Source: Prosopocoilus inquinatus (taxonomy: Eukaryota; Arthropoda; Insecta; Coleoptera; Lucanidae). Taken from it: a stretch of DNA of 64,000 bases. Positions 1 to 64,000 of this stretch are shown piece after piece. Position numbers and translations under genes: made by a program. The number at the start of each line of letters is the position of its first letter. Positions within the stretch are counted from its first letter, which is position 1. The stretch spans positions 28,370,001 through 28,434,000 of the forward strand of contig CM069870.1 of the NCBI GenBank assembly GCA_036172665.1. The letters run 5' to 3'. The notes beneath the pieces were generated by a model. The model searched no databases, was not told the DNA's origin, and saw only the letters and a list, made by a program, of their open reading frames with translations.

Positions 1-684
1 CAAAATATGAACCGAGCCCATTGTACTGACAATGTTCTTAAGAATATTACAGGGAAGATACATTTACAAGACGGTGATTTGTTAAAATTTGTTGAGTAAC
101 AAAGTACTGGCACAAAACTCTAAACAAGTTCAGAATTACTCAGAGCTCTATAAAATACTTCTCGAGTGAGTTTTTAACGAGCCAAACCAACGCCTACTTC
201 ATACAGGCCTGATTAATTAGGTGGGAGAATACCACGACTTCAAAATTGATTCATCTGAATGCGGTCAATCACAGAAATTCACCATCTTAAGTTATCTTTC
301 CGTCCTTATTAGTAAAAGAAGCGCGTAGATTTTCACGACTCAATAGCGAAATGCTTGCGTTGCAGTCCCCAGAAACTGGATAATAACCTGTCTGATATTC
401 CTACACGATGACTCAGGCCTCTTTTTGAGATGGTGTTGGCCAAACCCAATCCTCGAAATTCATAGTTCAGGAAGTTGCGAGCCAGCTCGGAACTCATATT
501 CAGATGGACATGCGTTTTTCGCACTTTAAATACAGGTAAGAGTATGAAAATAATATTTTGAAAAGGTACAGGAAGCTGGTGTCTACCATGTAATTAGGTA
601 ATTTTATCACAGAAACAGAAACGGTAAGTACTACAAGTTATCACGCAAACTATTCATTAAAAGTTTTCTGGGAAGGAATTTAAA
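1..684. other. Intergenic, no gene seen
   Basis: AT-rich sequence with only short chance open frames. I see no splice-framed coding stretch, RNA gene or clear repeat end here. Confidence 0.5.
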
Positions 685-1010
685 GAAAATTGTAAGTAAA
701 TGGTTTTTAAAACTCTAACCGAACAGAATTATAATTGAAAAAGCACTCAACGTTTCACCGTCGATTGATAGCTTCGTCAATTGTGAAGACAGTAAATGAA
801 CAAGTTGTCAAGAGAAACAAGTTGTCAATTAGTTCTCGTGACCTTTCAGTTTCTCCGAACAACTCGTATTTTAGTTTAAACTCATGTTACCTTTTTGTTT
901 CTCTTGACTGTTGATAACTTGTTTTTTTTTACTTTTATCGCTTCTGATGAAGCTATCAATCGATAGTGAAACGTTGAGTGCTTTGCCAATTATAATTCTC
1001 TCCACTTATT
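685..1010. repeat. Family-A repeat: inverted pair of hammerhead-like units
   Basis: Two copies of a roughly 60-nt unit face each other: one on the minus strand at about 744-788 and one on the plus strand at 939-980. Both are flanked outward by a sequence related to CAGAATTATAATTG. Further copies of the unit occur at about 22.47, 34.17, 34.31 and 58.17 kb, so this is a dispersed repeat. The flanking motif GAAAATTGTAAGTA (about 689) recurs beside the other copies and marks the outer part of the element. Confidence 0.6.
939..980 (+). ncRNA. Hammerhead ribozyme-like motif, family A, intact core
   Basis: The core CTGATGA lies at 944-950 and GAA at 968-970. Stem II is CTATC/GATAG (953-957 with 962-966) with loop AATC. 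Stem III would be the palindrome ACGT (971-974), usable by a dimer, followed by T975 as the cleavage-site base. Stem I is CGCTT with GAGTG (939-943 with 976-980), including two G-U pairs. This matches the conserved hammerhead core. Stem II has a bulged G and stem I is weak, so activity is uncertain. Confidence 0.5.
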
Positions 1011-1567
1011 TACTTAAATTAAAAAATGATAATGTAGGTATACAAAAAAAGTCACTAAATTAGAAGTATTATTGATATTGATCAATAGATTTTGACTTTC
1101 TCATTTCATTTCTTTACTCTACAAGTGCCGTAAATAGAACAGTTTTTGATTTTCTTCTTTTGAGTTCAACAAAAACATAAGTATTTGGTATTCAAACGAT
1201 CAGAATAAATAGCGCAATATCTAAATCACATTTACAAAAAAATATACAGTCTGAGTCGGGAGGAATGAACCAAACTATAGGAATATATTCTATCCGTCAA
1301 TATAAGAGAGGAAAACCCAAAAGTTGTAATCCGATTTTCATTTGTTTTCGAGTTGTAACGTTTTAACAAAATACCTGAGATAATATTACTGTCGTTGATA
1401 TTATTTGAAAAACCGCATATTTTGGGAAATTTAGGGAGTTTTAATTGATTCCGTCATATTTCAGCAAAAATGTATTTCAGCCAATCATAAGAAGGAATGG
1501 AAATGCACTTTAGCGCCAACACTTATATTTTAAGCAAGCAAGGTTAGGTAATAGCTGCCTTCCTTTG

Positions 1568-1760
1568 GCACAAATCTAACCTCAGATCAAATAAACGTCA
1601 TTTCCGTTATCACGAACACGTAAGTTTGAACTGAGATTTCGACCTCCCGCCTTACTGCTCAAACACTCCCATTGGTTGCGTGATTAAAAAATTCCGTTCA
1701 AATTTATTTGCTCATGCTAACACAAACGACGTTTATATGAGCTGAGGTGAGATTTGTGGC
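1568..1760. mobile_element. Palindromic MITE, family M1 copy 1
   Basis: The left end GCACAAATCT...CTCAGATCAAATAAACGTC is mirrored at the right end by GACGTTTATATGAGCTGAGG...AGATTTGTGGC. A second copy of the same family lies at 34462-34643. There is no coding capacity. The copy has drifted in its middle. Confidence 0.6.
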
Positions 1761-1826
1761 AAATGGAAAGCACCTAATAATGTCAATTTGAACCGACATG
1801 ACTTTTTACTAAAAGATGACTAATTC

Positions 1827-2183
1827 TATAACTCATAACGACATCGTTAAACAACGAAAATCGTTAAGTTACGTATTGTCATGTTAAAAAAAGGAAAGTT
1901 TAAAATTTAGAAATATGGTTTGTGTTTCTAAAAAGTAGATGGTAACAGTTGGTAATTTAAACGAGAATTGTAAAACTGTAAGGTGGCAAGAGGTAGAAAG
2001 AAATTAAAAAATAGAAGAAACGTGCAGAAATTTTTATTTTAAATTTATCTATCTTTTTTGGTAAAATTCATAACAGTATGTTGCCCAATCAGGTCTTAGA
2101 CACAACGCATTTCTATGCACTGATTATGTCAAAAAATGTCACTTAAGGATTTTCGTTGTTTAACGATGTCGTTATGAGTTATA
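1827..2183. mobile_element. MITE with about 42-bp terminal inverted repeats (M2)
   Basis: The left arm (1827-1869) contains ATAACTCATAACGACATCG and a CAACGAAAATCGTTAAG stretch. The right arm (2141-2183) is its reverse complement with few differences. The middle is non-coding and AT-rich. Confidence 0.6.
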
Positions 2184-2196
2184 TGTCTTTCTTTTC

Positions 2197-2252
2197 ATAT
2201 AAGTAAAAGTGAGACAAAAGTATGAAAGGAGTAAATATGGTGCACGGAACTG
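2197..2252. repeat. Half copy of MITE family M9
   Basis: The stretch AAGTAAAAGTGAGACAAAAG through GTGCACGGAACTG matches the right half of the complete element at 12809-12948. Only the half is present. Confidence 0.5.
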
Positions 2253-2267
2253 CAAAGCAATTGACTA

Positions 2268-2824
2268 GGAAAGTAAACGTCACAGAAGGCGGAGCTGAGT
2301 CGTTTAGTATCTTTCTCTAATAAGTCGGACATATGTCTTAAATTAGTGCTGCTATAACGCTGGGGGTTAACGTAAACATAACCTAGCATTGAACATTATC
2401 AAGACGACGAGAATCAACGAGAACTCACACTTCACACAGTTACTATGTTGTATTTTTCCTTGAGAAATACCTGATAAATTCATTGCATGCTTTCTCACAG
2501 ACATTTTCACCCAACTACTTTTATTTTATTCTTTTAGTTTATATTTGTTAACGTTGTTGACAAGCGACTGTACTTACTCAGACATACATTTTGTACAAAT
2601 TTTTAATAACAAATTAATTATTTACGTAAAATAAGCCCAAATGCAATAATTTTATTGAAGTTTTTCACCACGAGTTTCAGTAATAAGCAAAAGTTTTCAC
2701 AGGAACTCTGTGTAGAGTGAGTATTTTCAGTTTATTTAACCTAACCCTAGCATTTTTGCAGTCCAACAGACTCCGTTTCAAATTTCGCGCCAGCTTTAGG
2801 ACCGCCCACTTTCCTAATCTATTC
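2268..2824 (-). mobile_element. MITE family M3, copy a
   Basis: This is an about 560-bp non-coding element with ends CAATTGACTAGGAAAG and CTTTCCTAATCTATTC, which are inverted repeats of each other. It is the reverse complement of the copies at 3389-3960 and 7541-8116, sharing for example the GGCGCGAAATTTGAAACGGA stretch in the opposite orientation. The three copies differ by scattered substitutions, so the family is old. Confidence 0.65.
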
Positions 2825-3388
2825 CACGAAACAGCGTGAATTGTACATTTTGCGGTTTGACTTAACATAAACAACAACTACAAATGAAAATTCCAAAATA
2901 AAAAATATTTAGTGTCTTTCAAAAAACTTCAACTAAGAGGTTGGAGAGTTTCTTAGATTTTAAAAAGTTTTTGCAATTTTTCCCTTTTGTTTGAAATTGT
3001 CTCTAGATTTAACGACTTTTTCCTTAAGTTGGCAACACTTACTATTTTAAATGGGATTATTGCTCAAATGGTTTAGCAACATTTGCTGCTTTCCTTTCAT
3101 GGACGTTAAGACACAGGTCGTTGTGAAATGCAACATCAAAAATCGATCCAACCTATAATAACGAGTGTTCAATAAAGAAAAAACAATCAAGTAGGCTGTA
3201 GCTTGTTGTCGGTAACGCATGTCGTGATTAACACCATTTGAATTTGACAACTTTGACAAGTTGACGGTTATCCTAACTAATAAAAGCATAGGTCCTAAAG
3301 CTTGATGCTAAAAGTGAAAAGAACAACTAGCTCTGAAGACTTGAGCAGTTGGCAACGGTTGGTGTTAACGTTAACGAAAGGAAAGCTC

Positions 3389-3960
3389 TAATATATTTGG
3401 AAAGTGAGCGGTCCTAAAGCAGGCGCGAAATTTGAAACGGAGCCTATTGGACTGTAAAAATGCATGAGTTACGCCAAACAAACTGAAAATACTCGCTTCA
3501 CAGAGAGCTGTTGTGTAAACTTTTGGTTATCACTAAAACTTCAGATGAAAAGCTTCAATAAAATTAATTTAGTTGTGTTTATTGTACGTAATTAGTTAAT
3601 TTATTTGTTATTAAAAAAAATGTATAAAATGCTTGTCTGAGCTTAGTTCAGCTGCAGGTCAACAAGCCATTAATAAACATAACCTAACAAAACAAAACTT
3701 AAAAAAAATTTTCTTAACATTCTAAAATGTTAGGTTATCTTCAGGTCATCTATGGCGTTACAGCGAGAATAATTTACCACACACGTCTAATTTAATAATA
3801 ATAATAACAGCAGTTTATTGATGAGTAAAGGAATTACAAGACAAGGTACAATACATTAAATTCATAAGCTCAGAATCGGCTTACTTCACAGGAAGCAGCT
3901 GCTCTATCTTATTAGACAAAGATACTAAACGACTTAGCTCCGCCTTCTGTAACGTTTACT
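3389..3960 (+). mobile_element. MITE family M3, copy b, with an insertion
   Basis: Same family and orientation as 7541-8116. About 115 bp not present in the other copies are inserted at roughly 3793-3905. The insert starts with an (AAT)n run and continues through AGCAGTTTATTGATGAG, which looks like the tail of a short retroposon in reverse. The right end stops where the next element (3971-5036) begins. Confidence 0.55.
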
Positions 3961-4010
3961 TGTTTATTGTTGGTGACAGTTGTCTTTTATTTGCAACGCA
4001 GATTAGTTCA

Positions 4011-4170
4011 GGGGCCCTATTCTCAAGTCGAGCGACAAGAGTCGCATGCGAAAATGACGTCAAAATGACGTAGACTCTTATACAAAACTATACAAATCGT
4101 TCGAGAAATGCATCATTTTGACGTCATTTTCGCATACGACTCTTGTCGCTCGATTCGAGAATACGGTCCC
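4011..4170. mobile_element. Palindromic MITE (M4)
   Basis: Starts GGGGCCCTATTCTC and ends GAGAATACGGTCCC. The arms contain GAGCGACAAGAGTCG and CGACTCTTGTCGCTCG, and the sequence TTTTGACGTCATTTTCGCAT is mirrored in the left arm. It is almost fully self-complementary and about 160 bp long. Confidence 0.6.
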
Positions 4171-4299
4171 AGGTCAGTTCAGTTTAACCCAAAGTGAACT
4201 GATCTTAAGTGATCGATTTAATAGTAAATAAAACATGGGAGATGCGATTGCTGCATTTTAATCTTCAGATGAAGATATTACTTTTGCATCACTTTACAG

Positions 4300-4771
4300 T
4301 AGAGATGGGATTCCACCCGGTGCAATCATTTGCACCAGTGGAATCACGGAATGTACCCACAATGCACCCGGTACATTGAGTGCATTGCTCGGTTACCAAC
4401 ATTTTCATAAGACATAAAAAAATGCTTCAAAATGACACCAAATATAATATATTTTGTACGGACTATCGCTAGACAATTATTTTGTAACGTTAATTTCAAA
4501 AACTTACTCATTTTATTCATATTTTAAGCTACAAAGCTTCCGGTTAAACTTAAAAGTTTACTAATCATCTATTCACCATACACTATGAAATATTAAACCT
4601 GTAAACCACCTGCAAACAATTAAATAACATCAAGAACAGGTTATTTCTCGTTCGATTTGCGCGGGAAATTTAAATTTTTGAATGCACCCGGTACATTCAT
4701 CTATGCACCCTGCTGAATGCACCCATGTGGGTGCTTTCAATGCACCAGGTTCATTCCCTGGCCCATCTCTG
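4300..4771 (+). mobile_element. hAT-type MITE, copy 1
   Basis: The terminal inverted repeats are TAGAGATGGG and CCCATCTCTG. The target duplication is 8 bp: CTTTACAG at 4292-4299 and again at 4772-4779. An 8-bp duplication plus ends of this kind is the signature of the hAT superfamily. The element has no open frame and contains repeated TGCACC/GGTGCA motifs near both ends. The reverse-complement copy is at 28993-29466. Confidence 0.8.
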
Positions 4772-5056
4772 CTTTACAGCGAGTTAAGCAAAAACAAAAG
4801 GTTATTTGGACGAGTAATGTAATTTGACAAACAGTTGAAATAACATCCCCTCTACAAGTGAACCAACTGATCCAAACTGATCTAGAATTTCCGAGGTGTA
4901 GTATCAGCAAGGCGGGAAGTGTTTTGGATCACTTTGGGTTAGATCATGTAGCCAAATAAAACAGACAAATTTTTGAATAAGTGATCCAGGGTAAAAGTAA
5001 ACTGATCTGACGTGCAAATAAAAGACAACTATTGGTCTACTACCTGGTCCACTATT

Positions 5057-5193
5057 GGGCGCGTTCAGAGACGCTCAGCGGCTGACTTGCTTACTCAGCA
5101 ATCGTTTGTGATTGGCTCACATTAAGATAATAGCCAATCACAAACGACTTCTGAGTAAGCAAATCAGTCACTGAGCGTCCGCTGAACGCGTCC
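5057..5193. mobile_element. Palindromic MITE (M6) next to the TRMT5 start
   Basis: The left arm GGCGCGTTCAG...ACGCTCAGCGG is mirrored by CTGAGCGTCCGCTGAACGCG. The inner arms TGATTGGCTCACATTA and TAATAGCCAATCACAAACGA form the rest of the hairpin and contain ATTGG/CCAAT boxes. It ends 32 bases before the first in-frame ATG of TRMT5, so it probably overlaps that gene's promoter or 5' UTR. Confidence 0.6.
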
Positions 5194-5225
5194 ATTATTT
5201 TGACATATTATGTAGGTTTTTGGTT

Positions 5226-7139
5226 ATGTTACACATATATTTACGAAAATTATTTAACGTGAGTAAAAATTTCGGTATAATAAATTTCGAAAGACACAGT
5301 CTGCCGAATTTTTGTTCAGAATTTATTCATGTTAGTACTTTGTTACGGAAGATGAGTGTGTTAAAGCCATCAGAAAAAGTGCGAGGAATGAAAGAACTAG
5401 ATAAAACTCTCTTTAATAAAGAAGTAACGGTGGCACGAATTAAATTTTCAAATTGTAAACTGTCTGATGTTCTCCCCCACTTGAAGAAGTACCTGTTAAA
5501 AATGGAAAAGCTAAAACCAATTGATCATCGAGGTGAAGTACTCACTGTACTGCTAAACCCTTGTGTAGTCGACAACTGGAATGATATCAGTGAAGAACAT
5601 CGAAATGAATTAAGTAAACTTGGTATTACTGAAGCAAACTTTGAAAAAGACATTCTCAAATTAACTTACGATAATTTCTCAATGGACACAGTCTTGAAAT
5701 CAGTTTTACCGACGGACCAAGAGGGGCTATCCAGTTTCACTCAAATGGGACATATAATTCATGTAAACCTGAGAGAACATTTGCAGGAATATAAGACTTT
5801 AATTGGGCAGGTTTTGCTTGAAAAAATTTCTGGATGCCGCACAGTAATAAACAAAACCAATGAAATAGACAACACGTATAGAAATTTTAATATGGAGGTT
5901 CTTTCAGGTGAACACAACACCCTGACAGAAGTGAAAGAAAATAATTGCAGATTTGCTTTTGATTTTGCTACAGTATACTGGAATTCACGTCTGTGTACAG
6001 AGCATGAACGAATTATAAGCAAAATTAAGGCTGGAGATGTTGTATTTGATGTATTTGCAGGTCAGTGTTTTATTCATAGTCTTTATGGAGTATTGTATAA
6101 TATAAACCTATATACTTTCCAATATTTCTTTATCTTTATAACACAAAGTGATGTGAGAAAAAATGATAAATAGCATTTAAAGTAAATTAATTCAGAAATG
6201 TTTCTTAACTGTTCATGACCAGGAAAAAGATTTCAGACCACTTAATTGGATACTTTTTATGCTGAATAAACTTTTCTGCAGGTATAATGAATGTAATTGT
6301 TATTGAGTGTGAGGGGGAGAAGTGTAATGAATGCTCCCACTTTGCAGAAATTATTGTAGGCAGGGCTAACACAGCCTGAATATGTCAAAAATTCCTTTTG
6401 AAGCACAACTATTTTGAGTATATTTAGTTTCTGTTATTATGATGGTAATTCCGAATGATTTTCAGCAAATTCACGCAAGTAATTCAAGTCATAAATCTAC
6501 TTATGAAATTAAACAACTTTACTTCAATGTATCCACAACTTTACACCTTTTGTAAATTCCACATTACTTTGAATTTTAGAAAACTTAAAGTAATATTTAT
6601 GTTCAGGTGTAGGTCCGTTCTCAGTGCCAGCTGCAAAAAAGAAATGTTTCGTTTATGCCAATGACCTAAACCCGGAATCCTACAGGTGGTTGAACCACAA
6701 TTCCAAACTAAATAAAATAAATGAAGAATATCTAAAAACACACAACAAAGATGGAAGAGATTTTATCACTGAAGATATAAAGAAAATTCTGCTGCAGCAC
6801 ATCAACAAGCAAAACATACACATTATTATGAACTTACCTGCTTCTGGCATTGAATTTTTGAATGATTTGCTACATCTGTACAGTCGTGACGAAATAGGTG
6901 AAGTTACGAGACCGCCGACAGTGTACATTTACTGTTTTGCAAAGGGCGAGGATTATATAAGCATCACCAAAAATTTGGTGTTAAAAAGTATAGGTCAGGA
7001 TGTAACAGATAAAATCGTGGAAATTTTCAGGGTAAGAACTGTGAGTTCTCTCAAAGAAATGATGAGGGTTACTGTGAAATTAGATGATGAATTGTTATTG
7101 AAGAAGAATTCTGTGAAACGAAAACATGATGATGTTTAG
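5226..7139 (+). CDS. Trmt5: tRNA (guanine(37)-N1)-methyltransferase (TRMT5/Trm5)
   Basis: Trm5 transfers methyl from SAM to N1 of guanine 37, 3' of the anticodon, in cytosolic and mitochondrial tRNAs. There are two exons, 5226-6060 and 6607-7139, with donor GTCAGT at 6061 and acceptor ending at 6606; the join keeps frame and gives 455 aa. The junction rebuilds the SAM-site motif DVFAGVGPF (residues 275-283), followed by AAKK and NDLNP (297-301). NLPA at 354-357 is the catalytic-region motif of the family. The first 42 residues are basic and almost free of acidic residues, as expected for a mitochondrial presequence. A second ATG at 5352 (M43) could give a cytosolic form. Length fits the family. 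The 546-bp intron holds nothing recognisable. Confidence 0.93.
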
Positions 7140-7540
7140 TTGTTTCAAAGAGAACGGTTTAAATCGTTTCATAAATGTTTAATAATAATAAATTTTCTCA
7201 TAATTATTTGGTATTATTTCACACATCCTTATAATCTTACATTTTTTCTTCTAGTTCTAGTGTTGTTAAATTACCGGTCATTTATTTTTAATGTTACCTT
7301 CTTATCCGATCTGCGTATCCTAACAATTTTTAAATTTGTGAAATTTCTTGATTACCAAATTTTATTGCTTTTCATTTAATGTTTCTCGAAAATTTTGTTA
7401 TTCAACCCCATAATTGTTTTACTTTATGATGCGTAGGAAAGTATTATCTATCGAATACCGCAATCAAATCTGTAGGTTTACATTTGAAAAAACAATCGAT
7501 GGTGTCATAACTCTGATATAGGTTACCATAAAAAAAAAAA
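7140..7540. other. TRMT5 3' flank with hAT-family fragment
   Basis: AT-rich 3' region. At 7257-7300 lies a fragment beginning TAGTGTTGTTAAATTACCGG, matching the left end of the repeats at 26828 and 27303. No gene seen. Confidence 0.5.
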
Positions 7541-8116
7541 CAATAGATTAGGAAAGTGGGCGGTCCTTAAGCTGGCGCGAAATTTGAAACGGAGTCTATT
7601 TTACTGTAAAAATGCATAGGTTACGCCAAACAAACTGAAAATACTCACTTCACAGAGAGCTGTTGTGTAAACTTTTGTTTATCACTAACACTTGGGATAA
7701 AAAGCTTCAATAAAATTATTTTAGTTGTGCTTATGTACGTAATTAGTTAATTTATTTGTTATTAAGAAAATGTATAAAATGCTTGTCTGAGCTTAGTTCA
7801 GCTGCAAGTCAACATAACAAACCATTAATAAACATAACCTAACACAACAAAATTTAACAATATGTCTGTGGGAAAGCAATGAAAGCATGCAACGAGTTTG
7901 TCAAGAATTTTCCAATAAAATGTACAAGATACCAACTTATAAAACTGTAATAACTTGTTTAATCTCATTGTCTTAACATTCTTAAATGTTAGATTATGTT
8001 CAGATCAACTCCGGTATTACAGTGAGAGTAATTTACGACACACGTCTGATTTATTAGACAAAGATAGTAAACGAGTCGGCTCCGCCTTCTGTGACGTTTA
8101 CTTTCCTAGTCTATTG
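7541..8116 (+). mobile_element. MITE family M3, copy c (most complete)
   Basis: The ends CAATAGATTAGGAAAG and CTTTCCTAGTCTATTG are inverted repeats with one mismatch. It is 576 bp with no coding frame. It shares the GCGCGAAATTTGAAACGGAG block with the two other copies. Confidence 0.7.
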
Positions 8117-8734
8117 CGGTTAAAAAGTGTCCGTTCAAAATCCTAAATAGACCTGTCCGAGCGTTTTTCCGAGAACAATATTTTCGAAGATATCGAATTA
8201 GTTCATAAATTTTCTTCCACACTATAGAATGTTCCCAAATTGGAGAAAAAGAAAAACTTTTTTACAATTTGCAACGCGCTTTTGTTTCTTGTGAGATAAT
8301 AGCCATAAGACCCTACAACTTTTGCATTTAAAGTTTTTCTCTAGCTCCTAAAATAAACCCTCTAGATATGGTGCAAAATATTAAAAAACTGTACTTTTTA
8401 AACATGATATAAAGTTGTTTGCACTTGTGCGTATACCCGAGTATGGCACAAATAACACTAGCCTGCGAAAAAAATATTTTTTTTTGCGGATGAGATAGGA
8501 CTAGGTGTTTTTCAATGGGTTTTTGTTTACACATTTTGTTATTAGATATATAAAAAAATATTAATCTCAAAAGCTTTGGGGATTTACCTGAACCGCCAGA
8601 ATTTACTAAAAAAAAAAAAAACAAATGATGATCGGAAACCTAGCAAATGAGAACCAGCTGTTATTTTAGATTTAACACAGAGTATACTTTCTTGAATTAA
8701 CAAAGATCCTTTTCCCTAATTTACAAAATATATA
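8117..8734. other. No gene seen
   Basis: AT-rich intergenic DNA. CCTGAACCGCCAGAATTTA at about 8589 is inverted relative to AAATTCTGGCGGTTTAGG at about 9261, so a decayed element of roughly 0.7 kb may span this block, with the pogo-like MITE nested in it. Confidence 0.4.
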
Positions 8735-8899
8735 CAGTCGGACCTCTTTAACTCGTACCTCCACAAATCGAAATTTTGTGTAAAACTTACTGATAGTCTC
8801 TGCACATTGTGTATAATTGCTATATATATATTTAACTTGAAATCTCTCTTACTCGTAATTATCCGGTAACCTGAAGTTTGAATTACGGAGGTTCCACTG
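8735..8899. mobile_element. pogo/Tigger-like MITE
   Basis: The ends CAGTCGGACCTC and GAGGTTCCACTG are inverted repeats (10 of 12 match) and are flanked by TA on both sides (8733-8734 and 8900-8901). TA target sites and ends of the form CAGT...ACCTC are typical of pogo/Tigger elements. It is 165 bp and non-coding. Confidence 0.6.
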
Positions 8900-9573
8900 T
8901 AGTTTGTCTATATTTTTAGTTTGAAATTAAAAAAAATGATTTACTTTGATTAATAAGAATTTTATTATGTATGACAAGTATTAACTACAAAATTAAGACT
9001 GCTCATCAGGGGCGTTTTATAAAAACGCTGACAGCTAAGACAAATTAATAGGTTACATAAAATAAATTTGTAAAAACATATCAAAACAATAATAAATTTC
9101 AAATATCGCAAAAGGACCAAACATAAGACACTACACATTTTTAGAACTAGAAAAACAATCTTTCTTAATACCTAAAAATATACTGAGTGCTCTATTTAAA
9201 ATAACAAAATTGGTACTCATTTCTTGGGTTCCGACGGCCATTTATTTCTTTTTTTTAAATAAATTCTGGCGGTTTAGGTATAAGCAAAAACTGTACAGCG
9301 AAGGTCGGCTGCTGTTTGTACCGGTAATAACCAATTAAATACATACTTCGTTTTTATTTACCGGTGAAAGCGAACTTTGGATATAGTAAACCTGTTTTGG
9401 TGCATTTTTTGGATTCATTATAACCGAACTTTACATTTTTTCAATAATATTGGTATATATTTTCATCAATTCTTAGTTTAAACTTTAAAACTTAAAAAAA
9501 TTTAGTTATCGTTGAGAGTCCTTTTAATAGATTTTCTCTTATGTTGATATTGTGATGTTTCCCGAACTAAAAA
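8900..9573. other. No gene seen
   Basis: AT-rich DNA downstream of the broken ORF copy. It contains the right member of the inverted pair mentioned for 8117-8734. Nothing else is recognisable. Confidence 0.4.
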
Positions 9574-11095
9574 TCAGCAGTAGTCCGCCATCATATTCTT
9601 GTCCCACCTGTCTTGATAACTTCGCTCCATGTTTTTTATGTCTTGGTGAAATCTTTCTCCCTGTTCTTCGCTGAGATGTCCTAGGTTTTCCGGAAAATAA
9701 TTAAGATAGGAAAATAAGAAGTGTAGTTTAATACTCATGTTACAGCCCAGTTTATGGAGTTTCTCGAGCATTCTTTGAACTATACCTTCATAATTTGGAT
9801 CTTTGTGATTACTGAGAAATTGTTCTGTCGTCTCCTCGAAGGTAAGCCAAGCTTCCTTTTCTTGAATATTCATGCTTTTTTGAAAGTCACCGTCATGCAT
9901 AAGCTTGCGAATGTCAGACCCGGTAAATATTCCCTTTTATTTTTGCTTCTGATAAAGCTGGGAATTTATTACGAAAATATTGAAAACATGCACCCTCCTT
10001 ATTCAAAGCTTTCATATATTGCTTCATAATACCTAGCTTGATATGTAGAGGAGGCAGTAACACTTTTGTAGGCTCAATCAAATTCGGTTCTTTAACATTT
10101 TTGACACCTGCTACAAATTTCTTTCTGGTGGGCCATTCTTTGCGAATCCAGTGTTCGTCTCGATTGAGACTATCCCATTCGCATAAAAAACAAGGAGACT
10201 TTGTATAACCCCCTTGTAAGCCTAATAACATTCCTGAAATTTTGAGGTCTCCACATACGATCCACTGATGCACAGAGTAATTAATTTTTTCTAAGACAAA
10301 CTTAATGTTAGCATGTTTCTTTCAACACAGTAGATTGGGCGATTGGTAATGAAGCATATTTATTCCCATTGTGGAGGAGAACGGCCTTTAGTCTTCTTTT
10401 TGAAGAATCTATGAATAAACGCCAATATTTCGCTTGATATACATTTTCTCCTAATTGTTCGATAAGGCCTTTCACATCCTTGCAGTAAACTAAATTATCT
10501 TCCTTTTCAAAAAAGCGTATTAATTCTTTTTCTCTGTCTCTATACCAGTAAAATATAGTCCCAGGTGCTAATAAATTTTTCTCTTTTAATCGGGAACCCA
10601 ATAGTTAACTTTTTTCTTTGGTCAAATTTAACTCATTTAACTCTTTTTGGTTAAAAAGTTGTGGAGCTGTTTCTTCCTGGAATAATACCTCTGGGTCATC
10701 CATATTGTTGTCCGGATTGAAATTACTATTTGATGAATAGTCCGAAAGTGCTTCTTCTTCGAGAGAATACGGTGGGAATGGTATTGGAATTTCTGGTCCA
10801 TAGGCGACAGGTCGTGTAGCCGAGATCAAGTTAGGATAAACGATGGTACCCTTATTTTTTTTATTGAATCCTGATACAATACTCGAAAGTGATCTTTTGG
10901 TTCACGCCATAACATTGGAACACCAAAGGGCATCGAAGATCGTGCCTTTATAAACCAATATCTCAGTCCTTCTACACAAATATTACAAACTATTTGTGGA
11001 GCCCAATCTTTATCTTGGTTTCTTATGTGCAACTTGAAGTAATGAAAATAGGCAAGTTTCACGGATTCGGCAATGCTTCGTCTTTGTTTTTTCAA
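9574..11095 (-). pseudogene. Broken copy of a multi-copy insect ORF of unknown function
   Basis: Read from 11095 down, five consecutive open stretches form one decayed protein: 11095-10826, 10829-10605, 10601-10308, 10273-9914 and 9900-9574. Breaks include frame changes near 10830, 10300 and 9910, a nonsense TAA at 10605-10607, and a TGA directly after the block MMADYC where I would expect Trp. Recognisable blocks are GLQGGYTKSPCFLCEWD, LPPLHIKLGIMKQ and EEQGERFHQDIKNMERSYQ. From memory, this protein family occurs in many copies in arthropod and cnidarian genomes and behaves like part of a transposon, but I know no function. The paired Cys and His residues (CFLCEWD; HQD) suggest metal binding; that is inference. 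Confidence 0.7.
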
Positions 11096-11187
11096 TGTAT
11101 AAGAACCACAAATGTAGCAAAAACATCACTCTTACATCGCAATTGCGAATAAATTGGACAAGTCATTTTTGTTTGCAGTGGAAATGT

Positions 11188-11250
11188 CGAGCTACGTCTC
11201 TGCTGAAGAAGCCCCAAGCAGGGCTGAAACAGCTGTCCAGAGGCTGCTCG
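11188..11250 (+). ncRNA. Type-I hammerhead ribozyme, family C copy 1
   Basis: All hammerhead parts are present. Stem I has an outer part CGAGC/GCTCG (11188-11192 with 11246-11250), an internal loop, and an inner part CTCTG/CAGAG (11198-11202 with 11238-11242). The core CTGAAGA is at 11203-11209; position 7 of the core tolerates any base. Stem II is AGCCC/GGGCT (11210-11214 with 11221-11225), then GAA (11226-11228). Stem III is the palindrome ACAGCTGT (11229-11236), suited to pairing between two copies. The predicted cut follows C11237 in the standard context GTC. Stem I extends outward through GCAGTG/CACTGC. The A-U closing pair of stem II is less favourable than G-C. Confidence 0.72.
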
Positions 11251-11299
11251 AGGTTTTCACTGCAATCAAAAACGATTTGCACAAAATTTTTGTAGCAAA

Positions 11300-12345
11300 A
11301 ACTGTTGGTATCATTTACACTATGTCTTTTAGTAACATTTACTTTGATATCCATTTTTTTCTCACTAGTTGTTTAAATTGGAACACACTGTATACTACAA
11401 ACTAATATTTTGTACGACACGAAACATAAACACTTAAACAATATTAATAAGCACAAATCTGTCAATAATGACAAGTGGAAATATACAAACAAGTAAGTAA
11501 CAGTAAGCTTCTTGAAAATTATATTTGAAAAGTGTACTTTGAAATATTGTATTTAAAAAAAATGGTACGTATTATTATATTTTTTTCGAACTCGGGAACA
11601 CCAAATCTACTACATACACCTAGTTTTGTTATCCGCAAAACCTTCGTAGGCTAGTGTAATCGATAATACTCTCGCCTGATCGGATAAATTTTAAATAGCG
11701 CTGTTGCTGGTTGAAATTGACGGCAATAGTCTCTCCCTAATTCTACTGTTTCATAAATTATTTAGTAAATAGTAGTATTAGGTATTTTATCATATACCGC
11801 AATCAACATTCGGGGCAATTGTTTCTAATATGAACTAAAATTAAATAAATTTTTATAAAAACACAAGTTTGACAATTTGAAAATTCTTTATTCTCCTATT
11901 TCAACGAATACCATATTGTTTTTCTGAGGGTATCACAAAATCGAGCAGGAGAGATCCTGAAACTTCTAATTTATTATTATTATTTATAGTTATTTCAAAA
12001 AAACGCAAATAAAGAAGTTAGTCATTGTAACGGTTTGAACACCTATGTGTCCAAAAGATTTACTTTTTTTCTTAAAAATACTTCAGCTTTCATGTAGCAA
12101 AGCTTGACGGTGAGGTAATAAATCACCCTGTACATGCAAAAACTTTCATAAATATTTTTTTTTGCGAAATCAGTAATAAAGTTTTCCATTTCTGCCAGTC
12201 ACCTGTACATACGGAGTGCCCGGATTTCGCAGGGACATGGATAACTTTTGTAATTGAAGGGATAGAGTGATGGCTAAATTAGCAAAAAAAGTGTAGGTTC
12301 GAGAGTTCATGATTCAACTGTAAAAGATGTATACAAAAAATTAAT
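11300..12345. other. No gene seen
   Basis: AT-rich intergenic DNA without recognisable coding or repeat ends. Confidence 0.4.
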
Positions 12346-12573
12346 AATTGAATCGATGAGTGCATAATCGTGTTCAGTCCAAATTTACTAGGTTGAGAAA
12401 ACAACGGAACTTTCTAGATTTTTATGTTAAGTGAATTATTGGCTTAAAATTCTTTCAGATAAGGATATATGAAGCCTCCTGAAGCCAATAATTACTTAAA
12501 ATAAAAATCTAGAGAAAGTTTTTCAACACATTAAATTAGGACTGAACACCATTATGCACTCATCGATTCAATT
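12346..12573. mobile_element. Palindromic MITE (M7)
   Basis: The arms AATTGAATCGATGAGTGCAT...GTTCAGTCC and GGACTGAAC...ATGCACTCATCGATTCAATT are inverted repeats. Inner arms TTTCTAGATTTTTAT / ATAAAAATCTAGAGAAA continue the palindrome. Total 228 bp, non-coding. Confidence 0.65.
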
Positions 12574-12600
12574 GTATTGGGCCTAATACCAAATATCATC

Positions 12601-12736
12601 CTAAGGCCCGATTTTACCATCACAGAGTAACTTTAAACTTCGCTTAATTCCCATGGTAACAATTGCAAGGATAATTGTTTCTATAGGAATAAAACGGAGC
12701 TTAAAGTTAAACTGTGATGGTGAAACCGGGCCTAAG
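12601..12736. mobile_element. Short MITE (M8)
   Basis: The ends CTAAGGCCCG and CGGGCCTAAG frame arms containing CCATCACAGAGTAACTTTAA and TTAAAGTTAAACTGTGATGG. Diverged pieces of the same family are visible at about 22130-22190 and 23985-24058. Confidence 0.65.
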
Positions 12737-12808
12737 TGATTCAAGCGTTTCTTTATTTTAAGTAACGAACAGATTTAAACCGTAACCATTCTAATTTATT
12801 ACTCTTAT

Positions 12809-12948
12809 AGCTGGGTTCGGATATTCAAGTTCCGTGCACACTATTTACTCCTTTCGCATTTTTATCTCTCTTTTCGTACAAGTAAAAGTGAGACAAAAAT
12901 GGGAAAGGAGTAAACAATGTGCACGGAACTGAATATCCGAACCCAGCT
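12809..12948. mobile_element. Short MITE with long terminal inverted repeats (M9)
   Basis: The element AGCTGGGTTCGGATATTCA...TGAATATCCGAACCCAGCT is flanked by TAT on both sides, a 3-bp target duplication. The arms run on through GTTCCGTGCACA/TGTGCACGGAAC. A half copy lies at 2197-2252. Confidence 0.7.
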
Positions 12949-13267
12949 TATGTTGCCTACTGTGGCTCCGACAGACTTACTAAGTTTTTTCATTTCTGGC
13001 ATTCTTCTTACAAACTGGCAATTCAAAGGAGCCGATATAAATCCAAAACATGATCAGACAGACACTACTCTGTCTTTCACATAGAATACATAAGACAATG
13101 GCCGAGTCAAACCTATTACAAACGGCTCTAGCTATCCAACCGATTTTAAAAGTATTTTACGGAATCTTGTAAGTATATAACTTATGGACAATTTCTTCAT
13201 GTAACTTAAATGGAGGTTAAATTTAAGTGTTTGTAGTTTAACTTGAAGGCTTCCGCGGACATCGTTC

Positions 13268-13452
13268 ATGGTTGAATTCTTGGCTTCCGGTTGGAACCGC
13301 ATGTGTGGGATTTCTTCTACTAACAAGAAACAGCAGCAAAACCAGCAGCAGTACCAGCCCTGAGGAAGTTCTTCTGCAATGAAGAACAAACCGTCGACAG
13401 CAGAAGAAATTCGAGACACCCGGTTCCAACCGGAAGTCAAGAATTCAACCAT
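13268..13452. repeat. Inverted-repeat element with hammerhead-like core (family D)
   Basis: The arms GGTTGAATTCTTGGCTTCCG and CGGAAGTCAAGAATTCAACC bound 185 bp. Inside, CTGAGGA (13360-13366), the hairpin GTTCTTC/GAAGAAC (13368-13374 with 13381-13387), then AAACCGTCGAC follow the hammerhead order. The G of GAAA is replaced by A and no stem I is evident, so it is probably dead. Confidence 0.45.
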
Positions 13453-14173
13453 TAAGTGTATGTAATCAGCATTAATTAAAAGCGAAACCGACCCGCCAGA
13501 GAATATTCAAAATAGGTTAGAGATATTGACGTCGGGAACAGCTCATTCTTGGACTCCAAGATTGGCCTGCTTTCCTCTCCAAACCTGGCCTGTGTTTCTA
13601 ATAGACTAATTGTAGCAATGCTTAAAGTTATCCTATGCTGAAGTGTTTTGAAGAAATTGGTTGTAAATTAAGACAAATTATTGCTTACTTCTGATATCAA
13701 GAACCAAAATTTCGCCGCTCTCTCGTTACAAGGAAGTTCTTTTGATGAGAATAGCTTAATTTTGGGATCATGTTTCAAAAGTTCAATAAAACACACATAA
13801 TACATAGCAATATATTCCTTCCATATAGTCATAAAAAATAAACCTACTTAAAGTTAACGCTCCATTAAAACTGAATCAAATTATAGGAAATTGCAATTTA
13901 TTTCAATAAAAGTTTTTAAAACTACATTAAGTTATATACTGTAAAACTATCTTACAACTATCTTATATATACTCTATATAAATACAAACAATTGGAAAAT
14001 ATTTTGAGAAGTTGTGAAAATAAAAATAATAAGAGATTTTTACGAAATATGTAACGCTTTGAAAAAAAAAAACCAAACAAGTTGTACTCTGGAACATAAT
14101 TGTAGCAAGAAATATTCACAAGAAGTCTTATTACATAAAGAACGAAGTTGCTGATCTGAAAAAATAAGTGCTA
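13453..14173. other. Chromator 3' flank
   Basis: Region downstream of the Chromator stop codon. It is AT-rich and probably holds the 3' UTR. No other gene seen. Confidence 0.4.
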
Positions 14174-17100
14174 CTATTTGTCCAGTTCCAACGCTGCATA
14201 TTGCTCTGCAGTTACTTCTGTCATCATTAAGTTGCCGTCAGGTAACATGAGCACCACTTTTCTTGTACCACCTAAATGTCATCGAAATTATTTACATGAA
14301 ATCATGTTTAATCAGTAATTATAACTATACTACATAAATGCAAAATATATTTTTCATAGTAAAAATTAATAAACGTATGGAACGACTCCCTAAGCGCTTG
14401 CTTTTAATAATTGTTACGACTAACAATAATTATAATATGTAATTGTATATAATAAAACGGTATGGTGAAAGCTTAGCTAATTTTTGAATACAGGTAAGTA
14501 TAAATTGATCAGATTTTTAAATAAACCACCATTCAAAAAGTTTATTGTTTCAACAAATGATTTTTAAGCTTGGACAAATATAGAGTAATATTTTTGTAAA
14601 ATTATTTTATTTTTCTTTAAAAAGTCATAAGCCAATCAATTTTAATAACTTGCATTTTCGTTTAAAAAAATATTAGATTTTTCAAAAGACAAGAAGTCTT
14701 CATCTTGGCAACCCAATAAACACAGCCGGTGGTATGGTTGCTTGTATTCAAGACCCCAATAACTTCTTTTATTGAAACCTTTACAATTTACTTACATTAT
14801 GCAATAATTTGTATTTGCATTAAAATAAGCAAAATAACGCTCAATTATGACTTTTCCCTGACACTATGAATGTTTTCTCAATTCCCTGACTTCCCGGTTT
14901 TCCAGGTTTTTCCGATGAGTGAGAACCCTGCAGGAGATCTGAGTTATAGGCAAATTAACATGAGATTTCTACTGATCGTTATCAACCCAACAAGATGAAG
15001 CTTATGAATTTATATTGAGAGTGTTAGTTTTTGAACTAATACAACTTGCTGTTTAATATTATGAAGTAATATGCCACAATTGTTTAAATAAAGTAAAAGA
15101 CTTTCAAAAATACAGTTTTATGCAATAAACACCGTATTTTTAACGTATTAACTGAGCAAGCATGTTGGCCAAGTTGCATATTCTCTAATACCCTGAAAAC
15201 AAACATATATTTTATTCTTAAGTAATTTAAAAATTTAAAGTTCTGTTTTGAAAACGGTCCTAAAAATTGCAAGAATAAACATAGAAACAAAATATATCTG
15301 AATTGTTTAAAAATTTCGTTAATAAATGACTTTTAAAAGCTAAAAAAGAATTGACATTTTATTACTTTAATTTTATCTGATAATGTAAATTATTTCATTA
15401 CACAATTACTTTCTTAATTTTTCTAGAAATAGTTTACCTGGACTAGGTGGTTGCGCACTAACAATTTGAGCAACAATCTGAGAATCTTCGGTGCCTTCAT
15501 TTTCAGGTTCTGGTTCAGTATTTACTGGTGCTAGTGGTTCTTCAACTTGTGCAACATCGGTCGTAATCGGAGCAGCATTAACTGTTGTTGTTTCTGTTGT
15601 TGCCGTGGTAGGTTCTGTTAATTCAGTTGAACTTTCAGATGCAACTAACAAACACTGCTGTTGTCCATCTGCATCCTGAGCGATTAAGATTGTTTGCCCA
15701 TCTTCATTCTGTCCAGCAACTTGATATATAGTTCCATCTTCACCAGTTATTAACAATGGTGTTTCTGTGTCGTTTAGTGAAATAGCAGCGTTTAAATCAG
15801 TATTGACATTTTCAGTACTAGCTGTTGATACTGGTGGTTCAGGTTCAGTATTTGTTACATCAGTGGAGCTGGTGCTTGCAGTTTCTATGTCTGTTAATAA
15901 AGGCATATTGATTACCGCACTGGGAGTGTTGTCAGTTAGAGTTTGAACTAAACTTTCAGTTGTCGTGTTAACATTAACAATAGCTGGACTTTTCTCCAAA
16001 GTACTTGTTGTAGATACCGATACAGTTGGACTTGAACTCGCGAAAACTGCAGTATTACCAATTTTCCGTACAAGACTGGAATTCCTGTTGCCGTAAGTTT
16101 GACGAACAGCCTTTCTGAAAGTAGTTGGTGGAGGTACACCAAATTTGGGTTTGCTGATCATCTGCCTCTGTTTAAGAGTTGAACCTGGTGTAATTCTGGT
16201 TATTATAGCTTGTGGCGCTGGTTTGGGTATAATAGTACGATTTATTATGCTCCGGTTCATTGCTGTCTTTTGGCGCATTGCCTCTGTTGTGTTCAGCAAT
16301 TTTTTCGGTACGGTACTTATAGGTGTGGCAGGTGTTGTAGGTGTGCTTACTGTCACAGCAGCAGTAATTGTTCCAGGCTCAATATTTGCATTACTTAAAG
16401 CAGTACTAAGAATGGATGATGATGATGATGTGCTTGTTGATGATAGTGTAACAACAGAAGGAGCAGTTGTAACAGGTGTATCTGCTTCCATTGCACTTAA
16501 AGCTTCTTCTATTGATTGCGTTTGCTCTGTTACTGCACGTTTACTATCTTTAACTTCTGGAAGAATCTCCGTTTCCATCGGCTCTGCAACATCACCTTCT
16601 TCTTTTTCAGTTTTAACTGCAGGAGATTCATTCAATATTTCGGCAGCAGTCAATTTTGCCAAGTTATCTATATTTACATTTTCAGCGGAAGAGTTTGTTT
16701 CAGTAGTCAATTCTTGTTTGACAGTCACCACATCTTCTTGTTTTTCATTCTGCCCTAAAATCTTTCCTGTTAAAGGACATAACGTGAATTCACCTGGAGG
16801 ACTGTCCGGTTCAGGTAATGGTAAATCTGTGGGAAATGGAAGTTCCTCCAATCCATCAGAATCTTCTTCTATTGGCTTTGTCGGTTCTGGTACCTGCTCT
16901 GGTTTTTTGACTATAGCACTAACAATGCGATTGCGTTGTGCTAGAAGTTTAGCTGTCATTGGCTTCTGTATCTGTTTTAATTTTCCTGCTTGATTAAGGA
17001 TAGTTGGTTTCGATCCATTTGTGGGCAGGTCCTTTCTAATAACCTTAACACTCGTCTGACCAATTTTCGAAGCCAGTTTTATGACGGCATGGCCCCCACT

Positions 17101-20100
17101 TGTAGCAATTTTTGAGGTATTCGAATCCAACCTTATAATTCCCGCAGTTTTTGACATTACATACACACCAGAGCTTAAAGCTGGCAGCTGTTTCTGATTA
17201 ATTCGTACCACACCTTGTGCATCTGGTACCAAGATATTTTCAGGTAAAGGCTGTTTTTTTCCAACACCATTAAGCGGCGTCTTTAAAATTCGTTTGACTG
17301 TTATTGGTGGATGATCATCTTCAGAATCAGAACTATCTGCATCTAGTCTAAATTTTTTCTCAAATGAATCAGAATCTGAATCACTGTAAGCTCGCTTTCC
17401 AGAACCCTCATCTGCATCTGATATATTTCCGCACCATACCTTCACTTGGTTCAAAGCCTTCTGCTTACTTGTTCTCTGTGGTCTTCTATACAAGACAACA
17501 ATTAGTAATACAATAAAAATGTTTATAAAACTGCGTTAGCAATTTCTTACCCTCCAGGCGTTAATATTACGTCTTCATTTTTATGAACTGGAACAACGGA
17601 TTTTTTGTAAACTCTTCTTTGCACGAGGGCAGGTTTTGTTAGCTTCTGTGCTTTAGCCTTCTGTAAATTTCTGTCGAATTCTTCAACTAATGCTTTGCAA
17701 CTTTCAAGATGATATACAGGTTCCCAAGTGTTTTGGTCACTAAAATTAAGATTACTATTACAAGCATATTTCTTAAAAATAATTTGGAAATAATTCTTGT
17801 ACTAAAATCTTTAAAGTTAATTGTCTGATTTGTCCAATTGTCTAATTCTATCTTCTATCTCTTTTTCTATCACTTTTAAATATTTCATATTTTATTTAGT
17901 GCAAAGTTCAAAAATTATTTAGGATCTTAAAATACATTTTTTATAAGGAAAGTATCGCTGATGAAATGTAGCAGTTACCAATCTTTTTTCTTTGTAGTAA
18001 CTCAATCAAACTTTTGGGGATTCTACATGGTGCTGCGTTTTGAAACGCAACATAGTTAATATCAATTTAAATGTGTTCGAATAGTGGCTTCCCTAATTAT
18101 TTTACACCAAAATTCCATTTAGGTTTTTTAAAGTGCTATTCAAGGCGAATCTGTCTGTGATGATTTCGTATGTTGCATTTCACAATGCAGTACCCTGTAC
18201 ATCGGAAATCTTGTATTTGTCAGGTATTTTTTTTACAACATGGATATATCTCATTTTAAATAAAGATAATATATACCTCACTTTAGTAATGTTAAAGATA
18301 ATCGTCTATCTTGAAGAATTTGTTTTATAAGTGTAAAAGAATATTAATTAAACATTAAAATATTCAATTCAATTCAAGTATTTTTAAGCATTTAGCAATA
18401 CAAATTTTTCATTCTCTTAACATACCTTTCATTAGAAGTAGACACTAATTTACTATTTAGTGATTCAAGAAACCTGCTAGATTATGTTATTAGTAACTTA
18501 CTCATCAAAGTTTTCCCACTTAATCAAATATTCATGTGTTTTTTTTCCTGGATTGTATCGTTTTGCAACAATCTTTTCCACGACATACTCTGTTTTTTTA
18601 TCATCAACATTTGTACGAATTGCCCTTTTAATAACTTTCTGCAAATAAACCAAACAGTTATATTCATCACAATAAAAAAATGTAAAACAACCTTGGTACT
18701 TGGTATTATGGTTATGTCACTGTTTAGCTGAACTGGTTTTAAGAGTGTCTTCTTAATGCTTCCATTCTCACACTTTTCTGTCGTTGGTTTAACTTTTTCC
18801 AATTCTTCCTCTGTGTCTAGATCAGTTTCAGTGTCAGCTAATGGATCTTGTTCTGAATTTGGTTTCGAATCAGATAACGTTTTGGAAGTTTTCTTTTGCA
18901 ACTCTGTAAAGAAAAAATTTAAATTGGGAATTCAAAAAAAAAAACAATCAAATAAACTTACTAATTTCCCCTTCTTCCAGGGGTTCTTCTTCGTCGCCTT
19001 TCTTGAATTTTCCCGTACCTCTAGTCTTTGCAGACTTACCTGCCGTCTGAAAATATATATTTTTTTAAATACGAAGTATGATCACGACTGATCAGTTAAG
19101 GAATAAATTCTGTAACTGGACTGCAGCCCATAATTTATTTTTTCAACACAGAAATTGTGCACAGAAATTAGAGCGTTAATACACTCCAAATAAATTTATT
19201 TCTCATTACCATTTAATCACATAAAATAAGTTATTCTAATTAAAAAAATATATAATTTGTTCTTAAACTAAGAGAAGTAACAGTTATGGGCAAATTGTCA
19301 CTGTAAAATTATATAAATAATATTTCTTTCAGAAATTTAAATTGACTTATTTACAAGGTGCAAATGCATTCGATTCGCAGTAAAAATCAATTCATTTTTA
19401 TCGAAAGATTACTTTCTATGAACATTGTTTAACATTCTAGGAATAACAGATTCCACCAAACTACTTCTCAACTTGTTGAATTTGTGGCAAGGTGTCTGAT
19501 AAATTTTCGATTTTAAATAAGATCACAAAAAGCAAAACCAATGAATTCTTAAGTCTAGAAACGGCACACAATGGTAAAACATCGAAGTCAACATAACCTG
19601 TAAATTTGATTACATTTCCCTCAGGATCAATGGCGTATTCTCACAGAAGGGTATACATATGAAACAGCTTTATTCAGTTTTTATTAATTAAGGAATATTA
19701 GGAATAATAACTGCACATTCACCCACCATTCTACTTCTCAACTCGTTGAAATTGTGATAGAGAGAAAAAAAAAACATCTTAAATAAGGCTACAAGCAGCA
19801 AAATAAACAAAAAATTACTATTATTGGATGTAAAATATAAGCCTGCCTTCAGAGTAATACTGTTTTCTTAACAATAAGTTCAATAGGTAGCAGAAATTTG
19901 AATTCCAGAAAGTTGCACTGAAATTCCTATGGTGTGTAATCAAAGTGGACGTGCACTATATCAGTATGTTCTATCTTTATGAGTATTAAGGAAATGTTAT
20001 TGCAACATTACAATTATATGGAAAATGTTTACAGTTGCATTCACCAGAACTAACAGTTATAGCAAACAGTGTTGAATTATTCTGATGAAAAGTGCACTAC

Positions 20101-23100
20101 AAATGAGTCACGCGACTACTGTTACAGCAAATAATGTTAATATCCTCCGTTCAACAATGTTTTAAACACGCAGCAAGCCATTAATTTTTTTTTATTATTG
20201 TGGTATTAGTTTCTGTTACATCACGTTACTTTTAAAAAAATATTCGCCCGTTAAGTCGAGTCATTAATTTAATTATGTAATTTATCCCTAGCATTTTATT
20301 CTTCAACTGTTAAATAAAACTGCCGAAAATAGTTTCTGTCGATAAGAAAGTATAGACTGTTCACAAAAAGTTATCCACTACAGGAATCTCCCTTATTGTT
20401 GAAGTCACAGTGGTGGTTAAATAAACAAAAAAAATATATATTAGACTTCATTAAAAAGTGTTAAGCATTCACGATCTTTCGGTGTCTGACATTGTCAAAT
20501 ATTATGAAGCTTCCTATTTTGTAATAATGACTGTGTTAATGATTTAGAAAAATATTTATCATGGTTGGTGATGACAAGATTAAAAATAATTAAATCATTC
20601 AGAACATTTACTAGTGGGAGTTGTGATCTTCAGAAACAATAATCATGGAACTCTAACCTGACTTTCTGGCGTCCATATTTTTTTAGTGATACCAACAAAA
20701 ATGCCACTCTAACAAGGCCTACTCTGAAAGTCAAAAGATCGTGAACGAATATCTAAGATAGCGTTCATAAGAGAAAAAACAGTTGGCAGTGGTATCTGCG
20801 AAATTGTCAGTCCTAACCTATATCTTTTAACGATGTTTTCTGTATTAATAAATAAACAAGATATTTCAGATTTTCGAAATTGAGATTTTCACTTTTTTGA
20901 TATTTAATTTTCAGAAATGAATATATAGATATACTAAACTCAGCGAACCAATAGAGTAATAAAAGCGCGTGATCAGCACGTGCTGTTTGGGTGCAGGATT
21001 CTAATTGGTTGTCTCCCAGTCTCCATCTCGGCCAGACTTACACCAGGTGCTGCTAAAGTGCATGCGCTCTTTGCGTGATCACTCTATTGGTTCGCTGAGT
21101 TTAGTATAGAAAAAAATTTTTGCCCATTTTTATAGACCCCAAACTTGCGCATTTTTTTTGTAATTTAACCTTTTTTGTATATTTTATTTAAAAAAAATGT
21201 TGCAAATCGTTTTTGATTGCAGTAAAAACCTCGAGCAGCTTTTGCACAGCTGTTTCAGCCCCATTTGGGGCTTCTTCAGCAGAAACGTAGCTCGAAATTC
21301 TATCCTACTACAATGTCAGGTCAAAACGCGATCGAAGGATGTCCCTGTTTTATATATATTTTATTGTTTACGAGATCCCCAAGTTTAGGCCTTTAACTAA
21401 TTGTAATCCTGTAATGTAACCTGTGTAATATTTTGGCGCTAAATTGGTAATTGTAACTCTTCTTTCATTGACGGAGCATATAAAAAATGTAATTTACGCG
21501 CACTCATATCAATGATTATTGCTCGTATGAAAGAGAGACAGTGTTGCCAGATGTGCTTATTTATCACCAGATCTAGTGATCTTTGTTATCGAATTATTAC
21601 CTGGTTGTTACTTTTTAAAAATCGGAATTTTCTGGTGCTTTTTCTCAAAATCTAAATAATGAGTAATATTTTGTAACATTAAAGTAATTTTAAGTATCAA
21701 TGATAAAAGATTGTCTCTCTTGATTGATATTATATGATCAAATCACAATTAATCAATTTCAATCGAAACGTAGATATTCCTTCTTTTAATCTATTCCGAT
21801 AACAAATAACGGAGATATTAAAAAAATAAAAATTTTACTGTTTTCAGTTTTTCATAAATTGTGCAGAAACTATAAGGAATATTTTTAATCTAGTGACATA
21901 TCTTTAAGGAAGTCTAAAAGATGAAATTTTTCACTATTTAATCAACCTCGTACCTTTTCATAATAAGCGAGATCCCTGCAATGAACAATTTATTCTCAAC
22001 AGTTTGTATATCAAAACATATTTTGAAAAGTGGTAAGTGAACAGTCAACTTGGTCAAACTAAACTCTCTGATCACTTTTCCCATCCACTTGTTAGGGCCA
22101 CTTGGTCAAACATCGTTGGAAACAATTGTTACCATGGGAATAAAACGAAGCTTAAAGTTAAACTGTGACGGAAAAACCGGCCCTTAATCAGGTGCTTTGA
22201 TCTGACTGTTGATTTGATGATTTCGTGCAATTTGACCATTTACCTTAACCCTACATTCTATTTTTTATTGATAAGTGGAAATTTACAAATTCTTATAACG
22301 TTTTACACAACTAGCAACATCGTGTTTTCCGTCTAACCAAAAAAATAGACTATAGAATGGTTAACTAAATTTTGTTTAACATAAAAGGTAACAGCAGTTG
22401 ACTCTTGTCTGATGAAAATTATAAGTTATTAATCTTTAACCACACAGAATATAAATTGAAAAGCACTCAACGTTTCACTATCAATTGTTAGCTTCGTCAA
22501 TCGATAATGAAGCATTAATGCCAGTTTCACAAAAATTATTTAATCAAACAGTGTGATTAAAGCCTGTGATTGGTTGGGTGAAACAATATAATTAGTTTTT
22601 AATTATTAACAAATTTAAAATAAAATACATATTATTTAAGTGAAAAAATGTGTAGGTTAATATTAAATAAAACATGTTTGCCGGCAAATTGAACATTTTA
22701 AACAAATTAAAAAAAAATTAAAAATAGGAAAAAAATCATCTGGTCTTTAATTACCAGAGAATTAAGCTCCAATAATTTGCAAATTGCCTAATATGTAGGT
22801 ATAAAAAAACATCAATTTTTTTTAAGAAAAAGATTAAAATAACGCGAAAATGTGAAATTCCTTTACAAAACTAAGGAAATACTATTTGTTCATATCGGCA
22901 GCGTGTCGACAGTGTAAACACCTTACGCCTATAAAGTAATTTTCATCACTTAAAGTGCCTTCTCAATCGACCATGATATTTTTTGTATTTCCATTCGATG
23001 TATAATCTGTTTTAAAGGGCGTTTACATTACATACATGTTTTCAACAAATTCGAAACAAACCTGTACAAAACTGTCAACTTGTCGCAAACAAATCCCGAT

Positions 23101-24577
23101 GAATGTTTAGCACAAGTCTTTGACAAGTGCTAGAATAGGACATTGTTTACACTGTGTGACTTGTTCACTACATTTCTAGTATTTAATACTTTAAAAAAAT
23201 GTCGCACGTGGATGATGACAATCAATTTTTGTATTTAACTGCGTCTGCATATAACATCAGCTCACTTAATAATTTATAGCAGTTAACTATTCTACACATG
23301 CGTAAGTATACTTGTATGGTCTGTGATCGCCGTGTTTTAACAAATTTTAGATACCCCCTTCATACTATGAGGATCAACGAAAGTAAAGCAGAACAGAAAG
23401 GTACGGACAATATCAGACATCTTCTTACTAATTTGCGCATTGCACAGCGAAAAGAATTTTACTTATCACTGACAATACCGTGTTACCATTTTAGGATTAA
23501 CTCGACCTTGATGAATATAATAGCGTTTTCAATTAGCTTGCATTGGTTACACTGAGAATAACTTCACCTCGTGTAATTACACGAGAATAAAATAAGATGC
23601 AAATACTTTGAATATAACCAGTGCAGGTGAATCGAAAATGCTACAAGATTTGATTGTCTTCCATTATAACCTAAAATAAATTTATTATTGACCCAACGGC
23701 GAAACTTTGAGCTCTTTTTCTAATTGATCAATGTAGCAACACGTTATAGTACTGTGTTAGCTTGTAGTGACATTTGAATTGTTTGAAAATGTTTGAACCG
23801 GAAAACAAAAGTTCATTATTGAAAATTATTTCAAAAATGGTTAAGAGACCTTGGATCTAGACCTACTCCAAATAATTTAATTTTTGCCGTATGGTAGTTT
23901 CCCTATTGTGCAGTACAATTATTGACTTATGCTGTCATGTTACCTATCCGAATTTTAAAACTAAGAACCAGTCTTTCCATCTCTGATTAACTTTAACCAT
24001 TGATTTATTCCCATAGAGACAATTGTTTCTATGAGAATTAATCAACGGTAAAGTTAAATTTTAGGATATAGGATACTATCAGTAGACAAACTAACCTTTG
24101 ACGGTATCAATAACTTGGCAGAACTAACTGTATTAACGTTCTGTAAAGATTTTCCAGCGGCCAGCCAAACATCTTTCTGAGTTCGTTCCAGATTGCACCA
24201 AAGTTGATAAACGTTCCATGATGTAGGAGCAGAATTTTCATCAGCACTGTTTTTAAACTTAGCATTCTTCCACAGCATGAAACTCCATAATTGCGATGTA
24301 CTTTCACTCTGACAGCTTTCCAATAATGTCGATTCTTTCGTGCATTTACTTGAGGAGCGATGCTCTTGAAACTGTTCTATGAAGTGAAATACTTCATGAC
24401 ATTCACCACAAACAAGCACATCTATCTTGCTCAATTCGGTTTGGGCAGCTAAAACGAGAGACGTTGACACATAACTATTATTATTTGAAATGCAACCCAA
24501 ACGGTGTGTGAAATACCTTTCACGGTTTGTGGTTCTTTTACTATTTCCAGAGGATCTGTCTGCTCTTCCTCAGTCAT
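14174..24577 (-). CDS. Chro: Chromator/Chriz-type chromodomain protein
   Basis: Chromator binds active chromatin at interband and domain-boundary regions and also works at the spindle in flies. Eight coding exons fit in phase: 24577-24517, 24448-24096, 19046-18962, 18903-18692, 18638-18502, 17739-17551, 17485-15438 and 14271-14174, giving 1060 aa. Near the N-terminus is a C-x2-C-x12-H-x5-C zinc-finger-like motif (C33, C36, H49, C55). The chromodomain (about residues 254-310) is split across exons 5 and 6: EYVVEKIVAKRYNPGKK, then EYLIKWENF, then NTWEPVYHLES. The long seventh exon is acidic and Ser/Thr/Val-rich with low complexity. The last exon encodes a short conserved-looking tail starting GTRKVVLMLPDG. 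Reading on past the exon-7 donor would give a false stop at 15406. The 5-kb second intron is filled with repeats. Confidence 0.85.
20463..20752. mobile_element. MITE-like element in Chromator intron 2
   Basis: The left end ATTCACGATCTTTCGGTGTC is loosely inverted relative to AAAAGATCGTGAACGAAT on the right. The right part carries ATACCAACAAAAATG, also found at both ends of the large element at 30691-31927, so the two belong to one family. Confidence 0.45.
20930..21108. mobile_element. Mariner/Tc1-type MITE in Chromator intron 2
   Basis: Near-perfect inverted repeats of about 28 bp (TACTAAACTCAGCGAACCAA... and its complement) are flanked by TA on each side. TA duplications are typical of the Tc1/mariner superfamily. 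It is 179 bp and non-coding. Confidence 0.7.
21232..21294 (-). ncRNA. Hammerhead ribozyme, family C copy 2 (decayed)
   Basis: Same 63-nt plan as 11188-11250: outer stem I CGAGC/GCTCG, core CTGAAGA, stem II AGCCCC/GGGGCT with an AAAT loop, GAA, and palindrome ACAGCTGT. The base at the cut site is G (plus position 21245 is C), which hammerheads do not accept, and inner stem I is broken. It is probably inactive. It sits in Chromator intron 2. Confidence 0.6.
22425..22545 (-). repeat. Family-A hammerhead-like repeat copy
   Basis: The GATGAAAATTATAAGTTA flank is followed by CACAGAATATAAATTG and the unit GCACTCAACGTTTCAC, as in the copies at 685-1010 and 34150-34440. On the minus strand the core reads TTGACGA, hairpin, GAAACGTTGAGTGC. 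Decayed. Confidence 0.5.
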
Positions 24578-25861
24578 GGTGATTATTCTAAAACCAAACC
24601 GAAATTATATAAAAGTAAGGTTATACGATAATGCCTCACTGCATTTCTCAGTTTTTTTTCAATCTTCGTACCGCTTAAATACAAAAACACTAACAATTGC
24701 CCAACTTAAACTTATTGCTTAATGTAGCTTTTAAAAAAAACTTAATTTAGGCGCCATATAGTTTACTTCTTCTTAACATTTCACAAAATATTGAAATAAG
24801 CCCAGACAAACGCCAAGACTCTCTCAAAATGGCGGGTTCAAAACTAAAAATATCAAACACAACAAACGCAAGGCAGTACAGTGAAATATCATCACTGCAT
24901 TTAGTTTCTCATGACAGGCGATTTACGAAAATGTACATTACCGTACCTATTACCTTCAAAGAATCCAAAAACAGAAAGTTTAACCTTTTTTCGCCGTACA
25001 TTCACAAATGAAACGCACTAGCCAAGCTGCATACCAAATTTTACAGTACACGCGCAGTAGGCCCTAGAAACAAACAAATTAGTTTCATTTCAGCATAATA
25101 TTTAAACTCTAAACAAATAAGATTAATTTAAACAATTCCTTTGAATTAAAAAAAAAAAATTGAATTTTTGTCATAATGGGAAACTCAACATATGCTCGTT
25201 CAACTTCATGGTAAAAAGAAGAACACACGCTAATATAGCGTTTGAATCAATAAGTGTATTCAACGTATGAATCGCAATTCCAATAGCGATACCGATTTGG
25301 ATTGATATCGATACATATTCTGTTGAACAATTGTTTAACAGTTTTTATAGTATTCAATTCCACTTCTTCCATTTATTAATGGAACACTTTTCTTAACGTA
25401 AATTTAACGATACTAAAACTTTTGCTGAGTAGCTGTAATTATGAACTGTCATCTACGAATGACAAACAAATTTTCCTTAAGATAAATTCATTTTCCATTT
25501 TTACCTTAGCTATAAACGGCTAACAAGAGCCAATATTTCTCCAAATGAAATAATGACTGTTTTTATTAATTATTGTCTGTCATCCGTAAGTAACTGGTAA
25601 GTGTCAGTTCATAATTACAGCCACCCAGCAAAATTCTTGTAATATCAAATTTACGTCAAAAAAGGTAGACAAAAAAAGCGTCCAGTTTTTTTGGCGGCGA
25701 TGGTAAATACAAACTGACTTGTTGATTTTGATCCCTCTGTTTCTCAATTCTGATTTAAAACAAGTCGATTACAAAATTGAAAAGATTAATTTTCTAGTAA
25801 TTAAAATGAAATAAAATTAAACAATTTTGCTGCAAATAGTTTTTGATTGCAGTGAAAATCT
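24578..25861. other. Upstream region of Chromator
   Basis: Probably contains the Chromator promoter and 5' UTR. A TTTTAG acceptor-like sequence lies just before the start codon on the minus strand, hinting at a non-coding first exon further up. No other gene is recognised. Confidence 0.4.
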
Positions 25862-25924
25862 CGAGCAGCCTCTGTACAGCTGTTTCAGCCCTATTTGGGG
25901 TTTCTTCAGCAGAGACGTAGCTCG
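25862..25924 (-). ncRNA. Type-I hammerhead ribozyme, family C copy 3
   Basis: On the minus strand, stem I CGAGC/GCTCG and CTCTG/CAGAG are both perfect, the core is CTGAAGA, GAA is present, stem III is the palindrome ACAGCTGT, and the cut-site base is A (plus 25875 is T), which is allowed. Stem II (AACCC/GGGCT) has one mismatch. The flanks GCAATGAAAAT and ATTTTCACTGC extend stem I. It is followed by a TAAAACAGCGACATCCTACG motif shared with 21310-21355, 27870-27900 and 30505-30555. Confidence 0.68.
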
Positions 25925-26827
25925 ACATTTTCATTGCAAACCAAAAACGACTTGACCAATTTATTCGCAAATGCGATGCAATAGGGGAGAATAGATAAAA
26001 CAGCGACATCCTACGATCGCTCTTTGAATGTAAAAGTAAACGAAAAAGTTTTGGTTTCCATTCTATACCTACCGATTAAATAAAAATTAGAACGGTCAAC
26101 AATAGTAAGTTTCAATTTCTGTCACTTAAATATCACTTTCAGTAGGGATGTGGAAAATGACACATATTATTGCGGCCGAGAAAAAGAAAACATCTCTTTT
26201 GGTACAATTGCGGCTCTTGACAACTGGTACCTGGTACACTTTGACAAATATAATGGCTGCATTCAGCCCGCTTCCAACGTTGCGGCTTAGCGCTCATTCC
26301 GGAGTCCTGCTGAATGAGCTTTTTTTAATTAATGTATGCTTCATGCTTCGTGCTAATTCCTAATTGAATAGCGCTTATCTAAAAGGTACCAACCACCATT
26401 TCATTGTTTTGAGAAAATTAAGGTTAAAGTTTTCTTAATAATAATAAAATAAATTTGTGGAAATATTAACCTCATTTAAACACTTCGAAAGAAAAAATAT
26501 ATCTATTTAAAGAACTACGATGGGATTTATACGTATTATTTTTTTGGGTTTGTTTTTTTCTGCAAAAATGGCGTTTGGTTCCTTTCCAATAAATTTACAA
26601 TTTTGTACATGAATCTTTTTACACGATGTTAATGATGATTTGATCTTTTGAAATAAAATAACTAGCGTCATAGAAATTTGTTAACATTCAAAATTTTCCA
26701 TAAGTACGGAATTTATTATTTTTTAAGATAGGAAAAATTTGTTTTTATAAATTTTCAGTGTTACTAAGGCAACTAATAACATTAAAAATCAGTTTATTTA
26801 TATTTTTAGTTTAATAAAACAACTATT

Positions 26828-27301
26828 TAGTGTTGTTAAATTACCGGTAATGTTACCGTAATATTGCCAATTACAGCTCAATTGGCGACATCTCGCGCCG
26901 GAGTTACCAATTACACTTTTAACTAAAAATGTGATATTTTCTTATTAATTTGATATCGGATACACATTACATTTTTGTCTTTTGTTAATAATTAGGTTTC
27001 CAATATTTAATATTATGTATTTCCACTAAATAAATTTACATGTCAACGAAAAACCTTTTAGGTTATGAAATATTTATTTACTTTTTTTAGTACTTACGTT
27101 TTTCTTAAGTAATCAAAAATATTCCTTGACCATTTGTTTCATTGGTTTACTTGCGTTTTGCAAGTGTGCAACACGAAATTACCTTATCTTGAAACTGAGG
27201 TAACAAACGGTAATATACGGTAACAAAAGAATGTTACCTTACCGGTAACATTGGAAATTTACCGTAAGGTAACGTGGAAATATTACCTACTTACAATTCT
27301 A
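26828..27301 (+). mobile_element. hAT-like MITE, tandem copy 1
   Basis: The left end TAGTGTTGTTAAATTACCGG is followed by a non-coding body rich in GGTAA/TTACC motifs, with ATTTACCGTAAGGTAACGTG near the right end. The next copy starts immediately after it. Ends of the form TAGTGTTG...CAACACTA resemble hAT elements. Confidence 0.6.
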
Positions 27302-27302
27302 T

Positions 27303-28603
27303 TAGTGTTGTTAAATAGGGTACATGAACATTTTTTTAAAGAATTTTATTTGAAACTAGGTAAAAATACGATAATTTAGATATATATATATATATATTTT
27401 TGATAAATGAATATTAAAGTCGTAAAAAATTAAAGAAATTTGAATTGATTAAATTCCCGCCAAAACGCACATTCTGACCGTGTGACGTCAATGTTCATAT
27501 GCTGTCAAATCGTAATAAGTGAATATCAATACAAACACATAAAACTTATTACAATGTATAATAAGACATGTTATCAGTATTGTGCTGTGCTATAATGTAA
27601 AAATACCTGTGCAAGAATTCCGAATAAATTATTTATAAGCGTTTCACAAAATTTAGTGTTACCAACCTTACTTCTCAATGGCGAGAAGTTCTCGTTTCCA
27701 CCATAATTTTCTCACCAACAAAGTAATAAAATATAATAATTTCTTTAAGATATTCATTTCGTAATTGTTGCTTAAATTAGAACTATATTTTTCAGGACAT
27801 ATTAAGAGCAAACATTCAAACTATTTGACAAGGGTCTGCATACGACATAAACGTCAAGGACAATGAACAGATAAAATAGCGACATCTTACGATCGCTTTT
27901 GGACAATGTATGAATACTGACGTCACAAGGAATGGGAAGCCTTTCGAAACCAGGTGATTTATATTTGATTATTTTCGATTTTATTTATTAATTTAAGAGA
28001 ATAATAAATTAAAAAAACGTACAAATTTGGTGTTTTCGCGTGTGTTATTGACTATAGTCTCGATTAGAGAGCTTTAATTAATAATTTTATATTATTGTCA
28101 TGTACCCTATTACCAGTAATTTATTTTTAATGTTAGCTTACCGGTAATGTTACCGTAACATTACCAATTACAGCTCAAGTGGCGACATCTCGCATCGGAG
28201 TTACCAATTACGCTTTTAACTAAAAATGTGATATTTACTAAATTCTCTGATTAATTTGATATCGAATAGGCATTATATTTTTGGTTTTTTGTTAAAAAAT
28301 AAAGTTTACAGTATTTAATATTATATATTTCCACTAAATAATTTAATATCAAAGCTAAAATCATTTCAGGGTATGAAGTATTTATTTCCTTTTTTAGTAC
28401 TTACGTTTTTTTTTTATAAATAATTAAAAATATTCCTTGCTCATTTGTTTCATTGCTTTACTTGTATTTTGCCGATTTGCAAGTCGCAATTACAATATGT
28501 TGACAACCGAGGTAACATACGATAACAAATGAATGTTACCTTACCGGTAACATTGGAAATTTACCGTAAGGTAACGTGGTAATTAAAGCGACTCACAACA
28601 CTA
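27303..28603 (+). mobile_element. hAT-like MITE, tandem copy 2, split by a nested element
   Basis: The first 14 bases (TAGTGTTGTTAAAT) lie at 27303-27316 and the rest at 28109-28603, ending CACAACACTA. Removing 27317-28108 restores a continuous element that aligns to copy 1 and to the fragment at 7257. Confidence 0.6.
27317..28108. mobile_element. Nested element inside the hAT-like copy
   Basis: The ends AGGGTACATGAACA and TGTCATGTACCCT are inverted repeats. The dinucleotide AT flanks both sides, so the duplication is 2 bp. It is 792 bp, non-coding, with a (TA)n run near 27384 and a GATAAAATAGCGACATCTTA motif shared with the family-C hammerhead repeats. Confidence 0.55.
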
Positions 28604-28644
28604 AAAAATACTATCAATTTCTTGTTACATGCTTGTTACTATGC

Positions 28645-28722
28645 GAAGTATGATCACCACTGATCAGTTAAGGAATAGATTCTGTAACTGGGTAGCCCAG
28701 TAGTTACAGAATCTATTCCTTG
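28645..28722. repeat. Inverted repeat related to 19073-19123
   Basis: The block GATCAGTTAAGGAATA...ATTCTGTAACTGG occurs here and in Chromator intron 2 at 19073-19123. Here its second part is repeated in reverse, giving a hairpin of about 55 bp. Confidence 0.5.
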
Positions 28723-28992
28723 CTACTATAGGTGTTTTACCCTTAGCTTTGAATTTTGCGTTTGAAACACTTGGGTTTTAAACGCGTGACCTTCATGTGT
28801 AAACTTATGGAAAGTTGTCTAACTGGAACGTTCGCTTCGCGCTCTTTTGCGTTTTCGGGCTCGTTTGGATGCACAAATTGCATAACGGGAAAACAGCTTA
28901 TGTCACTGCTCATGTTGTTATTTCGCTACCGGTTACGTTCTATGCTCTTAAGATATAATAACATGTTTGCATCCAAATCCAACAGTATTTAG

Positions 28993-29466
28993 TAGAGATG
29001 GGCCAGGGAATGAACCCGGTGCATTGAAAGCACCCACATGGGTGCATTCAGCAGGGTGCATACATGAATGTACCGGATGCATTGAAAAATTTAAATTTCC
29101 CGCGCAAATCGAACAAGAAATAACCTGTTCTTGATGTTATTTAATTGTTTGCGGGTGGTTTACAGGTTTAATGTTTCATAGTGTATGGTGAATAGCTGAA
29201 TAGTAAACTTTTAAGTTTAACCGGAAGCTTTGTAGCTTAAGATATGAACAAAATGAGCAAGTTTTTTAAACTAACGTTACAAAATAATTGTCTAGCGATG
29301 GTCCGTACAAAATATATTTATATTTGGTATCATTTTGAAGCATTTTTTTTTTGTCTTATGTAAATGTTGACAACCGGGCAATGCACTCAATGCACCGGAT
29401 GCGTTGTGGGTGCTTTCCGTGATTTCACCGGTGCAAACGATTGCACCGGGTGGAATCCCATCTCTA
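28993..29466 (-). mobile_element. hAT-type MITE, copy 2
   Basis: Reverse complement of the element at 4300-4771, with the same TAGAGATGGG ends. The 8-bp duplication is GTATTTAG on the left (28985-28992) and GTATTTAC on the right (29467-29474), 7 of 8 identical. The length is 474 bp against 472 bp for copy 1. Confidence 0.8.
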
Positions 29467-29724
29467 GTATTTACGGCTTGAATATATGAAAAATATAAAA
29501 TATTTCCTTATTTAACACATTTAAAAAAAATCTGACTGCTCATTAATTTGCTCCAGTCATGCTCCAGTGTGTTCGCCGTAAGCCATAAACAGGAAGCTCT
29601 GTTAATGACGTCATAATCCTGACTATAGCTCCACGGTCGCCACGGTTGGCAACACTTAGCGAGCCGAACCCAGACCACAGAAACCACTCAAAAATAAAAG
29701 TTAGTGTAATTACTTAGAGTATTT

Positions 29725-33221
<3,497 letters not shown>

Positions 33222-33261
33222 AATAAAAAATAAATTTAAGCCGTGTATTTTTTAAAATAAT

Positions 33262-36200
33262 TTATTTGTGCATTAAACATCTGTGCATAGTACAGGGAAA
33301 TTTTATCTTAAATTTGTCATTGTATGTGTAACTTATATCGGCGTTTTTAAGCTGAGAACCAAGTTTAAATATTTCGTGAACACTATCTGCTATTAATTCA
33401 TTAAGAACGGTAGCTACTGTTGTAATGGGAACTGGATTAATGAATTCCTTAGCAGTTTTAATCTTCTTGTGGTATTCATTGACAAATTCTTCGTCTTCAG
33501 TTTGTCTAGGTTTGAACTGAGTATAATACGGAGGATCAGAATTATACGCCAATTCTATTGCTTTCTTGAATAAGTTGCTATTTAACACCTGACTAAAAAT
33601 TAAAAAAAAAACATTAAAAAGTGTTTTATTTAATTTTACTTATTTACTATGGTTAAAGTACAGTATAAGAACAAAACAGTAGATCACTCCGAGTCGGTAC
33701 CTTTGAGTTTTTTTTTCTTTTTAAATAAAACGCGTCCATATTACACCGCGATATTTAAGAAGGGTAATAGTGACGGTATAAATAATTATCGTCCTATAGC
33801 CATAATTGTGAGTTTTCTTTCCAAAATTCACTATTTTCCAAAAGCCAACTTTTCAGAAACTGCAACAATCTGTCCGGGGCTTTAGCATATAACCAGTTTA
33901 TTGCGGACATGTGGAAAAATTGCCATGTTTGTCAACGTTTCGCTCTGTGTTTGACTGTATTTCCAGGAAAATTTATTTATTTATAAATTTTGTTATTTTA
34001 TGAAGATTTTCTCTACTATGCAAGACCAGATTTGAAACATTTGACATTCAATTAGAACTAACAGAACTGTTTTATCAGAATTTGAATTCGTAGTTCTAAA
34101 TTGTTCGAACAAAAAACTAAGAATTCTCAGAATTTAGAAATAAAAAGTTTTAATCCGGACAGAATTACGATTGGAAAAGCACTCGACTTTTCACTATCGA
34201 TTGATATCTTCGTCAGGAGTGAAAAAAGTACTCCTGATGAAGCTTATTAGCGTTTCACTAACGATTGATAGCTTCGTCAGGAGTACTTTTTTTCACTCCT
34301 GAAAAAGCTATCAATCGATGGTGAAACGTTGAGTGCTTTTTCAATTCTAATTCTGTCCGGTTTAAGATTTTAAAAGCTTAAAGCTTTTTACTTACAATTT
34401 TCATCGGACAACGGTCAACTTTATATTCAGAATTTAGAGCTTTAAGCTGAGTTGCTTTTGCCGCAAATCTCCCTTCAAATCAGATAAACGTCATTTCCGT
34501 TGGCACGAACAAGAGTTTGAACTGAGATATCGATCTCCCATCTTGCGACACAAGCACTCTCATTAGTTGGCAGGTTACGTTCAAACTTACTTGTTCGTAC
34601 TAACGGAAATGACGTCTATCTGATCTGAGGTGAGATTTGTGAGGAATGCACCTATAGAACCTATAGAACTACTTAGTTCGAACGCTTAAGTGATATGCGC
34701 ATGCGCTGTAGTTCGCGAACTTGGAACTGTATGTTCGAATAAACCTTTAAATATTTCAGAAATAGTAAACATTCTATAAGTATTTATGAGTATTTACTTT
34801 TGGAATATCAATAATAATTTCTATCCACCGTCGTGGCTTTCTAAGGCGTTCAGCGGAATTACTGCATATCCACTTGGTTACTAGTTTTAAGTAATAAATC
34901 ACCAACAATTTTTATTAAAAACTCGGAAAAACAGTAGTAGGAAAAAATAAAATATAATAAATATTTATTAGTTTTTTTTAAATAAAAATCGTGTCTTTTT
35001 ATTAGTATAATTTGATTGTGATTTTCTATTTCTATTAACACCATTATCTTACATGAAAATTTAAATTGATGAGCAAAACGCTTATTATCGTATTAGATTC
35101 TTATGTTCGGTGTTGAAAACGAACCGAGAGTATACATACTGGGTGATTCAAAAATGGCGTCTAAATTTTCCAGTATGTTAATCTAGATACTTACCAGAAA
35201 AATCTCAAAATCTTACAAAATATAAGAAGTCAGGTTATATTTTAAAATCTTAGGATTTATAAGTAAGCTCGAAAAATGAAGTTCTATATAAAGTTTATTG
35301 CGTATTTAATTTGTTCCATACAAAATTGAAGAAGAAACTCACTAATTTATGAACTTAAAATTAAAATTTAAATTAATAATAATAAAATTAAATTTAATAA
35401 TTGAAATTAACCTCCGCCCACAATAATTTTTATATCCGTAGATACGTATTTCGGCAGCTAAGCTGCCATCTTCAGTACGCTACCAACTTAAAAGCACTAA
35501 AAAATGTCAAAAAACAACATAATCACACTGACAAAATCATAAAAATGTTAAACCTTGTCAGTGTGATTATGTTGTTTTTAGACATTTTTTAGTGCTTTTA
35601 AGTTGGTAGCGTACTGAAGATGGCAGCTTAGCTGCCGAAATACGTATCGACGGATATAAAAATTATTGTGGGCGGAGGTTAATTTCAATTATCTCTTAAA
35701 CCACAGTCTCCTTTACTATTTTAGTTTATAAAATTAAATTGCTGGTAATTAAAACGCGATTTTGAATATTATATTGACATTTTTCCCCGTTCTACTATAA
35801 TTATTTAACAACGTACGGAAGAGTTTAGATTAGGTTTAATCACCCAGTATAATAGCCAATAATAGGTATTGATAATAGTAATAGTATTAAAAAATAGGTT
35901 TTGTTTTGGGCGTGAAAAGTTTAAAAAGTCAAAGACTCTGTGGATACCATTTACAGAATAAAATTATTTTTGCCTTTCTTTTAGAAAATTACGAAAAAAG
36001 CTCGAACACGTTAATTTTTAATCTAAAAGGTTTTAAAATAAAATTTGAAAATAAAATAAAATTTGAATGTACAGGATGATTCGTGTACATATTTGCACAA
36101 ATAGATAGGTTGGTTTTGTCAAATGGATCGCTCTGTATATCCGTATTTTTTAATTCTACTTGATCGTTTGAGTTCAACGACCTACGTTGGCAAAGCAACG

Positions 36201-39200
36201 CCCGAAACATCCTAAGCCTGCTCATAACGTATGGAGCAGATAAGAAGGGTAGTTAGAGAAGATCAAATTATACCTTTTTTCTTAATAAACGTTTTATAAA
36301 TCAATAACTAACATGAATATAAAGTAAAATTAAGCATTATAAGCAATTATTACTACTTCTATCTGTAATAATATTGTTACGAGTTTGAAGGTTCACAAAT
36401 TATAGTCGTTAAATTTCAGAACACTTTAAATAAAAGCTGTCGCTTTACATAATTATCAACTCAGTAGCTTGAGCTTGTTTATCAAATAACACTTTTACAA
36501 AATGTATTTTCTATTGATTCGAGGTACGAATCCTTCACTTGCCAACTTGATAACTAATTCTAGAATTACCGAGTAGCTTCGGTCATGTTCTGTGATGCAA
36601 GGTTGCGTTACTAATGCTAAAAATAGATCTGTTTGCGCGTCACGGATGTAACAATATTACAAATAACCACAGTTGAGCAGTGGTTTAGAAGAAGCAATTC
36701 TTTAATAATAATATTTTAATTTGTCAATTTAGTTTTATTAATTAAAAAGAAGTGGCCGTAAAGTTATATTAAACTTTCTTGTTCTTGGATTTTAGACAAA
36801 AGCGAAATAATCAAAAATTTGAAGATTACATTAATTTTGACACTTATTAGGCTGCGTTAACTTGATAGACAGACCGGCCACTCTCCTACTGACTCGTCCT
36901 CAAAATTGCTTGTCCTGCTTTGGAGAATTAAGTTTTTTTTTTTGGGGGGGATTACTGTCATCATTGATCACGTGATCAGTCAGCAGCAGTTTCTGTTCTG
37001 TTGTTTTTAAGGTCAATTTGTCTTCGTATATCTTAAAAACTTATGTCAAATAGTTTTTTGACAACTTACGTCAAACATAGATACCTTTAAACCGCCAATT
37101 ATTCTAATCTCCAAAATAGGAATAGCAGCTTAAGGAAATTAGATACAAAAATATCTTGTACAATACTAAGTAATTACTTACGCAATTAAACATTGAAGCG
37201 TATCTTTTATTACAATTATGTTTTCATAAGACACCTTCACATCATCAACATCATTTTTGTTTTCTTTCTTCGATTTCTTTTGCATAGCGTCAATAGCGAA
37301 TGTAGATAAGGGTCTATCTATTGATAACAGAGGAGGGAGAAATGTCTTCAGTATTCTGCTGCTGTTTATTTCAACGTAATCATGAGGGAAGTGTTTCATT
37401 TGGTCATTCACATCTACATGCAAATCTATATCAGATAAACTTACTACATGTAGATCGATGGTTACAATTCTATAAAAATTTATCGGCATCGGTATTATCT
37501 TAACATCGTTTTCCTGAAAAAAAAAAAAAATAATAGAAATATTAATATGTAAAGATGATTCATCTGTACGGGATAAGTGGTTCCCTTTTCGGTAATAGTA
37601 AAGTAATTTTTTATTTCTTCTTCTCGTAAGTTATAAGCAATAACTGATTGCTTATGTAAATAATACTGGGTATGGTCCAAAAATTTGCATGGGATTTGTA
37701 ATCGAGTCCTGCAAGGCTGACCAAATGATGATACTTGTATTCTTAAAGCGCAAGATTCATGTGGTTTCAACACACCCTTACTGTATAAAACCTTAGCTTC
37801 CACACAGTCTTCTAAAATAAATCTAAAACTTGATACTTTAAAAAAGATACAGTTTATAGAAACTTATTTAATTACTTTTGGAAAGAAAAGCCAATCACTC
37901 TGTCTTCGGAAATGTTTTGGACAAATATTAATTTTTCCATAGAATTCCAGACTGGAATTTTGTTACACAAAATATGTAATTGTGATAATACCACTGGCGT
38001 TTCGGGTTTGAAAATTCTTTGGGATGAATTGAAAAGGGGACGCATTTTCAATGTACGCTTTTTTAGAGAAATTTTGTCTACTCCTTGCCCAAAAATGTGC
38101 ATAACATGTTCATCTTGACCCATTATTAGAGGTATTTCATACTAAAATATGTATTACAGAATAAAGGAAAACATTTGTCATAATTATAAACCATCTAATT
38201 TCTAAATATTGGCGGACATTCTTTTAAATTAAGTTTAAGATTAAAGCTGCATTTAATTGCCCATTAAAGATGATATGGTATTTGATATACAAAGAAGGCA
38301 TGTTTTATTCATAAAAAAGGAAGGGGGTTGTTAATACTGTGGCGCACCAACCGGCTTAGCGCAAGGCGCCAAGAAGTCGGCCGCTTCGATGTATCATCGG
38401 CCGTCACGCGTTCGGGGCCCATATCGAGCAAACTAGAATCTTCCAGCATCGAGACTTCCAGACGCCAACAGTAGATATAAAATCGCCCGGAGTTGACTCA
38501 CGAGTCAGTCGAATTCGAGCAGCGATAGTCGAAGTTAGATTTTAGTGTGAAAATAAATTGTTAGAAATAAATTAGTTTTTAAGCTTCATTAAATTACGGT
38601 TAAGTTTTTATCGAGTGTTTTATTCGTTTAAATAAATAAACTCAAACCCTAGAAACGTAACAATGGTGTCGGTGTGCGGGTTTGTGCAAATAAATAAACA
38701 ATTTAAAGTAAATTAAATTTAATCAGATTATTAAATAAGTACAGTATAGAAAAAAAAAAAAAAAAAAACAATGGCTACGAGAAAAGTGTTGTTGAAAGAC
38801 TTAAAAGTGGCCGAATTAAAAACCGAATTGGAAGAACGAGAGTTAGAAACCTGTGGTTTGAAAGGCGCACTTCAACAGCGTCTCCGATCCGATTTGTTAA
38901 CAGCTGGTGAAGATCCAGAGACGTTCCTTTTCGAAATTTCGTGTGGTCCCGTCGATTTTAATAAAATCTTGAAGGATGAATTTCGAGAACAATCCAGAAA
39001 TTTAGAGGAGAAGCTTCTAGAACAATCTGGAAATTTCAAGGACGAACTTCGAGAACAATCCAGAAATTTGGACGAGAAGTTTCAAGAACAGTCTGGAAAT
39101 TTAGAGAAGCTTCAAGAACAATCCAGAAATTTAGAGGAGAAGCTTCTAGAACAATCTGGAAATTTCAAGGACGAACTTCGAGAACAATCCAGAAATTTGG

Positions 39201-42200
39201 ACGAGAAGCTTCAAGAACAATCCAGAAATTTAGAGGAGAAGCTTCTAGAACAATCTGGAAATTTCGACAAATTACAAAATAAATTGTTGGAACAATCTAG
39301 AGACTTAGACGAGAAATTTCTAGAGCAATCCAGAAATTTCGACGAGAAACTTCTAGAACAGTCCGGAAATTTGAAGGGTGAATTTCTAGAACAGACGAAA
39401 GGACTCGAAGATAAACTAGTGGTAAAAATATCGGAAGAAACAAGAAACCTTCAAGAAAATGTGGAAGAAATAATATTCCAGCAGGATAATAAAATCAAAA
39501 ATCTGGAACAAATCATGGCGGGGTTGCGAGTGTTCGGGGATCAGCCACCAGTAGAAGTACTAGAAAATAATGAAACCCGAATTGTGGAAGGACCAACAGA
39601 AAATTCTAAACTGAAGATAAAACCACCAACGTTCGATGGAAAGTCTTCTTGGCCCAACTACTTCAAACAGTTCGAAGCAGCAGCAAAGGCAAACAGATGG
39701 ACGGCCAGCGAAAAAGCCACTTCGTTAATTGTGGCCTTGAGAGGGGACGCTATCGATGTGCTGCAGACGATGCCGCCAGAGGAACAAGAAGACTTCGACA
39801 AGCTGGTGAATAGGATGGAAATGCGTTACGGACAGGCCCATCTGACCGAGGTATACCATGCGCAGTTGAGGAATCGCTGTCAGAAATCCGGAGAAAGTCT
39901 TCAGGAATTCGAAGCAGACGTTGCGCGTCTGGCCCAGTTGGCATATCCCACAGCTCCTGTTGAATTCCTCAAATGTTTGACGGTGCAGACCTTCATAGAT
40001 GGAATCCGTGACCCAGACAACCAGCAGGCATTGAGAATGACCCATCCGAAGACGTCCAAGAACGCATTAGCTTATGCCTTGGAATTTGAAGCGGCGAGAC
40101 GAGTTTCAAGAGGGCATGTCAAGGTTCGAGCGGCTATGGACTTCCAAGAGGAAGAAGAGGAAGAGTCCACCAACGCCAAGGTGGGATCTGCTAATAAGGG
40201 GCAATCCAAGGAATATGCCACCGCCGAGGATGTTCGCCGCATTGTGGAACAGGTCCTCAAGCAGAAGAAGCCGCTGGTGTGTTGGAATTGCCAGGAGGAA
40301 GGACATGTTCGTAGGCGATGTCCGAAACCCAGACAGGATCCAAGGAAGCCACAGTTAAACTAAGCCGGGTCGGTGCAGAGGGGCAAACGTCGACCCGTAT
40401 TCAAAGGCCCCCAAAGACGAAAGCCAACCAAGTAATATTCCTACGGCAGTTAACCAGCAGTGTCTTCGTGGATGTTACCATTGATGACATTCCTCACACC
40501 ATGTTGTTGGATACGGGTGCGACGAAGACCATCCTAAGACCCGACGTCATTAAGTCATCTGGACGCACCGAGCCGACCAAGTGGAAACTGAAAACTGCAA
40601 CTGGAACATCAGCAACTGTCCACGGTGAAGTAGAGGTTATCATCACCATTGGTTCAACTCCAATTAAACACCGTGCACTGGTGGCAGATATAGAGGACGA
40701 GGCAATTTTGGGCATGGACGTCATGTGTGCCCACGGGTTCCAATTGGACTTAAAGCGTGGCGTGATGGCGGTCAATAATGAGGAGTTGGTTCTACATCAA
40801 CGAGGGGACGTGGCCGCTCGAGTAGTCCTCGCTGAAGACGTTGTATTACCCAGCAGGACTGAGGTTATCGTCGACGCAAAACTGGACGGTGTTTTTCAAG
40901 ATGGGCAAGTCATTATGGTTGAACCTAATACTGATGATCAAAGGATTGGAAGAGGAGTCCTCGTTGGGAAAATGTTGTTGACGGCGAAGAAGGAAGTACC
41001 TGTCCGCCTGATGAACGTCAATTGTTTCTCTGTCAATATCAAGAAAGGAACAATCTTGGGAAGCTGCACCATGGTGTCCTCCATCTCCCGGCAACTCGAA
41101 ACAAACGTGCCAGAAGCGAAAGTCCCAAAGAAATTATGGGAAATGGTTATGTCAACAGCCCAGGAATTGACTCCAGACCAGAAGACAAAAGCAAAGAATC
41201 TGATCGGCCGCTATCAAGATGTATTTGAGGTAGAAAATGGATCCAAGGGAAGAACTGATGTCGTGAAACACAAAATAGAGACTGGAGAAGAAAGACCTAT
41301 CCGTCAAGCTCCAAGGCGATTACCGTTGGCGAAGCGTGAGGAAGCGGAACGCATTATTCGCGAGATGGAAAAGGATAATGTAATAGAACCATCAAGCAGC
41401 CCGTGGGCGTCACCAGTAGTGCTTGTGAAGAAGAAGGATGGGTCCACCAGGTTCTGTGTAGACTACCGGTTACTCAATAATGTCACCAAGAAGGACAGCT
41501 ATCCCTTGCCCCGGATTGATGATACCCTGGACACCCTGGCCGGCTCAAAGATCTTCTCAACTTTGGACTTAAAGAGTGGATATTGGCAAGTGGAGCTGGC
41601 GCCCGAAGATCGAGAAAAGACGGCGTTTTCCATTGGTATGGGTCTGTGGCAGTTCACAGTGATGCCATTCGGGTTATGTAATGCCCCAGCGACATTCGAG
41701 AGGTTAATGGAGACGGTTCTGAAAGGTCTGTCCTGGACAACGTGCATGGTGTACCTTGACGACATAATTGTCGTGGGAAAGACGTTCGACGACCACCTAA
41801 GGAACCTGGAAGGAGTGTTCCAGCGGCTTCGCGGAGCTGGACTAAAGCTTAGCCTCAAGAAGTGTCACCTGTTCCAGAAGGAAGTGAATTACCTGGGGCA
41901 CATTGTTAATGGAAACGGAATCGCCGTGGACCCTGTGAAGATTCAGGTGGTGAAAGACTGGCCAACTCCCAGAAATAAACACCAAATAAGGAGTTTCCTT
42001 GGCCTGTGCACTTACTATCGGCGCTACGTTCCTGGATTTGCAGACATTGCTAAGCCGTTGACAAAACTCACTGAAGAAGGTCGTCCATTTGAATGGGACC
42101 AACAGTGTCAAATTGGCTTTGAACAACTAAAGCAGTACTTGGTTAGTGCTCCTATTCTGAGTTATCCTCTCCCGGAAGGCAAGTTCGTCGTGGACACAGA

Positions 42201-45200
42201 TGCTAGCAACGTTGGAATTGGTGGCGTACTCTCCCAGATACAAGAGGGGCAAGAGAAGGTGATCGGCTACTTCAGTAAAGTCCTATCAAAGCCGGAACGA
42301 AACTATTGCGTCACAAGAAGGGAATTGCTAGCCGTCGTAAAAACGATAGAACACTTCTACAAGTACTTGTATGGTAGACGCTTCCTGCTGAGGACCGACC
42401 ACGCCGCTCTAAAATGGCTTCTCCGTTTCAAGAACCCAGAAGGGCAAGTTGCACGATGGATCGAACGACTTCAGGAGTACGATTTTGAAATTCAGCATCG
42501 GGCAGGAACTAGCCATCGAAATGCCGATGCTCTGTCGAGAAGACCCTGTGCCGAAGACTGTAAGCACTGTAGTCGTTTGGACGAGAAAGTAGCCACGACT
42601 GCGAGGACAGCCATTGTTGATGACAAATGGCAAGGCGAAGAACTGCGAAGAGACCAGGAGAACGACCCGGATTTGAAATTAGTGCTAGAATGGAAAAGCA
42701 GGAACGCGAGGCCTACCTGGGAAGAGGTAGCACCATGTGCACCGTCCGTAAAATCATACTGGGCGCAGTGGGACTCCATAGTGTTGGATCGTGGTCTTCT
42801 GAGACGAAGCATAGAGAATCAGGAAGGCATGGAACAGAAGACACAGTTACTGATCCCCAAGAATAGGGTGCCAGAAGTTCTGAGGGAACTTCACGATGGA
42901 ACTTCCGGAGGGCATCTGGGAGTTAAGAAGACTATGGAGAAGGTGCGCGAAAGATTTTACTGGGTGAACTGCAAGGAAGACGTGAAGGATTGGTGCAGAA
43001 AGTGTACAGTCTGCGCAGCCAGTAACGGTTCCCACAGGCGGGGTAAGGCTCCCATGAGACAGTACAACGTTGGAAGTCCTTTTGAGAGAGTTGCCATCGA
43101 TGTAGCCGGCCCGTTTCCAGAAACGAATGGTGGAAACAAGTACATCGTCGTGGTAATGGACTACTTTAGCAAGTGGGTTGAAGCTTACGCCCTACCTAAC
43201 CAAGAGGCGGTCACTATTGCGGAAGTCCTTGTCAGGGAATGGATCAGTCGGTATGGTGCACCTATGGAACTGCATTCAGACCAAGGAAGGAACTTTGAAT
43301 CGGCCTTGTTCAAGAACGTGTGTACTCTGCTCGGCGTACGAAAAACTAGAACAACTGCACTCCACCCACAGTCGGACGGAATGGTGGAAAGGTTCAATAG
43401 AACCATCAACCGACATTTGTCCAAGGTCGTTTCCAATCATCAGAGGGACTGGGACACGTACATCCCCCTGTTTCTAATGGCATACCGCTCATCTGTTCAT
43501 GAGACAACAGGGGAGACTCCCGCGAAAGTGGTATTCGGGCGAGAGCCGAGACTGCCCTGCGACCTGAAGTTTGGTGTGAAGCCTGGCGAAGTCTCTGCCG
43601 ACGAAGATTACGTGAGCAAATTACGCAGGAAAATGGATGATATCCACAACCAAGTGCGTCACAATATACAGACGGCCAGCGATCGGATGAAGGAGCACTA
43701 TGACATCAACGCTCAACACGGGGGATACCAACCTGGAGCACTGGTCTGGCTTTATAACCCCCAAAGACGTCGAGGCCTCTCCCCAAAATTACAGACCTCT
43801 TGGGAAGGTCCTTACAAAGTGATGAAACGGATCAACGACGTCGTTTACCGCATCAAGAAGGTCCCCCATGGCAAACCCAAAGTAATCCACTTCAACCGGA
43901 TAGCCCCTTACCATGGAGAAGCAGATGAAGGGACAGTACAAAGGGCGCAAGTTTCCGAAGTGAACTTCGAAACCTTCATGTCTCATCACGCCGAAGGAAG
44001 CAAGGCACGGTTTGGAGTGACCACGGAGAAGCAACAAGATCTCTTTAAAGTGCCACCGGAGTACAGTCTGGCCCACTGCGTAGCAGAAGACCTGAAAATG
44101 TCCAAAGGAATCGCTCAGGTGTTTAGGAAGAAATTTGGCCAAATCGAGGAGCTACGAAGACAGCATCCCGTGGTAGGCAAGAGCTTGCAGATCATTGATT
44201 CGACGGCAGATCGGAGGCGCCACGTGCATTATTTAGTCACTAAGAAGACATCAAGCGGTAAACCTGACTATCAAAGTATGTGGAGAGCCCTATATAGCCT
44301 AAGGAGACAGCTAATAGAGACCCATCAGATGAAGCTAGCCATCCCCAAATTGGGCTGCGGATTGGACGGACTAGACTGGAGAGTAATTCGAAACATGCTG
44401 GAAGTCATCTTCCACAGAACGGGAATTGAAGTCTTAGTCTGCAGCCACCACCCACAGGCAACAGTCAGCAACAGCAAAACCGTAGACTGTTACTTCTTCC
44501 AGACGGGAAGTTGCAAGACTGGGCCAGCATGTAGATTCCGACACCCTCCTTCAAGACTATCACCAGGAACATTTCGAGACGAAACGTTTTTAAGAAGGGG
44601 GCAGTGTGGCGCACCAACCGGCTTAGCGCAAGGCGCCAAGAAGTCGGCCGCTTCGATGTATCATCGGCCGTCACGCGTTCGGGGCCCATATCGAGCAAAC
44701 TAGAATCTTCCAGCATCGAGACTTCCAGACGCCAACAGTAGATATAAAATCGCCCGGAGTTGACTCACGAGTCAGTCGAATTCGAGCAGCGATAGTCGAA
44801 GTTAGATTTTAGTGTGAAAATAAATTGTTAGAAATAAATTAGTTTTTAAGCTTCATTAAATTACGGTTAAGTTTTTATCGAGTGTTTTATTCGTTTAAAT
44901 AAATAAACTCAAACCCTAGAAACGTAACAATACTTACAGTGTAACTTTTAATTTTAATTGGTTGAAATCTAAATAATAATTTATAAAAACTATATGGTAA
45001 TAATGTGCCTTCCGGATTAAGACATTCCAATTGTGGTTTTCCATTCCTATGAGTCTGTCTTATTAATTTGTATATTTTAAATGAGTAACTGACGTCATTT
45101 GCAGAGTTATTATAAAATGAAAATGTCTGAAACAAACAAAAATCACGTGTACACAGATGTAACTTTATCAGTTTAGGCATTACCTTTATACCTGGTCGCT

Positions 45201-48200
45201 TCTCACAAACACAAACGGCTCCCAAATTCAATTCAAAGCTTGTCTTATATTTTGATGGTCGATCTACATCGTACGTTAGAACGTTGTAGCTTATATTTAA
45301 TATTAAAGTCCGATTTTGTGGTAAATACAGAGCGTATGACATCTCAACGGGACCTGGCTCAAGGTATCTTATAGTAATAGTTAATTTCTGATATGAATTC
45401 GGCTAAAATCTTATTTTTAGTAACTTGCTTGTTATATGAAAATACTTAAGTACCTACTTCAAAATTGTTTGCAGACAATTTCATTTCGAACATCTCTCGG
45501 TGTTTACATTGATACACTTTTGTGGTGAAACTTAGTCCTTTTGATTTTTGTACTAATGGACAGGCGCAAATTTTATTTCGTTTAAGCTCCACATTCATTT
45601 CGAATTTTGACTTATTTCTTAGAATTAGAAACACGTAGAATACATTTTCGGAAACTTCATAATCAGGTAGAGTTACATTCAGAGTTTTAACTTCTCCGAA
45701 CTTCAGATTTCGTAATGCAGCGTTAATTCTGAGAGAAATAGGTAGGTATATTAATGTAAACTTTGACTGAGAAATTAGAAATTACTTTTGTATACCCATT
45801 TGTTCTGCTAGATATATTTTTCCAAAAAGGTGGTTGAAATTACAATCAAGCACATCCTCAATCTATAATATTTCGATTGTCAATTATATTTGTAATAATA
45901 CGCTGTAGAAAGTTTATTTACCTTTATTACGGAATTTTGACAGAAGAATCTTATATGCAGTAATTTATATGAATTCATATCAACGATTTCGGACGATTCT
46001 TTATTAATACGAACTTTATACGCAACTTTGATAGTGAAGCTTCCTATCTGATTTATTTTCAAGCACACCAGGATAGGTTTCTTGCTTTTCGGTTTCAAAG
46101 TGCCTTGGCTGGGTACAATGGTAAGATTTTCATGAGCAAACCTGAGTGTCTTCTCCACCTTTTCGATTTGATAATGTATCGTGGACGGTCCAAAATTAAA
46201 TAGAGTGAATTTTTTGGAATGTTTTGAATCCATTTGTACTTCGTCTAATTCCCAATGATTTGGTATAGACTAAAGGGCAAATGAGGAAGGAAAGTAAGGC
46301 ACAATTATGCGAGTGACTTACACACAATTGTGAAAACCAACATTCAGCTTTCACTTTCACCGCTATTTCTAAGGGATGTCCGGAAATAACTTGTTTTTGA
46401 ACACTGTATATTTCACACCAGACTTTAAATTTGCGAGGACCTTTTAATCTTCCCGTGGTCTTCCATTCTAATTTAATCTGCTCGTTTGGGGCGATATTAC
46501 CTTCTACGTAGTTTATTTGTAGCAAATTAGGTTTTTCTCTGAATTTATAACTAATAATTATATAATAAGTATGAGTTTTAAAATTGGACAATAGTTTATA
46601 ATGTAGCAATTTGTACCGATTAGTTTAACTAATAATTATAATGTGACACGATATGTTGTACGTCATCATATTCTAATCCGTAGTTAAACTAATCGGCCCA
46701 TCATTCGCTTCCAGATACCGGGCCTTAGTAACAAAAAAAAAATCAAATACTTACCGTATATGATGAGCAGATTTGTTTTTAATATTTACTAAAGCCACCT
46801 CTTCGCATCCAGGATATATTTTATCAAAAGTGACGACATTCTTTTTTCCAATCTCGATGAATGGAATTTCTGAATACGCCTTTATAAAAATCGGTACACA
46901 ATTACAAGCATTACCATTCAGCTCAACATCCCATCGTTCTATATAAGCCTTCCTGTTGTCAGAATCTGCTTCTAATTGGACGACAATGATCGCAAAAGTA
47001 TTCACTATCCCAACCATTGGTTTGACGATGAAATTCCTAACAGGTATTACTTAAATCAGTATTAAGTAGAGGATTTCGGTTAGATCAAACTACGCCTTAC
47101 TGTATTTGTGTACCTATTGAGACTGATGCCAATTAAATTAATAAACAATTTATTGTCGATTGACAATAATGCCATTTTATTTGAAGTATACCGATAAATA
47201 TGTGCTTGGATTGTTTAACGAAGCGGTTGCGTTTATATTCAATAATAGTTAACCTAAGATCATCCGCTCCGTACTAATGACAGTTATTAATACGGAGCGG
47301 ATGACCTTAGGTTAACTATTATTGAATATAAACGCAACGCATCTGAGATTTTACATAAGGTGATTGAAACTATTTTTTCTTCTATATTTACTTATCTACA
47401 CTCTTTTATATCGCGTAAATGACTTAATGTTAGTCCAAGCAAGTTGCTTACTTCTGATATTAATAACTTAATTTTCTTCGTTCTCTAATTATTAGCATTG
47501 CTGTTATTACGTCAGGTTTTAAGATATAAAAACAAACATTAATAAGATCGTAAGGTAATACATTGTAAAGTTGGAACAAACTGAATAATACTTACGAATT
47601 TTTAGGTGGCAAAAATCTGAAGGAAACTGGTAAGTAACCGGTTGTTCTTAATAAGAATGTCGAGTAACTTGAATAATTTGGCATACAAGAAGGTAGTGTC
47701 ACCTTTTCGGGAATTTCTATTTGAGGAATCCATTTTCTATTGATCGGGAAAGAGTTGCCAAACAACCGTAACGTAATGCACAAGGGTACGATGGTGTGCT
47801 GACATTCGTCTTCTGTATCTTTTTCCTCAGGTATCCAAAACACTCGTCCTCTTAAAGTTTCGCAGAAAAAGGTATCTGCTACTTTGGGAATGAATTCGCA
47901 CTCGTATAAAACTGAATCGTTGGGTGGTATTTTGATGTTCATGGGGGTGATTTGAAATACTTTTGTTATATCTGCATAAAATACAAAAGTTAAATTTACC
48001 CAAAAATTTGTTGTAACAGTCTTCTTTGAGTGTGATAAGAAAATAAAAGAAAATTTCCGGAAGTGTCCGAAAAACGAATCGACACAATTGCTAGCAGATT
48101 ATTTTTGGCCTAAATTTTGTGTATGTATTTTACACTTTCTTACCTTTTGTCCAAATAACATTAATTGGCTCTTGCATGTGATTTGTTAAGCAAGTGACAA

Positions 48201-51200
48201 GAGTTCTCGAACTTTCATTTGCATCTACAGTAACTCTTCCGAAATCCAGATAGTTCGTGCTTAAAGTGAATGGTGGTGGATGTTGAGTACTTCTTTGACA
48301 GTCACGCAAATATCCACCGAATCCATTTCTGTAAGAGATATCTTCTGAGTAGTATCTCAGTTGAGTTTCTTTCGCAATATCATGATTTTCTTCCGTAAAT
48401 AAACCAACCAAGTAAAGTATACATGGTTTCTGAGCAAAAATAAATTTTAAATCAAGTCACTGGCAGAGGCTTACTGAATTGCTTACGTGATGTAAAATTA
48501 AACATTCCAATTTGTCGCTGTAGATGCCGATCCTTTTCGGCGTGAAAGTGATTGTGAAATACATTTGTTTGCTTGGACCTATTTCTCCGGTGAGTTTGTC
48601 CAGTTCAAAACATCCAAACTGATTTTTACTGACATCGAACTGGTATTTTACAGGAATGTCTGATAAATTCTTTAGTTCGACAGTATGCTTGGCAGATCTC
48701 TTTCTTGGATTGCAGTAAAATGTTAGACAATTAATGGATAATTGTACGTGAGGACCTGAAAAGTTATGATTTTTTTTACACAGATCCAAAGAAAACATGA
48801 ATTTTATAACACTTATAGAAGAGAGAATAAATTTAAAATAATAGATATAAATACAAATCTTTTAGCAAACTATAAGCAAAGTAATTTGCATTTATGAAAA
48901 ATTAATATAACTACAAAATCTGAACTGAAATTTTAATTACTATTTTTAAATTATCCTTTAAACAGAAACGCTATAAAAAACGAATTCAGAGAAGAAGTAG
49001 GTACTCTGCTTCAATGCATGTAAGAGTGAGAAAAATAGAATAACTTAAACCACTACTGTATTTACAATTATTACTATCATTCAGTAAAAGTTAATTTGCA
49101 GCAATTAATATAATAGGGCCTAAGTGTATTATATCTTAACACGACTTATTTTATCTTGAATCCTTTACTTACCAAGAGATTCCCCTCTCAGAATCAACTT
49201 ATGTGTGTTTGATGTACCATCGTTGATAAATATGTCATCTAAATGGGTTTCCAGTTCAATTTGGGGAGTATAAGTAATTTTACATTCGAATTTCTTTCCA
49301 GGCTCCACTCTGGACGTGTAAACGAAATCAAACATGTGGTAAATAGGATTAACATCAGGATTTCGCAGCACACTGTATACTTTTTCATGCTGTAAATTTT
49401 TCAGTTTAAGAAAAATCTATTTACGTGGAGGTGTTAACTGGACTTGCTGTTTATTACTCAATAAATCAAGTGAAAAAAATATTAGAAAATATTAAAATAT
49501 TAAATAAAGGTGAACAATAATTATTTTTAATTTGAAGCCGGTTCCAAGTTTTGGGACAGCTTTATATTAACAAAAATAAAAAATTAATAACTGAGTTGTA
49601 GTGTGGCTTCCAAAAAAAATCGCGTTTTTCATTGTATTAAGTTGATCTTGAGATTGAATTTGTCTTTGAATTTGAGACTGACAGAAAACGAATAGTGATT
49701 TACAGTAGTAGCGAATGATTATGGCTTAAATAAAAATACTATGATGCACGAAGAAAATGTGGGAAGAGTAAAGTGATCATTCATTTTCATTCAAAAACGG
49801 GACAACCTTGAAAAATTAAACGAAATTCAGTAAAAAATACAAAATATTCTAACAACACCCAAAGTATAGTCATCTACTCAGCTGAGAAAGTTATAATCAG
49901 AACCATCTGTCGATTTTTCGAAAAATTACGTAATTTATGAAACCAAAATATCACAGACTATAATGATTGGTGCTCAAAAGCGTTTTATATTAATAAAACC
50001 ATATAGATTTCAAGTAACACGAATTCGAAAAAACAGAAGATCTGCTGTTAAAACCGTAGTGTTGGAAAAGTATCGTTTATTTACGACTATATAAGTTCTG
50101 TACAACGGGACATTTATAGCTTTATAGATTTTCAAAACGGGACATTTTTGCGTCCTGAATGATCTCTCGGGGGCAACCAATGGGACAACATTTTCAAAAA
50201 TGGTATTGTTCCGTTGAAAACGGGACGTATGGTCACTTTAAGGCAGAGGAAAAAATTGCAAATAGAAAAGTTGGTTGGAGATGGATGTCCAAAGATGTTG
50301 ATTCACGATTCCGATAATGCCCTTCTGAATTGTTCAAAAAAAAAAACCATTTGAAACGGCAAGGGATTCCATATTTAACAAATTTTTAAGTGCTCTAGTC
50401 ACCAACATGTGGGAAATTACAAATTCAGTTCAAGAGTCTCGTCAAATGTTAAAACAAATTATATTAATAGCTGAACACAAGCAATAGCCCATTCTACTTG
50501 CGTTAAATTGTATTTATGGGCCGTTAACGGCGTAATATTTATTGAACATATCATACTCTTGGTTCATACACCAGATAAAATAGAGTCAGTTTCTAACCTG
50601 TATGTTTGGAAGTATGTCAAAATTCTCAAAATGCCCATTTACAAAGCAATAGGTAAAAACTATAATACTTGATTTTGGAGGTGTATGCGATTTTATTGCA
50701 AGGAAGTGTATATATTTGAATACTTTTTTTTATTTTGTTTTCCATTTTTTTGTCGTCAAGAACATCAACCCTAAATGAAGACCACCAGAATAATGCTTAT
50801 CAAAAGAACATGTGTCTCAAGCAAGCAATAGTAGCCAGAGATTACAATGCAAGAATAACGCCAAGAAAAAGACAAGGGGATACAATTTCTTTGAAAGAAA
50901 AAGGATAACGTGCAACTTGGTCTGATATATCAGATCAGTCCAATTTTCAAAAGCTATTGGGAATAAGGGGACTCCTTAAAGTTAAACAATGAAATTCTTA
51001 AGGAAATGGGTCACCTGATGAGAACAAAATTAAGGAACAGTTGGTACTTCCAAAAGCTGGAATTGCCGAGGTTTAAGAAGAGATACATCGAGATATGTCA
51101 CGTAGGCATTTGGGTATCAACAAGACATTGGTAAAAATCAGGGAAAAGATGCAACTGGGTTAAAGGTAGGATTGATGTCGAAAAATATATTAGTAAGAGC

Positions 51201-51569
51201 GTTTCGAACAACTTTTTAAAAACTCACTGAAAATTGCAGTCGTAAGCAGAAAGATCTGGTCGTTTACGTCGTTCAAAAATTCGATGTTATTGTTACAAAT
51301 TTTCCTTTTATCTTTCTCGTTACAATATACTACTGCTGTTTATTTCTTTCAAAACATAGGATTTCCAGCAAATAATAATGGATACGTACCTGCGAATAAT
51401 TTGTAAGCGTAAAAATTTTATGAGCTTTAGCGCCGACAGGAACTTTTCCAAAATCCAAAAGTTGCTCTTCTAATGCTAAACCAACGACTGGTTCACTTGG
51501 CTCTTCGTCAGTCGTAACAGAATCGGTGAGTTCTTGTTCATCCTGACACTTGCAGGATAAATCATTCAT
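33262..51569 (-). CDS. ASH/MSP-domain cilia and flagella protein, probably CFAP65-like
   Basis: Sixteen coding exons join in phase to 1370 aa: 51569-51390, 49389-49173, 48755-48487, 48429-48144, 47971-47596, 47036-46755, 46538-46322, 46269-45922, 45862-45786, 45728-45458, 45402-45184, 45126-44938, 38141-37876, 37822-37570, 37513-37182 and 33592-33262. The protein is a chain of PapD/ASH-like beta modules, each with the signature 'LDFG+V.VG' followed by a line such as 'L.N.S..P..Y.F' (for example EEQLLDFGKVPVGAKAHKIF and YLDFGRVTVDANES). Such proteins (CFAP65, CFAP47, CFAP74, HYDIN) build the axoneme central pair and act in sperm tails. CFAP65 is my best guess from length and layout. Intron 12 contains an intact Ty3/gypsy element. 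Confidence 0.7.
33721..33845 (+). pseudogene. LINE reverse-transcriptase fragment
   Basis: The frame reads IFKKGNSDGINNYRPIA and then a SFLSKI block, matching the 'P.FKKGD...NYRPIS' motif at the start of the reverse-transcriptase domain of Jockey/R1/CR1-type LINEs. Only about 40 residues remain. It lies in intron 15 of the CFAP65-like gene, on the opposite strand. Confidence 0.65.
34150..34440. repeat. Family-A cluster of hammerhead-like units
   Basis: A minus-strand unit (about 34172-34216) and a plus-strand unit (34303-34345) frame a third, rearranged one at about 34232-34280. The minus unit keeps CTGACGA, hairpin, GAAA and a stem I of CACTC/GAGTG. The plus unit has CTGAAAA, which breaks the core. 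The middle unit begins AGTACTCCTGATGAAG but lacks GAAA. The outer flanks CGGACAGAATTA and TAATTCTGTCCGG are inverted. Confidence 0.55.
34462..34643. mobile_element. Palindromic MITE, family M1 copy 2
   Basis: The arms CAGATAAACGTCATTTCCGT and ACGGAAATGACGTCTATCTG match those of the copy at 1568-1760, with outer ends CGCAAATCT and AGATTTGTG. Lies in intron 15 of the CFAP65-like gene. Confidence 0.6.
35399..35690. repeat. 292-bp near-perfect palindrome (family B) with hammerhead-like cores
   Basis: Arms of about 125 bp (from AATTGAAATTAACCTCCGCC inward) are almost exact reverse complements around a short centre near 35545. Each arm contains CTGAAGA, the hairpin GGCAGC-TTA-GCTGCC, GAA, and the palindrome ATACGTAT followed by C or its mutated form, which is the hammerhead order. 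I find no matching stem I. It lies in intron 15 of the CFAP65-like gene. Confidence 0.6.
35691..37181. other. Intron 15 of the CFAP65-like gene, no other feature seen
   Basis: AT-rich intronic DNA. The flanking exons join in phase without any exon from here. A G-run at 36945-36951 is the only compositional oddity noticed. Confidence 0.4.
38334..38337. repeat. Target site duplication, left copy (ATAC)
   Basis: ATAC directly precedes the 5' LTR and is repeated at 44930-44933 directly after the 3' LTR. Four-base duplications are normal for Ty3/gypsy integration. Confidence 0.75.
38338..38662 (+). repeat. 5' LTR
   Basis: 325 bp beginning TGTGGCGCACC and ending AACGTAACA (TG...CA ends). It includes a promoter (TATAAAA at 38476) and several AATAAA-like sites near its end. 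Identical to 44605-44929 by eye. Confidence 0.95.
38476..38509 (+). promoter_or_regulatory. LTR core promoter: TATA box and initiator
   Basis: TATAAAA at 38476-38482 is followed by the arthropod initiator TCAGT at 38505-38509, with the A 31 bases from the start of the TATA box. This is the standard spacing, so transcription probably starts at about 38507. The same pair occurs in the 3' LTR. Confidence 0.65.
38664..38680 (+). other. Primer-binding site
   Basis: TGGTGTCGGTGTGCGGG begins one base after the 5' LTR. TGG pairs with the CCA end of a tRNA. TGGTGTC fits tRNAs ending GACACCA, as leucine tRNAs often do, but the rest of the match is imperfect, so the primer tRNA is uncertain. Confidence 0.55.
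38771..40363 (+). CDS. Gag of the Ty3/gypsy element, with SAP-like motif and hendecad repeats
   Basis: 530 aa, starting at an ATG preceded by an A-rich run and CA. Residues about 8-40 (LKVAELKTELEERELET, then GLKGALQQRL) fit a SAP motif, a helix-turn-helix-like DNA-binding fold of chromatin proteins. Residues about 69-215 are roughly a dozen 11-residue repeats of the type EQSRNLEEKLL, a predicted long coiled coil encoded by 33-bp DNA repeats. About 280-440 match the capsid part of retrotransposon Gag (PPTFDGKSSWPNYFKQFE, then a LQEFEADVARL block). The nucleocapsid zinc knuckle is C504-x2-C507-x4-H512-x4-C517. The frame ends at TAA 40361 next to a -1 slip site. Confidence 0.9.
   Translation: MATRKVLLKDLKVAELKTELEERELETCGLKGALQQRLRSDLLTAGEDPETFLFEISCGPVDFNKILKDEFREQSRNLEEKLLEQSGNFKDELREQSRNLDEKFQEQSGNLEKLQEQSRNLEEKLLEQSGNFKDELREQSRNLDEKLQEQSRNLEEKLLEQSGNFDKLQNKLLEQSRDLDEKFLEQSRNFDEKLLEQSGNLKGEFLEQTKGLEDKLVVKISEETRNLQENVEEIIFQQDNKIKNLEQIMAGLRVFGDQPPVEVLENNETRIVEGPTENSKLKIKPPTFDGKSSWPNYFKQFEAAAKANRWTASEKATSLIVALRGDAIDVLQTMPPEEQEDFDKLVNRMEMRYGQAHLTEVYHAQLRNRCQKSGESLQEFEADVARLAQLAYPTAPVEFLKCLTVQTFIDGIRDPDNQQALRMTHPKTSKNALAYALEFEAARRVSRGHVKVRAAMDFQEEEEEESTNAKVGSANKGQSKEYATAEDVRRIVEQVLKQKKPLVCWNCQEEGHVRRRCPKPRQDPRKPQLN
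40318..44703 (+). CDS. Pol: protease, RT, RNase H, integrase, macrodomain, CCCH finger
   Basis: The open frame runs from 40318 to TAG 44701. In the fusion only codons after the slip at 40354 count. Residues below are numbered from 40318. Aspartic protease DTG is 65-67. Reverse transcriptase active site is YLDD 479-482. RNase H starts about 620 (VVDTDAS). Integrase has zinc site H859, H866, C896, C899, catalytic D928, D988 and E1024 (D-x35-E), and a GPY module at 1164-1166. After it, about 1225-1385 is a macrodomain of the TARG1/OARD1 type: SLAHCVAEDLKMSKGIA, then YLVTKK with K1309, then PKLGCGLDGLDW with D1350. C1391-x7-C1399-x5-C1405-x3-H1409 is a CCCH zinc finger. The last about 33 codons lie in the 3' LTR. 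No internal stop was found. Confidence 0.93.
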   Translation: MSETQTGSKEATVKLSRVGAEGQTSTRIQRPPKTKANQVIFLRQLTSSVFVDVTIDDIPHTMLLDTGATKTILRPDVIKSSGRTEPTKWKLKTATGTSATVHGEVEVIITIGSTPIKHRALVADIEDEAILGMDVMCAHGFQLDLKRGVMAVNNEELVLHQRGDVAARVVLAEDVVLPSRTEVIVDAKLDGVFQDGQVIMVEPNTDDQRIGRGVLVGKMLLTAKKEVPVRLMNVNCFSVNIKKGTILGSCTMVSSISRQLETNVPEAKVPKKLWEMVMSTAQELTPDQKTKAKNLIGRYQDVFEVENGSKGRTDVVKHKIETGEERPIRQAPRRLPLAKREEAERIIREMEKDNVIEPSSSPWASPVVLVKKKDGSTRFCVDYRLLNNVTKKDSYPLPRIDDTLDTLAGSKIFSTLDLKSGYWQVELAPEDREKTAFSIGMGLWQFTVMPFGLCNAPATFERLMETVLKGLSWTTCMVYLDDIIVVGKTFDDHLRNLEGVFQRLRGAGLKLSLKKCHLFQKEVNYLGHIVNGNGIAVDPVKIQVVKDWPTPRNKHQIRSFLGLCTYYRRYVPGFADIAKPLTKLTEEGRPFEWDQQCQIGFEQLKQYLVSAPILSYPLPEGKFVVDTDASNVGIGGVLSQIQEGQEKVIGYFSKVLSKPERNYCVTRRELLAVVKTIEHFYKYLYGRRFLLRTDHAALKWLLRFKNPEGQVARWIERLQEYDFEIQHRAGTSHRNADALSRRPCAEDCKHCSRLDEKVATTARTAIVDDKWQGEELRRDQENDPDLKLVLEWKSRNARPTWEEVAPCAPSVKSYWAQWDSIVLDRGLLRRSIENQEGMEQKTQLLIPKNRVPEVLRELHDGTSGGHLGVKKTMEKVRERFYWVNCKEDVKDWCRKCTVCAASNGSHRRGKAPMRQYNVGSPFERVAIDVAGPFPETNGGNKYIVVVMDYFSKWVEAYALPNQEAVTIAEVLVREWISRYGAPMELHSDQGRNFESALFKNVCTLLGVRKTRTTALHPQSDGMVERFNRTINRHLSKVVSNHQRDWDTYIPLFLMAYRSSVHETTGETPAKVVFGREPRLPCDLKFGVKPGEVSADEDYVSKLRRKMDDIHNQVRHNIQTASDRMKEHYDINAQHGGYQPGALVWLYNPQRRRGLSPKLQTSWEGPYKVMKRINDVVYRIKKVPHGKPKVIHFNRIAPYHGEADEGTVQRAQVSEVNFETFMSHHAEGSKARFGVTTEKQQDLFKVPPEYSLAHCVAEDLKMSKGIAQVFRKKFGQIEELRRQHPVVGKSLQIIDSTADRRRHVHYLVTKKTSSGKPDYQSMWRALYSLRRQLIETHQMKLAIPKLGCGLDGLDWRVIRNMLEVIFHRTGIEVLVCSHHPQATVSNSKTVDCYFFQTGSCKTGPACRFRHPPSRLSPGTFRDETFLRRGQCGAPTGLAQGAKKSAASMYHRPSRVRGPYRAN
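40354..40411 (+). promoter_or_regulatory. Predicted -1 frameshift signal with H-type pseudoknot
   Basis: The heptamer G TTA AAC (40354-40360) ends exactly at the gag stop TAA. Slipping back one base gives GTT AAA, which enters the pol frame. After a 5-nt spacer, stem 1 pairs 40366-40375 with 40388-40397 (10 bp, two G-U). The loop bases GGGGC (40380-40384) can pair with GCCCC (40407-40411), which makes an H-type pseudoknot with loops of 4, 3 and 9 nt. The P-site part of the heptamer is not a perfect XXXY match. Confidence 0.7.
44592..44604 (+). other. Polypurine tract
   Basis: AAGAAGGGGGCAG sits directly before the TG of the 3' LTR, the position where plus-strand DNA synthesis is primed. It lies inside the pol frame. 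Confidence 0.8.
44605..44929 (+). repeat. 3' LTR
   Basis: 325 bp, TGTGGCGCACC...AACGTAACA, the same as 38338-38662 by eye. The first 99 bases also encode the end of Pol. Confidence 0.95.
44930..44933. repeat. Target site duplication, right copy (ATAC)
   Basis: ATAC follows the 3' LTR and overlaps bases +5 to +8 of the minus-strand intron whose donor GTAAGT occupies 44937-44932. Confidence 0.75.
47226..47338. repeat. Near-perfect 48-bp-arm palindrome
   Basis: The arms 47226-47273 and 47291-47338 are reverse complements with one mismatch, around a 17-nt centre. It lies in intron 5 of the CFAP65-like gene. The arms contain AATAGTTAACCTAAG and ATCCGCTCCGTA. Confidence 0.75.
49390..51389. other. 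Intron 1 of the CFAP65-like gene, repeat-derived
   Basis: Two kilobases of AT-rich DNA. Repeated AACGGGAC motifs occur at 49.8-50.2 kb. The only recognisable protein remnant is the gypsy integrase piece at 51032-51160. Confidence 0.45.
51032..51160 (+). pseudogene. Degenerate gypsy integrase fragment
   Basis: The frame reads KEQLVLPKAGIAEV, a stop, then EIHRDMSRRHLGINKTLVKI. This matches the H...H half of the integrase zinc-binding region of gypsy elements ('LH....GHLG..KT...'). It is not close to the intact element at 38-45 kb and is far older. Confidence 0.6.
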
Positions 51570-51609
51570 GCTGACATTTACGGTGCGAAGGAAAACAAAA
51601 AATACCACG

Positions 51610-52650
51610 ACTCTCTTTAAACATTTTATTTAACAAATTTATTTACATCGCATCGTCGTAATTAAAAATTTATACCTCTGAGGTAGTAACAATCTTAAAA
51701 TCTAAGAAGATCCAAACGATAAATTAAAAAAAAAAACATATTTAATCAGTAACATTTGTATGGTTTGCGAATTGTATTGATCGATGATTCATCTTCCTTA
51801 ATGATTCGTCACGAGACAACTTTCTACACCCACTTTACCGAAATTAAATGTAAATCACCATTTTTGCAGTCTTTCCTTATTGCTTGCAATATTATAAACG
51901 TCTAAATCAAGTTAAGTTTAAGCCCACATTAATACGTAAGAGTTAATTTTATTCTGCATTAATGGTCATGCAAGATTGTGAGTGACCTAACACTATTTTA
52001 CGCCCCCTAAGGTTGTTGATACTTCTGTAGCTTTTAACAAGTCCAAAGAATTATTAATAACTAAAAGAGCACAGACTTAATTAATAACAAATTAATAAAA
52101 TAAGATGGAAATCATTATTTACAATTAAATATACATATACTATTTAATGATTCTGAATAGAACGAACGCAGGTGAAGAATTGTAAAATAAAATCTAAACA
52201 CATATTTCTTGCAATAAATTTGTACTGATTGTTAGTTATTTCCACGAAACGAAAAAATTAAATTTGAAGTTGTTAGTTTGATATAACGAAACATAGATAA
52301 GTCAGAGATTTTAAAGATGTCCGGAGATACCTGGAGAAAAAATATTGAAAACAAAGTTTATGTAAATAAAAAATGAAATTAGAAAATTGATTAGGACTCT
52401 TTTCTTTGACTTTCAATGTTCAATGATTTATATTTAAAATTTGCTAAAAAGCTATTTATCCACAAACATTTGAATATATTAAAAAAAACATATTATAAGC
52501 TTACATTAATAAATCACACTCAAATTAATAACGAACAAAATAAAACAGGATTATAGTAAATAAATTTTGACTAATTATAATAAATTCTCCAAAAATTTTC
52601 GATTTGTACAGCAATCTTATTTATTTGCTATAGTCTTGGCTAGCTCAATT
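51610..52650. other. Intergenic upstream of the CFAP65-like gene
   Basis: AT-rich DNA that must hold the 5' end of the minus-strand gene. No other gene or repeat end is recognised. Confidence 0.35.
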
Positions 52651-52700
52651 CAGTGGCGTAGCGAACGGTGGTGAAGGGGCTGCAACTGTATCAGGGTGCA

Positions 52701-53820
52701 CCCAGGTAGCAGACTCAAGACGAATGACGTTCTTTTGACGTCATTTAAAGATGACGATGAAACGTAAAGATCATTTGGCCATATCGTCATCAATTAATGA
52801 CGTTTCTAATACGTACCGTTACAACGTTAATATGACGGCTTTTTGCTAACGTTTTTTTGCCGTCATTTCTAGGTGATAAAACGCTTATTATTAATAAGCA
52901 AATATTTTGTTTCAATCACTAACTGGCATTTAAAGGTTTGTTCGAACCATAGCGTTTGAATGGTTCGGAGTGGTTCAAAACAATCGTTCAGATATTTTGT
53001 TAAATGTTCGTATCATAAAATAACTAAATCATTACTTTGAATCATTCCAGCTAGCAGAGTGACATCATTTTTCGGTTACTTAACGTCATTGACGATGTCC
53101 TGAAAGTGTCGTCAATATGACGAGTCATACGACGTCATTATCACGTCAATACATATAAAGTGATAAAAATAAAATGTTACTATGTTTATTTTAGAAAATT
53201 ATTACTTTATAAAACATTTTTGGGACTAAACAAAAAATATAAATAGATACTTTGAATATTTCTGAAGCCAAAATTAATATTATAATCGTCAAATTAAGGG
53301 TAATAATAACAGGTAAATAGTTGTGAATGTAAACACAAGATGACGCAATTTTAGCACTTTGTAGTTAATGCAGCATGTATAAATACTTAAACCTTACCGA
53401 AAATTTTGAAACGAACAACGAGATCACGACGAGATCATCTCGACCTAGTAAGTTATTATAAAGAAATAACTTTTGTGACACAGTTGAAGCGATCAAGACG
53501 TCGCTCAGACATATTTTGGACGTTAGAATGACGACATATTAATGACAAAGATGACGTCATTATGACGCCTTTTTCACGTTATTCAATTGCTGTCGTTAGA
53601 ATAAACTTTTAAGAAACGTTATCAACCGACCTTCAAGAAACGTTTATGAAAGGTCTTTAAATGACGACAAAGAAACGTCACGAACGTATTTAAGTGACGT
53701 CAATTTACCTGCGAATTATACACGTCAGGCAAACGTTATTTTCACAATTTTTTTAAACGTCATTAAGGTGGTAACTATACCTAAAAGTGACGTTATAACT
53801 ATGTTTCTTTGCTATCTGGG
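52701..53820. mobile_element. Non-autonomous element packed with ACGT/TGACG motifs
   Basis: The ends CCCAGGTAGCA and TGCTATCTGGG are inverted repeats (10 of 11). Both outer thirds contain many copies of ACGTCAT, AACGTTA and TGACGTCA in both orientations. It is 1.12 kb and non-coding. Confidence 0.6.
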
Positions 53821-55204
53821 CAGCGACTTAAAGGACGTCGAAAACATCTTCTTTTTATTTTTTTATAACAGGGATTCTTAAAAGTGCTTCATAAACTGTA
53901 ATGCTAATAATACATTACAAAAAAGGCGATGAATAGGGTACCCTTTAAATAAAGCACAAAACGTCGTAAAGGCGGACTAAACATGGAATATTTTGAGATT
54001 CTGTCTTAGTGGAACTTAGAGGAATTTTGTTAATCCTTTTTAGACACTTAAAATACAAAGTAAAATTTTATGAATTATTATTAACTCAAAGTGAAGATGG
54101 AAGAAGGAATCGACGAAGCTGAGCTGAAATCTGAAAACCGGCTTTGCGCAATGATGAGGGAGCAAGTTTTGGAACAAGTTCCACTTTCTACCTTTACACT
54201 TTATTTGCTTTTCGATTTTTTTTTTAAATTATTTATGTTTATAATAATTAAAAAAATGAAAAGCAAGTAAAGTGTCGTGTAATGAATGGGTGGTCGCCCT
54301 AGAATAAGCATAAAAAGACTAATTACCTGTGACTTCACTGGTTAAAACAAATAAAATAATGTTTAAAGTTCTCAAAACCCGTTTGTAATTAATTAAAAAA
54401 ATAAATATAAATAAAATTACTCGGGTATGGATTCGGTCTCAGTGTCCTCGATTCCCACCTTGACCCCATGCACACACTCTCTCTCTTGTCAGGAATAATT
54501 TATTCGGACTACTCCCGAATGCTTCATATATTTTCGGGTTCCTAAATTTAATTTAATAATTTTTAGAATTGATACAGGAATGTAAAAAAGATATAATTTG
54601 AAATTATAATAAATTTCAAATGAAATCGCCAAATGTGATTTGAAAATAATTTAATAAATGGATTTTTCAATAAGCTGTTTGCGATTAATCACTTTACCAG
54701 TTACTTACTGCAGTTATAAAAAGAATCTTCCAAATTAAAATTAAAAAAAAAAGAAACAATTATCCGAGAATAATGTCAATTTATTTAATGTGAAAGTAAT
54801 TTTAATCGTAAAATTCGCTTATTTAGTCTTGAGAAGATTCAGACAAAGCAGAGAACGACGCCCTGTGTCGATGAACGAATTATAAAAATAAAGATTTAGT
54901 AGCGCTATCTATGTAAATTTTACCTGAGCAAGATAAAAATTATCATCTACGCAAATAGTGTCTGATTAAGGAAAAAGATATGACGCCATCTATGTAAATT
55001 TTGTCTTATTATTTGAGCGTGTGGCATTGAGAATGAGAGAGTAAAGTAGTTCTTTTTTGAAATTAATTCCTGTTACGAAAGTTGTGAGTTTTTAACTGTT
55101 AATAACTGTTTATTATACAAGTGTCTTATAAGGCAAATAAATCACGAGAGAAATGTTTAGCTATGAGTGGCTTATTTGCTGCTAGGGCACCAGTGTAATA
55201 CATA

Positions 55205-55361
55205 GTTTTATCCAACACCTGTTTATTATGAATTATAATAATGCGAATTTTGAATAACAGTTTAATTAGGGGTTCATAATTCCACTAGTGTTTTATAGAC
55301 CTCATAATGTATTCAAAATCGGCATTATTAATACTTCATTATAAACAGATGTTGGATAAAA
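55205..55361. mobile_element. Short inverted-repeat element
   Basis: The arms TTTTATCCAACACCTGTTTA and TAAACAGATGTTGGATAAAA are inverted repeats, with further pairing through ATAATAATGC/GCATTATTAAT. It is about 157 bp. Confidence 0.55.
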
Positions 55362-55505
55362 ATATTAAATACTTATGTAATATGTATTTAATATACAATA
55401 AATAATAACAATTTATTTATTTTCATTTTCACGTATTTGTATTGAATGAGGAGAGCAATAACAATCTTGTACCCCGGCAAAATAAAGCATGGCTACGCCA
55501 CTGTC

Positions 55506-56906
55506 TTAATTGATCATAATTAGCAAACATGTGATGACAATTACAACAAAAAGATTCTGTTTTACTTGTTTCGATGAATCCACGGCAAAATCTGCGGAAA
55601 TATCTTCGTCATTTTCACGTTCACTTTCTTTGTATACTATCAACTTTTTGCATGAATTTTGAACGTAAAGTTCAGTTTCTGTGGCATTGCATTTGTTATT
55701 TAAGCAAACGGAAACGTTATTTTGTTGGAAAAAATCGTACATGTGCAGGAGAAACTCACAGTTCCATCCACTTTTTCCTATAATAAGTTCCTCTAAATTG
55801 GGCATTTTATTATGGAGTAATTTGTAATTAAAAAATTTCAAGTTGTTATCTACCATATCTAACACGCGTAGTGATGGTAATAAGTCGGTGTCTTTGCTCA
55901 CCGTAAAATTACTGATTTTATTTTTCTCAAGCCATAAGGTAGTCATACTGATCATGTTTTTAAAGTAATCTAACGCAAAGTATTCGAATTTATTGCCTAT
56001 TAAATCTAGAATTAACAAGGAATTCAGGCCGATGAATCCATATGGTTGTACAGTGGATAATTTGTTTTCACCCAGGTACAAAAATTTTAAACTATTTAAA
56101 CCGTTAAAGCTACTCGTTTGGATTTCGCTTAGATTATTGTAACGCAGCTGCAGATCAACCAGACTAGATAGCTGCTTGAAATTATACTGAACTAGATAGG
56201 AAATGCTATTATTATTTAAATATAAATAATTTAAATTCCTTAAATTATTGAATGCGACCGGATGTATATCCCTAATTTTATTATTTTCAAGGTACAATAT
56301 TTTTAAATTAGTTAAATGCTTAAAACTATCCGCAAGTAAGGTCTTTATCTTATTATTATTGAGATACAAGTATTTCAGATTCATTAAGCCGACAAAAGCG
56401 TCATTATGCAAATATGTTATGTTGTTATCGTTCAAATTTAAAATATCCAAACTATCAAGTTCGGCAAAACTATTACTCCTTACAATTTTCAGCCTGTTCT
56501 TGCTCAAATCCAAGTGTAGCAAACGTTTCAGACCTGTGAACGCCTTGGGATCGATGGCTTCTATGATATTCCTTCTCAAATTCAGATACTTGGTAAGCGG
56601 AAACTTGCTCAAAGCCAAACCTTCGATGGTCAGAATATTGTTCTGTGTGAAATTTAAATAACTGATGTTGTTTTTGCCGAAGTTGAACGTATTTTCTTTA
56701 ATCACGTTCAGGTTGCAGTGTATGCAGGTCAACCAGTGAGACCTGTTTAGTTTCAAGCCTGAAAATTGGAAGTAGGATGGTGTGACGTTTATGCAGATGA
56801 TGTGGTCTCCTCCCAAAATGCTTAGTTCGGTCGAGCAATTGTTTTCCAAACTCAATACTTGATTTGCACAAAGTACCAGAATTATCGCCGGAAGCCATTT
56901 TTCCAT
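55506..56906 (-). CDS. Leucine-rich-repeat cell-surface protein, probably GPI-anchored
   Basis: Single coding exon, 466 aa. A signal peptide covers about residues 1-19 (WLPAIILVLCANQVLS). Roughly twelve LRRs of 24 residues follow, with the pattern LxxLxLxxNxI/L and a phenylalanine at the 'F..L' position (for example LKYLYLNNNKI). A cysteine-bearing cap (GWNCEFLL, VCLNNKC, NSCKKL) resembles an LRR C-terminal cap. The chain ends in an acidic linker and a hydrophobic tail (LFVVIVITCLLIMIN) with nothing after it, as in GPI-anchored or tail-anchored surface proteins. A TTTTTTCCTCAG acceptor lies just before the ATG, so an upstream non-coding exon is likely. The family includes Toll-like, chaoptin-like and connectin-like proteins; I cannot name the ortholog. 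The stop overlaps the duplication of a hAT-type element. Confidence 0.85.
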   Translation of the reverse strand: MEKWLPAIILVLCANQVLSLENNCSTELSILGGDHIICINVTPSYFQFSGLKLNRSHWLTCIHCNLNVIKENTFNFGKNNISYLNFTQNNILTIEGLALSKFPLTKYLNLRRNIIEAIDPKAFTGLKRLLHLDLSKNRLKIVRSNSFAELDSLDILNLNDNNITYLHNDAFVGLMNLKYLYLNNNKIKTLLADSFKHLTNLKILYLENNKIRDIHPVAFNNLRNLNYLYLNNNSISYLVQYNFKQLSSLVDLQLRYNNLSEIQTSSFNGLNSLKFLYLGENKLSTVQPYGFIGLNSLLILDLIGNKFEYFALDYFKNMISMTTLWLEKNKISNFTVSKDTDLLPSLRVLDMVDNNLKFFNYKLLHNKMPNLEELIIGKSGWNCEFLLHMYDFFQQNNVSVCLNNKCNATETELYVQNSCKKLIVYKESERENDEDISADFAVDSSKQVKQNLFVVIVITCLLIMIN

Positions 56907-57030
56907 CGTTACTGAGGAAAAAACAGTTCAATGGAACACAGTTATACAAATAGTGAGTATCATCGCCGTCAGAAAATACTGAGACAAAGCAATTGTGATT
57001 TTTAATGGAAGTGAGGCAAAATGTTATGGT

Positions 57031-57301
57031 TTAGAACTTTGAACAAAATTCAAAACGAAGTTTATTTTCATGGTTTTCTTCGACAATAAAACTGTTTTTA
57101 TTTATACTTAATTCATAGAAGATTCTTGATCTGATGATATCATCACTTAATTTAGTAAGGACTGCTTCTTGTTTTTCGGCTAAACACAGCAACTTCCCAA
57201 TATTTATAAATTTTGACAGGAAAACGTCCACTTTAACTGATTTTACTTTTGCTTGTCGCAGTATTTTATGGCCTCGATGGTATTTGTTAGTAGACTTGAA
57301 C
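57031..57301 (-). CDS. Possible terminal exon of an unknown protein
   Basis: From a candidate acceptor (GGTTAG) near 57302 an open frame runs about 89 codons to a stop at 57031. It includes FINIGKLLCLAEKQEAVLT and then ELSINKNSF. It has no recognisable domain and no confirmed upstream exon. It could be a real last exon or chance. Confidence 0.25.
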
Positions 57302-58079
57302 TAACCGTACGTAAGAAAAGCCTTCATTGAAACATTTTTAAAAGAAACAGCATGTACGATAAAGGCAACATACAATTTCCAGAAAAAAGAATAGTATGAA
57401 AGTTTGTAAAGAATTATTTAAAGAAATCTTTTTTGTAAGTGTATTACGTTCTACATACAATAACCTATAAACGACTTAACTTTCTTGGATACGATTTGTT
57501 AAGTTGTTTTTTCCTGCTTGGAAGATAGGATATTTGGAGATTGTTGCTATTGTTTTTTTTAATCACATGACCCACGATAACCAATCACTTTCGTCAAGTA
57601 AACAGCGAAAGCCAATGACAGCAATATTCAAACACCCAAATCTCCAAAGCAGGAAAAGTAGCTTTAAGAACTTGTGTTACAACTGTTAAAACAAAAGTAC
57701 GTAAGCAATATTGGATGTTCTCTATGTTGTATGTGTGCACGTTATTATATTCTATCAATAAATGTAATTTGCGCTTGATAACAGCAATTTAAGATCTGAT
57801 TTTATTTATCATTTTTGATTTTTCGAGAAATAGTTATTTGATCAAATTCGCGAGACCTCAGACCTTTTTTCAGCTCATTTTAAAGTGCTTTTCTTTTTCT
57901 TATTTTAATACTTATAATCACGGTTTGGTTCTCTCAACTCAAATTTTTTAAGAATGTTTTTTTTTTAAATCTTTCATTTTATGTTCACTTTAGTTTTAAG
58001 TAAGATTTTGCTTTATTTTCCTTGACGCTTTTCAAACCTATGTTCTTGTTAACTTATGCTTGAAATAAAGGTTATTATT

Positions 58080-58220
58080 AATTGAAGTTGGTTCTTGTCC
58101 GATGAAAATTGTAAGTACAAAGTTTTTTTAATCTCGACCCGGACATAATTATGAAGGCAAAACACTCAACGTTTCGCTACAGATTTATAGCTTCGTCCGG
58201 TTCGAGATTAAAAAAAACTT
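58080..58220 (-). repeat. Family-A hammerhead-like repeat copy
   Basis: The flank TCCGATGAAAATTGTAAGTA is followed on the minus strand by GGACGAAG, a hairpin, and GCGAAACGTTGAGTG, the same order as the other family-A copies. The CTGA part of the core is changed, so it is decayed. The arms AATCTCGACCCGGAC and CCGGTTCGAGATT are inverted. Confidence 0.5.
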
Positions 58221-58550
58221 TGTAGTTATTATTAATATTATTATTATGTGGCCTTTGAAAACTGATACGGTAACAAGAAGTTGGCGTAGGTTACGTATTT
58301 ATATAGTAAATCCATAGGTAAATCAGGCTTTTATTGAGGTTATGCTTCTGTCAAAACATTAAGAAAAGATTTGAAATGTCACACTGTCAAACTGAAACTT
58401 TTCCTTCTGTCCAAACTTTACCTGGAAAAGCTTGTACTCTTAATTTTGAATGGAACTAAAAAGAGACACTTGTTCAAAATATAAAATAAATACGAACTAT
58501 TAATAGTCAAATTCTTCTTAAATGTCAGAATTGCTAGTGACATTTTGTAT

Positions 58551-59117
58551 ACAGGCTGTCCGTTTTTCGAGTGCCACTATGAGGATCTCGCTTATCTTAA
58601 GAGATACGAAGTTGGTTAAATTAGGGAAAAGTTGCGCATTTTCGTGCTGAATGATAATCTTAAAAGAAATTTGAAAATTTTCAGTAGTTTTGAAAATATC
58701 GCAAAAAACAAAATTTCTGATTTTCGTTTTTAATTTTTTCACGATAAAGTAATTGTACGAGGTATTTCTCACCCAGACATTATTCAGACACTTTTTTATG
58801 AGGAATTCGAATATGGCATCCCCTTTTCAATAATTCTCAAGATTGCGGAGAAACACCTGGCAACTTCATTTTTCTTATGGACGCCATCTTGGATTTTAAC
58901 ATATTGAGATTACGCTTTCTTCTTCTCTTTACAACGATATATTACACATGGTGGTCCAATATCAGATTTTTGCCAAAAATTTTTTGCGAAGAGTGCTTTG
59001 AAAAAACAAAACGTTCTTTTATTGTGAACAAAAGTTTGACAGTTTGATCCTATGTCGAGTCAATCTCTTAAGATAAGCGAGACTCCAATAATGGCATTCG
59101 AAAAATGGACAGCTGCA
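58551..59117. mobile_element. Inverted-repeat element
   Basis: The left end GCTGTCCGTTTTTCGAGTGCC is mirrored by GGCATTCGAAAAATGGACAGC. An inner pair TCTCGCTTATCTTAAGAGAT / ATCTCTTAAGATAAGCGAGA lies next to it. It is about 565 bp and non-coding. A related fragment with AATAAGCGAGATCCCTGC occurs near 21960. Confidence 0.6.
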
Positions 59118-61130
59118 TATCTCAAGGTCAAAAATATTTAAGTCAGATTTACATAGTAGCAATGTAACCAGTTTTTATTCTCCGCTATCATACTCAAACA
59201 AATAAAATGTTTTGTCAGTGTAAATCGAAGTTTCTAAACGTCAATTAAATTACTCATTGTAACAGAAAATCAAATTTATTGCCAAAAATTGTTATTTAAA
59301 ACTTAATGTTCTCTTGTAGTACCATTAAAATCCACAAGATATTGCAGCCGTTGTGGCATTTTAGTAATAAATTAGTTTGACACTTTCACCAAATTGATCG
59401 ATGAAGGTTTGATTTACACATTACACAATTTCGATTTTTTAACAATTATGTTAATTCTCATTGTATCAGTTTTCAAAGGCCACAATTGTAGCCCAATTGT
59501 AGCTTGCCAAAACTTAAATTCAAATCTATTCTAGGTAAAAACAAATGCCTCTCCAGTACCTTCCAAATATACCTTTTATTTGATCTTATTGCCTTTACCA
59601 TTTTTTTAAATCCCCAGAGTTTCTATAATTTTTTTGTTGATTCATAGGAGGCGTTGAAATGTCCCGCCTTTAACCGATTGCGAAATTACAGCATTTTTGA
59701 TTGCTACTTGTCAATTTAACAGAAATATTCGTGGGTGTGTTGCGTGTTTTGTTGCTACTTATTTTTGTTGTTTATTATTTTTGAAAATTTCCTGTAGTTG
59801 TAAGTTTTCTGTAGCGAATGCAATTTAGATACGTCAGAAACTAATTAGCTGATGTTCGTGGTGTGCAATTAAGTTATGGTAATAGCTGACACTAGTATTA
59901 ATAAGCGGCAAATATTTATTTTTTTTTATTTTCCAGAAGTCATTGGACCATTGAACCAAACTATTACTTTTCTTTTAGATAATTTTATTTTACATTTATT
60001 TCTATCGTTTAGTGTCGTTTTTCTATAATAAAAAGAAAAACCAGACGCACTTTGTGCAGAAATACCAAACAAGAATGACAAGAAATAAAAATATTTATTG
60101 GGTCGTAGCTTTAAAAACAGTCTTTGTGCGAAAAGGTGTAGCGTCCAAAAATTTAATATCATAATACATTAATATTTTCATTAATATTTAGTTAAATAAT
60201 TATTTAATACAAATTTTGTTGACTTACATCTGACACCTAATTTTGACTAACTTTTGGCATCTAAATCCAAAAATGACCTCAGTTTTTATCTATCACGTCA
60301 ACTTTTCAAGCTACAGGATGACCTATCTCTGTTCCAAAAGTCATACATATAAAGGAAAATAAAGGAAAAAATTACCAAATATACTGTTCCCATAAAATAA
60401 TACAAAGGCTATACATAGTTGCTGTTAAGTCAAATTGTGTTCGTCCAAGTAGTAAAAGTTCTTTTATCAAACGGTAGATATTAAGGTTAATTTCGTTTCC
60501 GCTCGTGATAATTGCAGAAAGGATATAAAAGAAAGAAAACACCTTAGAACGAGCTAAAAATATAATTTTTTCTATCTTATCTTCACATTGAAATCAGAAC
60601 GTCTGTTTAACTTTAAAACAGTTGAAAAATCTAACTTAATAGAAATTTTGTTAAAAATTGTTCTTCAGTGAATCAGAAAAGAAAGGCAAGGAGAAAAGAG
60701 GATGCAAAACAAAAAAAAGGACGTAATCTGAAAAAGAGGACGGGTGGAAATCATAGCCGATGGTCGTTTCTATGCGTGTGAGTGACAGAAACAGTTATAG
60801 TGCGTTTCAATTTAATTGAGGGTCATAAAATATTTGACATGTATTACGGTCATAAAACAGATTGCTATCGATAACTTTTACTTTTAATTCATTATTCTAT
60901 TCTTGTATGAGTTACCATATTATCAGTAGGGTGTCTTTATTCGGCTCTGTTTTAGTCGAGTACTGAGTAGCCTGGTGTAATGTAATAGCATTTTGCCATG
61001 GCTATTCTAGTGCACACCAACTGTATTTTCATCTCATTTTAACCTCATCTAATCATGTGATGGATGTATACTGACTGTACACCAGTGCAACCATTAAATG
61101 GCTTTCGCAGGATGCCGACAGTAAATCGAA
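59118..61130. other. No gene seen
   Basis: AT-rich intergenic DNA with scattered short open frames only. Confidence 0.4.
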
Positions 61131-61238
61131 CCCAAGTAACCAGAAATGCTTTATAAACATTTACAAGAGTTTAATAAAGCACAAAAATGTTTTATAAACA
61201 TTTACAAGAGTCTAATAACGAATTCGTGGTTACTTGGG
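61131..61238. mobile_element. 108-bp MITE with internal direct repeats
   Basis: The ends CCCAAGTAACCA and TGGTTACTTGGG are perfect 12-bp inverted repeats. Inside, TTTATAAACATTTACAAGAG followed by a TAATAA-like tail occurs twice in tandem. Confidence 0.65.
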
Positions 61239-62104
61239 AACTGAGTCAAACATAAACATCCTAATTATCAGCCACTCAAAGTATAGAAGTTATTCTTTTT
61301 TACATAATGCTAGTGGCATATCTTTGTTGCTTTTCAAGAATATATTGTCTGCGAATTCATTGTCTCAAGAGAATAATGTGGATTGTCCAAGTCCCTGCAA
61401 GCACTGTGCGAATCAGTGCATAAAAGTAACACTCGACTTGCGTGGGGATCAGAATAATTCAAAGCCTGAAAGAACACAAAGTTCTACCGGCTAGTGTAGC
61501 ATTTTCCTAATAACGAATTAAAATTAAGAGCTTGTGTACCGCTTGTTCCTTTTTTTAAAAGTAAATCATAAGATTTTTTTGAATTTTTAACCACGTAATG
61601 GCTACCGAAATATTTGTTTTGTCTTCAGTTAATTCTCAAAGTACTGCAGAGTATTTAAAATAGTTACTTGCGATCAATTTAGATACTCCTAGAGTTACGT
61701 TGAAACATCTAAGTTCTCAGTAGTAGAATAAAAATTTGCAGTGATTTTTAAACATTTCTGACGCCTTCCCATCTTCGATTATTATTGATTGATGATTCTT
61801 ATTTTTATATTTGGTGTGGACGGTCTTATTAAAAATAAAAAGACTATTGTTAATATCACTTGCATGTATAGAAAATGATAAACACAACAGTTATAAATAA
61901 CAGTTCACTCGCGAAAATTTGGCAAGATCTTTGCCATGCATTTAAAACTAAAGTGAATTCCCCTAAAGCTTTCTTCCTTATGCTATATATTCATTCCATT
62001 CCGAATACATACGAGGACTTGCACCGATTACCTAGTTACCTGAGTCAGTCTGTACATAAAAACCTATAATTCCGTAGTAATATTTTATTTCGCCGGAATC
62101 ACAG
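61239..62104 (+). other. Intergenic; one cysteine-rich open frame
   Basis: A frame ending at 61494 contains CPSPCKHCANQC and then a DLRGDQNNSK stretch, which could be the end of an unknown exon; support is thin. The rest shows nothing. Confidence 0.25.
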
Positions 62105-62980
62105 AGACGAAGAAAAAGTGATCAGGGGTGCTGGAAATGGAGAAAGGATGCTGGATGATACGGTCAGGAGTAAACGAAGATGATCACGCAAAGACTGGAG
62201 CGGCTTTGGTAATAAAAGGCTCAAATAAGAAAACGTTGAGTAATAATAATGGGAGACTTAAACGGCAGAATAAGCAACAGAAATAAAGAATTAGAGGGAT
62301 GTACGGGGAAACAGGGAAAAGACGGTAAAAACGGAAATGGAGGGAAAATAATAGATTTTGTCTAGAGAATGAACTGATCATTGCTAAAACACACTTTAAA
62401 CACCAAGATAAACACTAATTAACGACGCAAATCAGAAACTGTTAAGAAAAATCGATAATCGACCATTTTTTGCTAGGTAAGGAACTGAGAAACAGAATCA
62501 AAGACATTGAAGTCAACAGAAGTCTAGATATAGGAAGCGAACATTACAAGCTTGCGATCATTACATGCTTGTCATGAGATGGCAAAACAAAATGGAACAA
62601 GAGAAAGATAAAAGACACAACGTAAAGCAAAAGATCAGATGCTATAGACTGAAGGAACCGCTGATCAGGTTAGAATACGAAGAACATCTGGAGCGGAACT
62701 TATAAAAACTAGACCCACAAGCCTCGATTAGAGATACAGATATGGACAAGCTTTAGAGACTCTATCTTAACAGCGGCAGAGAAATCGTGTGGTCCAACGA
62801 GAATCTCGAATAGGAAGGTACAAAGGTCACACTCGTGGAATGGGAGATCATGAATGCAATTAAAGCAAAAACACAAAGTTGGAAAAGTATGTAGCCACAC
62901 AAAGACAAGAAGACTACGAGAAATACAAAAATTAGAGGAAACGACGTACATGCGAGGTCAAAGTAGGCAAAGGAAGCGCA
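62105..62980 (+). pseudogene. Degenerate LINE (endonuclease region)
   Basis: At 62252 the frame reads GDLNGRIS, followed by ELEGCTGKQGKDGKNG and KIIDF, matching the 'GDFN.R.G....G..G....N.NG..L..FC' part of the endonuclease domain of non-LTR retrotransposons. Later pieces such as LRNRIKDIEVNRSLD and IGSEHYKL continue the same order with frame breaks. No intact frame remains. Confidence 0.6.
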
Positions 62981-64000
62981 GAAAGTTAAGAGGAGAGGAA
63001 CTTTTTTTTATTGCGAGGACGCAAATATAAAGGAAAAGGAGACATAAATTTTCTAAATGGCACAGCAGTATTAACTATATCTACTATTAATTGCAGATTA
63101 AAGTATAATTAAAGCAATTAAATGTAAGAGTAATATTAGCTGAGATTTTTAAACAATATACAGCTACAGCATGTGTTCAATCTTTACGATAATTTTATGC
63201 ATAATTAACACACATACTAAGAAACTAAATGGTCATTATTTGTTATTTTACCATGTGTTATTAATTATACTAAAATGTAGTTATACATGGGATTTACTGT
63301 GATACTACTTTTTTTTTGAATACACATTGATCTTAATAACTTTTATCTACTTTACCCTCACAGGATTCTAAAAATGTTATTGATTACACTGATTTTATTT
63401 GTTTTAGCTCATGATTCGTTTGTTTGTGTATGTTTAAATCAAAATTAAATTTAAATGAAATTACAAACAATCTCTTAGCATTTAAAACAGTGTTAATTAG
63501 TCATAAAAATAGTCAAATCGTGATTAGAAAAAGAAATAGGAGGCATTTTAATTGCTATTAAGATTAAGTTATTACATTTTCATTTGCATAGGAAAAGAGC
63601 AGATAAGTAATTTTCCGTAAATTAACGTATTTCTTTTAATAGGTTATAACTACTAACATTATTAGGCCATATTAAATGCTTATCTCTTCATGTCAAATGG
63701 AAAAAGCATTTTTAAATGACATTGTTTGTAATTACACCGTCAAGTGAACTTGAGAGCTGTTATTACTATGACCTACTTTAATCTCGATTTTTTTTTATTA
63801 TGTATAAGCAATGAACTAGTAATTAGTAAAACGTTCTATACATACATACATATATTACTCTCAATTAGCATAAAATTTTACTAGTGATTATCTCTAGTTA
63901 TTTTTAAGTAATTTATTTGTATGAGAGTATCCTGTTCACTTGAAAGTAGAAAATTATTCTTACAAATATTTTTTAAACTAAACAACAGTTTAATCTGAGA
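62981..64000. other. No gene seen
   Basis: Very AT-rich DNA to the window end, without coding or repeat ends that I recognise. Confidence 0.4.

What the first reader, a model, noticed from the sequence alone, without database searches (positions are those of the whole stretch)
44010..44460. A Ty3/gypsy Pol that ends in a TARG1/OARD1-like macrodomain
Seen: after the integrase the same frame continues into a block with the TARG1 order of motifs (SLAHCVAEDLKMSKGIA, YLVTKK, PKLGCGLDGLDW). Known: TARG1 uses Lys84 and Asp125 to remove ADP-ribose from acidic residues. Here K1309 and D1350 fall in the same motifs with the same spacing of 41 residues, so the enzyme should be active. Inference: the element captured a host ADP-ribose hydrolase and may use it to undo PARP marks placed on its DNA, integrase or Gag, or to steer integration to ADP-ribosylated chromatin. 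I know of no described gypsy clade with this domain, but could not search.
Basis: partly seen in the sequence, partly recalled or inferred. Interest (0 to 1): 0.93.

Follow-up and report, generated by a model that had tools for sequence, protein, structure and literature searches.

The report
Retrotransposons carrying an ADP-ribose eraser domain
Several separate lineages of LTR retrotransposons in one animal genome carry a cell-type domain that in known proteins strips ADP-ribose marks, which suggests that this chemical mark is a hurdle for these jumping genes.

Summary

It is no chance fusion: 158 public proteins match, 120 of them seen, mostly from beetles; 21 macro-bearing Pols fall in one clade (100/100). 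The host genome holds at least 150 copies of this macrodomain at 97% identity or more.

The same genome has TARG1-type domains in other gypsy lineages: behind a second integrase, and between protease and reverse transcriptase in two more. Lineages A, C and D are not one clade by RT, so I count at least three acquisitions. The Lys/Asp pair stands in 40 of 41 loci.

Best reading: an ADP-ribosyl-hydrolase that clears host ADP-ribose from the element's own protein or nucleic acid. No activity was measured. Nearest precedent: fish epsilon-like ERVs with macro ORFs.

The parts
38334..38337 (.). target-site duplication ATAC (partner 44930-44933)
   Evidence: sequence
38338..38662 (+). 5' LTR, TG...CA, identical to the 3' LTR over 325 bases
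38771..40363 (+). Gag frame: N-terminal SAP domain, repeats of 33-nt period (11 residues), C-terminal CCHC knuckle
40315..44703 (+). Pol open frame (1,462 codons), overlaps Gag by 49 nt in the -1 frame; stop lies in the 3' LTR
40468..40722 (+). aspartic protease (residues 52-136)
   Evidence: Pfam PF13650 E 1.1e-9
41425..41907 (+). reverse transcriptase core (residues 371-531)
   Evidence: Pfam PF00078 E 1.3e-37
42172..42480 (+). RNase H (residues 620-722)
   Evidence: Pfam PF17917 E 1.8e-33
42853..43908 (+). integrase: H2C2, rve core and p58-like C-terminal domain (residues 847-1198)
   Evidence: Pfam PF17921, PF00665, PF22938
44020..44469 (+). TARG1/OARD1-type macrodomain (residues 1236-1385)
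44242..44244 (+). Lys that aligns with catalytic K84 of TARG1 (K1310 of the frame, K1309 from Met)
44365..44367 (+). Asp that aligns with D125 of TARG1 (number as in the finding and recalled; D1351 of the frame, D1350 from Met)
44476..44550 (+). CCCH zinc finger C-x7-C-x5-C-x3-H (residues 1388-1412)
   Evidence: Pfam PF00642 above its cut-off; CPSF4 best in PDB
44592..44604 (+). polypurine tract, read through by Pol
   Evidence: sequence
44605..44929 (+). 3' LTR

Best explanation
The domain is a cell-type TARG1 ADP-ribosyl-hydrolase, carried as a C-terminal extension of the integrase and followed by an RNA-type CCCH finger. It most likely travels with the pre-integration particle and removes ADP-ribose that host transferases put on the element's own integrase or Gag (Asp/Glu-linked) or on its RNA or cDNA (base- or end-linked); the finger would hold it on nucleic acid. 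Shown: family, predicted fold, catalytic residues, amino-acid constraint, one Pol clade for the window's kind, and the presence of the same kind of domain in other gypsy lineages. Inferred: catalysis, delivery, substrate, and that a host ADP-ribosylation step restrains these elements.
For: TARG1 match in sequence and predicted fold. K in 132 of 134 and D in 130 of 134 macro-bearing proteins among the 235 held (one row covers neither; the 134 include the window and one cellular OARD1, and many are copies from one beetle). K in 41 of 41 and D in 40 of 41 loci read in the host genome, over five element classes of my grouping and one host gene. dN/dS 0.10-0.20 in the 6 of 15 compared pairs with pS above 0.3; these are classes C, D and D2, and dS is near saturation in four of them. 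RTs of macro-bearing elements reject one clade (p-AU 0.00027), as do A+C, A+D and C+D (0.0013, 0.00013, 0.03), yet classes B, C and D all find TARG1 first in the PDB. TARG1 reverses thymidine-linked ADP-ribose on DNA, and K84A does not rescue (PMC8501950, passages). TARG1 removes uracil-linked ADP-ribose from RNA, and Drosophila Targ1 and Targ3 act on a synthetic uracil-ADP-ribose probe (PMC13036486, passages). The best match among predicted viral proteins is VP8 of Kadipiro virus, with thrips-associated viruses also listed.
Against: No activity was measured. P0140 (K to R, D to N) and P0145 (D to N) lost catalytic residues but keep the finger, and the macro fold is still predicted for P0140. 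Six public relatives keep the macrodomain without the finger. P0138, P0141 and P0143 have no macrodomain although they lie in the clade. For the window's own family, selection on DNA is not shown without bias: 30 copies chosen by DNA score give 7 nonsynonymous and 5 synonymous changes (P 0.10-0.23). Insects lack most PARPs found in vertebrates (PMC7729036, PMC10221186; passages), so the writer is unknown. In mosquitoes ADP-ribose binding rather than hydrolysis was critical for the chikungunya macrodomain (PMC12632316, abstract and outline).
Confidence: 0.5

Rival explanations
1. Reader, not eraser: the domain binds ADP-ribosylated chromatin and steers integration, as the chromodomain does at the same place in chromoviruses.
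For: It follows the integrase C-terminal domain directly; two relatives without the full catalytic pair persist; binding mattered more than hydrolysis in one insect-virus case (PMC12632316, abstract).
Against: The Lys/Asp pair is kept in nearly all, which a pure reader would not need; in classes C and D the domain lies between protease and RT, away from the integrase; P0140 and P0145 also differ in the two glycine-rich loops, which bind ADP-ribose in TARG1 (recalled).
Confidence: 0.15
2. It acts in trans on the host: it lowers ADP-ribose signalling (for example by PARP1 at strand breaks or in silent chromatin) and so helps expression or the repair of integration gaps.
For: TARG1 acts on DNA ADP-ribose and protects cells from it (PMC8501950, passages). 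That PARP1 is the main nuclear writer in insects is recalled.
Against: Pol products are scarce and largely particle-bound (recalled); the host already has a TARG1-like gene of its own (L104).
Confidence: 0.15
3. The macro-plus-finger tail is mainly an RNA-binding or structural module of Pol (packaging, priming, signal binding); hydrolysis is secondary.
For: CCCH finger of CPSF4 type, found by pattern in 118 of 134, also in P0140 and P0145.
Against: Six relatives keep the macrodomain with its catalytic pair and have no finger; no finger was found by pattern in the loci of classes B, C and D that were read.
Confidence: 0.12
4. Passenger sequence without function.
For: Three clade members have no macrodomain (P0138, P0141, P0143); the unbiased within-family count is not significant.
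Against: Mean identity 52% against 23% for the linker in 15 Pol proteins; dN/dS 0.10-0.20 between families of other classes; more than one acquisition.
Confidence: 0.05

Closest known systems
Human TARG1/OARD1 (C6orf130) and its Drosophila paralogues Targ1-3
   Different: Fused to a retrotransposon integrase and a CCCH finger; 36% identical to human TARG1. The Drosophila proteins were not compared here.
Macro-domain ORFs in fish epsilon-like endogenous retroviruses (Basta et al. 2009, as cited in PMC4977317)
   Same: A retroelement that took in a macro domain.
   Different: Additional ORFs in vertebrate retroviruses, by that one sentence; here within Pol of Ty3/gypsy elements, in several lineages. 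The original paper was not held, so the subtype there is not known to me.
Viral macrodomains (alphaviruses, coronaviruses, rubella virus; TARG1-like ones in insect-associated viruses)
   Same: Macrodomain inside a replication polyprotein.
Orchid Ty3/Gypsy elements with an AlkB-type m6A demethylase (PMC9289625) and retrotransposons with cytosine methyltransferases (PMC5890265)
   Same: Retrotransposons that took in a host enzyme acting on nucleic acid (abstracts read).
   Different: Other chemistry and other hosts; here in several lineages of one genome and within Pol itself.
Chromoviruses
   Same: Accessory domain directly behind the integrase (recalled).
   Different: Macrodomain and CCCH finger; no chromodomain found.

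Membership tests
TARG1/OARD1-type macrodomain | Sequence similarity over the whole domain | tested here: met
   PDB 2eee E 2.7e-28
TARG1/OARD1-type macrodomain | Predicted fold closer to TARG1 than to other macrodomains | tested here: met
TARG1/OARD1-type macrodomain | Equivalents of catalytic Lys84 and Asp125 | tested here: met
TARG1/OARD1-type macrodomain | ADP-ribosyl-hydrolase activity | not testable with these tools
   needs an enzyme assay
Ty3/gypsy (Metaviridae) LTR retrotransposon | LTR pair, target-site duplication, polypurine tract | tested here: met
Ty3/gypsy (Metaviridae) LTR retrotransposon | Pol order PR-RT-RH-IN | tested here: met
CCCH zinc finger | C-x7/8-C-x5-C-x3-H and Pfam PF00642 above its cut-off | tested here: met
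   21.2 bits against 20.5 on whole Pol, 24.2 on the tail
CCCH zinc finger | RNA binding | not testable with these tools
   needs a binding assay
Chromovirus | Chromodomain behind the integrase | tested here: not met
   no chromodomain in the Pfam scan of Pol at E up to 1
Alphavirus/coronavirus X-domain type of macrodomain | Closest relatives in that group | tested here: not met

The most novel reading that the evidence does not exclude
ADP-ribosylation is a standing defence (or obstacle) against reverse-transcribing elements in insects, made by a still unknown writer, and gypsy lineages have answered it again and again by taking in a TARG1-type eraser, either behind the integrase or between protease and reverse transcriptase, directed at ADP-ribose on their own RNA or cDNA.
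Probability: 0.3. Interest if true: 0.92.

Novelty: new variant of a known kind. Interest (0 to 1): 0.78.

Why it matters
Acquisition of one enzyme subtype by several lineages of elements points to a selective pressure. Insects lack most of the PARPs known from vertebrates, so an insect process that ADP-ribosylates retroelement protein, RNA or DNA would be unexpected, and it is now testable: the erasers name the chemistry to look for (Asp/Glu-, thymidine-, uracil- or end-linked ADP-ribose). It also warns annotators: the leafhopper protein named OARD1-like (P0234) looks like a piece of such an element.

Tried and rejected
Chance fusion: rejected by the public matches and the copies in the genome. 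Chromodomain-type element: no chromodomain. Two scans of IMG/VR contigs found no relative; one scan of GTDB contigs gave two bacterial TARG1-like domains, used as outgroup. A protein search with the middle of the macrodomain gave two proteins among three candidates: an element piece from the leafhopper Macrosteles (P0234) and an OARD1-like protein of unknown source (P0235), so this search says little on how many cellular relatives exist.

Donor: not resolved. The macrodomain tree does not reject one clade of all element macros (p-AU 0.179), so repeated capture from hosts and passing of one captured domain between elements both remain. By RT, A plus B is not rejected as one clade (p-AU 0.219); A+C, A+D and C+D are (C+D only at 0.03 and with two long branches), so I claim at least three acquisitions, not four or five. 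One early gain with many losses is not excluded by trees alone; the two different places in Pol speak against it. The 28 macro-less rows of the RT tree show no macro by BLAST with two queries, but several are fused or partial gene models.

Selection: the 41-copy test (19 nonsynonymous, 23 synonymous, P 3e-6 to 3e-4) is biased, because copies were picked by protein score. The check with 30 copies picked by DNA score gives 7 and 5 (P 0.10-0.23), too few to decide. Ten class-A copies (nine found with the cellular OARD1, and the window) give 25 and 22 (P 0.0001-0.005), again chosen through protein. Of 15 pairs, nine have pS below 0.1 and scatter from 0.13 to 2.24.

Host species and writer enzyme: not found. 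Literature: searches listed nothing on a macro domain in gypsy elements; some searches listed only part of the papers found, and subscription papers are mostly not held. Troyka (PMC12440569) was searched for 'macro' and 'ADP-ribos': no occurrence. The Erysiphe pulchra and Klebsiella proteins may be contamination; not settled. A first look at a 20-copy set was replaced.

Full report
1. What is in the window. Two direct repeats of 325 bases (38338-38662 and 44605-44929) are identical, start TG and end CA, and are flanked by ATAC (sequence). Between them lie a Gag frame (38771-40363; SAP domain and CCHC knuckle) and a Pol frame (40315-44703), the latter in the -1 frame relative to Gag. Pfam gives protease, RT, RNase H and integrase in Ty3/gypsy order. 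The element lies beside or inside a CFAP65-like gene on the other strand. Identical LTRs point to a recent insertion.

3. A zinc finger follows. Residues 1388-1412 pass the Pfam CCCH cut-off; alone, the stretch finds CPSF4 with E 1.9e-14 for the whole protein, best against its fourth finger. That it binds RNA is inference from the family.

4. Not a single copy. Searching the tail among Pol-length proteins gave 158 matches, of which 120 were listed: mainly Aromia moschata and Molorchus minor, also Callosobruchus maculatus, all beetles, plus unnamed assemblies, Erysiphe pulchra and a Klebsiella record. Of 134 macro-bearing proteins among the 235 held at the end (the window, the leafhopper piece P0234 and the cellular P0235 included), K is present in 132 and D in 130; one row covers neither position, one has R, two have N and one has G. 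The CCCH pattern is found in 118; of the 16 without, some are cut or partial. In the window's own genome (650 Mb, 173 contigs, unnamed) 150 of 1,393 first-look places were scored; all 150 are at least 97% identical to the window's macrodomain and without stops inside it. These are the best-scoring places, so older copies are not represented.

5. One clade for this kind of Pol. Of the 120 listed RT relatives (7,942 found), 23 have RT identity of 73% or more; 19 of these 23 carry the macrodomain. P0138 looks internally deleted, P0141 and P0143 lack it, P0144 is cut before it. None of the other 97 (at most 71.6% identical) shows it; several of these are cut or are fused gene models, but in those that end behind the integrase Pol mostly stops within about 20 residues. 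In a tree of 48 Pol proteins the 21 macro-bearing rows and P0138, P0141, P0143 form one clade (100/100). Inside it, P0135, P0139, P0146, P0148, P0149 and P0185 keep the macrodomain without the finger, P0136 has a degenerate one, and P0140 and P0145 keep the finger but lost catalytic residues, while for P0140 the fold is still predicted (pLDDT 78.4). So the two modules can be lost separately.

6. The unexpected part: other lineages hold it too. The genome was searched with the OARD1-like P0235 (151 matches). I read 40 of these places, chosen for diversity and not at random, plus the window copy and grouped them by eye: A, the window family (10 of 41 loci); B (4), another integrase, a linker with GRPKK, the macrodomain, then acidic repeats; C (15) and D (8), macrodomain between protease and RT; D2 (3), shorter frames with a protease in front (seen in L076); and one host gene. 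For C the protease is seen for example in L075 and L094 and the RT in L079, which is of the same family as L075; for D the protease is in L083 and the RT in L114, the adjoining stretch of the same copy. Of four frames given to Pfam, Macro passes its cut-off in three (L083, L094, L084) and not in L079. One macrodomain each of B, C and D finds TARG1 first in the PDB, E 1.1e-41, 5.4e-33 and 2.2e-38.

7. How many acquisitions. RT identity to the window is 60% for B, 49% for D and 48% for C, while macro-less relatives of A are at 64-72%. In a tree of 45 RTs the macro-bearing ones need four changes, all forced by well-supported branches. One clade for all is rejected (p-AU 0.00027), as are A+C (0.0013), A+D (0.00013) and C+D (0.03, two long branches); A+B is not (0.219). 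Hence at least three acquisitions, at two places of Pol. K is kept in 41 of 41 and D in 40 of 41 loci (host gene and window included).

8. Source of the domain. L104 is a spliced host gene with TARG1-type domains (a GT-AG intron of 57 bases inside one of them). In the macrodomain tree each element class is its own clade, and cellular OARD1s stand between B and the rest, but deep support is middling and one clade of all element macros is not rejected (p-AU 0.179). Repeated capture and passing between elements cannot be told apart yet.

9. Selection. Between families of classes C, D and D2 (pS above 0.3; 6 of 15 pairs) dN/dS is 0.10-0.20, with dS near saturation in four. For class A the DNA evidence is weaker: 19 nonsynonymous to 23 synonymous in 41 copies picked by protein score, 25 to 22 in ten copies mostly found through the OARD1 query (P 0.0001-0.005), but 7 to 5 in 30 copies picked by DNA (P 0.10-0.23). 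Over 15 Pol proteins mean identity is 78% in RT, 73% in integrase, 52% in the macrodomain and 23% in the linker.

10. How it may work. TARG1 reverses thymidine-linked ADP-ribose, which needs K84 (PMC8501950, passages), and uracil-linked ADP-ribose; two of three Drosophila paralogues act on a uracil-ADP-ribose probe (PMC13036486, passages). A domain with that chemistry, tethered to the integrase and to an RNA-type finger, fits the removal of ADP-ribose from the element's own protein or nucleic acid. Against a simple copy of the vertebrate story: insects lack most PARPs found in vertebrates (PMC10221186; PMC7729036 says antiviral PARPs are absent from mosquito genomes; passages), and for chikungunya virus in mosquitoes binding mattered more than hydrolysis (PMC12632316, abstract and outline). 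That the host is an insect is inference from the element's relatives. The writer is the open question.

11. Novelty. The searches listed no gypsy element with a macrodomain within the held open-access papers (listings only, three of them capped). Macro-domain ORFs in fish epsilon-like ERVs are mentioned in PMC4977317 (passage; the original was not held). Other captures of nucleic-acid enzymes by retrotransposons are known (PMC9289625, PMC5890265; abstracts). I therefore call it a new variant of a known kind.

Noticed in passing
G000 loci L075, L079, L083, L084, L090, L094, L114: Other gypsy lineages of the genome carry TARG1-type macrodomains, some between protease and RT.
   Followed up: partly
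P0234 (Macrosteles quadrilineatus, a leafhopper): A protein named ADP-ribose glycohydrolase OARD1-like begins with sequence like the integrase tail: an element piece, or a domesticated one.
   Followed up: partly
P0140, P0145: Sister elements with lost catalytic residues but a kept zinc finger; macro fold still predicted for P0140.
   Followed up: partly
G000 copies: Some copies have an open frame of about 1,950-1,990 codons, the length of Gag plus Pol, whereas the window copy has Gag and Pol in two frames.
   Followed up: no
P0097, P0185 (Erysiphe pulchra), P0102 (Klebsiella record): Element proteins in records of a fungus and a bacterium, perhaps contamination from an insect.
   Followed up: no
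L104 (G000:C5:3751704-3753821): Host OARD1-like gene with two TARG1-type domains joined by an acidic linker.
   Followed up: partly
L085 (G000:C6:36689512-36691731): A class-A macrodomain and a class-C macrodomain lie about 1 kb apart, elements next to or inside each other.
   Followed up: no
window 44890-48861, minus strand: CFAP65-like gene exons directly beside the insertion.
   Followed up: partly
window 47226-47338: 56-nt inverted repeat, 95% complementary, 1 nt apart.
   Followed up: no
Kadipiro virus VP8 and thrips-associated viruses: Predicted structures of viral proteins close to this domain, names suggest insect-associated RNA viruses.
   Followed up: no
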